A stretch of DNA of 64,000 nucleotides from Tribonema minus (taxonomy: Eukaryota; Sar; Xanthophyceae; Tribonematales; Tribonemataceae): assembly GCA_017506865.1 (NCBI GenBank), contig JAFCMP010000379.1, forward strand, positions 682,001 to 746,000, read 5' to 3'. Position 1 is the first letter of the stretch; every line of letters begins with the position of its first letter. Positions 1 to 64,000 of the stretch are shown piece by piece. Made by a program: the position numbers and the translations under genes. The notes beneath the pieces were generated by a model. That model was not told where the DNA came from and made no database searches. It saw only the letters and a program-made list of their open reading frames with translations.

Positions 1-340
1 CATGCTCAAGGAAAAGGATAGGAAGGAGCCATTGACCGCTGCTGGTTGTGTGCATGGATGCAGAGAGCACCATGCAGGGGGGGTATATGGCAGCGGTGCA
101 TGCAGAGGTGCAAGTTCGACAGCACATGTGTAGCGGTTGATGAGACGCACAACTCTGCATGCATTTGTTGAAGTTGTAAGTTCACCTTCAATTTGAGGTT
201 GATGTTTAACTTGAAGTTGAAGTAGGGTTGCTCCGCATGTTGGTTTAGGGTTAGCGTCATGCGCTGAGCAATGCTGCGCTGCTTGCAACTGCTAATAAAA
301 TCACTGGACACCTTGAAACAAGCTGGAAGCTTACCTCTCA
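1..340. repeat. Dispersed repeat, copy A
   Basis: This stretch shares long diverged blocks with 4965-5275 (copy B), with 7926-8035 inside the retrotransposon fragment, and in reverse with 20817-20880. The shared blocks include a segment around 50-90 (GCAGAGAGCACCATGCAGGG), a segment around 93-120 (GCAGCGGTGCATGCAGAGG) and a block near 265 (GCGCTGAGCAATGCTGC). Positions 180-225 are rich in GTTGAA-type hexamers, and 242-256 holds one plant-telomere-like TTTAGGGTTAG. No coding potential is supported here. It is the left flank of the long open frame that follows. Confidence 0.6.
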
Positions 341-382
341 TGGATCTGGTCATTGTACATATGGCCCTCGCCCTGGAAATGA

Positions 383-3300
383 GTAGTTGGTAGACACATC
401 ACGGCCGCTAGGCCACATCTTGGCTTGGACAGCAGTGTTCCGCCCACAGAGCCCCTGCTCGATCCTTCTTTCGGCACACTTCAGCAATCAACTCCGCTGC
501 TGGACACACATGGGCGCTCCTCAGCACTGTCCTGCGCAACTGATGGCGGTGGTGCTCCGGGCTCGACACAGTGTTCTGATGGTCATGAGGGCAGCGCGCC
601 CGGTATAACACCCCTGACTGTTTGCGAGCACGGGGACCATGCACAGAGCCCAAAGCTGCGGGCTGGTTCTTGCAGCAGGGCAGTAGGGCCAGGGTCGCTC
701 AGCCTGGACAACGGCGTTGATGACAGTGCTCAGAGCCTTGTGCGGTGTGCTAACATGATTGGTGGTCGCCGCGATGCAACGCACAGCACAGCGGCACTTT
801 CTGGCGGTCAAGGGCACGACGATACACAGGTTTTGGTGGTGGCCGTAGGGGCTGCTGGAGAACTTGGCGTCCACAGGCGGAAAGTGAGGCCGTTCACTGG
901 GACCGATGAGAGTAGCACAGTGCCAACTCAGGGCTTGGCACAGACTGCCGGCATTGCTGACGGTGACAGAATGGCTTGCAATTCAGAGCAGCTACCTGGT
1001 AACATATGCAATGCGAGAAGCTCAGCCGCAACCATAGGCGCCAACATACAAAGCTCAGTGCCGCGGACAGAGGGAATCAGCAGCAGTGCTCACGGCTTTG
1101 CACAGTATGCTGACGCCGGTGGTGGCAATGGCGACGGGGTAGCTGGTTTAGCATTGCTGCCTGCTGGTGACACGGGCGCGGAAAACTCAACGCAGTTGGC
1201 AGGCAATGGTGGTGGTCGTGACGCTATCAGCCCATCACGGAGCCCAACAGTACCATCTGCTGGTAGCAGCATTACAGACAGTACCCCGCAACCCGTCGTC
1301 AGTAGTCATGATACGGCGCATGGCTCAGCGCCGCTTTGTGATGGACATGGCCGTGTCATTCAGGTGTGCACATGTGCAGCCGTGGATGGTGTCGCAGAAC
1401 GGTGCGACTGCCACACACAGACTCTAAGCTCGGAGCCGCAGATGGAGAGTGCTGACAGCAATGCTCAAGGCCTGGCAAAGTCTGCTGGCGCCAGCGGCAA
1501 TCATGGCGACGGGGCTTGTGGCTCAGGGCCTCTGTCTACACAAAGCTTCGCACAGTCAGCTGTCGATGGAGGTGACGGTGGTGTTGGGTCCCACAGCTCA
1601 GTGCCGCTATCTGTTTCTTTCGATGGCGGTACACATGACAGTGGTGTCATCAGCACTGCGCACGGCTTTGCGCCGACTTCAGGTGTGACAGGTGCTGGGC
1701 AATGCAGCAGCTTCCACAGCGCACAGAGCTTGGTATCGCAGGCTGGAACCGCTAGCAACGGCACAGCCAACGCAATAACGCTCAGCCTGGTCGGTGGCCA
1801 TGCCGGCATTCTACAGGGCTCTCATGCTGCACAGGCGATAACGGGTCATGATGGTACCTTGCAGCCACTGGGCATGGGCTCAGGCCCGACTAAGGGGGTT
1901 GAGCAATCCCGAATGGGGGGGTGCTCTACTCTCCTGCTGGAGGCGGCGAGCAACGTAGTGCAGGATCTACACACAGGTGCACTGCTTGAGCAGCAGGCCA
2001 TTAGCTCCCACCCGCCTTCCCGCCCTGGCTGCTGTGTTGGCACGCTCTCTTCTTCGCTCTCGAGCGTGGGGGGGAGAGATATCGTCAATGATGACACAGC
2101 AGCATCGGCTGGCACTGGCAACAGCGACCTCTTGCTGCAGCAGTGAGTGCGTACAGCCTTACAGTATCAGCGACCGCATCTGTCAAACGAGGCTACAGGT
2201 ACAACATATGCGATCGGCCATCATACTGGCCACTTGCTGCGCCAGCAACAACGGTTGGTGGCAGCTGGTCATTCAGGTGGTGATACGGCGGCATGGGTTT
2301 CAGACAGTGGTGGTACCGCAAGGGCGGCCCTCAACATCAGCCAGACAGCACAACTCGGTCTGCGGACTGGCAAATTATTGCCGCATCAGGCACACAAGGC
2401 TCTGCAACAGCAACGCTCAGCCCTGCCACATCAACAGCAAGCGTCCGCAATGCAGCAGCTGCGGTCAGCACCGGTCCAGCGTTCATCATCAGCGCAGCAC
2501 GAGCATCAGCGGCAGCTCCTCCTCGCAGCACCACAGCCGCAGCAGTGCTCCGTTCTGACTGACGGTACTTGTTTTCATCAGGCACTGTGTCCTAAAGTGC
2601 AATGGGCAGGCTCACCAACACCAACGCACATGGTTGCAGGGCCCAGAACAGAGGAGGCCGCTCTTGTGCCCGCTAATGGCATTGATGACGCCTCTGTGCC
2701 GTTCGACCCAGGGATCTGTAGCAAGGTATATGCAACAGTCCCTGCTGCCATGGGCGTCTCTTCGAAACCGCCTGCAACGCGCATCAGCGACAGTCTCTCT
2801 AGAGATGCAGGACTCAACGGCGAGGTGCAGCTGCCCTTATTGCCTCTGACAGTTCAACGCTGCACGGAGTGCACACCTGTCACGTTGCTCAGCAGCACCA
2901 GCAGCAACGCAGGGACAGGAGTTGCATCATGCCACAGCAGTGAAGGCTCTGCATCGTTCGGAGAGGTTGGAAGCAACTGTGGCGTCTTAGCACCCTTGAC
3001 AGCAGCGCCAAACAGCCATGATCCTATCGCGGCGGTCAGTAACATGGTGATTGCCACGGCTTCTCCTGGACTTGTGTACAGCAGTGAAGGTGGCACAGCA
3101 GTGTCCATCAGCACCAGCAACGAGCAACGCTCAATCGCTGGGAGCCCTTCGGCAGTTGAGTGCAACATGGAGGCAGTTCAGCTTGTTGCAGTGATGAGTA
3201 CAGCTGGCGCATGTCGGTTGGCGGAGGCCGTGCGACGCAAGGCAATGGTGCTCGTACAGCAAGGCACTGCAAGAGCTGGGATCACGGCTTCTACGCGATG

Positions 3301-4030
3301 CACAGCACTAGTGCCTGTGCAGCATAGTCCGATGACAGGGCGTACAGCAATGACGACACGCAGCATTGACCCCAGAGAGGAAGCCGCACGCAACAACGGC
3401 AGCTATACGGGGCATACAAGCGGCGAGGATGAGACGCACACTGTTGGCAGCTGTGTCGCAATATGCGACAGCGGAGGCAAGGCATACAGCTTTGCTGTGC
3501 TGCGCGGCGATGAGGTCAGGACGCACGATGTGGTTGTGTCACGCGGCGGGGAGAAAGATGTACGGCCGATGGCGCACACCGCAGTTATGCGGCAGAAGGC
3601 ACATGGTGATGTGGTGGCGCGTGGCTTCGAGGACAAGGAGCCTAACGCGACAGGGGAAGTCGGCGGCAGTAGCGGGGTACAAGCGGTGCCACGGAGAGCA
3701 ATGATGCGCACACCGGCGTACGCATCGAGGGCTAGAGCTCGGGCGACAGTCGCCACTGAGGAGATTGTGGTGTCCAGCAATCGGGCTCACGTGCGCAGGT
3801 GGCGGCTCACTGCGGACCTGGTGGGTTGCTCACACCGCATTGGGGCAGCTTGCAGCAGGGAGAACTTGGCGGAGTGCCCGAGGAGGAGATTGCTCTCAGC
3901 TGACACTACAATTGTGGTTCGGCAAGCAGACCTGTTGCTGGCACACCTCAAGGGCGGCGTGATGCTGCTGTCCTCACTACGCAGCTCAGGGAGGTGCATG
4001 CGGCCAAGTGTCATGGCTATCATGTGCTGA
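383..4030 (+). pseudogene. Long low-complexity open frame broken by one TGA
   Basis: One frame stays open from just after a TGA at 380 to the TGA at 4028-4030, about 1,215 codons. It is interrupted only by a TGA at 2144-2146. The first half is rich in Gly, Ser, Ala and His and carries degenerate repeats of an AQGLA/AHGFA-type motif followed by Gly-Asp-rich stretches. The second half begins Gln-rich and ends in a basic segment of about 200 residues. No early in-frame ATG is seen; the first lies near codon 120. I recognise no domain. The internal TGA sits in CAGCAGTGAGTGCG, which also reads as a GTGAGT splice donor, so the first half could be an exon; but the unbroken frame beyond the stop favours a single nonsense change or recoding. 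It is flanked by copies A and B of a repeat, so it may be cargo of a mobile element. Coding status is uncertain. Confidence 0.4.
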
Positions 4031-4964
4031 CCGGAGGGTCATACGGGTGAGTGAAGCTCAGTACCGCCGAAGCCCGAGGCGGCAAGGAGAAAAGGCGGTG
4101 CCGGAGGAGGACAGCCTGAGGTGTTGAGGGGTGGTTGTGCCTTAGACACTTGTAGGAGCCGTTGGCGTACAACAGTTGTTGTTTTGACCGCAAGTCCGGC
4201 GAGGTTGCTTGACGCTACTAGTAGAGCAAGAGATGACACGTGAGTTACAGTGTCGCATGCCTGGCGTGCAAGCTATGGCGGCAAGGCAACATGCCGGAGC
4301 GTGGTCTTGGCGGGGAGGAAACGAGGAGCCCGTCTCTGTCATGGGGGGGTAGATATTATTGGCCTGTTTCCAACTATATTCGCGGGTAGTAGGAGCATAC
4401 TGTTGTTTTCACCGGCTATCTGGCTCGGTGGTGGGGGCAATCGGATGTCAGCCTGAGGGCTCACATGAGTGTAGGCGGCACGGCGTCTGGCGGAGGAAGT
4501 TATCGTTACACGATACGGAGTGCCGTAGATTCTCTGACTGCTTACCCGTAGTCGCTATGGGCATCAAGCGGGTTTTCAAGTGTGAAGCACATGGTGTAGC
4601 TTACTAATAGTAGCAACGTCTGGCCACACACCCGTTCCACGCGGCCAAGTGCAGGAGGATGTCGTCATCATGCAGTTAACGCCTGGATTCTCTGGCTGCT
4701 GGTTACTCAGCGTCTGGAGCGAGACCGGAGTTTGGGGGTACCAAGAGGTTGGTCGCGACCCTTAGCGTGGTGCGATGGACTACACAACTGGGCTTCCACC
4801 CCAGCCTAGGACATGGGGGGGGGGGGGTGTTGTTTGTGCGCTTGCGCAAGCGCAGTGCGTTGGCACCGGCCATTGTGCTGTATGCGTTTTCTGCTTCTGT
4901 TTTGCAGCAAAGGTGCTAGATGTAACGGATTGTTTGCACGTGATGTGAGGACATCCAGTGATGG
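4031..4964. other. Intergenic, no gene seen
   Basis: No convincing ORF or domain is visible in this stretch. A 13-base G tract lies at 4815-4827. The sequence keeps the moderately GC-rich character of the preceding open frame. Confidence 0.5.
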
Positions 4965-5275
4965 CACAGCAGATGCGTATTGCTTGTACCGCTGCAGGTT
5001 GTGCATGGATGCAGAGAGCACCATGCAGGGGGGGTATGTGGCAGCGGTAGGCAGAAGTGTGCAAAAATGCATGTTGAGCACTGTTGCAACAGTTGAAGTT
5101 GAAGTTGAACTTCAAGTTGAAGATGAAGTTTGACCAGTGTTGAAGTTGTGGTTGTGCAATGTTCAACACACTCCAGTTGAGGTTGAGACTGGTCTGGAGT
5201 GGATGCTCAGCGGGACGCGCTGAGCAATGCTGCATGCATGTCTATCTGGTTAATAATCACTGAACACCCAAAATC
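4965..5275. repeat. Dispersed repeat, copy B
   Basis: This is the direct-orientation relative of 1-340. Both share the GCAGAGAGCACCATGCAGGG block (here near 5010-5030), a GTTGAAGTTGAA hexamer tract (here 5090-5150) and the CGCTGAGCAATGCTGC block (here 5217-5232), in the same order. The two copies bracket the 383-4030 open frame and could be terminal direct repeats, or two insertions of the same family. Confidence 0.55.
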
Positions 5276-5459
5276 ATGGAATGAAGACTTCTTCTTGGTC
5301 AGCCACGGAGCTTGCTTGGATCGCTGTCATGACTTGACAGCACACTTCTTGGGACCAAGGCCACAATGCAACGGTGTGAACGCAAGGTTCGGGTTTCAGT
5401 GGCTGTTGCGACAATGACTAGCAGCTAGCAGGACGTGCACTACACTGATGATTGAGGTG

Positions 5460-5960
5460 ACATGCAGATATGCAGCAAATTATGGTTGACTGGGCGACCC
5501 ATGAGCAATGAACGTCCATAGCTTGTGCTTGCCAACTGTTCGCAACGGCAAGCTGGCGTGGCTGGCTGAAGCTGGAGCCATACATCAATTACCACTTTGA
5601 GGCTTGCAGAGCTGCATGCTGTCAGACCGGGCGGTAAGCACGCAGCAGGCTTAGGTCGATTGACCTGGCGTCGCTTTAACATGAACTTTTATGGATGGGA
5701 ACTGTTCTCAACGGCGACTGGCTTGGGTTGGCTGCAGCTGAAGACATGTGCAGCATGCGAGGCTTGCAGAGCTGCCTGTCCATGCTGTCACACTGGGTCA
5801 TGTATGCAGTGAGCACGCAGCAGGTTGCGGTCGGATGACTTGGCGCCTCGTGAGCATTGAACGCCATGGGCGGCCCTTGCCAACTGTTCGCACTGATGAC
5901 TGGCTTAGGCTGGTTGCACACGAAGACATAATCCAGCTCTGAGGCTTGCAGAGCTGCATG
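5460..5960. repeat. Degenerate tandem repeat, about 160-180 bp unit
   Basis: The segment GAGGCTTGCAGAGCTGC recurs at 5599, 5759 and 5941. Between these are related sub-blocks (CACGCAGCAGG, TGGCGTCG or TGGCGCCTCG, GCCAACTGTTCGCA, ACTGGCTTAGG or ACTGGCTTGGG). Spacing is about 160 then 182 bp, so these are three diverged units. No coding role is evident. Confidence 0.6.
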
Positions 5961-7841
5961 AACTAGCACTGAATGGCACCCTCCCAGTATGTATGCCGCA
6001 AAGGGTACCAAGGCTTTTGCCTGCATGCCACTGCAACGTCGTGGCAAAGCTGCTTATGGGAGCAGGTGCCATGGTCATGCATGCTTCATGGGGCTAGGTG
6101 ATACCAACAACGCTCTGGTGTCAACAGCATCATATGGTATGAGAGCAGCTGAGACGCAGACCAAGCTCGCAGCAGAACGTCATAGCACACTTCTGATACT
6201 GCCATGAAACCTGCATGGAGTGATTGCATTCCTCTGGGCGGTATATGCACCTGAAGCTACATAAAGTGGTACCAACAAGAATGTGTGCTGAGTTACTGCG
6301 TTGGCCATGCTTGCTGACATACACATCTGCAGTGTGCAGTGATGCAGCGCAGGGTGTGGTTACGCCTTCGATAACCCCAGGCGGTGGAGCACTCATTGCG
6401 GAACTCAGTGGAGTCGCACAGGCTTTCACACACACGAAATGGTTGCTTACCTGCAGCTCAACGTGACTGATGTTTGTGCTAGAAATATCTCAAGTCTCGG
6501 GGAAAGTTAGCTCCCGTGTTGTTTAATAACCAGCTTTATTTGTAAGATATTACTGCTTTCTTTGCAGACATTGTCACATGTAGCGCCTCCAGTGCTCCAT
6601 CAGCTGCTGTGCGTTGACAACGGTGTGCCTGGCTGCATGACCAGCTTCTCAACATGTTTGCAATACAACATTTCTTAACCCTGACGTCAACTTTTCAGGG
6701 CACAGTTTGTGAACATTCAAAATGTTCTTGTTGACTCTTGTAGCACCATGGTGTGCACTTTACTTGCACGCGTCCCTTAGTAGGACTTTCCCCCAGCCCG
6801 CAGGGGTATTATTTTGATGCACCTAGGTTGTGGTCCAGTACAGCGTGGACGGAGCTGCTGGTGATAGCGCACAGCGATGGCGCATTTTACCTCCGAGGGC
6901 AGATACTGGTGACAGCGCACAGCGATGGCGAGTTCTAACCCCCGGCGGCAGATTATGAGGCATCCCGCATTGCTGAAGGCATCGTCGACAGGTTGTTGGC
7001 GTGTAGTAGGGTTTGGGCGTGGGGGGAGGGGGAGGTGTGGGGGGTGGGGTGGGTGGGTGGGGGGGGGGAGGCTTTTTAGTCGCTGAGGTCTCACCCCTGC
7101 TGCAGTTATCTGATACTACTGTAATGGACACTGCCCGACATTAAAAAATACCCACCAGTCTGAGATGCTCTTTAACTTGAGCTCACTGAAGACGGCGACA
7201 CCTGTCACAGCACTGGAGCGTATGTTACGCAGAGGCGACGGATCCGAATCGTCTGGCATCACGGGGTTTTGACACATGTAAAGATCCGAATCGTCTGGCA
7301 CTACAGCATTTGACGCATGTGAAGAATACTGTAGTGAACACTGCACTGTATGTTGGGAGTTGCGCGCAGTTATGCCACCTTCATTGATGATCGCGTTGCA
7401 GGCAAAACAGAGCTGCGACGCTCACACTCGTCTGGTTGACGCTGATGTGCAGGTCCAATTCCACAGGCAGGGATGCATGCAAGAGTGCTCGTTGAAGGAG
7501 CACTCAGGCAGGACTTCTGTGGTTGGGTGTTCTCTGCCTCCGCTTACGCGCAAATCACCTGGGAGGCCGATGGCGGCACGGGGCGGGGCGGCTTCTGGCT
7601 GCAGGAATGGCTGGCGGGTTGAATGGGCGGCAAGTGTACAGCATCGCTGTCGGCCTGCAGGCTTTGGTGTATGTGTACAGCTTGCTGCATCCAAACCCCG
7701 CTGCAGTGCGACTGGCATGGTCAGGGCATGAGTATGTTGACCGCAGATGGGCTGGGGCGAGTATGACGGCTGCTCGCTGTGACTGTCCTTTGCCTTCAGA
7801 GGCTAGTCGCCTCGTTTTTTCAGTACCATTCGCTGGCCGGT
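5961..7841. repeat. Gene-free stretch with short tandem repeats and G-rich DNA
   Basis: No gene is supported. A tandem pair of about 49 bp lies at 6858-6955, each unit containing GCGCACAGCGATGGCG. A G-rich tract at 7015-7074 has many runs of three or more G and could form a quadruplex. A second pair of about 46 bp lies at 7239-7320, each unit carrying GATCCGAATCGTCTGGCA. The rest shows nothing I can name. Confidence 0.5.
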
Positions 7842-8912
7842 ATGATCAATCTGCACACCAATAAGCCCAAAAGCCACGATTCCAATGCCGTCCAACGTGC
7901 CAGCCTCATGGCCTGGTTGGTGGCACCTGCAGCCAGACTGTGGCAGCGGTGCATGCAGAGGTGCAAGTGCGGCAAAAATTTTGTAGTGGTTGATGAGAAG
8001 TGCACAACTCTGCATGCATTTGTTGAAGATGCAAGTTCGGCGCAATTGCCGAGCACTGACCCAGCGGAGACCATGTCCCCGCCGGAATTCCGCGAGACGC
8101 TGCGGCGCCACCTGGGCGTGGAGCGCCCCGCCCCCGCTGCGGCGCGGTGCCCCAAGTGCCATAGACCAGTGGACTCGGGTGCCCACCTGCGCCGCTGCAC
8201 ACAAGGGCTTAACGTCACGCGACACAACTTGCTCGCAGACGCGCTCTTTCAGATGCTCAAGCAGGTGGCCCACCTCCGCGGTCTCGACCGGGACACCCTT
8301 GCCCCCTTCCGCCGCTACGCGGCGCGCCACGGGTTCAACAAGTTCATGGACATCGTCTTTGGCAGCAACCAGGTCTGCCTTCCAGTCCCTAAAGTGCAGC
8401 CGAGCGCCGACGCGGTAGCAGCAGGCCGGTGCACTAAACTGCGCGGCGGCTTTGAAGTAGCTTGTTGCATAGACGTCACCATACGTGACAGCTCATGCCC
8501 CTCCCGCCTCCGTCAGGCTCAGGGGGGCGCGCGCGATGTGCAGCGCGTGCTTGAATCGGCTTCGCAGGAAAAGATAGACACATACGTAGTCTCAGGGGCC
8601 CTGGACCCCACTACACACACCCTATTTTCCGCAGCCTTTGACCACTTCGGCGCTATGTCACGCGACACCCAAGCGCTGCTACACGCACTCGCCGAGCAGA
8701 GCTCGCAGGGCAGCTACAATCTCGCGCAGCGCGTTGCCTTCTGGCGCCGCCGCACCTCCCTCGCGCTACAGCGCGCGCTCACACGTGTCGTGATCGACAA
8801 CTGGAACGCAGTCATTGCCCCTGATGGCGACGTCAGCGCTTACCGCCGCATCGCACTGTTGCAAGTGCCGCGGCCCTCGCCGGCCAGCGCCGAACCGCCG
8901 GCTCCTCCGTAG
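7842..8912 (+). mobile_element. C-terminal fragment of a non-LTR retrotransposon reverse-transcriptase polyprotein
   Basis: The open frame runs to a TAG at 8910-8912. From about 8070 it reads as the region downstream of the reverse transcriptase in L1-like elements. A CCHC-type knuckle (C-X2-C-X8-H-X3-C) near 8152-8202 is followed by TRHN, then a segment with the family-typical CIDVTI near 8467, and a long helical tail (FWRRRTSLALQRAL) near the end. The reverse transcriptase and endonuclease domains are missing, so this is a 5'-truncated copy. The first 200 bases of the frame (7926-8035) are not typical of the family. They match the dispersed repeat at 1-340, so the start is probably chimeric and the ATG at 7842 is only the first available one. 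It is probably non-functional. Confidence 0.7.
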
Positions 8913-8949
8913 ATTTAGTTATTGCAAGCCCGATTTATCGTGCGCGCAG

Positions 8950-9110
8950 CCCATGCGGTCCAGGACATAATATACGACTTCAAGTTGAGTTCGATTTTCA
9001 ACTTGTAGTTGAAGTAGGGGGGGTTGCTCGCTCGCATGTATGTGGCATGTATCTCTTAATGCGTGCGGCTCGCAACGCAGTAGCGAGCCACATGGACGGG
9101 GTGGAGGCCA
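8950..9110. repeat. Repeat flank 3' of the retrotransposon fragment
   Basis: Positions about 9020-9110 match the reverse complement of about 20700-20815; both contain GATGCGTGCGGCTCG or its variant AATGCGTGCGGCTCG. A GTTGAA-like tract (8975-9016) resembles those in copies A and B. This is probably the 3' end of the element whose coding part is 7842-8912. Confidence 0.5.
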
Positions 9111-10659
9111 CAAGGCATCGCGGAACCCAGACTCTCCTGCACACACACACACACGTGGCAGCTCAGCGGGCCGCTCACAGAAACCGCGCTTTCTCAGGGC
9201 TGCACAGCCGTCACAAAGGCCAGCGCGTGCTTGCACTCCAAGCACCGAATGCTGAGTGCCGTGTTGTCTTGCGGTCAGTGTGTCACTAACGTGACTGCCA
9301 CGTGCTTTCGCACCGGCTGACCACAAAGTCGTCTGTGACTCGGCGCCACTAACAGGGCGCGGCACCACCACCAGGGTGCCGTGGCTGCACCACCACCAGG
9401 GTGCAGCCATCCGAGCTCTCGTCGTCTGAGCTGATCTGCTCCTCTCCCCCTCCTTCATGAGGTTCAGTGCCCTCTGGTGCGTAAAGGAAGCGCCGCCATT
9501 GCGACCGGGAAAGAGTGATGCGTGGGCTGGATTAACACCCCCAAGATGTGGCTGCAGCCGCCCCAGGACCAAAAAGGTCGACGAATCAAGGGCCCCTGGA
9601 CCCAGGTAAACGCTGTCGCACACATCACGTGCTGATCACGAGCCGCGCTACAACTGGTCCTTTTTCATACCAGCACGCGACTCGCGGCGGACTGCTGACG
9701 AGCTCGCCCAAGCTCCCCTGTGTGCAGTGGTTAGCTACACGGTGGGTCAGACGTTAGCCGCACCGTGCGCAAACCGTGGCCGCCCCCGTAGCGCAGCAAG
9801 GTGCCCTTCGCCCTTAGCACTATTCATCCCAGGTGATCACGAGTCCGAAACTACAAACGTACGTGCGATGTAGAGGCAGCGGGAACGTGATGACGAATGG
9901 GCTGCACGTGATCCGTTCATCATATGACGAGGCGTCATCGTGCGTCATCGTGCTAAGGTATCGCTTGTGCAGGTCGTGCCTCAAATTTTGCCGAACCATG
10001 GATACCGGCGAAGCCGGCGGGGCGGTGTAGCACGCGTCCGCGCTACGGAGTAGATGGGGGGTGGGCTTTGCGGAGCGGATAGGGGCTAGGATCTACACGC
10101 TTGGTTGCCAAATCGTTGTGTATTGCCTACACATGCATGAGGTCTAGATCAAACAAGTAAGGGACACATGGTCAATGCAAGATGGTGTGAGCCATGTATT
10201 AACTTACCAGGGGCGTGGAGGAAGGAACCAGCAGCAGCCAGCACACAGACCAGTAGGATGAGAGATGCTCAGCCAGGGGGATGCTCACAGGGAGAGTCTC
10301 TCTGCAAGCCAGGTGATCTGACTTCAGCTCAGACCCCCCAGCGTGACCCCGTATCTTCAGGTCAACGTCACTGGTACTTCAAGACCTATTAGTAATCTGC
10401 ACCCTGGCCATAACACAAAGGCCATTCGCCTCGCCGGTGGCATCAGCAAGGTCCCGTGGCTCGTGGGCTCCTCCTTCGAGACGGATGGCTACTAGTAGGT
10501 AGTACCAGCTGAAGCTGCAACTCGTCACCAGCACCATCTGCAGCACCAGCAGTAGTTGCAGCACCAGCAGTAATTGCAACACCAACCTTCATGCTGACGC
10601 AGTTATGCCGCCCCAGCGTATTGTGAGATTTCCTACATGGTGTGAGACATGATACTAAC
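9111..10659. other. Gene-free stretch
   Basis: No supported gene. A short AC run lies at about 9137-9153. Near 10535-10575, CAGCACCAGCAGTA(G/A)TTGCA repeats twice. A long minus-strand open frame at 8919-9623 overlaps the retroelement tail, shows no family features and was rejected. Confidence 0.5.
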
Positions 10660-10811
10660 ATGTACTTTTTATTAATTCTCGCTCAGGGCGCGAAAAAGCC
10701 CAGATGATTGGCATCTAGCTGTAAGGAATCTACATGTCGTATGACAGTCTGAAAGTGTCGCAACGACAACCACTCAAACGCCGCCGCTGCCAAATGGCAT
10801 CTCGGGGTCCT
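10660..10811 (+). repeat. 152-bp direct repeat, left copy
   Basis: It matches 13591-13742 over its full 152 bp with a single mismatch (T at 10787, C at 13718), and identity stops abruptly at both ends. It has no obvious internal inverted repeat and no flanking target duplication that I can see. The two copies bracket the Fanzor relic. Confidence 0.9.
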
Positions 10812-12170
10812 AGCATGTACTTCGAAGTATATAATCGACCAGTATACTGCGTATAGCTACGTATGTTTTGATTTCATGTAAAGATTATCCAAATCTGAAG
10901 ACAACCTTTGATTTATGAGTCACGTACCCTAAATCCGGCGATTCTTTGGGCAGTTTCGCGCGCGCGCGCGCGCACTTTTGAACCAATTGCTATTGATTTG
11001 CGCCAAAGGAATCAACTCATCACAGCTGAGGGGTTAGCTATAGGTTTCTTAAAAAGAACTCATGTATGCACGCAGGGCTACAAAAGTATGCATCAGTTCG
11101 GCCCAAAGAGCTCACCACCTCGTGAACGCGTTAAAAACAGAAATCAAAAATCAGTTCTTCCTAAGCTAGCATCAAGATGGCGATGGCTTTAGGCCAAACC
11201 CGTGCATACTTTTATCAAGGGCAGCATCGGCTATCCATGAAGCCCATCAGCGCCGCAAACCATGGTGATACAGTAGAGTTGATAAGTTTTCAGCGTGCGC
11301 AACTTTTTTAGTGTTTCTGAAAACATGATCATGGCGCGCGCTGTAAGGCACGGCGGCGACGCGGGGCCAGGCAGTAGCTAGCATGAATGTATAATGCCTC
11401 AACTGTAGCGGTAGCAATGCAGCGCACGGCCTCTAGCAGGAGTGGTGTACATCAACGTTGCTATTCACACCGAGAGGTCCCAACGCGAAAAATGGTTTCT
11501 TAGCCGCTAGCGCCCACTCTAAGGTGGAGCGCTCGGTAGGCTAGCACGACTGTATCTAAGGCGACTGGACCACGTCTCGCTGTCATCCGCTTTGGAGTAC
11601 AACGCGCGTCAGCACATTTGCTCGCTGGCTAGGATTGCACTAAGCCTAACCGTCCGCGCTCAGCCTGAGAATCGCCGGAATTAGGGTACGGCACTCTTAT
11701 TTGTTGTTTCTTGGCGCACAACAGTGTCGATCTTCGAGAGTCCAGGACACCTGTCACATTCTATTATTTGTTGTTTCTTTGCGCACAACAGTGTCAATCT
11801 TCAAGAGTCCATAACACCTGTCACATTCTACTAGTGCAAGCATACCGTACCCGGCAATCAGCAGCGTTGCCAATTCAAGTTGCTCAACCTTGATGTGAAA
11901 CGAAACAACAAGCATTCATTTATGCACCCACGCATCCAGTGCATGCGCCATGAGCTTCAGCTTTCAACACCATGCCATATATATCTACATAGGGCCAGGG
12001 TCAAGATTGGGCAGTACTTTGAGGTCTGACTGACTGCCCCCTGTCCGGCGGCTGTGTTGTGTGATGTCACAGGTTGAGCACGAGGAGAAGGAGCTGGACG
12101 CTGTGCTGCAGAGAGGCAACGGACAGAGTACACAGGTGGGGGCTGACCCTGTGGGCTATGGGCCCGCTGA
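10812..12170. repeat. Interior left part of the direct-repeat element
   Basis: No gene is supported. It holds a CG dinucleotide run at 10957-10973, a TACTTCGAAGTA palindrome at 10818-10829, and a clean two-copy 67-bp tandem repeat at 11697-11763 and 11764-11830 that differs at only a few positions. An open stretch before 12168 may be a decayed upstream part of the Fanzor gene but has no motif to confirm it. Confidence 0.5.
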
Positions 12171-13328
12171 GTCCCGGTTGCGCCTGAAGGTGTCGCGGTG
12201 ACTGACGTCGACCCCGGGCAGGTGCTTGCAGTTGGTGGAGCTGTTGCCCTGGGCAAGCACTGGCGACGCGAAAATGCGGTAGACTTTGTGCTGGATCCTG
12301 CGATTCGGCGTGCGGAGGTGTTTGAGGTGTCCTGCGAGTTGCACCGCCAACGACGAGTACAGAGATGCGTGCAAGGCGCTGGCGGGGGAGCACACGCGCA
12401 CCTGTGACATTGAGGTGAGCTGGGGCAAGGAGTAGGCTAAGCCTAGACTGAGTGCAGTCCTCACTTGGGCACCTGCTCTGCTCCAGACGCAGAGTCTCCT
12501 GCTTGTGTAGCGTCAGACTGTCTGTCTGTATGTGGCCTGCCTGCACCAGATGTCAGCCTGCACCAACACGGCGTCTTCCGAGTCGGTATAGACTTTCTTG
12601 ACGGTCGAAGAGCGCATTGTGCTCAGCACTGACACTGTGCATCCCTTTTTGCTGCATTGCTCTGCCCTCGTGTAGGTCCTCACCGACTACTGCATCACCT
12701 TCGCTGAGCACGAGGACGGCATGTACGATGAGCTGCTGCACCCTGCGCGGAGTGGAGTGTTCAGACATTCATCCGTTTCAGCGCGCGGCAGAGGGCTGTC
12801 AGTCGCCAGGGTGGCGGAGGTGATCTCGCCGATGCGACGGCAGCGGATGCCGCCCGAATGGAGACCCATACGGCAGCGGAAACAGAAGCACCGCAAGTGG
12901 CGGACCAACCGCCGGGACCGCTGTGCGGGACGGCGCGTCGTGTTCCTTGGTGTCGCCGCACGGGTGGCGGCGCGCGGCCGTCCTCCCATCCCCACCAAGG
13001 CGGTGGTGTGGCAGCTGGCGTGCCGTACAGTCATCATCATGGTGCCGGAGGCTCTCACCACCATCTGCTGCGCGGGGTGTGGCCAGCGCACTCAGCCAGG
13101 CGGCGAGCAGCACGGCCACAGGAATCGTGTGTGCAATCCCCTCTGCCGCACGGCATCTGCCCCATTCAGGCAGCGGCGAACGGCGGGAATCAGGGGCTGG
13201 TGGTCTTCAACCGCGACCGCAGCGGCGGCACCAACATGGGCATGCGTGGCGTGTGCGCGGTCTGCGGCGTGGAGGACATCATCCCGGGGTACCCTTGGAT
13301 GGGGCCTGAGGGTAATGGGGACGAGTAG
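12171..13328 (+). pseudogene. Fanzor-like (eukaryotic TnpB-related) nuclease relic
   Basis: Fanzors are RNA-guided RuvC-fold DNA nucleases of eukaryotic transposons. Four conserved blocks occur in order. A RuvC-I-like DVDPGQ lies near 12201-12218. EYRDACKALAGEH at 12355-12393 leads to a GTGAGC donor at 12415, with the next open exon after TAG at 12676. VVFLG near 12937 is followed by a PIPTK segment, MVPE, TTICCAGCG (the usual TS..C..CG zinc-ribbon start) near 13039-13083, and a Cys pair near 13131-13146. RuvC-III reads FNRDRSGGTNMG near 13207-13242. At least two frameshifts break it: one between 12335 and 12355, and one in the CCCC run near 13137-13141. The 5' part is absent; an in-frame stop lies at 12168. 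The motif order is convincing but each piece is diverged. It is likely dead as a protein. It lies between the 152-bp direct repeats. Confidence 0.65.
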
Positions 13329-13590
13329 ACAGTGGGTGGCATGGCGGGGAGCGTGGGGGGGGGGGGGGGGGGGGCAGGGGGGCGGGGGTTGTGGGGGGTG
13401 GGTGAAGGGGGGGTGCCAGTGATGGCGGGGGCAGGGCAGTGCGGGGTAGTACCCGTAGGGTACTGCAGGCAGTTGCCAGTGCTGCCTGTTGGTGGTGGCA
13501 GCAGCACTTGTGACAGGGGCGCGTGCCTACAAGTAGCAACGAGGGGGGGGGGGGGGGGATGTTGCGGTAGCATGGTAGCTGGTGTAGCAA
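13329..13590. repeat. G-rich low-complexity tract
   Basis: A 20-base G run lies at 13355-13374, further G-rich sequence extends to about 13440, and a 16-base G run lies at 13543-13558. All are on the plus strand and sit directly downstream of the Fanzor relic. The tract has high G-quadruplex potential. No gene. Confidence 0.7.
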
Positions 13591-13742
13591 ATGTACTTTT
13601 TATTAATTCTCGCTCAGGGCGCGAAAAAGCCCAGATGATTGGCATCTAGCTGTAAGGAATCTACATGTCGTATGACAGTCTGAAAGTGTCGCAACGACAA
13701 CCACTCAAACGCCGCCGCCGCCAAATGGCATCTCGGGGTCCT
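13591..13742 (+). repeat. 152-bp direct repeat, right copy
   Basis: This is the right-hand partner of 10660-10811, in the same orientation, with one mismatch over 152 bp. Confidence 0.9.
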
Positions 13743-16700
13743 CCCCTACGTCCTCCTCCATGTGCCCCCCCCCCCTGGATTCTGCCATGTGTGTCATGAC
13801 ACGGCCAGAGTACGCCATGCGGAGCGCTGCCGACAGTGCCGAGCGTATGTACATGTAGTGGGGTGTGGTCTGGAATGTACCCTCGACGTTGCCAGCCCCC
13901 CACTGCTTATCTTCAAACATTGGTGACCAAGGGACCTCGGCTAACGCCAGGCATGTGTTCAAACAGGGGACCTTTGGGCAACCAGGGGCCACCCGCCCCC
14001 TGCCTTGGGAAGGAATCTAACTCCGCTGTCGGGCTTTTAACTCATCGCGACCCCGCTATAATGACAACTTTGCTACATAGAAGGTGGTGGGCCACACCAC
14101 ATTGCTGCGACGCCTCGCCAAAGACTCTGTAGGGTTGAAGCAGGTGCATGTGCTTGCACATTGCAAGTCGAGGGATGTTAGCCAACTGTTTGGCATGGCT
14201 ACATACTGCTGCTATGTTGCTGACAGTCATGATCGTGGAGGTTCCCTACACACATGATGCACTTGAAATCAACAAGCAAGAAAGAAGCAAAAGACAAACA
14301 CGCGCTTGCACCAGCTATTTTCATTGATCATGAGTTACCACAGCTGTTGATGAACACTTGCGGCCATCATGGATATCCCTGATGGTGTGACAAGTGGTGC
14401 AAAAGCAGTGCGCTGCATGCTTACATACTGTAGCTGGGACACACAAGAGTGCGCATTTTGCTGCTGCACACCTCAACAGGCCCCACAGGTTTGTACCGTA
14501 GGAACGATTACGGATGCTAGTTTGGAGGGTTGAAGTCGACCATGTACAGAATATGTTTGAAAGCGCAGAATTGCCGCTGCAAGCAAAATTGCTGCATTTT
14601 GCAGCACACGCGTTGAGTGCGTTGGTCCCCTCGACATGTCGGCGTATTGGAAGTTGTGCCCTGCTAGCAATGGCTGGCACTAAAGTGCAGCCCTGGCTGA
14701 ACAGAACACAACTACTACTGACACCCTACCATTACATGGGTCCAATGATGGTGGCAGGGTGGTACAGAATGATATGATCAAGATGGATGGGAAGTGAAGC
14801 CTGGTGCCACTGCCACACCGCGCACTACTGCTCTGTGTGCATGCGCGCTGAATGCTCCGGCGACCTCTGCATATGACGGTCTCCACACCGCGAGAGCATC
14901 AAGCTGCCAGGGCAATCAGTCTTGGGGGCAACCACCTCCATGCGCCCGGAGCTCAGCAGCACACATGGATCGTTGCTGCTGCAGCGAAGCAAAGAGAGTC
15001 AAATGAGACTCCTGTGAGCGTGACAACAACTTAAAGGCATATGATCGCAATGCCTTGTAGAAGTATCACTTGGCAGAACGCACAAACAGGGCGCACAAAC
15101 AGGGGATAAGCAGGAGTTTGTGCCAGTCCTGTGCTGAGCAACATGCAATGACTGCCAAAGCGAAGTAAGTTTGAGTTTCCCAGGCAAATAGCCAGCATGC
15201 GGTAATATTCAGCTACATTGTGGAGTGAGAGCCATATGGAGAGAATAGCATGATGTGGCATTCGTGTATTGATGACTGATATCGACGACAGGGCAGCGGA
15301 TGCTCACTAGCCATGAATACCATAGATCGGCGGCATGCTCACGTGCCACATCACTTCACTGAAAAATATATAGGTGCATAGAGGACTTGATGATATACAA
15401 TACACACTTCATAGAGTATTGTACAAATGCATAGAGAACTTGATAAAAGTGTGCAGCTGCCACCTCTGCATGAAATTAGATGCTAGAAGTCCCCCGGCAA
15501 GATTGAATTGGCTCAATGACATTGATTTCAATTGTATTTATGAACTGCTGTACCAGTGTGTCCTTTGTGATAATTTTGGATCACCAAAAACTGAATAATT
15601 GAGTGTCAAGTCAAGTAGCAGCTGCTGCTGCCTCTGCTGCTACATTCCACGATGATCATTGCAACACATTCACTCGCATGGCCATCAACATCTTCAGGTC
15701 AACATTCAACACCCCTGCAAGTATGCCGTCACACAGTGTATGTTGTGTACAACATCTATCAGCGCACATTCAGGCTGAAGGTGCCGCAGCAGCTGCAGAT
15801 GCCCTGCCTCTGCACGTGCCATGGCAGCAGAACCATTGCATCTATGATCTTTTGATTCGTTTTCATTGATTTAATATATGTGTTGCAGCTCTGCAAGAAG
15901 TGCACTGATGCGTTTGTGTGATTGCGCAGAGTTCTGACATAGATAAAGACTCACAGCCAAGAGTCCAAGCACCAATTCAATCCCTGAGCTGCAAACCTAG
16001 CTGGTACTGGTCGAGGATTTCATGGTGACCTGATGTTGCAACTAGCACCAAGGTCAGTGCATCGTCTGCCGTTTTGATGACCATGGGATTAACTTCATCC
16101 AGCCTCCGTGTCATTTCACAGGACTAGTGCAGAGGCGTCAAGCGTGTAAAGCACCACTCTGGAGCTGACGTCCCGGCAAGTGACATAGTCGATATTCAAT
16201 GCAATCAGCACTCCAAGTACTCCGATAACGATCAAAATACTTGATCATTGATCAAAGCTTCAACTCGATTATAATCATCGGATCAAACAGCTTCAGCTGA
16301 AAGCTGAAGCGAATACAGACATGTGCAGCCGGCTCAGGCACGCACCTGTTAGCCATGTAGTGACGTTGACCGTGCAGATATTCCAGTACCTTGGAATGAC
16401 CGCCAGCCGTTGCCTGTACCGCAAGGGATGCATTTGTTGAACACTGTTATCCCTTGACACAATGGTGACATAGCACCCCTCATAACGTTGGGAAGGGCAC
16501 GGTGATTACGAAGGCTGTGCATTGTAGCACATGCGCTGAATTGTAGCACATGCGCTGAGCAGGTTGAAAAAGGGGGGGGGGGGTTCATGCATTGAAAAGG
16601 ATACGAGCACACACACAATAATCAAATGCGTCAACATGATGCTTCTCATATCCCCCTCCCTCTTTCGTGTTGGTAGCCAACACACAAGGGCACTTGCCTC

Positions 16701-18353
16701 AATTAGGATTAAAAAAGCTTGAAAACACAAATGTGCCCCCACCCCCCCCCCCTACACACACATGAGCGCTCTCAGCGAAGCACGCGAGGCAAAACCACAC
16801 ACGCTTGCAGTTCTTCACATACAGCTGTGTCAAGGTTGGAGTAAGGAGGACCAGGAGTGTGTGTGTCATTGGCTGGAGAAGAAGGTATGGCGGGGAGAGA
16901 CTTACTGTTTACGATGAGCCTTCTCATCTCACTGCATCTGCACTTGTCCAGCTGCAACAAAAACTGCGCCAGAGACTGCTGCAGTGTAGCCGTGGCTGCG
17001 GTGCAGCATGCTTTGGTGTCCAATTCAGGACAGCATAGCCAAGAGTACAGTAGTCATTGTGCTCTCAGAAATAATTATACTTAGAAGTACCATTTTGCAA
17101 TTATGAAAGTGTCCAGCGAGCGATTGACATGGCTAACTGCCAAGAGTGGCTTTTCGCAAACAAAGGCTTGTGCAGTTGCTGCAGATGCAGATGGCATGCA
17201 CATTGTCGTCATGCCCCCTGCCTCCGAAAATGCGTGCATGAAGCTGCCACACTTGAGGTTGCCTGTGAAGGCTGTAGCACGTCTGGCACCAGCAGCAGCA
17301 GCTGCCCAAAAGTAGCCATGCTGGAGTGTGGCTTGCTCTCAGCAACCCATGCTGCTAAGCAGCACGTAACGTGTACAGTACACAGCATGAGCGCGCCTGG
17401 CACATAGCAAGCCGCACTTATGATTGATCAGATCTGCATTCAAGTGGACACCGCTCCTATATCGTGAAAGCTCTCACATGATCCACGTTCAGGTGAGACA
17501 ACGCTCTGTCATATCATGAGCTCTCTCACTTGTATCATAATGCATGACCCTTGCCTGTGGTATGATATGAAGGCACTAGGTGCACACCTTGAGAGCCTAC
17601 TGTGGTTTTTCATGTCTGACAAATATAAGACCAACCTGCTCAAGCGCAGCGTCCAGTACGTCCAGGGCAGGCGAGCCACTGCTGCCACAGGTGCTTGTCA
17701 TGTTATGACGCCAGTCACAGTGTTGCCAGCTGTACATTACCACCTCCAGCTGTCCATTGCTCGATGCAACCAGAAAGTCCTCGGGCTGAAGGGGCTGACC
17801 TTCTGTTTTAGCACCAACGACACAAACATCACCACAGGTACATAAACACTCAGTGTTTGGTCGGCGGGTTTTTCCTACACTAAAACATCTCTTTGGCTGA
17901 TGCTGCTCGCACTGCTACCACGCACACATGACCAGCAAAGTGGTAGTCTAGTGGCAGCTAGCTGCCCATGTGCACGGATTTGCTGGAAGGCTTGGTGACC
18001 GCCTCTCATGCTCCAACATTTGGTGATGGTCATAATTGGCCGATGAGCTGGTCATGGTGGACTTTGAATAGGTCACCTGCTGCCTGCAAGCAGTGAACAC
18101 TAATGCTTCCCTCCCAGGTGCTAGCACCGTCCTCTACGAGCCTGCATGGGCTGAGTGATACAGCGACCGCGGCTAGCCTGAGCAGTTTGTCGTCACTCAC
18201 TCTCTCTGCAGCAAGGAGTAAGCAAGGTGTTGATTCATGGCCTCTCAGAAATGCAATGATTTGATGAAGCCGTGAAGGCCAAGCCCCCAAGTTGTAGAAT
18301 ACCGCCAACTTCAAGCACATGCACACAAGTTGACTCTTGGAGTTGAGGGCTGG
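13743..18353. other. Gene-poor stretch with weak coding-like fragments
   Basis: No gene model is supported. C runs of 11 bases lie at 13765-13775 and 16742-16752, and a 12-base G run at 16572-16583. Weakly protein-like pieces occur on the plus strand: a piece ending Cys-rich around 15721-15850, a Cys-rich frame around 17130-17300, and a frame around 17550-17836 that ends at a possible GTACAT donor. I recognise none of them and cannot join them with consistent splice phase. They may be decayed transposon or gene debris. Confidence 0.4.
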
Positions 18354-19570
18354 TCAATTGTGAGGATGTGAGCTACATACTGAGCACAGTCTGGGGAGTG
18401 GAGCACCCTGAAAACTGGGTCGACGGGATGTGCCCACCACCCTAGCCACTGACTCTACTTGCTTTTGTGGGGGTATGTTCTCACCTTGCTTATGCAGGAA
18501 CTCCACAATGCGCACGTGCCCGTTGGCAGCTGCAAACCGCATTGCCAGTTCAAGAGACTTTTGCCCGCCGTAGCCATGGTCCAGCAACCACTGCACCACT
18601 GTGAGATGGCCATGCTCAGCAGCTAGCTCCAAGGCATCTATTTCACCATGAGCCGCGCACTGCACCAGGTTGTTGTGATGCAACCACTGAATTATTTGCA
18701 AATGCCCATAGATGGCCGCAAAGTGGAAGGCATCCGAAGTGCAGCCCTCTTTTCGGTTGTTATGCAGCCATTGAAGGACTTCCAGGTGGTTGTTGGCGGC
18801 TGCCAGGTCCATAGCAGCAGTGCTGCAGCACACACAAACAGCATCACCAAGGGGAGGACATGACGACATTGGATGCTGGTCTTGTGCTGGTGATGCTGTC
18901 TGACTGCACATTATTTTGACACACGCACACATATGCTGGAAAAACGTGTGCGTGCAGCGGATTCTTACCTGCAGCCTTCCGTCCGGTTTTCATGCAACCA
19001 CTTGACCACCGCCAGGTGCCCATGTTCAGCAGCTGCGTCCATGGCACTCTTGGAGGCCCCTTCTTGCCTGAAGAAGCACGCAGCGGAAATAAGGCTGTCA
19101 GCAAGCTGGAGTCGATTTAGTTTGTGCTGCACAATGTTTTAAATTGCGTACCTGTGCTGCGCAAGCCACTCCACGACGTCCAGATGGCCCGATGCAGCGG
19201 CTTGTTTAAGGCCTTCCGGCGTCGGTGTCCTTCTGAGACATGCATCCAACGAGCGTTCGCTTATCAGTCTTAAACGGGCAATCAGCTGTGCAGCAGCAGC
19301 TGCTGCTTAAGGGGGATGCAACTTTACATACCTGTGCATGGCTTGTAGCAACGACAAGTGACCTAGAGCGGCAACTCCGTCAACAGTGAAATCGCCTGCG
19401 GCCGCGCCATCCTGTGAACTCAGCAGCAGCTGCCAAATATGGCTGTTCCCCAAAATCCGCTCCACCCTGGCGCGACGCCTGTCACAGCAGGACCTCTGTG
19501 ATGCACGCACTCGCACTCTGTGGCGCCTCCCGGTCTGCGTGATTTGAATGCAACCACCCCTACTCGTCAT
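18354..19570 (-). CDS. Ankyrin-repeat protein
   Basis: Four exons in consistent phase: 19332-19570, 19152-19232, 18969-19067, 18354-18822 (295 aa if the last exon runs to its TGA). Helix-turn-helix ankyrin units are clear from the second exon on. Examples are ASGHLDVVEWLAQH, AEHGHLAVVKWLHENRTEGC, ANNHLEVLQWLHNNRKEGC, YGHLQIIQWLHHN, EHGHLTVVQWLLDHGYG and NGHVRIVEFLHKQG. This EGC-ended repeat style is known from large ankyrin families of protists and giant viruses. It probably acts as a protein-binding scaffold; the partner is unknown. The start ATG at 19570 is the first one giving a phase-correct exon. A strong donor (CAAG followed by GTGAGA, at 18486/18485) lies inside the last exon right after the final repeat. 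The transcript may therefore splice on, and the C-terminal 40 residues may not be real. Confidence 0.75.
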
Positions 19571-21345
19571 GCCTCTGTGACCGCATCGCTGTGCTATCCT
19601 GCCAGCTGCAGAGCGTCCAAGGAGTCGGGCAGAGACGAGACGAGAGAGACGACACACTCGTAGACATGCCTATCTCCAAGTCAAAGGAGATGATGATTGA
19701 CATTTTACCGAGGGTTTTCAAAAAAGTGTGTGTGTCACTTCGACAAGCAGTTGAACTTGGACGCTCGGCGCCCCGGAGGGCGGCGGAGACATCTTTACGA
19801 CCGCTACGCAGCGATAGGGCGGCTGGCTCGCGAAACAGCACTCCGTCGGAGGGGAAGCCTGCTCTTCTGCTGGACAGCCGTCGTGCCGGCAAGGAGCGTT
19901 GTCTGCGATTTTAGGCCGACGACGTGCGCCACATAGCAAGTATAGAAAAGATGCTGCTGGCCAGCCGAGAGTGCTGTAACAGTTTCAGCTCTGCCCAGTG
20001 TTTTCAGTTCTGCCCAGTTCCTGATGGTCCTCACTGGGTACCTGTTGACGCTGGCACACTGCCATTGTCGAAGCGCATGAGGCCGGGAGCCTGGCGCGGG
20101 ATGTGACCTTTCTGGTGCTATGGGCATGCGGAGTGGCAGCGCCTTTCTACAGTTCGGAGGGACCACCAGTTGCGTGCTGCGGTTGGTTTCTGGCGGTGTT
20201 CAGCACTCTCGCCATGTTAGAAGCAAAAAAGTCTGTTAAGCTTGATTAGGTAATGTTAAAAGCAAAACAGTCTGTTAAGCTTGATTAGGTAAGCGAGCAG
20301 CGCGAATGTACCAACCGCATTTGCTACTGATGACTTGCGACCGCTCAGGACAGCTTTTGTGGCTGCATCGTTGCGGCCGCTTGACACACTTTGCGTGGCT
20401 CGGAACCCGTGCAATGGCGGTGGAGGGGCAGCAGCAGGCGTTGCATGTGCAACTCGATCCCTAAGCTGAGGAGCTACAGCAGATGTTAGCGCTACAACAA
20501 CATCTGCAACGCCAGAGCAACAACGTCTGCAACGCCCTGGCTTTTTTGAAAGTACACTTGTCCTAGCCCTGTGTCACTAAACTGTGTATGTAATGCACTG
20601 AAACACTATTCTTTTTCAAAGAACAGTTAGCGATGTACGCCCATCTCCAACTCGAGGCGATGATGTTTGACCCATGTGGTCATTTGACCGAGGCTTACGT
20701 GGCCGGAAGTGCACAATCACCAATGCCCTGCAAAGCCTCTGCGCTGTGTGGCCTGCACCCCGTGTATGTGGCCCGCTACTCCGTTACGAGCCGCACGCAT
20801 CAAGGGGTACATGCCACATCGACTACCACATATGTGCTCTCGCACTTGCACCTCTGCATGCACCGCTGCCACAAATGTATGTGAAGCCTGTTGGAATATA
20901 GACCTCACTCATACTCTGTGTATGATTTAATGTCAGCAGTCCTCAGCAGTATGGTACGTCACATGATGACAACTGGTTCAACAAGCTGAGAATGGCCTGT
21001 TACCTGCCCATGGGCTTTTTCGCACCCCCTCGGAGAGAATAAAAAACGAGGTACTATAGGCTGCACGAAAAACACGAGACAGCCTACTAGCAAGCTACTA
21101 CCCACTACTGTAACATACCTACCTCGAGGGTTTTGTAATGTGAACCATGTCTCCAACAAGGAAAGGCCTTGACCTTCATGGAGCTTTCTTTCCATCATGG
21201 GCAGCTGTACGCCGCGCTCACATGGCAGACTCGCAGGCCCGACGCCTGCATGATTGATTGATTGACCGCATTGCTCATACAGCCAACATGAAGGCTTCCA
21301 GCCTACACAGGCACCACAAAATCAAGATTAGCGATTACGCAAACA
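19571..21345. repeat. Intergenic stretch with tandem and dispersed repeats
   Basis: It holds a two-copy 39-bp tandem repeat at 20215-20253 and 20254-20292 (core GTCTGTTAAGCTTGATTAGG). It also holds a reverse-orientation copy of the dispersed repeat at about 20690-20885, in which blocks found on both sides of the retrotransposon fragment (7926-8035 and 9020-9110) are directly joined. A plus-strand open frame at 19666-19914 lies just upstream of the ankyrin gene but shows no recognisable domain. Confidence 0.5.
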
Positions 21346-24300
21346 TCAACAGATTGACATCGACAGCTGCCCAGGCATTGTGAGCCTTCCTCCCTACAAG
21401 AGAAAGTGCGGTAGTGAGGCAGGTGCTCTCAAGATACAACTGTCCTCTTCCAGTCACTAATCGTTCCAGAATGAGACTGGCAATATGCATGTCGGCACTT
21501 CGCAAATGCCGTTTTAACAAGAAACCCAAGTGTATGTACTTGACGTATAAGCAACACAGCAGAAGCTGGCAGACCCAACAAACAACGGAGTCTGATAGGC
21601 AGATGTGAGAGCGATTGACAGGCCACCACCACACGTACATTTACAGTTCTTGGTTGCCTAGGGCATGTTAGCCAATACACGAGATGCAGCAACTGACCGA
21701 CGGCACCTGCATGCACACCAGCCAGAAACACTTGCATGCCACGAAATCACCAACGACATGTAGAGGCATGCAGGCACAGTTGGATTTTTCCCGCACTGGA
21801 ATGTGGCTATCCCCCTGCTACATCTGCACCTACTGACCACGTTGCAAGTGGCCCAGTCTCATCACTGCTGACAAGGGTCTGTGTGCGGCGATGAGGAGCG
21901 GCCAGAGATTTGATGCGCCGATGTTGCTCGAGGCGAACCATGAGGTCGCCCACAACGCCACTGGTCTCTTGGTCTGCATCCTTCTTGCCAAAGTGAAATG
22001 CCGGTCCAGAGCTGGATGTGAACAACAGATCAAAGAGGGTGCTAGCATCAGCGTGTGCAGAGACAGGTGTTGGATGCCATGTGCAAAACTGCATTGACAC
22101 CGTATGAAGGTTATAAAGTGTTGGCATCAGAAAGTCCGTGTATCGGACGGGAATAGGGGTGAGTTGAGTCTATTGCAGAGTGTGATGAAAACCTTGTGCT
22201 ATTTCTGAAACAACGCATTGTGTTCGTTACTGATAGTTATTTTCGTTGTATAATTACAAAAGTGCTCGATGCGATGCTACGCATATTGTTGTTGTACACA
22301 CATGCTCTGCAACTCGTTTTAAGACTCTGCAGCTCTTTGCTGACGATGATGGCTGCACGTATGATATGCGCTGGTGTATCAAACAGCGTATCGCCACTGC
22401 TGCCAGTTCCATTCACGAGTTCTGCTATGCCTGCCTTGCACAACGCATAGTCAACATGCTTGCACAGGAGCACATCTGAAGTGCTTGCTGGCATACTAGT
22501 CAGCCCCCACTCTCACCCCTTAGCTTCTTTGAACACTAACCACACTGATGTTCAAAGTTCAAGCTCCGGTCGGAGTTCTGCAATTTTCAACGTGTTTGTG
22601 CTCTGTAGCTACAGGTAGGTATGCAAGCGATCCCCTGGATACTCCTATAATTAATGCAAATCTGAACGTCGTAGCAACTTTGCTCAAGGAGCTTCTCTTG
22701 TACGCTACCTGATCCCCAGAATGGTAGGCATTACTGGTTGAATACACCAGCAACGATAAGATTGAATACACCAGCAACGACAAGATCGCAAATGATATAC
22801 TTCGAAGTATACATCTTTGACGCAATGGCAGCCAGCTTGTGCCTTGCGTCGGATGTCCTGAGCTGAATATATCATCACTTCCGTGTTTGCGGAGAATTGC
22901 CAACTTACATGCCCCGCTTGTGGACAGGCGTAGCAGGCTCCCCAGTGTTGCGCTGCCACACATCTCGAATCATGGCCACGGCAGCTTTGAAGGATGGGCG
23001 CTTGTCACGCTGTGCTGGCGATGGCACTGATGAACGATTGCGGGCAGCCGTTGTCTTTCGCCGCTTGTGTGTGGTCTGGCGCCGTTTGACTGTTCCACCC
23101 TCAGTGTCAATCTGCAGAAATGAAAGAGGAGTATGGTCATGGATTACCGGAAGTCACCTTCTGCGTTGGCGCTTCTTGACTGCACCTGGGGTTATGTTGT
23201 ACTTGCATTGAGCGGACTGCAGTGTATGATGCCTTTGTAGGGAATCTTCCGTGTTACACCAGTGACGTGCAAATGCTGCCGGCAGCAATGCAGGCGAACT
23301 TCAGCATTGGTCACTGCATACGACTGTGAGGCAGTACAGCTGCTGGCCGTGAATTTTCACATTGTGTGCTGCTGCAGTGGTTCAAAGGTGCGCCTTAAAG
23401 CGAAATTTACTTGCACCACCCCCCCGCTCTTTTGGTTGGTCTGCATTTGTCCCCAGCATGCTAACGTGCATTCAATTCACTTGATACACTCAACTCTTGC
23501 TGGTGCCTGGATGGTCAATATAACGACTAGTTGAAGATGTCGTGCTGTTTCGCAACGTTTATACAGCTGAGCCTCTGAATTCTTCCAACGCACTTGGTAG
23601 AGAATCTGGTGCTGTGACAGCATTGTGCAGGGGCAAGGACATGCATGTCACAATTTCTCTTTAAGTAATCTTGCGAGAAATGATGCTCTCTCGTCCAGTC
23701 CAGAGAGATGCATACAGGTGAAGCAGCAGCAGCAGCAGCAGCTTTCATCATACTTGAACTGTACGCACCTCCAAAGTTGCCGCCTTCTGCTCTTCCTGAT
23801 ACACAGCAGCTCCCATCAAGTTGCGCGCTGTACGCTTACGGCTGTCCCCAAGGCTGACGCGCGTGTTGATCTTCTCGTCAACACCAGGGGCATCCAAAGC
23901 CTCCTGTCACACATGGCACACAAATTAAACAAGCTGAATTGATGAACCAACACGCCCTGATATCCGCAAGTGCCTGGCAATCAACATCTGCAAGTGCCTC
24001 ACCTCACAATGTTACGCCCAGAATGTGTGCATCTACTCATATACTCACATCATTCGTGGGCTGTCTGTTGCCAGAACAGAATTTGAAGATACAGAGCATA
24101 CGTCCATGCATCATGCAGAACTATACTTCTTCTAAAGTTTCGTCGATGCTTCGACGTATTGAGATGTTGAGTATGTATTTCACATCTGGAATGCCTCACC
24201 TGCAGCAGTCCGTCCGTGATGGTGGAGGACATTGGCTTATTGTGGCCAGCAGACTTGGCACCTGCCCGGACCGCCTGTGGCCGCGTGCGAGTGTGCTTAA

Positions 24301-24400
24301 CCGTGGCCTCATGGTCATCCACGCTAGCCTCCGCAGTTAGGTGTGTAGGGCACTCTGATCTGGTGCCCCTGACATGTTGCTGCACATGTGGGGGCGCGTC
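21346..24400 (-). CDS. Unrecognised spliced gene (hypothetical protein, 5' end not found)
   Basis: Four exons join in consistent phase with good splice sites: 24200-24400, 23769-23903, 22909-23111 and 21834-22041. A tentative last exon at 21346-21393 (ending TGA) is less sure. The deduced 249 or more residues are hydrophilic. Exon 3 has a basic, nuclear-signal-like run (KRRQTTHKRRKTTAARNR) and then SFKAAVAMIRDVWQRN. Exon 4 begins ITLFDLLFTSSSGPAFHFG. No membrane segment or known domain is seen. A possible start is an ATG at 24451 read straight into the first exon; otherwise an upstream exon is missing. The gene follows the gelsolin-repeat gene on the same strand, 441 bp after its stop. It reads as a real gene by its splice pattern, but I cannot name its function. 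Confidence 0.55.
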
Positions 24401-24840
24401 CTGGAGTGCAAGAGCGAGGAAACAATGGTGGCGAATGTGCAAGCTCGTCACAAGTGTGCTGGCTGCATTGTCACATCATCCCACCTGTATAGTTGAATGG
24501 CACTACACTAGGCATTGACAGGTTGGCACTTGACGTGACTTCAGAGTTGACTATGCGCATTTGCAAATGCGCTGGCAGTCAAATCCCGATCTCACAAACA
24601 GCATGTGCCATAGTCTGAAAATGAATTCAGGATGTATATGGTGCAGCTCATGTTGTCAATATACACACGAACTGCAGGACTGCAAGATCGTTTACTTTTA
24701 GTCTGTGTCTGTTTGCTTACTACAGCACTTCATATTACAGCATAGGTCATTCACTGCACAAACAATAGCTGACTGCTCCACACTTCTCATACCATGACAT
24801 ATATACGTACGTCCACCGCTCGGCATGTACATACATGTGG
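24401..24840. other. Intergenic between two minus-strand genes, with an 18-bp palindrome
   Basis: It contains a perfect 18-bp palindrome, GCGCATTTGCAAATGCGC, at 24555-24572. Otherwise no feature is seen. It probably holds the gelsolin-repeat gene's 3' untranslated region and the promoter of the next gene. Confidence 0.5.
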
Positions 24841-27800
24841 CTAACGACACGTTGTCACCAAGAGCTCTGCGATCTTTGATTCGTTTTCATGTGGGTTTAT
24901 GCCGAAGTCATACAGTGCGCTCACCTGTGTGCTGTCGTCCAACATGACAACACTGTCAAAGCTGCGGCGAATGGTCTTCTTCACCCGTGACAGCAGGTTC
25001 TTGCTGCCCTTGCGGCACAGCGACTGCTGCTGCTGCTGTTGCTGCTGCTGTTGTTGGGCCAGCTGCACTGCTGGTTGATCAACATGTGAGGGCGCTGGCG
25101 GCAGATGAGCTGGCACACTTTGTTGAACTGAACAAGACTCGTCCAGGCGGATGCGGTCTGCGGGTGGGCGGGCGCCCATGGCATCATCACTACTCCCTCT
25201 GCGGCCAGCACCACCTGCAGCTGTGCCGTTGCCTGCAATGGCAGCTCTGCCTGCATCTGCAGCGATGGCAGCAGTTTTAGCCGGTATCACTGGACGCAGC
25301 CACTGCACCTCTGTGGGCACAGTCGTGAAGGTCTGTCGGAGAGGAGCGGTGGGCTGGGGTTGCTCAGGCAGTGAGCGCCCTGTGAGGAAGGTGCCTGCTC
25401 TGTCATTGTCAGTGGCACCTGTACTCTGCTTTGCGCTCCAGTAGTGTTTGGCCTCATCGTCGCCTAGCACCCTGCCTCTCAAGTGCTGAGCATCTCCCAG
25501 CTGATTGGTGTTGGCTCGCTGAGCCAGGCGCTGTTCGTACACATCGACGTAGGCTTTCTCAGGCGCGTCATCCCAGCACTGAGGCGAATGACAGAAGCAT
25601 GATACAGTCTCCGTGAGCGAGGCACATGCACATGCAGGATGCCTATGTCCAGCGCTATTACACCTTTTACGTCATGACACAATCACTGTGATGTATGCGC
25701 ACACGGATGCAGTACAAGCAGTGAGGGAATGCGCTGTATGCACACCTGAAAAATTGATGGGGAAGTTTGTTTACTTCAAAGTAATGTATTGTACGCAAAA
25801 CAAATATTTCTGACACGTTTGGTCTACTCTGACACGTTTGATCTGCATGTTGCGTTTTGAAAGTATAACAAAGCATGGAAGCCATCACCTATGTGTAGCA
25901 CTATGTACCAGCATTACAAGTGAAATGATAGGAGGATAGGCGGCACACCTCATAAGCGTGCGGCACTGACCATGATTTGCCTGGTGTATGACTATACGAG
26001 TTTGAGGATGCTGCATGCTAGTAATTACGCATCAGTCCTGCGGCATGGCAACGCACTGCTGCACAGCTTGACATGCAGGTACTCGTATACACAAATACGC
26101 AACACCGCATGTTGCAGGTTTGTGATATCTCATGTAGGCGGGCAGTGCACACATCATCTGCTGATGGATGCTTAGGCAAACCTAGCCACACTGATTATGG
26201 CTGCAATCCCTGCAATGCATCAATCACTTCCGCACCTGGAAATGGGCTTTGAACTCAAGTGGCTCTTTGCCGCCCAGAACTGCCTTCACCACACTGTACC
26301 TGTGAGGTGGATGAGGCATGCACAATGCAGGGCATAGTTGGTCATTATACCTGAAGCAGCAGTGCACGACTGATCATTGTACCTGATAGGTAAGGCCCGG
26401 CACACTTGAACAGGCTTTTGAACTTAATGGCAACTCTGAAAAATGGCACAAAAACACATGCAATCGGCATGCTGTTTTCTGCATCATTCGGTGTTTGCTC
26501 ACATAACGTGCTTGTGTGTGTCAGCAAGCTGAGCAGACAAGCATGAACTGGCAAGTGCAACAGCAACGACCAACCTCACCATCATGCACCAATTGCTAGT
26601 CGCTGATAGAGGCAATATGTCTTTGAATGAGGGCGGTAATGCATCCGTCAGGAGGTATCACCTTCGCGCAGCGGCAGCTGCTGTCTTGGCCACTTCCGGC
26701 GGCTGCGAGGCCAGGAAGGCAGTGAAGGTGTCCCCAGGCAGCATTGCTTGTGCCAGTTCAGTGGGCAGGCAGCCAGTGCTGGCGGGCCTGTGCAGCTCTG
26801 TGGTGTTTTCGCCACCTGAGACTGGGTCACTTCCGGGCAATGGTGTTGGCACGGGCGCCTCTTGTCCTGCCAGTGCCTCGTCTCTGGCGCGTTCCTCGCC
26901 CCGTCCACGTGCAAAGTTGGTAGCAGCCTGCGGAGCAAACACCAGCATCTTCCAGGTGTGAGTGTTGCAAGAAGAGATCCAACCCAGCATACCTGCAGCC
27001 GCAGCGACAACAGCACAGCCGTATTTCCCAGCCACGTGTGGAGCGTGTGCCAAACCTCTGCTACTGCGGCGGTTTTGCCAGTGGCCGGGGTCCCTACCAA
27101 GACATCAGTGCTGCTGTGCAAGGCAGCCAAGGCGATTCAGGCGATTCACGCTCAGTCACCTGAAACAGCACGTTGTAGTGCTTCTCGTCTGCCTTGGGGC
27201 CCTTCCACACATACACCGCCTCTGGAGCAGTGAGGATGGCCACCGTCTCAGGACGGTCACTCAGGTCTTGCTGCTGCACAAACCCTAGGGCTCGCACAGC
27301 AACCTGTAAAGGACATGCCATTCGGAAGCAACAGTACATAGACACTGTCAGGCAGGCGCATGGTATGTATTCAATGAGTGGATGTGTTAAAACAGGTCAA
27401 CGTGGTTCTGCTCAATAACTGCACCAATGCACCTACTTGGAAACATCACAACTCTTTGTGAATAAGGTAACTTCTGACTATGAGTTGAGAAAAAACACAT
27501 GCAGGATCCAGAGTGCTGATACATACTGAACCACAGCCTGCTCGTTGATGGCACTGCGAGTTAGATTGATTGCGCTTTCAACGTGTAGACAAAGTTCAAT
27601 AAACATGGAGAGCACTCCATGTGCATTAGTGGATCTTGTGAAGTACATGTACACGTCGAGGCTGGACCATCGGCATACACTGCATTGCTGTTGGTGCTCA
27701 GCATTAGTGCCGTAATTGTGGCTTTAGCTCAACCCTCCATGCAAGAATAACTTTGTACAGCAGAGCACACATCGGCACCATTCTTTGGTGTGCAACACTG

Positions 27801-30800
27801 TGCATGCACACCTTGCAAGGCGCAAGTGAACCAGGGCCAAACTGTGCAAGGTGTGGATGAAATAGGGCAGGCTCTGCAGATGTACGCGCTAAACTCTCAA
27901 TGCCATTTGCACGCTGTGCTCAGCATTTCATGAGCTACATAAATATTAATCCACGACTTCATTAAACTAACGCTGAGCCTTAATGCATGTTCGTACGCTA
28001 AGAGATGTAAACTTTACATTCTTGGGACAATTTGTAAAATATGATATGCACTGTGTGCTAAGCCTCACCTGACCGCTACGCGTGTCAAGGACATACAGGC
28101 GTGGTACAAGGTCACCAAACGGGTCCTCATCAACATCGTAGTCAGGAGGGAAGACGCCACGGTAGTCAGCATACTGCTCTCCCATGGACTGCCCCAGCGC
28201 ATGCTCTATCATGTCTTCCAGGCCGGCTTGGTCCGCCTCAGGGTCCAGCAGTTGCTGCAAAGCAGTATATCATGACATGTCAGCAGCAGTGAGGCGACAT
28301 AGTGGTGTCTTCAGCTGTTATGGCTATGTTTGCTGGCGTGCCCATGGGGACACACGCACAGTCACAATTACTGACAAGGCACAGCACCACATGCTGTGAT
28401 TTGCTTCAACAGGTGAATGCCTGTGTGTGTGTAGCTGTTTGCCGGCATGGCTCATAAGGACTGGGCATGCTTCTTAATGTGTGGCTTGCAGCGGATGGTG
28501 CTCCAATGTCAAAGCATCTTCAAGTAGATTTGAGCGCCAGCCTTTTGCAAAGAGAGCAGCCATTGTCACTGATAATGTCACTGATCATTCAAAACTGCAG
28601 GCGGGCACAAATGAAAAGTGCCCATCACACCTCTGCATTCAATGAGACAGTACAACAACATCATCTAGTAGTCCTCAAGCTGGTTGGTGGTGTCACGAAC
28701 CTGCTCATCGAGCACGGTTAAGTCGACGTTGAAGGAGAGTCCGTGGTAGCGTAACAGTGCCAGCATCATGCCGCTGCCCTCCTCCTGCAGCATGGCCTGT
28801 GGGACATGAGGATAACACGCGTCATGGTGAGGAAGGTTGTATGGTGATGTCAACATGGAGCAGCAGCATGCGAGTGAGCCGTAACACAGGCTTCAAACAA
28901 ACCAGTGCAAATAAAAAAACAGGTCCTGATGGCCCGTAATGATCAAGCGCATCTAAACAATTGTCAGGTCTAGACCTATCTTCATCAAACTTCTTCAGAG
29001 GGCCATGACAACACACCATTCAAGTAGTGTTAAGAGTTGGAGCCAACGCGCTTGGACGAGATTAGTGAACCGCAGGCATGCTGAAAATGCCCAATCTACC
29101 TAAAACCACAGCCATCACATCTGTGCATGCTACAACAGAATCAATTTTATGTGCGCCAGCCTTGACTGATGCACTCCTGTGACATGGCGGCAATTTCAAG
29201 TGGTGATACTGCTGATAGTGCTGCAAAAATGTCTGTAGTCAGTGCAGGTTTCAAAGTTGTCATCATTTGATATGCGCCAGTAAAGTGAAACTGTATTGTT
29301 GGCGAGCATTGGTCTCACCGTGGAGTAGCGGCCTTGCCAGTACCACACTGTCTCCTTGTGGAGGGATGTGTGTGGTGTGGAGGCAGTGCTTGAAGGCTGG
29401 TCATCAGCGCCCGAACGCGGTACACCATCTGAGTCCAGCCTCGGCGACCTGCACTCCAGCATCATGCACGCAATGAATACCAGCTGTTGGTCAAGTTGAT
29501 CGGATCAGCGCAGCGCGTTATGAGCTGCAATGGAGGGCAATGTCACCAAAGAGGCCAAGTCCAGTTCGAACATGGGGTTCTGAGCGTCACTACATGCTGA
29601 TACTTCATGTTCTTACATGATCAGCATGCCATCAATGTCATTTAAATAAAGTATAGCACCTGATGCAGACGTAGACGTTCTTGGAGCTGAAGGACGCCAT
29701 GGTGGGAGGCACCTGGAATGCCTGCACAGTGCCATGGGGCATGGTCTGCACCTGCAAGTCAACGGAACCCGTTCAAGAAAATGTTGCTGTTGGTGTTGTG
29801 ACAGCCACAACACATTCAGAACAGCAGCGCTGTCAAGGACCAGCAATCTCGTGGGCATGTGCAGCTGAACTGTCAAGCACTGCAATGGCATGAAGCCGAG
29901 GCGCACGTCTGCCATGTTGAGAAGAGAACAACCATGCAATCAGCTTGTTGCGCAGCATATCAAGCTTTGAGGGTCAAACACAGACTACAAGTGTGCCAAT
30001 CTGCACAACTAGAATATGAACACGCATCAACTAGTTGCAAAAGTCACCACCACCATTCACTGTTGGCATCAAAGGAGTCTCAAATAAGACCACAATAGTG
30101 GCGTGCAGACCCAAGCCGCATGTGCTGGTCATCAGTGGTTAGATGCCTGCTGGAAAAAAAGCATGTGAGTCAAGTGCCATCAACAGTGGTGCAACAGTGG
30201 TATACGTGGCACAATGCCCCAACTTGCTGATATTCAATGATGAAGTGAGACGCATGCGATGGGTGCGGTGCGACATGACGGTACCTTGAACAGTGACACG
30301 CGCCAGTCCGGATCCACGATTCGCCGCCACTGCCTCTCATGCACACAGATGCGCTGCTCCTGGCTGCGCTTGCCAGAGGCAAACAGGCGCCGCAACTGCT
30401 CAGGCTCGCGGCCCTGCATCACTCGCACCTGCGCCTCACAAATACACACACAACATGTATACATTTACACCAGGGTGTGTGCGACATGACTTCAAAGTCG
30501 ATGTGTTGTCGTTGACATGAGGACATCACATTTATACTGCTGCTGATTTTGATTTGAAAGTGCAGAGAAGAGAAGATGACAGGCCGACGACGCATGAATT
30601 GCATGATATACAAAGAACAGATCAATAAATCGTGTAGTACAAACGCAGCAAGGCCGGGGGCAGTGCGTTGCAGCATGTGGGTTTGAGATCGGTGTTCGTA
30701 CCACAGTGAGGTCGCCCATGACGCGCTTCCACTGCGGCATGAGGCACTTGGACCCACACATTTGCCAGTGTACCCAGTCGGAGCGACGAGCTCGTGCACC

Positions 30801-33800
30801 CTGCACACACACAACGTCAATCAAACAAGCCGCACGTACTTGTCAGCATTTGCAGGATGTTGGCACAAAAAGCACTGATGAACTATCAGCAGTGATTGCT
30901 TCATGTGAAACAGGTGGGGGCAGAAGGCACTGAATGACATGATGCATGAACATAGAGTATATAGAGTATATAGAAGTACCCAAATAGGCAGGTGCGTGCA
31001 GTGGTGCTGTCAAGACCCCACATGGCACACATTATCGTGCATCACTGTGGGTTGTGTGGACTCCACCATTTGGTGCTCTTTGCGCCCTGATGACAACATT
31101 TACAGAATTTGTGTAGCCTTTCGGATGTATGACCCAGATTTAATAGTTCAGTCCAGCAGAATGTTCAGCATAGAATACACATGTACTATACTTTGAAAGG
31201 ATGGCATGCACTGACAACAAACTACGATGCATGCACTGGCTGGTGCTGAAGTGTTACCTGCCAGTAGTAGACAATGTATTTGCCTTTGGCGTTTCCCATG
31301 CCACGGTGGCCGTGAGGTCGTGCGTTGTCATTGCTGCTGCACTGGGACTCGTCGCCGTCGTCCAAATCTTGTTGGCTGTCTGACTCGTCATTGGTGTTGC
31401 TGCCGTTGCTGCCCTCATCATCACTGCTGAAACTTTCATCTGCATCACCGTTCCTTGATGCCAGCAACCGTTCCACATCATCCTCTTCCTCCTCCTGCAG
31501 ACCACCAGCGAGACTCACGATCGTGAATTGATCAGTTCATGCTCGCGATGAATTACATGAAACGAATGCCAGGTGATTGCCAAAAAGCAGCATGCAAGGC
31601 ACAGGCGTTTCGTTTCTGTTCGATGCGCGCGATCGAGTAGACAGTGGTTTAACGGCACCTCTGAGTAATGTGCAGCAAACTCCTATAAAATTAAATGGTC
31701 ATACTGCGCACGCACTGATTGTGTGCATGTGCAACAAACAAGAGGTAACCACTCCTTTGCTATCACTTTAATGTTACAACACGAGTACGTTCAGATCATG
31801 TTTCTTCAAAGTACACAGTACACGGTACACATGTATCGTACACACCTCATCAGCTGCAGATTCGTATTCATCTTCATCATCGGAACGCTCGTTGTCTGCC
31901 TCGTGGCAGTCAGGCGACAATGCAGCTTGAGGTTGTGCAGTCCCATCTGCTGGAAGCAGGTCCACTGAACCTATCATGTCACAGCACACAGAAACACAGG
32001 AATGAGTAAGCAGTGATGTGTTGGGGCTGGATGGATGAACAACTTCTGAACACACACTGCGGCGATACAATTTACATCAATGTACATCAAACATGCTGGG
32101 TGCCACTCTGCGAGGCCACAATACAGGCATATGGTTCCTCGGTGCACGCCAGCCAACGTTAGAGTCATGTGAGGCACAGTTGGTGTTTGGGTTGAGAAGT
32201 ACATCACGTGCAGCTACATGTACTGGTACACTTTTACCAGAATCTATAGAAGTAGTAGTAAAATTTGGATGCTCACCCCTGGCGGTGGTGTAGGACTTGA
32301 TGGTGTCATTGGCATGCTCCGTAGAGTTGTCAACAGCAGGCTCGCTCCTGTGCTGGTCTGGTGCATTGGGGGACAACCTGCAAATGAATCAAATAGGTCA
32401 GCAGCACACATCTCAGAAGCCGGACAAGTGACGACATTGCAAGCCAATTGCAAAACAAGCCACTACTTTGAACGGGCTGTGGCAAGCTGCTGCTCAGAAT
32501 TGTTCAAGGACGAAGCCAAGGAAGGAATCCAATGCACACAGAAAGGATACCTGATTGCAAAACTGTCCTGAAAGCTCCCTGCCAAAACGCAAGATATTTG
32601 ATCTTGCAGTCACGTGCACTTTTGCGTGTTCACTAGGTCACCCATGCTGTTGAGCAGCTCCAAGCAATCCCCGGTTGACTGCTTACAATCTGCCCTGCAT
32701 CTCCAGTTCAACAACTCAAGTCCTCCTTTGCATCAGCACACACAATGTGCATGTAACATACCTGAGGAGACACGTGCTGGAGGCCAGTGTACCACCCAGT
32801 GTGCCCCCGTGGCTGTGTCTATGAAGCGCACTGTCCCTCACAGCAGAGTCGCGTATGGATGCCATGATGCTGGTGCTGTTGCGACGCCCTCTGCTGCCTT
32901 GGGAGTGGCTGCCAGGACTGCTGACACCGCGGCTGTGAGAGTGAGTCTGGTGGTCACTCTCCTCTGCGTCACTGTCGAGATCAGTGCCTTCATGGTCGCT
33001 GGCGTCAGTGCCGGTGGTGCTTGTGCCAGACTGCTCATCCGCAAACCTGTTGCAGCACACAAATCAGTTATTTGCACGTGAAACTCAGGGTTTGTCAACA
33101 CAAGTATTTGCGTCATGCTTATGCTCATGGTGCGCAACACCTGCAGGCTTTCTCTTTCGGTGCAGCACAACTACGTCTGCATAATTAACGCTTGCCGGCA
33201 AACATCAGGCAAGTGCCACGATGTTACATTGCAGACCCTGCATGAGTATGAGCGTCACCATACTGCTCACCCGTACAACAGCACGTAGCTGCAGGTAGAG
33301 GAGAAGTTTCCCACATACTCGTCCTCAACAAAGGCGACGCCCTTGGGGTTTTGGTAGGATATGCGCCACACAAGAAGTTCGCCTTCGCCCTTGTCACTGG
33401 CAGCACCTGCTTGGCGCACAAGCTTGTCCTCAGGCGTTTCCACTTCCCTGCTGGCCTGCGGCAGTCAATACAGGGGGGAAGGGACTGTCAGCCGCAGCAA
33501 GAGGTGACGGTAATGCCAGTGTAGCGCATGCATGCAGTTACACATGTCATGCAAGTGTATGCTTGTTCAACTGTCAGAAGCGAAAGTGTGTATGGTGCAT
33601 ATATGCCTGTAGTCACACCAGCATGGTGCATGGACTGACACTTCGAAGTACACATGGCAGCTGTTGCTCCGTGACAGGAAATTGTGGAGCGCAGGGTACC
33701 TATAATTTGTGAAGGTACACACTCATGTGGAAGAATTGACTCACATGGTCCTTTATGAACTGAGCAATGCGCGTTGCTGAGTAAGCCAGTGCTTCCTGCT

Positions 33801-36800
33801 CTCCTCCTCCGCCAGCGATGTTGCGCACTCTGAAACGCAACAAGCAGAGATTGTACATTGGATGTATGAGTCGTTTTTGGAATTATGTGTAGTTCATTCA
33901 AGGAGGCAATTTTGCGGCGCTGCAGTCTGGTGACTGCCATGACAAGACGCATGACAAGTCCAAACTGCCCTCAGCAGGTGTTGGAGTGCATGCACTTGAT
34001 GTAGCTACCAGCTGCAATGAACAGTCTCTGTAGATACAAGGGCAGTGATGCCTTCCCAGGTGCGGCGCGCACAAAGCAACATAGTATGACAGTGAGGGTG
34101 TACTGCTGCTGAACACTTTTGTAGATGCAGAGGTATGTAACAATCAGGGGCATGCATGGGCACAAGGTGGTGATGCACAATGGACCTACCTGGTGTAGAA
34201 GTTCTGCGGCATGACAAGAGCCTGTTGTGGTCGTGCTACCGCACCCCAATCAGCAAACTTGCAGCGGAACAGGAATGGCTCGCGCCCTTCCCGAACATGG
34301 ACTATCTGTGATGTAATGACACAGGACAGACGACGACAGCAATACAGAAGCACCTCATTGTGGACGCATTAGCAGGGACGCAGGACACAGGCAACAAAAG
34401 TGATTACGTCATTGTCACAGGTGGTGTGTGCCAGGAGCTCCAGCTGTCTCTGCTTTGTTGCAGTTGCAGTCTTTTGTCTGTTGATTGCATGTCAAGGGCA
34501 TTGCATTCAGTGCCAGTGTGTCGTCGGGAATCCGCTTGACTGAATAGAGCTGCAGGTGATACAGGATAAACATCTGAAAAATATTAACATGTCACACCTT
34601 AATTGAGAAACCAGCATTCATCTGTGCCACTTGCATGACATGCCAGGATCGGTGCAACTAGTGATGATCATGAGCTTGCAGTGTTGACACTTGCGCACCA
34701 GCAATGTCGCTACTTCTGGTTCACGCATGTTCCATGTGTTAGACTTATGCCTACTACGGTAATCTTAGTGCCGCACTAGAGTGTTTAAAACAGTACCTCA
34801 TCCGCCCATGATGGCCTGTCATCGGAAGACCGCAGCAGTTGTCCAGCCACCTTGAGTGCACCCAGGCGCACTGTCCTGTTGGCCTGCGCCCCATGCCAGA
34901 CAAACCTGTCATGTGACCGGCAGGCGTGTGGCCAACATGTCATGTGACCATGTCAAGCGCAGAAGGTTTACAACTATGGTCGCTTCTCACTGCATTTGAT
35001 GCATCAAAGAGACGCGCTGTGGTAGGACGAACATCCCATATTTATTCACGCACAGGGCAATCGTGGTCATGGTGTGAGGCAACGTGATCATACAAGCATG
35101 CTTGGTACCTCAGAAAACCATTGTGAGGGGCATTGGAACTGTTTTTTCACACCAATATCATTCAGTTGTAAAAGTATTTTATAACACGTCATGTGTTTGT
35201 GAGGATAATGCATGATGTTCAATCATCACATACACACATTGCAATAGTAAGGGCGGTGCATGCTTCATCTGTAGATGGGCCACGGAAATACTAGTGATCA
35301 TGCGGCTGTTGTCAAGTCTAATAAAAAACAGGTGTCACACGTTATCTAGAGGGCAGATCCAGTCAGCGAATAGCGATTCCGTGCTCAATGATTGGCTGCT
35401 GGCAGCACCTGGACTAAGTTGTTGACTGCATGCAACTTACAGTTCAGTGCCGCAGTCCAGGATGAATGCACCATCGGGGTGTGCGGTGAGCATGCTGAGC
35501 GATGGCACTTTGTCATCCTCCTCGGGCTCAAGCACCTGCAAAATACAGAAGTAAGCAAAGGCATTGTGTTATTTACAACACATTACATTGAGCATCACAG
35601 CGCATATATGGCATGGCACCGGCACACTGCGTTGCATCTGCATGCATCGCCCCATCTCGCCAAGAAGTTTGGCGTACGTCCTTGTAATGTAATGAATGTG
35701 ATTGATCATACAAGTGTCTGATGCACAGGTATTCTAGACTTGAGTGATAATACTACATGTTAGCCCTGCGTACTCACCGAGTTGATGGTCTGGCATGCGG
35801 TCTGGACATCTGCGCAGCAGACCAGGGAGAGCTGCATGCCAGACTTCCTGCTTCCAATCCTTGCGCTGGAGGGCGACAGCGGACCATAACTAGTGTGCCC
35901 ACTGACAGTGCTGGTCATGGACTGTGACAGGGATGGTGCGGCACTGGCCTCTTGAGGCGTGCACGTGACACGCAGCAGCATCATGCCAGTGGGCGGTTTG
36001 GTGTCCTCAGCTTCCTCGGCATCATCCTGGTCAAATGCGTCTTCAGCCGGTGACGGCGACAGCGGCAGTGTTGTAGGAGTGTCGCAGTCGTAGTGTGTGT
36101 CCATGGAGGAGGAGTGTGGGTCATTGCGGCCCAGTGCTGTGCGGGAGGCAAACAGCTCATGCCACTCTGTGTCTTCCTGGCCCTGGTCCACCTGCACAAC
36201 AACACAGAGGAGAACCATGTTGTACTTGAGACAGATGTGATGGGGCCTAAAGTGGTGTCAGCTACGCTACCCACCAAGAATGCAGTCAACCATGGCCTAT
36301 GTGCCTTGAAGGCAAGACAAGTGTGCTGGCTACTAACTACTGTTGTCAAATTACTGTGCAACTGTGCCTCGCATCCTGCTGTGTCCTGTATATGCATGAG
36401 TTGGTATCGACTCAATGATGCGCAGAAAAGATCATGTGCCACTGCATTTTCGCTTGCAACGTAGATTATTCCTTCCAAGCTTGGTGATTGCATTGTTGGA
36501 GCAAGTGCCTATTTATCTGAGTAGTCTCACCAGCTGTATCACTTTAGCCCCCCGAGGGTCGTCCCCTTTGAGACAGGTCGCACCCTCCATGCCTTGCTGT
36601 TTGTGCCTGAAGGTGGTGGCCTCTCCTCTCCAGACATATATCTGTTTGCGCCGATCGTCCACTACTAGGACACGGTCGCTGCGCAGCTGCATGTGCGAAC
36701 ACACAGCAACACAGCACAGGTGGGAGCGTGAGGCAGTTGTGGCACCATTTGTTTGTACATTGCATTCAGCGTATGAAGCGCAGATGGTGATCAGCAGACA

Positions 36801-39800
36801 ATCTGAATCCATCTTGTTGCAACTGCCTGAAGTTTACTATACCCGCTGACACCAGTCACTGAAAATGCACAATTGTAGTGATGTGCCTGTGCCTCCATGC
36901 ACTTGTATGTGTTGACCGACCACTAAGCAAGTATATTGACGCAATATGGGCCAATCTCGCAACGTCAGCCCATGCGAGGTGCGAGGGTACTCTTTATTAG
37001 CTGAATACCATCCAGTCAAGTATCCATTTCAGCATCATCAGTGCCTGCTCATTGGAAAAGCCAGATTGAAGCAGATGAGCTTATTCACACATAACAATGA
37101 GCTGGTGAGCTCTTGTTGATTCAAGCAGTGACCTCTAGATCATCATCAGTCTGAACTGGATATTAAACGGTACCACAAAACGTCATTGAGATACTGCTTG
37201 CTGTGTAAGACCACGCTTCAACCTGGTTGCAACTCGGTCGTACCTGTGACTTGGAGAAGGCCACTCGCCTGACACCAACGACCGCTGAATGCCCAGCCGA
37301 TCAGCTCTTTCACAACAACAAAATGAGCTGGTGAGCTCTTGTCCATTCAAGCCATGACCTCTACCCTATCATCAGTCCGAATTGGATGTGCAAGCGGTGT
37401 CAACACACATCATTGAGCTAAACTACGGCTTGCTGTGTAAGACCACACTCCAATCTAGTTGCGGCTCAGTCGTACCTGCGCCTTGGAGAAGGCCACCCGT
37501 CTGACCCCAAACGACCGCTGAATGCCCAGCCGCCGCTGTGCGTCAATGACACAGAGGCAATATCCACACATGGGTCAAAGGCGCATCATACATACTGTAA
37601 GCATCACCTGTGCATCATGCGAACAGACAAGGTCAAGCATGATGTTTCGCAGGCCATCACGCAATGAGCAGGACATTGATGTGGAAGATGTGTACAAGCA
37701 CGCATCATGTCTTCACATGCTGCTCGTCAAGATATTTGCAGCACAAGAAGGCTTCAGTGTTAGCTACTGCTACAACTTAAGACATGTCTTCAAGGTTGAA
37801 CATGAGGACATGCTGACCACAATTGGCAGGCTCATGGTGCATATGAGTCATGACACATGCAGCCATTGAGTGTGGTGGTGCACTAATGTTACACGAAGAA
37901 CATGTCACAGCAACATGGTCTGCAAGGTTTCTCTGGGGCCATTGCCACCATAGGCACCAGGTCTCTATGCCTACATGCCATATAATACAGTGACACACAA
38001 CACATTAAAACACAGGTCCAGGCGCCCAGTGATTGTACTTCAACTCATGAGAGTGCATTGATGCAATGGTGCTGCTATTGGACTGCTGTGCTGTGCTGTG
38101 CTGCTTACCTGCAAGTCTGAGCTGTGTCCCGTGCTGGCGGGCCTGCCCCCTGGGATCACTCCAGCAGTGGATGATGACATGGACATGGCCAATATGCTGG
38201 CCCTGGTCAACTCCGAAGAGGTCACCAGGTACATGAGCGGGGGAAGCTCTGACCAGTGGACTGCACGGTGAAGTACCCTTAACCCTGTGCTCCCTCCATC
38301 CAGCACCTTGAGCTCTCCATCAAACAGAAACAGAAACTCCGGAGATTCCTGCAGGGAGGGATACCCACAGCAGACACAATGCAAGTGTCATGCGATCATC
38401 CAATATACTGTCACACGACACTCTGGGAGAATAAACAGCACTGCAAGCAATGATGACGTTGTGCCTGGTGCATAAACGCCGAACATACCCAACATATACA
38501 TAGGAAGAGTCAGCACATACATAGGAAGAGTCAGCACAAGTGCTGAGAACGTTGAGAACGTAATTTGGTAGATGTGATGTTATGTATGCAATGCACAGCA
38601 GAACGCACTCGTTGTATATCTGGCACCCCAACTCAAGTCTGCCTGCACAACAGGTCAATATCGCATGCATGCAGCACAAGTACAGGGTATGTATATGGTG
38701 TTCAGGGGTCTATACATCATACCTATATATGCATGTGTGTTTGAGGGAACATACATACCTGCCCCTCGTCTTCTCGCTGTATGACACACTTGCCGCCCAG
38801 CGCTCGCCTGATTTGCAAGAAAGTGCAGTTTGGATGGAAAATATGTCAGTTACGTTGCGGATGTGCTGCAGTCACATGTACACATGAATTACTGGCCATG
38901 ACCTCATCGGCGAACGGTTATTCGAATTTGTGGCTGTGGCGGCAGCAGCAGAGTGTGAGCTTCATAGCACACACAGCGTTTCGCCAACCAGAAAGTCCCG
39001 GCAGTGATGATTGTGGTGCTGATTGAAGGGGCATACAAAAGCGTGAGCGTGGACATATTGGGGTGCGCGCTGGTGAATCAAGGTGTTGATTATGCCCCGT
39101 CCATGACATCCTTCTTGTTGCAGACACCTGGATGCACAGTCACGCGCCCTTCTTGTGAACACCAGTGTGTCATGTATACCATGACATGCACCCCACCAAA
39201 GTTCACACCCACAGTACCTGAGTTCAACCGCCTTGATGCATGCCACGGAGGCCTTGTCCGGCGCTGTTCTGGTACCAATCCAGTAATAGATATTGCGCTG
39301 CATGGCAGACCTGAGCCCTGTTGCATGAACATTACAACAGCAAAAAGTGCATGTTACGTTATACATCATGGCTCGCAACATGTCCTACATGTGCTAGTCC
39401 AGCTGTTGCTCATTAGCAATTGGCAGAACGTGTTGGGTCATGATAACTGATGCACGCGCGCTTGTATGCACATGTGTGGCAGTGCAAAGCATGTTAGCCA
39501 GCATAGCCGTTCCTCGAGCATGCCATGGGGTTAGGTACAGGCTGGTGAGGCAATTCTTTAAGTTTGCGTTATAGTGAACAAAGCATGAATTACTTACTTG
39601 TCTGAACTGTGTGTGCGCGAAAGCGTGTTTGTGTGTGCGTTGTACAAACATGAACTTTCAAACTAGGCTGGGGCCTGCATCTACAGCAGACCAAGCTTGC
39701 GACTTCATGCATGTGATGTGGCATGTACATGCCCCAAACCGCTACCTGCCATTTTGTAACGAGGTATGTAAGATTGTCAGGTCGGCACGCCAACACAGCT

Positions 39801-42800
39801 GACCAGGCTCAAAGATGCAGTGGGCAGGAGGCAAAGTGGGCATTCTCACCAATCACGTGAATGGCTGCTGTCCGGTGTCATACATGAGTTACATCACATC
39901 ACATCACCGCACAACGTGTTTCAGTGCACTGGCGTACCATGTTGATTTGCCATTGTTGCATTTATTGGTCGGCATGCAAGTGCTCCTGTGTGCGGTGAGC
40001 CTTCTCTTACCATTGTTGCCCAAGTCTTGTGAGTACAGGACCACATAGGCATCTCCGTTGTTGAAGCTGGCACCAGAGTGGATCCGCTGGCCTTTGACCC
40101 TTCTCAGCTCTGATGCATCCACCTAAAGACCGTGTTTGTTCATTATGTAGACAGCGACGATGATTAAAAAGCTGCCAACGAGAGCCACATATTGGTTGGG
40201 CACCGAGGCATGCGCCGCTCATGAGCATAGCGTAGAACGGCGCCTTTCAACATGTTGTCGTTGGTAAGTAAGCAATCGGAACTACCCGTAAAACTGCTGG
40301 TGAAGTGAGTCAGTCACACCAGCACATGGCACTCACTCACACACGTACTGCATGCCATGCAGTACATGAACACTTTGCACCTTGCGAACCTGCAAGGATA
40401 GTTGCATCAACATGTTCAGTAATAGTGGTTATGGCCTGCATGCAGAAGCATCAATGCAAACACTGCACCTTCACTTCACTGCACTGGAAGGCTTTTCAGT
40501 TGTGCTCAGTAATTGGATCTCTACATGTTTGCCGAACTTACAGCTACACAGTTTTGGCTTTTGTGAACTGAAAGTAACACAGCCTTTGATCACTTCAAAC
40601 CAACAAGAGTGGCATCCGCTGATTGCCACCAAGACTGTTGATAGGTCTAAAACCACACTAAATTCGGCAGATGTAGTTACAATGCTTCTACTTTGAAGCA
40701 TCACTATATATTTCCATGGTTCTTGAAGTATAAATAGTATCATACTTCATATTACACACTTTGCACTGAGCCTGTGTGTGTTTACATCAGTGAGGAAGGT
40801 AGGTAGGTTTGCAGCTCCGTGAACGCCATGGTTTGGCTGTGGTCAATTTGCAGCCGTCGCGACACTGTGCATATGCCATTGATAAACGCAGGAATATATG
40901 CTGGCGGCATTGTGCGAGAAGAGGCTACTGGCATGGCAACATGATGCCATTGCGCTGAGTCATGAAATGCAGGGGCGTGGATCTAGCGCAGGCATGATCA
41001 CTACATGATGCCCGCAACAGGACTACAACTAAGCTACAACGCAAGCCAGGTCATGTCTCAGTGAAACACACTGTAACCCAATCTTGCGTATTCTGGTGCT
41101 GCACAGAAAAGTAAGAGGCACACCAGTTAGATGACACAACGTGACAGAAACTGCTACACTCCTACGCATGTAGCATGACGCCAAGACCTGTTGACCATGA
41201 TGAAATTGGCTGCACCCATGTCATAACCGAAAAGAGAAAGGGATCCTTGAGTTGATGCTTTTAATAGTGCAGAGGTGGATTTCAAGTACCTGAAAAACGG
41301 CAAATGCAGGCCCGCCAATCTCCGATGCCTTGAGTAGTGTGTCCCTCTGCAGCAGCAGTGCCAGATCCACCTCCCCATCTTCCCCATCACTGTCCAAATC
41401 TAGATCATGATCACTGTTGATGGCATCACTGTTGATGGCATCACTGTCTTCACTGTCGTCAGAGTCCTTGTCATGAGCGTGATGGTCACTCAAAGCAGCG
41501 CTGGCTGACTCCTCATCGGGCTGGTCATCAGCAGCATGTGCAGTGATGCCTTCTCCCTCTTGAGCCTCCTTCTGCAGCTCCAGCACCACTGTCAGGATCT
41601 GCATGAAGCGCTTGACACGTCAGTTGCCAATATTTTGCATGCAGCAAGGTAACAGAGCCAGTGCATTGGCTTAGTATGTTAAGTCTAAATATGACTGGGT
41701 ACACCTGGCATGCATTCACCACATGGGCTGGGCGTTGAGCAGGTCAGCTTGACATTAACATCAGGTTGACCCCACACTCTGCATGCCTGTACGAAGCATG
41801 TCGCTTTATCCACTCATTGTCATCTCTAATGAGTGCAACAAGCCATCATCAGAGTTCCCCCATTGGCCATTGTGCCGCTGAGTGATGTGTGATGTCACTG
41901 ATGTGTGATATAGCAGCGAGGTGCACGTCACTCAGGCTGCGCAAGTTGGTTCCAGCTTGGTGAGGTTGCTATACTCTTTTAAGAGTACTCTCGTAAATGA
42001 TGTCGATATTCATCATGCCTCACCTGCTCCCAGCATTGCTTGTCCTCAATGGTGTCACACCGTAGAATGATGGCTGATGGCTTGCCCTCCTCATCTGTGA
42101 CATCCAGCACTATCCCCCTAGTGAAGACCTTTCCCCGTTCATCCTCCCAGTTCCTGACGTTGTTTGGGTAGAATGGACCCTCATGCTCCCCATCCTCCTG
42201 TCAAGACAAAAATAGCGCAGACATGTGCAGGGAGTGCTCGGTAAGCACCTACAGCTCAGACGCTTTACTTTACGCTACCAACATGTGACAATGTCACAAA
42301 GATGTTCTCTGCAAGGTCAGACGGCAAGGTCTTCAGCACGACTAGTATGTGATGTCATGACAGGCAGGCCCACAAAAGTGCAGTGGTACGAAGTTCTGGT
42401 AAAGGCACCGGTGGGCAGCATGGTCAAATGAATAGTTCCAGACTGCTTTCACAAAGGTCATGAGAATTCGTAGAGCTCTAGGTGACATGGTGTGGTTAGC
42501 CATCAAATTGAATGCCTTCCACCAATAGGTCATGGAAACGAATCAAAGATCGTAGAGCTCTAGGTGACAAGGGGTGGTTAGCCGCAAGTGCCTTCCACCA
42601 ATAACCGAGGTCGCCGCTGCTGCAGTCATTGGCCGCGAGCCATACAGTGCTATCATATCCACAGTGGTCAAAAATACTTCTGTGTGCAAGCTTTCTAGCG
42701 TTCGAGGTCATGTTACAACACAGTGTGCAAGGGCATAATCATCGTCGGACGCGCACCAGGCACACGACCACATGCACATGTGCTTGTGCAAACATCAGTG

Positions 42801-44375
42801 TGCTGCAGCACGACTGGCAGCCAACGGCAGCTGCACATGCCACCGCAGATTTGGAGTGGCAATGTGGCACCGTTTCACAGCCCACATACCAAAGACAGTA
42901 TACGTTGCAGCAGGCACAAAACATTGTCAATCAACAGTCGCAATCTGGCCATGTACACTTTAGGGTTTGCCAAAGCAATCAGAACCTTCACCACCGGGCT
43001 CACTCGAGTGGTTCATGTGCGTGGGGCTATGGTCCACAGGTCAAACTTATGTCAAGCTCAAACATCTGATCACGTTGGGCTGTTCGGTTGACCGGATAGA
43101 TGCATGGCCCAAGAGGTAGTGTCCACCAACATCACCCAGCCACATGCCAGACTAGTCCAGGTGAGCTGTGGGTGTCAGATATGTCTGCAGTTGAGAGTGA
43201 TATTGGTGCACTGGCAGACCACCCAAGGACACTTACATCCAATGACTCCTCAGGTGCATAGAAGCGCAACGCATTGCGCCTCAGGGTACACCAGTGCCTA
43301 TCCCAGGTTTTGCGCTTGATGAACACCAGACCCTCGTGCTCTATCTGTTGGGTGCAAGACAGGAGCGAGCATCAGTAAAACGTAATCTCTCTTCTCTGCA
43401 ACTCTTTATTGCACACATGCATCAACAGAGAAAAAATATGTAGCGGCAACTGTTTCTGGTTAACACAACAACATATCTCTAGCAGCCTGCATAGTATCAC
43501 GTACTCTAGTGCCTATCCCAGGTTTTGCGCTTGATGAACACCAGACCCTCGTGCTCTATCTGTTGGGTGCAAGACAGGAGCGAGCATCAGTAAAACGTAA
43601 TCTCTCTTCTCTGCAACTCTTTATTGCACACATGCATCAACAGAGAAAAAATATGTAGCGGCAACTGTTTCTGGTTAACACAACAACATATCTCTAGCAG
43701 CCTGCATAGTATCACGTACTCTAGTGCCTATCCCAGGTTTTGCGCTTGATGAACACCATACCCTCGTGCTCTATCTGTTGGGTGCAAGACAGGAGCGAGC
43801 ATCAGTAAACCGTATTCTCTCTTCTCTGCAACTCTTTATTGCACACATGCATCAACAGAGAAAAAATATGAAGCGGCAACTGTTTCTGGTTAGCACAACA
43901 ACATATCTCTAGCAGCCTGCATAGTATCACGTACTCTATGGAGCGTGAAGCGCCTCGTATCCGATGGAATCAGAAGCGCCTAAGGGTCACCTTTTGTCGA
44001 CAGCTTTACACGGCAAAGGCACAGATGGTTCGACCCCCTCCTCAATGCTGCTGCAGACGAGGGGCACCATCATCCTACATCGCATTGCATCGGCTGCATT
44101 TAGTGCTGGAGAGACTCTGAGGGCTCACAATCAATACTAGCGGCTATGTGCGTCCGATCGGCCTGCGCACTTGAATCGCCGATACTACCCTGTTCATCAT
44201 CACAAGCGCTTAGGCGATCAGCACCCGACGCCAGTCGACATCAGTACCGCACCTGGTCTAAGCTGGTGAAACATTCATCTGCTCCAGTTTCATCGTCTTC
44301 CACCTCAGATTCCTCGCTGCTACTCTCACTAGCCGCTTCCGAGACGCTCGCCTCCTCATCCTCGCTGCTGGGCAT
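24841..44375 (-). CDS. PH-domain plus six-gelsolin-repeat (villin-like) actin-binding protein
   Basis: Thirty exons close in phase to 1,713 aa: 44253-44375, 43237-43344, 42024-42197, 41290-41598, 40011-40122, 39218-39317, 38759-38807, 38109-38348, 37476-37535, 36531-36686, 35778-36191, 35441-35535, 34797-34905, 34190-34305, 33745-33829, 33271-33455, 32762-33046, 32277-32377, 31846-31970, 31258-31494, 30702-30800, 30285-30428, 29660-29751, 29319-29448, 28701-28796, 28069-28254, 27160-27303, 26662-26927, 26236-26299, 24841-25578. Residues 1-41 are acidic. A PH domain (FIKRKTWDRHWCTLRR) spans about 43-150, then an acidic linker. Gelsolin repeat signatures follow: NNGDAYVVLYSQ with YYWIG (S1), DRVLVVDDRRKQIYVWRG (S2), DGAFILDCGTELFVWHGAQ (S3), GELLVWRI to IVYYWQG (S4, split by an acidic, Ser-rich insert at about 813-1050), VPPTMASFSSKNVYVCI (S5), and PRLYVLD to AVYVWKG and EPLEFKAHF (S6). 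The tail is poly-Gln then basic. No villin headpiece is present. Such proteins sever, cap or bundle actin, usually under calcium control; the PH domain may bring it to membranes. Confidence 0.85.
37085..37536. repeat. 226-bp tandem duplication covering exon 9 of the gelsolin-repeat gene
   Basis: Two diverged units, about 37085-37310 and 37311-37536, share for example GAGCTGGTGAGCTCTTGT at 37099 and 37325. The right unit holds the functional exon 9 (37476-37535). The left unit holds a decayed copy (about 37247-37306) that lost its acceptor AG and two bases of the reading frame, so it cannot be used as an exon. Confidence 0.75.
42457..42604. repeat. Imperfect tandem duplication inside an intron of the gelsolin-repeat gene
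   Basis: Two units of about 73-75 bp share CGTAGAGCTCTAGGTGACA and GCCTTCCACCAATA. They lie in the intron between exons 2 and 3 and have no coding effect. Confidence 0.7.
43293..43937. repeat. Three-copy 215-bp tandem repeat covering the PH-domain exon edge
   Basis: Units at 43293-43507, 43508-43722 and 43723-43937 are nearly identical. Each carries the intron end, the CAACAG acceptor and the first 50 or so bases of exon 2. Only the 43293 unit runs on into the complete exon (43237-43344). In the other two the copied exon reads to WDRH and then TAG, with no donor before the stop, so they are pseudo-exons that the spliceosome must skip. Confidence 0.9.
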
Positions 44376-45163
44376 CGCTTCTCCTCCACGCTGCAATGCG
44401 CAATGCAGTTCTGGCAAGGCCGCTATGCGCAGATCACCACAGGTTGACGATCACTCGGGCCGTGCCCTTCGCCTGCTTACAGGCTCTGAGAGTTGCTGGC
44501 TGATGTGCCTCCAACACAATGCGCGAGGAAAGGCGGGGTCCATCTCATCACTCGACAGTTACAGTTTTCCCTGGGACTCCCCCCTACATACCCCCCAACA
44601 GTCAAATAGGGGGAAGGGGAGGGGGCCCAGGGGACAAGACCAGAGCTAGGGTTCACTGACGGATAGGATCACTTGCATCATGGATGGTATGGTGCACTGC
44701 TGCTTGCACAGCGCAGTTCTGCTTGGCCAGAGAGGGCTTGTTTCAACATTCAACGAACCAGAACGCTTTTGCCTGTTTGGATTGCTTCCTCGTGAACAAT
44801 GTCAGATATTCATGGCCGCAACAGCCGCACAGTGGCTCTGAGGACTTGTCACGCATGGGTGCCATTATTCTGCCATGGTTTCCAAGGCGTAGGAGCAAAG
44901 GAGAAATCCATGTTATTGTTCCTGCTTCACGCCGACAAAGGTTGCAGGGTCTGCTTCTTTCGACGTCCCGTTTGTTTAAAACGGACGTAGGGTTACGCAC
45001 TTGCCTCCCCTGCAGTTGGGTGTGTGTGTGCCCTTCACGCTCTCGCTCAGCAGGAAGGCGAGCAGGAAGACAAAAACTCGCAAGTCAAAAACCGAGTGAC
45101 TCCCCCTCTTCACCCCCTAGGAAGGGGGGGCATGCTTTCTTTTCATTTACAGTAGTACCGACG
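44376..45163. promoter_or_regulatory. Divergent intergenic region
   Basis: This is the shared upstream region of the minus-strand gelsolin-repeat gene (ATG 44375) and the plus-strand thioredoxin-like gene (ATG 45164). It contains a G/C-rich patch at 44576-44640. An open frame in phase with the thioredoxin-like start extends upstream, but the signal peptide at 45164 marks the likely start. No specific promoter motif is recognised. Confidence 0.4.
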
Positions 45164-46906
45164 ATGGCGCGCCTGATCGCGCTGCTGGTGTGCCTGGCTT
45201 GTCTTCTCTTATCTGTGGCTGTCGATGCTGCTCGCCTGATCGGGAAACGAGGTCTCAGGGTGAAACCCAAGAAGAAGGCACATGGCGAGGATGTGGACTC
45301 GCACTTGATAGAGTTTCAAGCTATGGAGGCAGATAGCTGCGAGGTGAGAGGCATGGCGTTGAGTGGTTTTGTAGCAATTCTGTCAGCAACTGGAGCATGG
45401 TGGAGCTTTGGCTGCTTTTGCACCTGGCAGAATTGACAACCTCAACTTGACACTTCTCTCGGCTCGCTCATCATCATCGAGTTGTTGGTTCCTTGCTTTG
45501 CTGAAGTAGTTGGTCGCTCACACAGTTTCTGCTTCAGCGTTTTCTACGTCTCTCGCCTGCAGCCAAATGCCACGCGCTCAACTACACTCGGCACGTGCAT
45601 CTGGTTGCATTCCTGTCATGCAGTACCACAGAGCCATGGAGCCGATGATAGAGCGGCTGGAGAATGACACGCCCTTCCATGTCAAGAAGATCACAGTTGG
45701 GCAACGTCAGTCGGAGGAACAAGAACTGTACACGCTGATTGACGCCGAGGTGCAATGTGGGGGACTGCCGTTTTTCTACAACAGGCAGTCGCAGCAGTCA
45801 ATCTGTGGAGCAACAACGTACAAAAACTTCAGAGCCTGGTGAGCACCAACGACTAATGCATGGATAGGCACCATATTCAAGTCTGTGCATGGACCAGCAA
45901 ATGCGTTACCTAACTCCGCCTTCAAGCGTGGTGTCATGATAATCCCCTGGGAAAGGGCAATGTTCATGGATGATCCACACCAACTTCAAGCGCATCGAGT
46001 GCTTGCATTGTCAGAGCAAGCGCTTGATGAGCAACCTGAGCATTGTCACCAATATGCCATGTCTGCAAGTTGCAGTAGTATGACATGACACGTGTCGCAT
46101 TCACATGACACGAGTTAGTGCGTGCACATGAACGCTCTGAAACATGCTGCCACACATATCTTGCTGTGGATGCAGGGCTTCGGGCAAGCCTGCTGCGCTG
46201 CACTGCCCCCCCCCAGTGGAGGAGATAACAGGAGAGGCCGCACAGGGTGCACCGCGCCCCCGCAAGGGTGTATTTGGAAAGCTCAAATCCAGAATGGCTG
46301 ATGTCAAGGTGGGTGTAATGCGCACATGACTGTGTCACTAGCAAATAACCTCTCTCAAGTTCAGACTATTTTTTAGTGTTGCAGTGTACCAGTTCACACA
46401 TGTCATTAATGGTGCCGGCATTGCGCTGGCGAGATGAGGCTTCACACTCTGTGAAGACGTTCATTTCAACAAAACCAGTTGTGAGGGGGTTCAGGGACTG
46501 CACGTTGCAGCGCACATTACAGCTTGCACTGCAGGAAGGTTACAGGCCATCACACCTTGCAACGTTGAAGTCTGTCACTCTGTGCCAGTGTTAACTGTTG
46601 CGGGCAGGCTTGTGTTAATCTGATGGTATTGCACTGTGCTACGCATTACCTCAGGATTTGTGCTACAGTTTGCACTGTGATTCCGGTGTAATTGTTGTTG
46701 AAGTGAAGCCATTGCATAACCACGGTTAAGCAACAATGTTATTGGTTGCTGATGTGCAGGAGAAGGGGCAGGGTCAGATGTCCAAGAGGAGGGGAGCTGC
46801 ACCCAAGCCAGAACCTGAGTCAGAGCAGCCGGCAGAGGCCCAGGGAGAAGAAGGCAGCGGCGCTTCAACTGCTGACGCTGACGTAAACGCAGGAGCGCTA
46901 CAGTAA
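45164..46906 (+). CDS. Thioredoxin-fold protein with N-terminal signal peptide
   Basis: Four exons (45164-45343, 45624-45838, 46176-46308, 46760-46906) encode 224 aa in consistent phase. Residues 1-22 form a hydrophobic signal peptide (LIALLVCLACLLL, ending VDA), followed by a Lys/Arg-rich stretch. The protein is therefore secretory, or enters an organelle through the ER. The core has SCEYHRAMEPMIERLE, a beta strand HVKKITV, and CGGLPFFYN with the cis-Pro typical of the thioredoxin fold, then ICGATTYKNF. I recall a plant and algal family of this shape. Its usual CxxC redox motif reads C-E-Y-H here, because the second position is His. The motif is created across the first splice junction (GAG joined to TAC). 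The C-terminus is Lys, Pro and Glu-rich and disordered. A redox role is likely but a dithiol mechanism at this site is not possible. It is convergent with the proteasome gene downstream. Confidence 0.7.
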
Positions 46907-47578
46907 CTTCATTGACACATGGATCAAGCTGTTGCATTGTGCATGTGCATGCCTGAGTGCATGCCTGGCACATACACGACGTCAATATCACATAGATTCA
47001 CCACAATCCTTTTCTTGAGTTTTCAGAGTTGCTTGCGTTTTGCTCTTGCTCACGCACCGTTTGTACGTTCTGGGTGCTGAGGTGAAAGCAAGCATCAGCG
47101 TCTCCTCGTGTAGGGCAGCACAAGCAGGGCAGTGCTTCAAGATGTCACCAGTTTTGGAAACATCTGCTGCTGTACAAGCATCCACCCTAACAAATTACTG
47201 GCTGCTGTGTGGTATGCTTGCCTGATCAGTGCAATGTGGTACTTCTACATGACTCTGACAGCTGCAACGTGCTTGGCAAAGAGGTGCTTCTGCTGTACGT
47301 CAATTTGTTCACAATTGATTGTGCTTCTCATCAAAGTAGAAGAAGTGGTACCAGCTCTGGAAGGCTTTCCGGCGAGCCACAATGCGGGCTTACACCCATC
47401 ATGTGCACAAACAAGCGATCCTGACGGCAACACCAGGCAACGAGGCATTGCATACACATGTGCTATGGAGGCACGGCGAATCCCCATGCATTTGTCCATT
47501 CATTCATTCATTCGCGTGTCACGATGATCATGCCAGATAACCCTATGGCTGGCAACTGCACAAGGTGTTCGTTGCAAC
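46907..47578. other. Convergent intergenic region
   Basis: This separates the 3' ends of the thioredoxin-like gene (plus) and the proteasome gene (minus). Only a short CATT run near 47500-47512 stands out. No gene is seen. Confidence 0.5.
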
Positions 47579-50500
47579 TCATGGCCCATAGGGCAGCTCA
47601 TTGCCTGGGATGTACTCCCGCTCCACACCATCTTTGTCAATGGTGACAATTCTGATCACACCACCCGATGAGCCATCCCTAGCCATGGCATGTGCTATCG
47701 CCTTCCGCACAAAGATCCTGCACAGAACAAAAAGCAGGATCATGCACAGCCAGGATGTGTGAGCTGCTCAAGTCAACACTGAAAAATGAGGACATGAAAT
47801 CAAGTGTCCCACAAACCATGATTTCTCTGTCAGGGGGGATGGAGGCACATGCCATCAGCTAGTGCATGCTGCCAGATGATGAGCCATTGCATCAGCGTGG
47901 GCTTTCGTAAAATGGGTCACGATGAATTTCACCAGTGCAGACCATTCAAAACTGGTGAAGACAGCAGTGCTGCATGGATCATCCCCCATCTGTCCGCTCG
48001 CTATTCAAAAGCTCAAGGCATCAGGCATCAGCTGGGGGCAGATAAGAGCTCCACATGAACACTGCGCATGCACTACGCCTGGCTTTGTTGTGCCGCATTC
48101 CATGCAACCATCTCATGTGAATGGGAGTGATGCCCCCCGAATGCAAAATTTTGAAGTATTTGCATTGACATAAAAATGGCACTGCCAACGCATGCATGCA
48201 TGTGTGCATGTGTTGGTATACACATCTAGTACTCACTTGGCCTCCTCCTTGGTCATTCCCTCCTTGTAGGCGGCATCCACGTGACCTGTCATGCAAAGAT
48301 AAAGACAACAAGAATGCATGAATGATCACCATGCAGGTCAGAACTCCGCAGTGAATCAATTCAGCAGTAAACGCGTGAGGCATTGGTATTCGCAGTAAAA
48401 GCTGCACTGCACACGAAACGAACTCAAGTGCAGACCACCAAAGTCAGATGTTCCTTTCAGAAGGTGCCAAGCCATGGTGCATGATGTCGCTGATGATCCA
48501 TCACCAGTACTGTCGTCTTGAAGCAGGGCCTGCTCAATGTTTCCAGAACGTACTAAAGGAGGCAATAGCAACGAGACATGACCATCGTATAGCAGCAACA
48601 CAGAGCAGTCACAGGCAAATATGAAGTGGATACAAGTGTGGCGATCGCTATACACTCAAATGAGTGCTCATTCACTTACCGTATATGTAGGTTGACCCCG
48701 ATCCACCAATGGCAAATCTGCACATCAATGACCACACACACACCAGCCTGTGAGAGACATGCTCGCTGTGGTATGCAGTGGTCTTTCCACAGCATCTGTA
48801 ATTCTAGAGTAATACTAAAGTATATTCGAAGGCACTAATACTTCTACTGCAAGAATGCTCACAAGCGTTGTTGCCACAACACAAGGGTTTGTCTGTGCTT
48901 GATTAGTCCCATGCAGTTAACGATAGAGAGTACTGCAATGTACACGCCTGGAGTCAACCATGACAGAGTGTGATGTCTCATTCTCCTAATACGTGTACAC
49001 AATACTCTACCTACACTTCATGGACATTTTTCCCACCATAATCGACCCCCGAAAAAGCCACAAGTAATTGCTTGTGTACACGAGGTGGACTGTGAGATTC
49101 GAACAAACACAATCTCGCGAATGCTTACATTATGCAACGGTTCAGTGAAGGCGTAACAGACAACTGGTTGTGCGCCCCACAGGCGTTGAGTAGACTTGCA
49201 ATCTATATGACGTTCTATAGGAGCTCACTGCGTGATGATGACAATGATACATAGGACAATGTTGACGCATCCGTACTTGCAGACAACGCACTGTTACACT
49301 CCTGGTGCAGTCTGTAAAATAAATCAAAATTGTTGCCGTAGTGGTGCATACTATTAAAAGCGAAATACTACTGTGAAGTGAAGCATGAAATGAAAAATAA
49401 CACAAAAACGCTGCTGAATGCGGAAGGGAGCGGCGCTGCCTAATGATCAGTGCAAAGCCAGTGGCTGAAATGGTGTACTTCAGAGCACAAAGCCATTGAT
49501 GTAAACATGGCTGATCCACATGGTGCTAGTGCTAACCGTGAGAGGTGCAGTAGCAGAGATGCAGTAGCAGTACACCACGTTGTACAAGCTACATGAACTG
49601 ACCCAGCGACCAATGAAGTGGTTCTAACAAGGTGTACGAAGATGATCATGCTGGAGCATGCTAAGTATTGTACAAGATGGCCCCATGTTCATGGCGGCGG
49701 ATTGTCAGAAGTGGCTTCAAAATGGTGCTGTGGGTTTGTTACCACAAGAGATGTTGGTTGAGCAAGAGGTACTCACTGCTGCTTCATGATAGTCCCCCCC
49801 AGCGGTATCTCATACACGCTTCCTCCGTGCACTGGGTCCCACCCCGCAATTATCATGCCCGCCAGCAGGTTGTCCTTGTTGTTGTAGCAGATGCGCCTGG
49901 CCAAGTTCGCTGCCGTCTTGACTGTTGGCAGCCGCCCAACCTCCGCACTGTTAGCATGGAGCAGCGCACATGACAGATCAACTGACGTGAATCGACAGTT
50001 GTAGCCATCACCAGACTGCAAAGAACAGTCCAGGAGCTCAGGTAACGCAGCCGATAAGTGTTCACGAACACAACACCCTAATCACAATCATGGCACCGCT
50101 TCTTCGTCAATGGAGGCACCGTGTGGATGATCAGGCGTGCTCGAAACTCTGATAACATTGGCAACAGCCATACGCATGATAGCATTGATGCAGCAACTTG
50201 CATGCATTATCTTCTGAAGTTCAAACTGTACGGCACACACAACAAGTGATCGCAACTCATGGGCCATAGACCATACCTGTGCGAAGAGAGGAAGTAGCGG
50301 ACATAGTCTGAGATGGCCTGTGTATCAGCTGCCGACCCCGACCGGCATGCATAGATGTAGTCGTGCAGAGCAGTGATCTTGTCACTGACCCTGTTGGCAA
50401 CATAGGTGCCGGTTGATGTACGGGAGTCTGCGCCCATGATCACACCACCGTCGTACATGCATGCCATGATGGTAGTCTGTTCAGCAGTTCAGCAAACGAG

Positions 50501-50922
50501 TAATAACGAGAGGTCATGAAGGCTGCTCATGGTTGGCATATGGATCACTCACGTCTGTAGAAATGGCCAAACAGTCCAAACTTAGGGTAGGGTGAAGGTG
50601 TCGGCTGAAGCATGATATGGATTACGGAAGCACGATGCCGTGATGATTGGCGGCTGCACTGCAGCCAAATGAACAGCGCCAACGTTGATCAGCACTGTGC
50701 TTGGAATCCTCGGAGGCGGAAGTGCTACATAGGGCTCGGTCACCAGAATGCTTCACGCGATCCACTTTGTATTGTAGTGAGGTATAAATGGAGACTACAT
50801 TACGGCGAATAAAGTCAAGTCCTTGCCAATTGCGTATGGAGTAGCCAAGCTTAGAGTTTAGAGCTTACCCCGGTAGAGATTTCGTTGGGCTTCAACCCTG
50901 GATAGTCGCCCGGCATCTCCAT
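47579..50922 (-). CDS. PSMB6: 20S proteasome subunit beta type-6 (beta-1)
   Basis: Six exons (50869-50922, 50277-50476, 49777-49947, 48680-48717, 48237-48285, 47579-47717) encode 216 aa. The first exon is an 18-residue propeptide ending ISTG. The next begins TTIMA, so the catalytic Thr1 of the mature enzyme is created exactly at the splice junction. Asp17, Lys33 and Arg45 are present; Arg45 is the residue that gives beta-1 its caspase-like cleavage after acidic residues. [36 protein letters not shown] and [12 protein letters not shown] match the family closely. The third exon must start at 49947, using the CTAACAG acceptor: the more obvious TTTGCAG upstream puts it out of frame, whereas this one restores the exact family length. 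The short C-terminal tail ends NELPYGP. Confidence 0.95.
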
Positions 50923-51419
50923 AGTGCCACAGCCGCGATAAGATGGCGCGCAAATCGCAGCTGCTGCTCCTGTTCTCCCACCTATCCAACCGTCAGGCTA
51001 CGTAGCTACCTTGCAAAGCGATGCAATGCAATCTGTTTTCTGCAGAACTTGAAAGCAGCCGGAGTCCTGGGTCGTAGGCCCAGACCCAGACCCAACCCGG
51101 GATTGTGTGCGGCTGAGCAGCGCTGCTGTAGATTCATCAGCGCTTTACTTTGAGGCGCTTGTGTAAATAACCGTGTCATACAGAGCATATGCAATACAGG
51201 CACAATATCAAAGCGACGACTCCCAGAGCACACAGGGTGTGCCCAAGCGCATCCCATTCCCACCCACCTACAGCTACCACTACGACCACCACATACCCTC
51301 CCCCTGCAGTTGCGGAAGTCCAGCAACTGCTTCACAGTAATCACACTCCAGCACACATGTCCGCCCTCAGCCCGCGGGCGACACTTCAGCGCCATTATGA
51401 TTGCAGCAAGCCCCACAAT
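50923..51419. other. Region upstream of the proteasome beta-1 gene
   Basis: This is the likely promoter and 5' untranslated region of the minus-strand proteasome gene. No other gene is supported. Confidence 0.4.
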
Positions 51420-52280
51420 ATGGTGCCGTCACAGGTAGGTCCGGCAAAGCTGCTGCTGCCGCTGCTGCTGGCAAGCGCGCAGGCTTAACGCGCTCCAGCC
51501 TCCCCCTGCATCCTGATACGGGCAACACTCCAAAGGAGTGGTTGTAGCAATCATGGGCGCCATTAATCTATAGGCCCCAAGAAAGTGCCTCAGCACGCAG
51601 GCGCGGAATGAATGCAGGTCCTGCTGCTGCTGCTGCTGCCAACGAGTCCAAAAGCGCGCTCCAATCCCTAGCGCCGCCCTGAGCGCTGCTGTTGTAGCAG
51701 CAATACCACAAAGCGCGGACCAGCTCCTTGCTCTGTCCTCCACATCTGGGCAACACTTCAGGGAAGTGGATGTAGCAATCCTGGGCACCAACAGGATAGT
51801 GCCTCTGCATGCCGCTGCTGACACTCCAAGCACGCTGCGCTTCATAGGTCCATCCTGAGCTGCCAGCGCTGCTGCAGCTGCTGGTGTCGATTCCACAACT
51901 GCGATTCAGCCACAAGCTCCGTCGTCTGCATGTGAACAACACTCCTGAGGAGTGGATGTTGCAACGCTGAGCGCCATCACGCCCCATACCTCATCTGTAC
52001 GAAGTTATGGCTGTGCTGCTGCTGGTGCTGCTGCTGCTGTTGGTGGTGCTGTCGTTGCTGCTGATGCTGCTCCCTGGCATGGCTGGCGCTCCCAACAACT
52101 CCCAGGCGCGCCAACATTGGGCACCGTCCTGGGCCTGCATTGTTGCTATCCACAAACGCACTCCAGCCCCGAGCTGCGGCCTCCGCATGCACTGCAGCAG
52201 AGTAGCCATGGCCATCCTGGGCGCCAACAGGCGCCTGCACGGAGGTACCTTGCTTTCCTCTTCTAAAGTGCAGGTGCAGG
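51420..52280. repeat. Degenerate tandem repeat with CTG/CAG tracts
   Basis: About four diverged units of 180-250 bp. Each has a core like GGGCAACACTCC, then GGAGTGG and TGTAGCAATC, then GGGCGCC, seen near 51520, 51748, 51932 and 52188. Each is preceded by CTG-rich runs (for example 51450-51470, 51619-51640 and 52013-52070). Several frames stay open, as expected for triplet-rich DNA, and related peptides recur on the minus strand. No known protein is recognised. Confidence 0.6.
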
Positions 52281-53617
52281 CCAACGAACCTCGCTTAGCC
52301 TGCTTGCGAGCTGCTTCCTGCTCTACTGCACACCGTGTCGCTGCATGACGGTGACCGCAAGGCCTGCGAAGCACTGCCAGCGAGCCTCCAAGCTGAGCGA
52401 CAACCGCCCCCGAGCGTGTGACACGTGTCAAAATGACACGCGTCACCCAGTGAATCTGTCTAGTGAAAGCTCTCTTAGCCTATCCACCCGTCAGGTGCAG
52501 TCGGTAGAAGCAGTGTACAGTAGACTCAAACACAGAGAGAGATGCGCTCGTTACATTCTGAATGAGGACACACGTGCACGCTGAACCGAAGAATACCAGC
52601 TGTGGTGCATGTGCACTTCCACTCTCTGTCTATGCTGTTGGCTGCCAAATGCGCAGTAGCGTGATGTACAACAGAGTGAGATGAATGCCTGCTTGATGAA
52701 TTGTGATTCCATACTTGACTTGCTCTTGTAATTTTCTGCAGAACCGCTCTTTATTAGAGCACGTGAAGCTTCCACAATTCTTCAGCTGGGAAAAGGGCCT
52801 TATTAAGGAGCACGCACCTCAAGCGCTGAAGCTCAATTCAATTTGGGGGGGGGGGGGGGTGTTGAACAGCAAATCGGCTTCGGCATCAAGTGTTGCACAG
52901 CTGTACAGTGGAAGCAGCGACTGCGGCAACAGCAGCAGCAGCCTCCGCAGCTTAATTAATAAAAAAACCAGCAGCAAATGTAGGTTGACAGTCAATGACA
53001 GAAGTTGCAGCGAGAAGCACACGTGTAGAAAGTTTAGCAACCTGAGGTGCACATTCACAGAATTCAGAGTTACTAAAGCGGCAAGTTCCGTCTCCCACAT
53101 GCAGTGAGAATTGGGCAAACAGGCACACCATTTTGTTTTCAATCAAAATATAACGCATGCGCAAGGCCTGCACTTGCACTGTGATGCAAATGTGCGAGGG
53201 AGAGCACCAGCGTCAACAAAGCGGCGGGCAGGGGCTGACAACTATGGCCTATGTGGCAAGCGCTGCCAGCTGCGATATGGCATAATGATAATGGCCGCAG
53301 CGTATCATTTGACTTTGCTCAGCAGTGCCATAGTGTGTGGGATACCCAAAAGAATTGGTGCACACAAGCAGCCCGAGCGCGTCACATGAAGCCACAGCCA
53401 CAGTGTCACATGTCAATGTGAAACACAGTTTGCTGCGCTCCCATCACCATGAGATGATGGGTGCGACAGTCAACAGCATCGCCAGCACAGAGTTTCAAGT
53501 CGAGTCAGATGAAGGTGCCAGAAGCGGCCAGTTGCACTTTGCATGGTATGGATGTGGTCCTCTTGGGGCTGACTGGCAGATTCACTGTGTATATGGCATC
53601 GATGCATGTATGCCAGG
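52281..53617. other. Intergenic, no gene seen
   Basis: It contains a 15-base G run at 52845-52859 and a short CAG-type run near 52931-52942. No supported gene lies here. It includes the sequence downstream of the CD2BP2-like gene. Confidence 0.5.
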
Positions 53618-56463
53618 TTACACATGTATATACTTGGAGAAGTCTACCGCGTCCGATGTCACCCATTCCCCTCTTTCAGCAGTGCCAGCTTGCTGACTAC
53701 TTGCATCTTGTGCTTGAGCAGGTGTGGTTTGTCCTGGTTTGTCCTCTTCATCGTCATCCAGATCTGCCAGCAGTTCAGCAGCAGCATCGCCAGTGGTGGT
53801 GGCCTGCACACATACATCAGCGAAGTACACATACGCTGGCGTGAGCAGGCAGCATTAACATCTTTCAAGTGCTTGACGCGGTATGGTGAATGCCAAGGAC
53901 TCTTGCAGTCTGTAACGTTAAGTTCTGCCCGGATGCTGATGCCTCACAGATAATTGGATAACATGACGAGCCTATCAAAGGCTAGCATCATGTCAGTGCA
54001 CACTCCACTGCAAAAGAGCATGTGCAGTTCAACCACCCGGGTGCAATGTAAACAATGCCTTGGGTTGTCAAGTGATGTTGATGTTGAAGTTGCAAGTACA
54101 ACACGACAAGTAATGGCCATACAAACACACACAGTGAATGGCAAGCTTGACACGGTCACCATGTGTGTGTGTACAGAGTGTGTGTCCATGCTCACCTCTG
54201 TGCCTGCTGCTGTAGGTGCTGTCCCAACAGGTGTTATAGGGCGCATCTTGACCACGTTGTCGCCAGAGAAGTAGCCGCTGGAGACCCATGAGTACATCTG
54301 GACCATTGAGAACGGCCCATGCACCTGGCCATCCTGCCAACACACACACATCACCACAAGTCACAAGCATGAGCTACTATAGTGTATAGCCACTATGAGT
54401 ATAGCCAATATAAGCATGTCACTGACTGACGCCTTCTTAACACCCTAGCATCAATGGCATCTCTCTCTGATGTACGTTGTCCAACTCTAATTTACATTGG
54501 CAGCAATTCTCAAAGAAGTACTTCGAAGTACATACTCACAAGTGAAGTGTCAGCCATGATAGACCTATCTGTACAACAGGCCATGGACGTGAAAGGGCGA
54601 GCATAAACACTGGATCGAACAGCGACACAGCGGCTTTGTATTGACAGCAAGCGTGGCTGCTACGCGCAGCTCACATACGTAAAAACTGCATTTGCACCTT
54701 GTGGTCAAGCACTTCAGCGCCCACAGAAAGAGACCATGCATCGGACGAAAACTCTGTGCGAGCGTACTGCAGTATTGTGAAGAGCACAGCACTTGTGTGT
54801 GCCTGTTGTCTCACCTTGCCCAGGTACTCAAACTGAACGCTACTGTTGCTGGCTGCGGCATAAGCAGCTTGCTGTGCTGTGAAGCGAGGCATACAAGCAT
54901 CAGCAGCACATACAGAAAAAAAGGGGATACGTGCAGCTTTAGTTATTCAACCACTGTATCGAGCACTCTAAAACAAGGATCATGCTGGTGGTAACATGAG
55001 CGTCTCATCATGCAGTCAACTGCTGGAACCAGGTGTGCGCGGCTGTGTTGCACTGCAGTGAATCCTATTTCACTAACATGGCCTGTTGATGTCATCAATA
55101 GACATGCGCCATATGGGCTATTCTGCAGTGCATAGGACTCGTGTGATGTATATGTCATGCTGCTGCAACAAAGTAAGCTGCCTCATCACTTACTCTTTTT
55201 TATTGCCTCGGTTGGTTTTGTAGATTTGATGTGATGTAATCTGGGGTCAGAGGCAGGCGTCTATAAGGCATTTCATAATTGATGCACATTCACAGAAGAA
55301 TGATGCACAACGAGAACGAAAGAAGTGGTCACCTTGTGGTTACGTGTGACGTTGAGATTCCCTATCTAGACTAATCTGCATGCAAACCGAACAACATGCT
55401 GTGGCACTTTACAATGGTGTTCTCCTCAATGCCCCTGACCACAAGTGTATTCAATCAAACAGTACTTCTGTGGAGTATTGTACTTGTAAGTATACTTCCC
55501 ATAGCCGCAAAGCCGCTCATCAGCTATGCTGTAACTCAACATATGGGTTATCATTTGGAGGGATTATACTATTATACTTCCATTTGAGGAGGCCACGCCA
55601 CTCCCCCACCGTACATAAACTCCATGTACCAAAAGTATGGATATTTAGTGGCACAAGGTGTTTACAGCACGCTCGAGCGCTACCTGAGTGACTGTAACTG
55701 CCAACAGCAGCATCAGGGGTTAGCGTGTGATAGCGCCATGTCACGTGCTGTCATTTCAGACCTATTGCAGCTATGATGCTACTCAGTCAACTCGTCTGCC
55801 ATACTTATTGTGTTTTTGATTGCCAGCAGACCTTCGGCGACCCAGCTGTCCATACTCTAATGTCGCAGATCCTTTTCCTACTTCTATAGCAAGCACGCAA
55901 CGAAGCCCAATGCTGTCTATCAGTTTATCTGGCCATCAGTGCGCAGAGCTCAGCACATGATGAGGTTGTGTCTTGTTGAGCACATGGGTCGCTGTTCATG
56001 TTTTGACCCCTGTGCCCACTTCCAGCAATAAAAGCACTGTCCACAAGTCTTGTGTCCACTTGGGTCCCTTTAGTATCCATCCCTGGCACACTGGTGAGCT
56101 ATACGCTCCCAGTCACAAACTTGTGCTACCAACTGTCTTCAATCAATCTGTAGATGTTAAGTAATGGAGACCCAGATATTTTGCAAAACATCAGCAAAGA
56201 CGAACAAAACATCAGTACTGCTGGGAAATTGATGCATGCTAGCCTATCCTGTGAGATCCAGCGTAGTGAGTGCACATACATCACCTGCAGCTTGTGCCGC
56301 TGCTGTTGCCTGTGCTGCTGCGTCGCCAGCTTGTGGTCTTGCTGCAGAGAAGTACATGCTTGCTTGGCCTCCAGCAGCACCTACTGCAACACAATCCACC
56401 ACCAATGAGCATCACAGAAGAAGCACCGTCAGTGACTTCAGGAATGCGCCATTGTTCACACAC

Positions 56464-56507
<44 letters not shown>

Positions 56508-59500
56508 CCATACAGCCTTGCCCACTTCTTTCATCATGTAAGGCAGCCAGAGTAGGTGCTGCATTGATGTTGATCATGACCGTAAATGTGGTACACATGT
56601 TCACCATGATGTTAGTAGCGTCAAAGGTGCCACTTGACTGAGCATGCTGTAAGAAAGCACTTAATGATGATCAGTGGGACAACAACCATGTCAAAGATGG
56701 TAGCCCGCCTAACATGTGTGTGCACGAGGTAGGTAGGTAGGTATGTTACCAAAGCTTGACTTGACAAAACATGTACTTCAAGTCATGTATTTGGCTATGT
56801 CCCTCACATTCTCTGAGCATGCAGGGCACACCGATACCATATCAAACATGCGGAGCCTAGCCGAATTTCACGTGTCACAACTTCATGAGCCGTTACTATT
56901 GCAAACCCGAACAGGAGGTGGTGTAGTGGCCTAGAGCATGGAGGTTTACCTCAAGTACTGATAGAGTGCGTGAGTTTTTGAGTGTACACAATGAGGCTTG
57001 CGATCTATTCAAACAGACTCGTTATGGTGGCATCTACCAGAGAAACAGACCAAGAATGAAGCTTTTGTTCAGAAACATAACTGCCACGCCTGCAAAAGCG
57101 TGAGAGCACAATACTATGTAGTACAAAGGTTGAAGAAAGAGGGCAACTTCTCAGTCGTTGCTGCCGTGTTGAGCTGTTTAATTGTGTCCGCTACATAGCA
57201 TGCGTATTCGCATGCTGTATCACTTGCTGTTGTATCACGCATGCTATTGAGTCGCGTGCATATGGGAATACAGTGACGCTACGCCGCCAGTGTACTGTCA
57301 TGTGGTATGCTGGATTCTTTAAGTGCCACCAGCTTCAAATGCCTGATACTGACATTGGAACAGAAAGTACTTTGGTGTATTGAACACATGTCAAGACATC
57401 GAGTCTTCGCCGTACCTTGTGCTGCATGGCCATTGGCTCCTGCAGTGGCTTCATCTTCATCTTTGCCCATATCCTGCAGCGCTTCCTTGGTGGAGTAGTA
57501 TACCTCTGTCAGCCCCCTTTGCATGAGATGGTCCGCCAAATCCGTCAGGCGCTGCCATGAAATGGGGACAGTCAGACATGACACGGGTGCTGTCAATGGA
57601 CCGTTGCCGTAATGGCAAATCAAATGTCCCAAGATGCCCATGCCTGTGCTCAGGGTGGGACTTCCACACTTATGGTACAAGACACCGCCCAGCAGTGCTA
57701 AAAAGCGAGTACAGTGGTCCATTCCTAGCCCTACTTGTCTCTTGTGTGATATTTTTGCCAACTTAAGCAGACATGTAATGGTCAGCGGTACAAGTTGATT
57801 GCATACTCATAAACTGGTTTTGCTGTCACGTTCCTGTGTACCTGGTCTGCCGTAACATTTGTGTAGTCATCACAGCTCACCCATTGTCATTGTGCACACT
57901 GCACTCCGATATATATCATAACAGCGGCAGCCCATGACAGCACATTACAGTATGCTGCATACAGCATGTGCACTGCACAAGCAGTATACACCCTAAGATT
58001 GCCTACATGGGACACCTCTCGATGCTAGCATTTAAATTTGATGTGGACCAGGCAGACGTTGTGTCATTGGTTCCTAAAATTACTGACTGTTCCCACTGAC
58101 CTCAAATGCAGCCTTATTCCTAGCAGCATCCTCCTTCTGCTGTGGTGTGCTTTCTCCCGCCTCCTCCAGAGGCTTCCCCCCTTTTGTTTTCCCCCTGCCT
58201 GCCCCCTTGCCAGGGCCTGCCCTTTTGCTGGCGTTCCCTAGTCGTTTGAGTGCCTTCAGTACTGTTTCACCAGGTTCAATGAGCCTGGCCGCCAGTAGTG
58301 CCAGCTCAGATTTGTCCAGCTGTGTCAGCGGATCTCGTTCCGATGCACTGGCCTGCGCAGCATCCTCCTTGTCCTTGCGTTGCTGCAGAGCCATAGTGTA
58401 CATGTATGCGTCAAGGGCTACACTTGTTGAAATAAAATGTCAGGTGCACTTGTATGGTTTCATGTACTACAAAGAACTTTGTGTTGCTCTAGTGTGGGAA
58501 ACATGTATGCGCATGTCAAAGTTGCCTCCAGTGCTCAAGTTTGCCACAATGTCATGATGGTGAATCTGTTGTACAAGTGTGTGCATAATCGCTTCAAAAC
58601 CAGTTACCACATGAGGGCAAACCTTTGAACCAAGCGCAATTACCACGCAATCAGTGCAGCACATAACTGACATAACTCCTGGGCTCACAGCCGCAATCCG
58701 TCAGCATCATATTACCCTCTGACCTCAGTGACCTCAGCGCACTTTTACATCAGTCATGCACACAGTAACACAGTATGCGGACCATTTTCCTGACCTGTGC
58801 CTGCTGTGCCTGTCCAATGGCCTCCTCCATGGCAGCATCATCCAGTCCCGCCAGCCTGTAAGGTTGCGTGGCAGGCATACACAGGCAGTAAAGTGCCATC
58901 AAATGCAAGCTGTAGCAGTTTATGCAAGCTGTAGCAGTTTCAATCATCAGCCCCATGCCGGCAAGTCATGTCAGTTGCACACCTGCAGATGGCGTTGTAT
59001 AATGTGTACATAATTGGCAACCTATGATGACCGGGGAGCCCTCAGGCACTTGACATGTACCCAACGCCGGTCAGATCAAAATTGCATTATTGCAGAGTGT
59101 ACAGCAACCATGTAGCAGGCATGCAAGGGTCAATACATTGAAGTGAACTTATTCCTATGAGGCTGTGAGAGATGCCACACATCATGCAGTGCAAGCGTGA
59201 CTGAGTAGCTCACCAAGCATCCGTCTCCTGGTCTTGCATCTTCCATACAAAGTTCCCGTTGGTGTCAAAGTACCCTTCCTGCCTTTCGTTTTTGAGGTTG
59301 AAAGGCTCCAGCACCTCTCCTGCCTCGTTGAACTGCAAACATACAAACGGGCACTCTACAGATTAGCAGCAGTGCACTGAGTTCACATGCCTGACAACTG
59401 AAAACACAGGTGTTGGTGTTCCTTCCACAGAAAGGCTCCAGCACCTCTCGTGCCTCGTTGAACTGCAAACATACAAACGGGCACTCTACAGATTAGCAGC

Positions 59501-61033
59501 AGTGCACTGAGTTCACATGCCTGACAACTGAAAACACAGGTGTTGGTGTTCCTTCCACACAAGACTTGTGCAGCGGTCGGCATTGCATGGTGATTTTTGA
59601 TGCAAGCGCATCCAATGTGCATTACTGTCGCTCTGTCTGACTGAACACAACTGAGGTGCCACACCCAGTTGATGCAATGAGCATCATAGAGTACTTGCAA
59701 TTGTACCCATTCAGATTGTGTCCCATTTGCACAGGCTTACACCCTGATTGCATTAGCATAGACAGATGGAACTGCTGACGTTGCAGTGCATAGCCTTCAA
59801 TTACCTAAATACCTCAGAGTGAATCAGTGGCAGGCCCATAAGCAGGGGAGGATTCTTCCGCACGCAGCCACTATCACAAAAGCACTCACTTGCATCTACC
59901 TGCTTGCCTGCAACGGACAAATCTGCGGGTGACTGCTGGTGAAATATGCAACGGCTTGGTGTGGTACTCTCGTATAATGTCATGACTACACACACCAGCG
60001 GGCTGCCACCTTTGCAAGCAAGTCCAACTGGATCACTTGATACATATGCTTTCTTGGTCAAAGCACCAGCATGGCTACATGAAGGTGAACTGCTAGTGAG
60101 ATGGATTGGCTGTATGACTTTCTACTTGATGCAACTTCAATCTCAGTCAAGTGTAGTAATTTATGCAGACCAAGTGTCTGGACATTGAGCATGATCAACC
60201 AAGTCTGTTGTAGATGTGTGTTCGTGATGTAGGTTTCTTGCCTTTTCGTCGCCATCTTCCTCCTCTCCCTCCACGTCCTGTGTCATTCTGCCCACATTTG
60301 TGTCCTCCTCATCGTCATCATCATCCTGATCGAAGGTGCCTGCATCAGACAAATGCATGGTCGGTGCTGTGAAAACGAATATCTGACCAGTTGTGATGCA
60401 ATCATGTGGGCAGCTTCGGGGTCAAATCGCATCAATCACAAGGTCAGAGAGCACTTTGTTTGCGGCGACACTTTACACTAAAAACATATATATCAAAATG
60501 TCAACACAGCGTATCATGGCTGAAAGCAACGTTCTGCAACAGTTCGTCTTTTAAGTATGGCCCTTCTGCTGGGATGCTTGAACAAGCTTCTAGTTCGAGC
60601 AGAGCACAAACACCAACGTGAGTCAACGCTGAGTTTCACACACCTGGTTTGGCTCGTGCCAGGGCCGTTGAAGCTGCCTCCTCGCCATCATCATCGTCGG
60701 CACGGGCATCTGGAAAACGTGCAATCATCGAGAGCGAGTATTCAGAGCAGTGAGAACAACTCGTACAGTAAAGCAGAGGCAATGTCAGCGTTAGGAAAGG
60801 TGGCACCATGCGTAGCTGAACAGCTCGAGACGAACAAGACAGGCAATTTTGCAAGCGTATGGTCTTACTGCAGACTTGCAAGACCAGCTGGCGTTGATTG
60901 AACCCAATGTCTTACCATAGCTAGGCTCGCCTTTGGTTTCTTCAAAGCCCTCGTCTTGACCTTCCGCAAAGCGCACACGGCGCTTATTACCTGCACCGCC
61001 ACCTTCACTCTCCTCCTGCCGGCGCTTCACCAT
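53618..61033 (-). CDS. CD2BP2: CD2BP2/LIN1-like GYF-domain protein (U5 snRNP 52K)
   Basis: Eleven exons close in phase to 453 aa: 60916-61033, 60644-60709, 60242-60339, 59214-59332, 58795-58855, 58101-58382, 57416-57551, 56285-56380, 54815-54876, 54196-54333, 53618-53803. The N-terminus is basic (MVKRRQ, NKRRVRF), then acidic. Exon 4 gives VLEPFNLKNERQEGYFDTNG and an EITDAW-like end (QETDAW), the family hallmark before WL. Exon 7 has RLTDLADHL and VYYSTKEAL. The GYF domain (VQFEYLGK, then GPFSMVQMYSWVSSGYF) spans about residues 339-392, and the protein ends with WVTSDAVDFSKYI, as in the family. The protein binds proline-rich partners and helps assemble the U5 snRNP. Exon 3 ends at AAG|GCAAG, a GC-AG intron. 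Exon 8 is an Ala/Gln-rich linker and is the least certain. The rest is solid. Confidence 0.9.
56466..56502. repeat. AC dinucleotide microsatellite
   Basis: About 18 uninterrupted AC units lie in the intron between exons 7 and 8 of the CD2BP2-like gene. Confidence 0.95.
59301..59560. repeat. 130-bp tandem duplication covering the edge of CD2BP2 exon 4
   Basis: Units 59301-59430 and 59431-59560 are almost identical. Each contains the 5' edge of exon 4 with its TTTGCAG acceptor. The 59431 copy stops after the first 30 or so exon bases, then runs into duplicated intron, leaving a pseudo-exon fragment upstream of the true exon. Confidence 0.9.
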
Positions 61034-61124
61034 TGTCACCCCGCCCTGCAAGCTGGACGACTCGACTTCCAGGCACTTCAACGCCGTGTTTGAAGTTTGT
61101 CGAAATCGGTGCGTAGCAAAGAAA
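61034..61124. promoter_or_regulatory. Bidirectional promoter between CD2BP2 and ARP6 genes
   Basis: Only 91 bp separate the start codons of the divergent CD2BP2-like (minus) and ARP6 (plus) genes. A GC-box-like CCCCGCCC lies at 61039-61046. Both 5' untranslated regions and a shared core promoter must fit here or overlap the coding starts. No TATA box is seen. Confidence 0.55.
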
Positions 61125-63917
61125 ATGGCGACGGTGGTGATAGACAATGGCGCTGGCAGCGTACGGGGTGGCTGGGCAGGGGAGCCGAATCCGCGACACA
61201 CCATGCCGAACTGCACAGCCAAAATCAAGAATCAGACGGTGGTGCTGGCAGGCGATGAGACCGTGGATGCGGTTAGGGATAAGTCCCAGCTGGTGTACCA
61301 GAGGCCGCATGACAGGGGCTATCTGATCAACTGGGAGAATGAGCTGGAGGTGTGGAAGCGCATGTTCGATGCTAGTCATCTGAATGTGCAAAATCCCCAG
61401 GACCATGCGCTGCTGTTCACGGAGCCTCCGTTCGCCCCCATCATGCTTGCAGAAACAGCAAATGAGGTCAGTTGAGGCACAGTATCGTATTGTTGTATGT
61501 TCTCACTTTTATACTTGAGGTTGAAATTCTTAATCCCATCAAACGGTCAGAAATCAGGGTTGAACAACTCAGATGACAGCAACCTCAAGTTGATGCCTCT
61601 CTGTGATAGTCAGAGAGTACGCATTGCCCAAAAGCGAATGCTTGCTGTGTTTGCGATCCGCGGTATATGCGAACTTATTTATGCTTGTGCCTGTGTATGC
61701 ATGTATACTTTGCTGACACCCAGCACACGCACAAACTCCCCCATGATATTGTTGGGAACACCGGAACAGCTGGCACTTTGCACCATGTTCAGCTGGTATC
61801 AGCAATTACTCAAGCTCCATGAGTTGCATAGGCGCTACACCCACACATTTCAGCTCTGCAGTTGGCTGGCTGCTCTCTTGCAGTAATTGTTACAGTCGCT
61901 GATGTTTGTAAGCTCCATATGTCATGAGGATGCATGGCTTGCCATGCACACAAGGTATCATTAGATCAAGTATTCTTTGCATGTACGATGATGCAATGAC
62001 AAAACTGGGTGAATGCAGTGGCGCTGGGGGCACTTGGCTCTGGCACTCTGACTTGAATTCAAGCATGTTGCTGGTGCAATGGATTATGGGCTCAACAACT
62101 GACCTACCTGCCTGTCGGCACTCAACCGCTTTTGCATGATTGAAAGCGTGCGTATGCCTCTCCTGATGCTTTTTTCGCCCCTTGTGATGGTTGTGTAAAG
62201 GTGGTGTTTGAGGAGCTAGGGTTCACGGCATGCTACAGATGTCCACCTGCTGCCCTCAGTGTGTACCTAGAGCAGGTGGGTGGTACAAGAGCAAGCCAGT
62301 GTCACTATACTAGCTACTTCACGGCACAACATTGAATGTTAAACTCGTCTCAAAGGCCACTTTCACAGACTTTACCATTGGCTGTTTGCCTGTGAAGCGG
62401 ATCACAGCATGCGCAGGGCGTGCTTTGTCAGAAAACACTGTGAGCGCTCCTGAGGGAGGTGAGACATGAAGGCAATAAAGGCATGGATCAGACACACAAT
62501 GCTTTGCAGACCAGTAGCAGCCTGACAGTGGTGTGACCACTTGATACTTGACAAAACACTCATGAGATATGCGTATGCACAACAGAGCTTTGCTGGAGTT
62601 GCAAAAATTCTTGTTAAGGCATGCCATGCACGAGTGCTGGCTGTACCTATTGTGTCGAAGTGGTATGCATACCAGTTCAGCACAACGCTATGCTCATCTT
62701 GAGCCTTTGAGTGCGAGGCATGCGAGAGGAGTTCAGCAGCGCTGGCATAAAATTGGAGACAAACCAGGGGCCAGCAAGGGGGCGCAAAAGGAGGGGAAAG
62801 TGATTGCACACGAAGGCATGTAACTTTGGTGAAAAACACATGACCATAGGTCCTCTGGGCACGGCAACACCAGTAACAATACAACACCTAGGCAGCTCTG
62901 CAGCGAGTTTGCTCAAATCAGTTAACAACAGTGGACCTGAATTTGAACTGATGGTGATAATATAATGTAATGATGCTGGTCTCACCTGTGCAGATGATGG
63001 AGGAAGAGCGAGATGCTGCTGTGGCTGCTGCAGTGGGAGTGTCGCCACTGTCATTACCCGCGCAACGGGCATCCCCCGTCTTGGAGGTTGTTCAGGATCT
63101 GCCCGCACCTTCCGCTGCTAACGCAGCCGCTGCAGCTGCTGCCGCCGCGGCAGCCAACAGCGCTGAGGTTTACAGCAATGCTCTGCCACCCGCTGATGCC
63201 ATGGTGGTGGTGGACATGGGTTTTTCGTTTACACATGTGTTCTGCTTCTACAAGGGACGGGCGCTGCAGCATGCAGTGAGTGCTTACTTGCGTGCATACA
63301 TTTACTTCCGAACTACTAGTATTTCAGGGCATTTGTGACATGCACTTCTTGTCCACTATGGAATGACGTGCACACTGGTGTGGGAAGCAGCTGCTTAGAG
63401 CTAGAATAAATTCATGCCATCTATCGTACATCGCAAAGCTCGCAAATTTGCCAGGGTTGAACGCTGTTGCAGTACCTGAAAGTACCTTGATACAGGTCTA
63501 GACTATGCCAAACCGATTAGGGCAGTGGCAGATGTCACAATTACATTGTGACTTCAATGTCCCAGTAGCTCTGGCGTAGTATAGGTCGCCCTTTGATTGG
63601 CGCTTGTCATGAGTGCAGACCATGCATTTAGACTGGCTAGTTGAAATGTGTATACATATGTGTGTGGCCTGCCTTAGTTCAAACTGTCAGTGCCTACATC
63701 TGCACCACTATAGCAATTGCACAATTTGATTGTGCGAGTAATACCAGTAAGACCAGGATGCACACATACCTCATACACACATGCGTCCCCCCCTTTTCTG
63801 CTGTGTGTGCAGACAGTCCGTTTGAATGTGGGTGGCAAGCTGCTGACCAACTACCTCAAGGAAGTGTTGTCATACAGACAGCTCAATGTCATGGACGAGT
63901 TTGATCTGGTCACACAG
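61125..63917 (+). CDS. ARP6: Actin-related protein 6, partial (continues past the right edge)
   Basis: Four exons in phase (61125-61466, 62201-62275, 62994-63275, 63813-63917) give 268 residues; the gene runs on from a GTAGGT donor at 63918. ARP6 is a subunit of the SWR1-type remodeller that exchanges H2A for H2A.Z. The start MATVVIDNGAGSVRGGWAGE is the first actin nucleotide-binding loop. YLINWENELEVWKRMF, LLFTEPPFAP and VVFEELGF follow. VVVDMGFSFTHV is the second phosphate loop, and LNVGGKLLTNYLKEVLSYRQ is diagnostic for ARP6 among actin-related proteins. Between VYLEQ and the VVVDMG motif there is an insertion of about 70 residues with an 11-residue Ala run (about residues 181-191), longer than in other ARP6 proteins I recall. 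The C-terminal half is outside the window. Confidence 0.93.
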
Positions 63918-64000
63918 GTAGGTACACACACGTGTGTACATTTGTGGGGTGAGCCAGTAAGTTTGCATGTACTTCTAAGATGGATGTGGTACTTGTATGA

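Follow-up and report, generated by a model that had tools for sequence, protein, structure and literature searches.

A dead, 5'-truncated transposable-element copy in Tribonema minus that very probably carried a multi-exon Fanzor1 gene

Fanzor1 proteins are eukaryotic relatives of the bacterial RNA-guided TnpB nucleases, and the locus described here raises the question of whether a short, broken coding stretch in the alga Tribonema minus is what is left of a gene for such a protein and, if so, what kind of element brought it there. The locus lies in the window, by which we mean the whole 64,000-nt stretch of DNA that was analysed, corresponding to C379:682001-746000 of the 158-Mb T. minus assembly (554 contigs; contigs are denoted below by C numbers and loci by L numbers). 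Our reading, to which we assign a probability of roughly 0.93, is that the locus represents a copy, now dead and truncated at its 5' end, of a transposable element in which a multi-exon Fanzor1 gene resided. Fanzor genes in the transposons of algae have been on record since 2013 (PMC3627910), and reports of Fanzor cutting under RNA guidance date from 2023 (PMC10432273); one dead copy therefore adds little, and the value of the observations lies in the genome setting. Within a single genome, Fanzor families range from dead transposon copies with introns to long open frames without them, and both the proposed spread of Fanzors by viruses and the one-ended mode of insertion reported for algal Fanzor elements could be tested in one organism.

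Extent, parts and decay of the window copy

A first-pass annotation of the window had confined the feature to positions 12171-13328. Alignment with other copies from the genome showed these limits to be too narrow, since homology runs from about 10416 to 14064 and the gene part begins at 12073. The parts that we recognize are as follows.

~10416-14064, + strand: 5'-truncated, Fanzor1-bearing transposable-element copy, delimited by alignment with other copies (start 10416-10418, end 14064)
10454-10492, + strand: remnant of an upstream exon, PWLVGSSFETDGY, from translation and comparison with L034-L036, L045 and L046
10648-10833, no strand assigned: later insertion containing a high-copy unit of 152 nt (10660-10811), missing from other copies that reach this point
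10917-11696, no strand assigned: later insertion of ~780 nt with terminal inverted repeats of ~32 nt and TTAT on both sides, missing in L009, L011, L013 and L022
12073-12414, + strand: exon A, the RuvC-I region with GVDPG, from the alignment of copies
12415-12675, + strand: intron, GTGAGC...TAG (GT-AG), its sites compared among the aligned copies
12676-13328, + strand: exon B, with MVPE, the CxxC zinc pair and NRD; stop codon TAG at 13326-13328
13329-14064, + strand: 3' non-coding part ending CCCCGCTATAATGA, its sequence conserved in 14 ends
13597-13841, no strand assigned: later insertion with a second 152-nt unit (13591-13742, 99%); other copies join the equivalents of 13596 and 13842

The bases before about 10419 match a different repeat and mark the left edge of the copy. 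The upstream-exon remnant is followed by in-frame stops, and at 10481-10489, upstream of the segment originally annotated, it contains the TDG motif that is characteristic of the Fanzor1 WED domain (PMC10711439). The start of exon A at 12073 is a prediction taken from CACAG/GTT. At its other end, exon A finishes with GAG at 12414, GTGAGCTG comes next, and AG precedes exon B at 12676. The intron at 12415-12675, which had been proposed as plausible, is borne out by the other copies: the 5' splice site GTGAGCTG was present in all 8 of the other aligned copies whose sequence includes this junction on its exon A side (L016, L017 and L018 do not extend into exon A), and the 3' splice AG was kept in 6 of these 8, the exceptions being L013 and L019.

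Relative to L011, exon A of the window copy has suffered deletions of 14, 4, 10 and 53 nt, and relative to L016 and L017, exon B shows changes of +5, +4 and -1 nt. None of these 7 indels across the 2 exons is a multiple of three, and the motif-bearing parts of the copy lie in different reading frames. Moreover, the L011 copy extends at least 2.8 kb farther upstream than the window copy and matches amino acids 211-306 and 545-613 of a 951-aa relative, the match to 545-613 coming from the L011 stretch that corresponds to the upstream-exon remnant of the window; the window copy is thus without its 5' exons. With 7 frame-breaking indels and missing 5' exons, the copy cannot make a protein and does nothing as a protein gene. 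Two frameshifts had earlier suggested that the gene is dead; that count was too low.

The later insertions have features of their own. The segment at 10917-11696, with an inverted repeat (10914-10945/11668-11699) that is 88% complementary, resembles a small cut-and-paste transposon. The 152-nt unit is 99% identical at its 2 sites, each of them within a later insertion, and the first of these insertions has CATGTACTT on either side. Of 623 genome candidates for the unit, 40 were scored and matched at 99-100% over all or almost all of its length, and 3 further matches among those listed were partial or at 94%; we take the unit to be a young, very high-copy short element. We considered the two 152-nt direct repeats flanking the gene as possible terminal repeats of the element and rejected them, because both lie within insertions that other copies do not have and the unit occurs genome-wide. 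A 67-nt tandem duplication (91% identical) is also found inside the element, at 11694-11827. Scans of the window with Rfam (gathering cut-offs) and for tRNAs gave no matches.

Relationship to Fanzor1

Pfam searches with the window's own frames returned nothing relevant, the sole match being a weak and unrelated one to MotA_ExbB (E 0.23). The open exon B of L016, used in place of the broken window copy, matched PF07282 at E 0.31 and 11.7 bits, below the 26.3-bit cut-off, and matched no NCBIfam model. When the same exon was used to search the genome, 155 matches were obtained, including a sister family (L046, L047) at ~50% identity; another search of the genome for Fanzor frames gave 88 matches, which overlap with these. 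Three relatives, L034, L035 and L036, pass the cut-off of PF07282, the TnpB/Cas12f zinc ribbon, with 30.0, 29.0 and 28.6 bits, respectively (L034 and L035 rescanned as proteins gave 28.4 and 27.3 bits), and carry DEFRTS-CC-x-C and DRDVNAS. A profile of the window family and its sisters (6 sequences) was compared with a profile of L034-L036 and matched it at E 1.1e-11 over 171 columns with 26% identity, this E value being that of one profile pair. When six sequences were aligned jointly, RD, the relocated glutamate and 4 cysteines fell in invariant columns. The link of the window family to Fanzor therefore runs through intermediates, the relatives L034-L036, which pass the cut-off and align with the family over the same motifs. 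The suggestion that the locus is of Fanzor type is supported by this route, whereas the profile search that had been recommended as its test had a mixed outcome when applied directly, being negative with the window frames and below the PF07282 cut-off with exon B of L016.

The order and spacing of motifs argue in the same direction. All the blocks listed in the first-pass annotation were found, and in the order given there: DPG (D codon 12210-12212, followed by CCC GGG), PIPTK between DPG and MVPE, MVPE (E codon 13048-13050), TTICCAGCG (CxxC cysteine codons at 13069 and 13078) and NRDRSGGTNMG (D codon 13215-13217). The Fanzor long motif has been given as D-X(125,275)-[TS][TS]-X-X-C4 zinc finger-X(5,50)-RD (PMC3627910), DPG together with a relocated glutamate has been called the molecular fingerprint of Fanzors, and the RuvC-II glutamate has been placed some six residues before the zinc finger (PMC10711439). 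The window family satisfies the long motif: the distance from the RuvC-I D to the TT pair is ~190-209 residues in the copies that carry both, and L016 has cysteines at 129, 132, 150 and 159 followed by R177. Six residues lie between the glutamate encoded at 13048 and the first zinc cysteine at 13069, and this codon is GAG in 11 of the 12 aligned copies (GAC in L018), so that the earlier interpretation of the E in MVPE as the relocated RuvC-II glutamate stands. The RuvC-I codon is GAC in 5 of the 8 other copies with exon A (L009, L010, L012, L014 and L019); the site is N in L011 and L013, and L015 begins there. Two observations count against the assignment, namely that the RuvC-I motif is DSG in L034 and L036 (DPG in L035 and L045), and that the relocated glutamate is Q in the sister copy L047.

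Structural comparisons added little. Searches of PDB sequences with single proteins and with profiles gave no solved Fanzor at a significant level, the sole relevant match being 'TnpB-like protein L79' (E 0.2, with the L034-L036 profile), and an AlphaFold model of the relative L045, built from six sequences, reached a pLDDT of 34.9, too poor for comparison with the RuvC fold or with the paired kinked helices of the Fanzor1 REC2 domain.

At the level of sequence comparison, we regard the assignment of window positions 12073-13328 as part of a decayed Fanzor1 gene in a 5'-truncated element as supported. The family agrees with the Fanzor1 of eukaryotic transposons in the long motif, DPG, relocated glutamate, TDG and introns (PMC3627910, PMC10711439, PMC10432273) and in its residence in a eukaryotic mobile element. 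It differs in being more diverged, such that the Pfam cut-off is reached via intermediates only, in the wide spacing of its second zinc pair, and in that the copy is dead. With bacterial TnpB and Fanzor2 it shares RuvC and the zinc ribbon; unlike these, it has the relocated glutamate and TDG that are ascribed to Fanzor1, and the TnpB model NF040570 matches L030 (104.6 bits, cut-off 100) and not the window family. L030 (C179:452738), L031 (C112:1444131) and L029 (C144:101386) are TnpB/Fanzor2-like, and all 3 pass PF07282. The available sections of PMC3627910, PMC10711439 and PMC10432273 contain no description of the window's Fanzor family.

Copies of the element, their ends and mode of insertion

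In a genome search with a 1231-nt query from the window, 40 of 54 candidates were scored and at least 45 matches obtained; at least 9 of those listed, the window included, cover over 1100 nt of the query with identities of 76-100%, and matches of this number and length exclude chance as an explanation. Of 20 stretches of 9.9 kb, we aligned 11 with the window; the remaining 9 contain copies that are shorter or rearranged. Across exon B and on into the 3' non-coding part, identities among the 12 aligned copies are 80.5-96.3%, and those between the window and the 11 others 82.3-93.8%. Exon B is open to its expected end in 3 of the 12, L015 (211 aa), L016 (214 aa) and L017 (214 aa), and in L013 to within a few residues of it; in the remaining 8 it is broken or shifted. 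None of the 3 is a whole gene, because L016 and L017 are without exon A and L015 begins at the RuvC-I site. Thus, of the expectation that intact relatives would exist elsewhere in this genome, the part that stood is that better-preserved relatives do; an intact full-length gene of the window family was not found among the copies examined.

The copies retain traces of a coding past. Departures from the majority letter amount to 4-5% in exon B versus 9-12% in the intron, and when the 11 copies other than the window are compared pair by pair, gaps whose length is a multiple of three make up 141 of 271 in exon B versus 77 of 275 in the intron. By these sequence signatures, the element family is one that once carried a coding gene. 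Exon B shows no more than a slight bias of changes to third codon positions (0.051, 0.043, 0.054), and exon A a somewhat clearer one (0.071, 0.076, 0.099); given this weakness, much of the divergence among the copies seems to postdate the loss of function.

The copies share one 3' terminus, CCCCGCTATAATGA, at which homology stops at or within a few bases of 14064, and the sequence beyond it differs at each locus; the ends of L013 and L017 stop earlier. A genome search with the 3' end, in which 40 of 53 candidates were scored, gave at least 40 matches, and 35 of these extend to the last 8 nt of the query. The distal 5' region of L011, by comparison, gave 13 matches, of which 7 exceed 130 nt. 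The 3' ends are thus in excess over 5' ends, and 5' truncation is frequent in the family.

We tested 13 of the 3' ends for target duplications and found clear ones at 2. In L016, a 14-bp duplication lies one base before the start of homology, and in the L028 copy a 14-bp duplication is separated from the element by ~800 nt of other sequence. In random trials, 33 of 1600 reached at least 10 bp and none of 1600 reached 13 bp, in a search that was narrower (1.5 kb, 8 offsets) than the real one (4.2 kb, 11 offsets). Candidate duplications of 10 bp at L025 and L015 were within chance and were not counted; the best candidate for the window itself was 7 bp, at chance level, and the remaining 10 of the 13 ends, including the window's, gave no duplication above chance. 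The duplications in L016 and L028, and the weaker one in L025 (10 bp), begin with TGA, which are also the terminal bases of the element, and the exact boundary of the element is ambiguous because the two share these bases. The bases preceding the 2 clear duplications are CTTG and TGAG.

One-ended transposition of Helitron2-type elements has been proposed for CRe-1, CRe-2 and CRe-3 of Chlamydomonas reinhardtii (PMC3627910). Compared by description, the window family resembles these in carrying a Fanzor1 of several exons, in having more 3' than 5' ends and in the 5' truncation of its copies; its 14-bp duplications compare with the ~7-19 bp of truncated CRe copies, and in both, extra sequence sometimes follows the 5' duplication (PMC3627910). 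In contrast, CRe elements insert after TTTT or a T-rich tetranucleotide (PMC3627910), whereas the 2 clear duplications here are not preceded by TTTT or other T-rich bases, and clear duplications were found at only 2 of 13 ends. A 5' end common to a large Helitron family, as in CRe, was not found with the distal 5' query from L011. Helitron-type proteins do occur in the genome (15 matches to PF14214, 14 of them above the cut-off). From these comparisons, the element would appear to behave in part like the one-ended CRe elements.

In Fanzor1 elements the 3' non-coding part, here 13329-14064, would be the expected place of a candidate guide RNA, and a search for a conserved non-coding RNA next to the copies had been recommended. 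The last ~220 nt are conserved in sequence among 14 ends, with a mean column identity of 83%. None of the 52 pairs in the predicted consensus fold is changed on both sides, the covariation term is unfavourable (+2.47), and the last 150 nt of 6 copies fold no better than shuffled sequences (z -1.60 to +1.59), so that neither covariation in the 14 ends nor folding of the 6 copies supported a structured guide RNA at the 3' end of the element. Since the 3' ends lend it no structural support, we propose a guide RNA solely from membership in the Fanzor1 family. As we picture it, the element's transcript would have been spliced and translated into Fanzor1, the guide RNA probably came from the element's non-coding 3' end, and the protein would have cut matching DNA with its RuvC D-E-D site, helping the element to persist. 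A transposition enzyme, possibly acting in trans, would have moved the element, inserting it with its 3' end intact and frequently without its 5' part.

Giant-virus setting and alternative explanations

Among the Fanzor matches listed from the search with L016 exon B, 17 lie in open frames of at least 780 aa. Twelve of these lie on C21, C90, C112 and C179, all of which have matches to giant-virus capsid proteins (the capsid profile PF04451 has 10 matches in the genome), and the other 5 lie on C59, C279, C379, C401 and C514, which have none; L034, L035 and L036 are among the Fanzors on the capsid-bearing contigs. The contigs are long, and the closest Fanzor-capsid pair is ~10 kb apart (on C112), the others being separated by tens of kb or more, for which reason we treat the co-occurrence as a lead and not as proof of viral origin. 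Perhaps the capsid-bearing contigs represent integrated giant-virus DNA carrying Fanzors. Viral contigs scanned with profiles of L034-L036 yielded no relative, a result for which the short search patterns may account. Because intron-bearing transposon Fanzor1s and intronless Fanzor1s near capsid genes coexist in one genome, a virus may have delivered the ancestor of the window family, introns having been gained once it was captured, and the copies may insert one-endedly by pairing of the terminal TGA with the first bases of the target; we regard this scenario as speculative and rather unlikely.

Different explanations can be offered for how the copy arose and for what it encodes. The gene assignment could be right and the mode of insertion wrong, if a LINE-type reverse transcriptase working in trans, and not a DNA transposase or a rolling circle, had produced the copies by way of RNA. 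Target-primed reverse transcription would likewise leave copies that have the same 3' end, are often truncated on the 5' side and are flanked by 14-bp target duplications, and the TGA with which the element ends and the duplications begin would be compatible with priming by pairing of a few bases. However, the intron is kept in all 8 of the other copies that reach its 5' site, and the 3' ends at 15 loci have no poly(A) or simple-repeat tail, so we consider this mode of insertion improbable. Much less likely is a fragment of a giant-virus Fanzor left behind by an integrated virus: such a source is indeed suggested by the 10 capsid matches in the genome and by the many long intronless Fanzor frames on 4 capsid-bearing contigs, yet the window family is intron-bearing and its copies, dispersed across many contigs, have a common 3' end, differing flanks and target duplications, and the window's own contig, C379, has no capsid match.

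Least credible of all, and in our estimate scarcely worth entertaining, is a pseudogene of an unrelated zinc-finger protein that resembles Fanzor by chance. The lack of direct profile matches for the window frames would fit such an origin, but the alignment and the profile comparison tie the family, with all motifs in order, to relatives that pass the TnpB/Cas12f zinc-ribbon cut-off. We therefore return to a dead copy of a Fanzor1-bearing transposable element as our reading of the locus.

Several further observations concern the surroundings of the copy. The window's own contig contains the 951-aa open frame of the Fanzor1 relative mentioned above (L048, L045; C379:867755-870610), and a second copy of this frame, 97% identical and with one TAG, lies 75 kb away at C379:944777-945922. 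Within the window, a 381-aa open frame at 7767-8912 has no Pfam match and includes a zinc-knuckle-like stretch, which we take to recall the C-terminus of LINE reverse transcriptases. The window also contains an ankyrin-repeat frame at 18354-18989 (PF12796, E 3e-23) and an actin-family frame at 60960-61475 (PF00022, E 7e-20).
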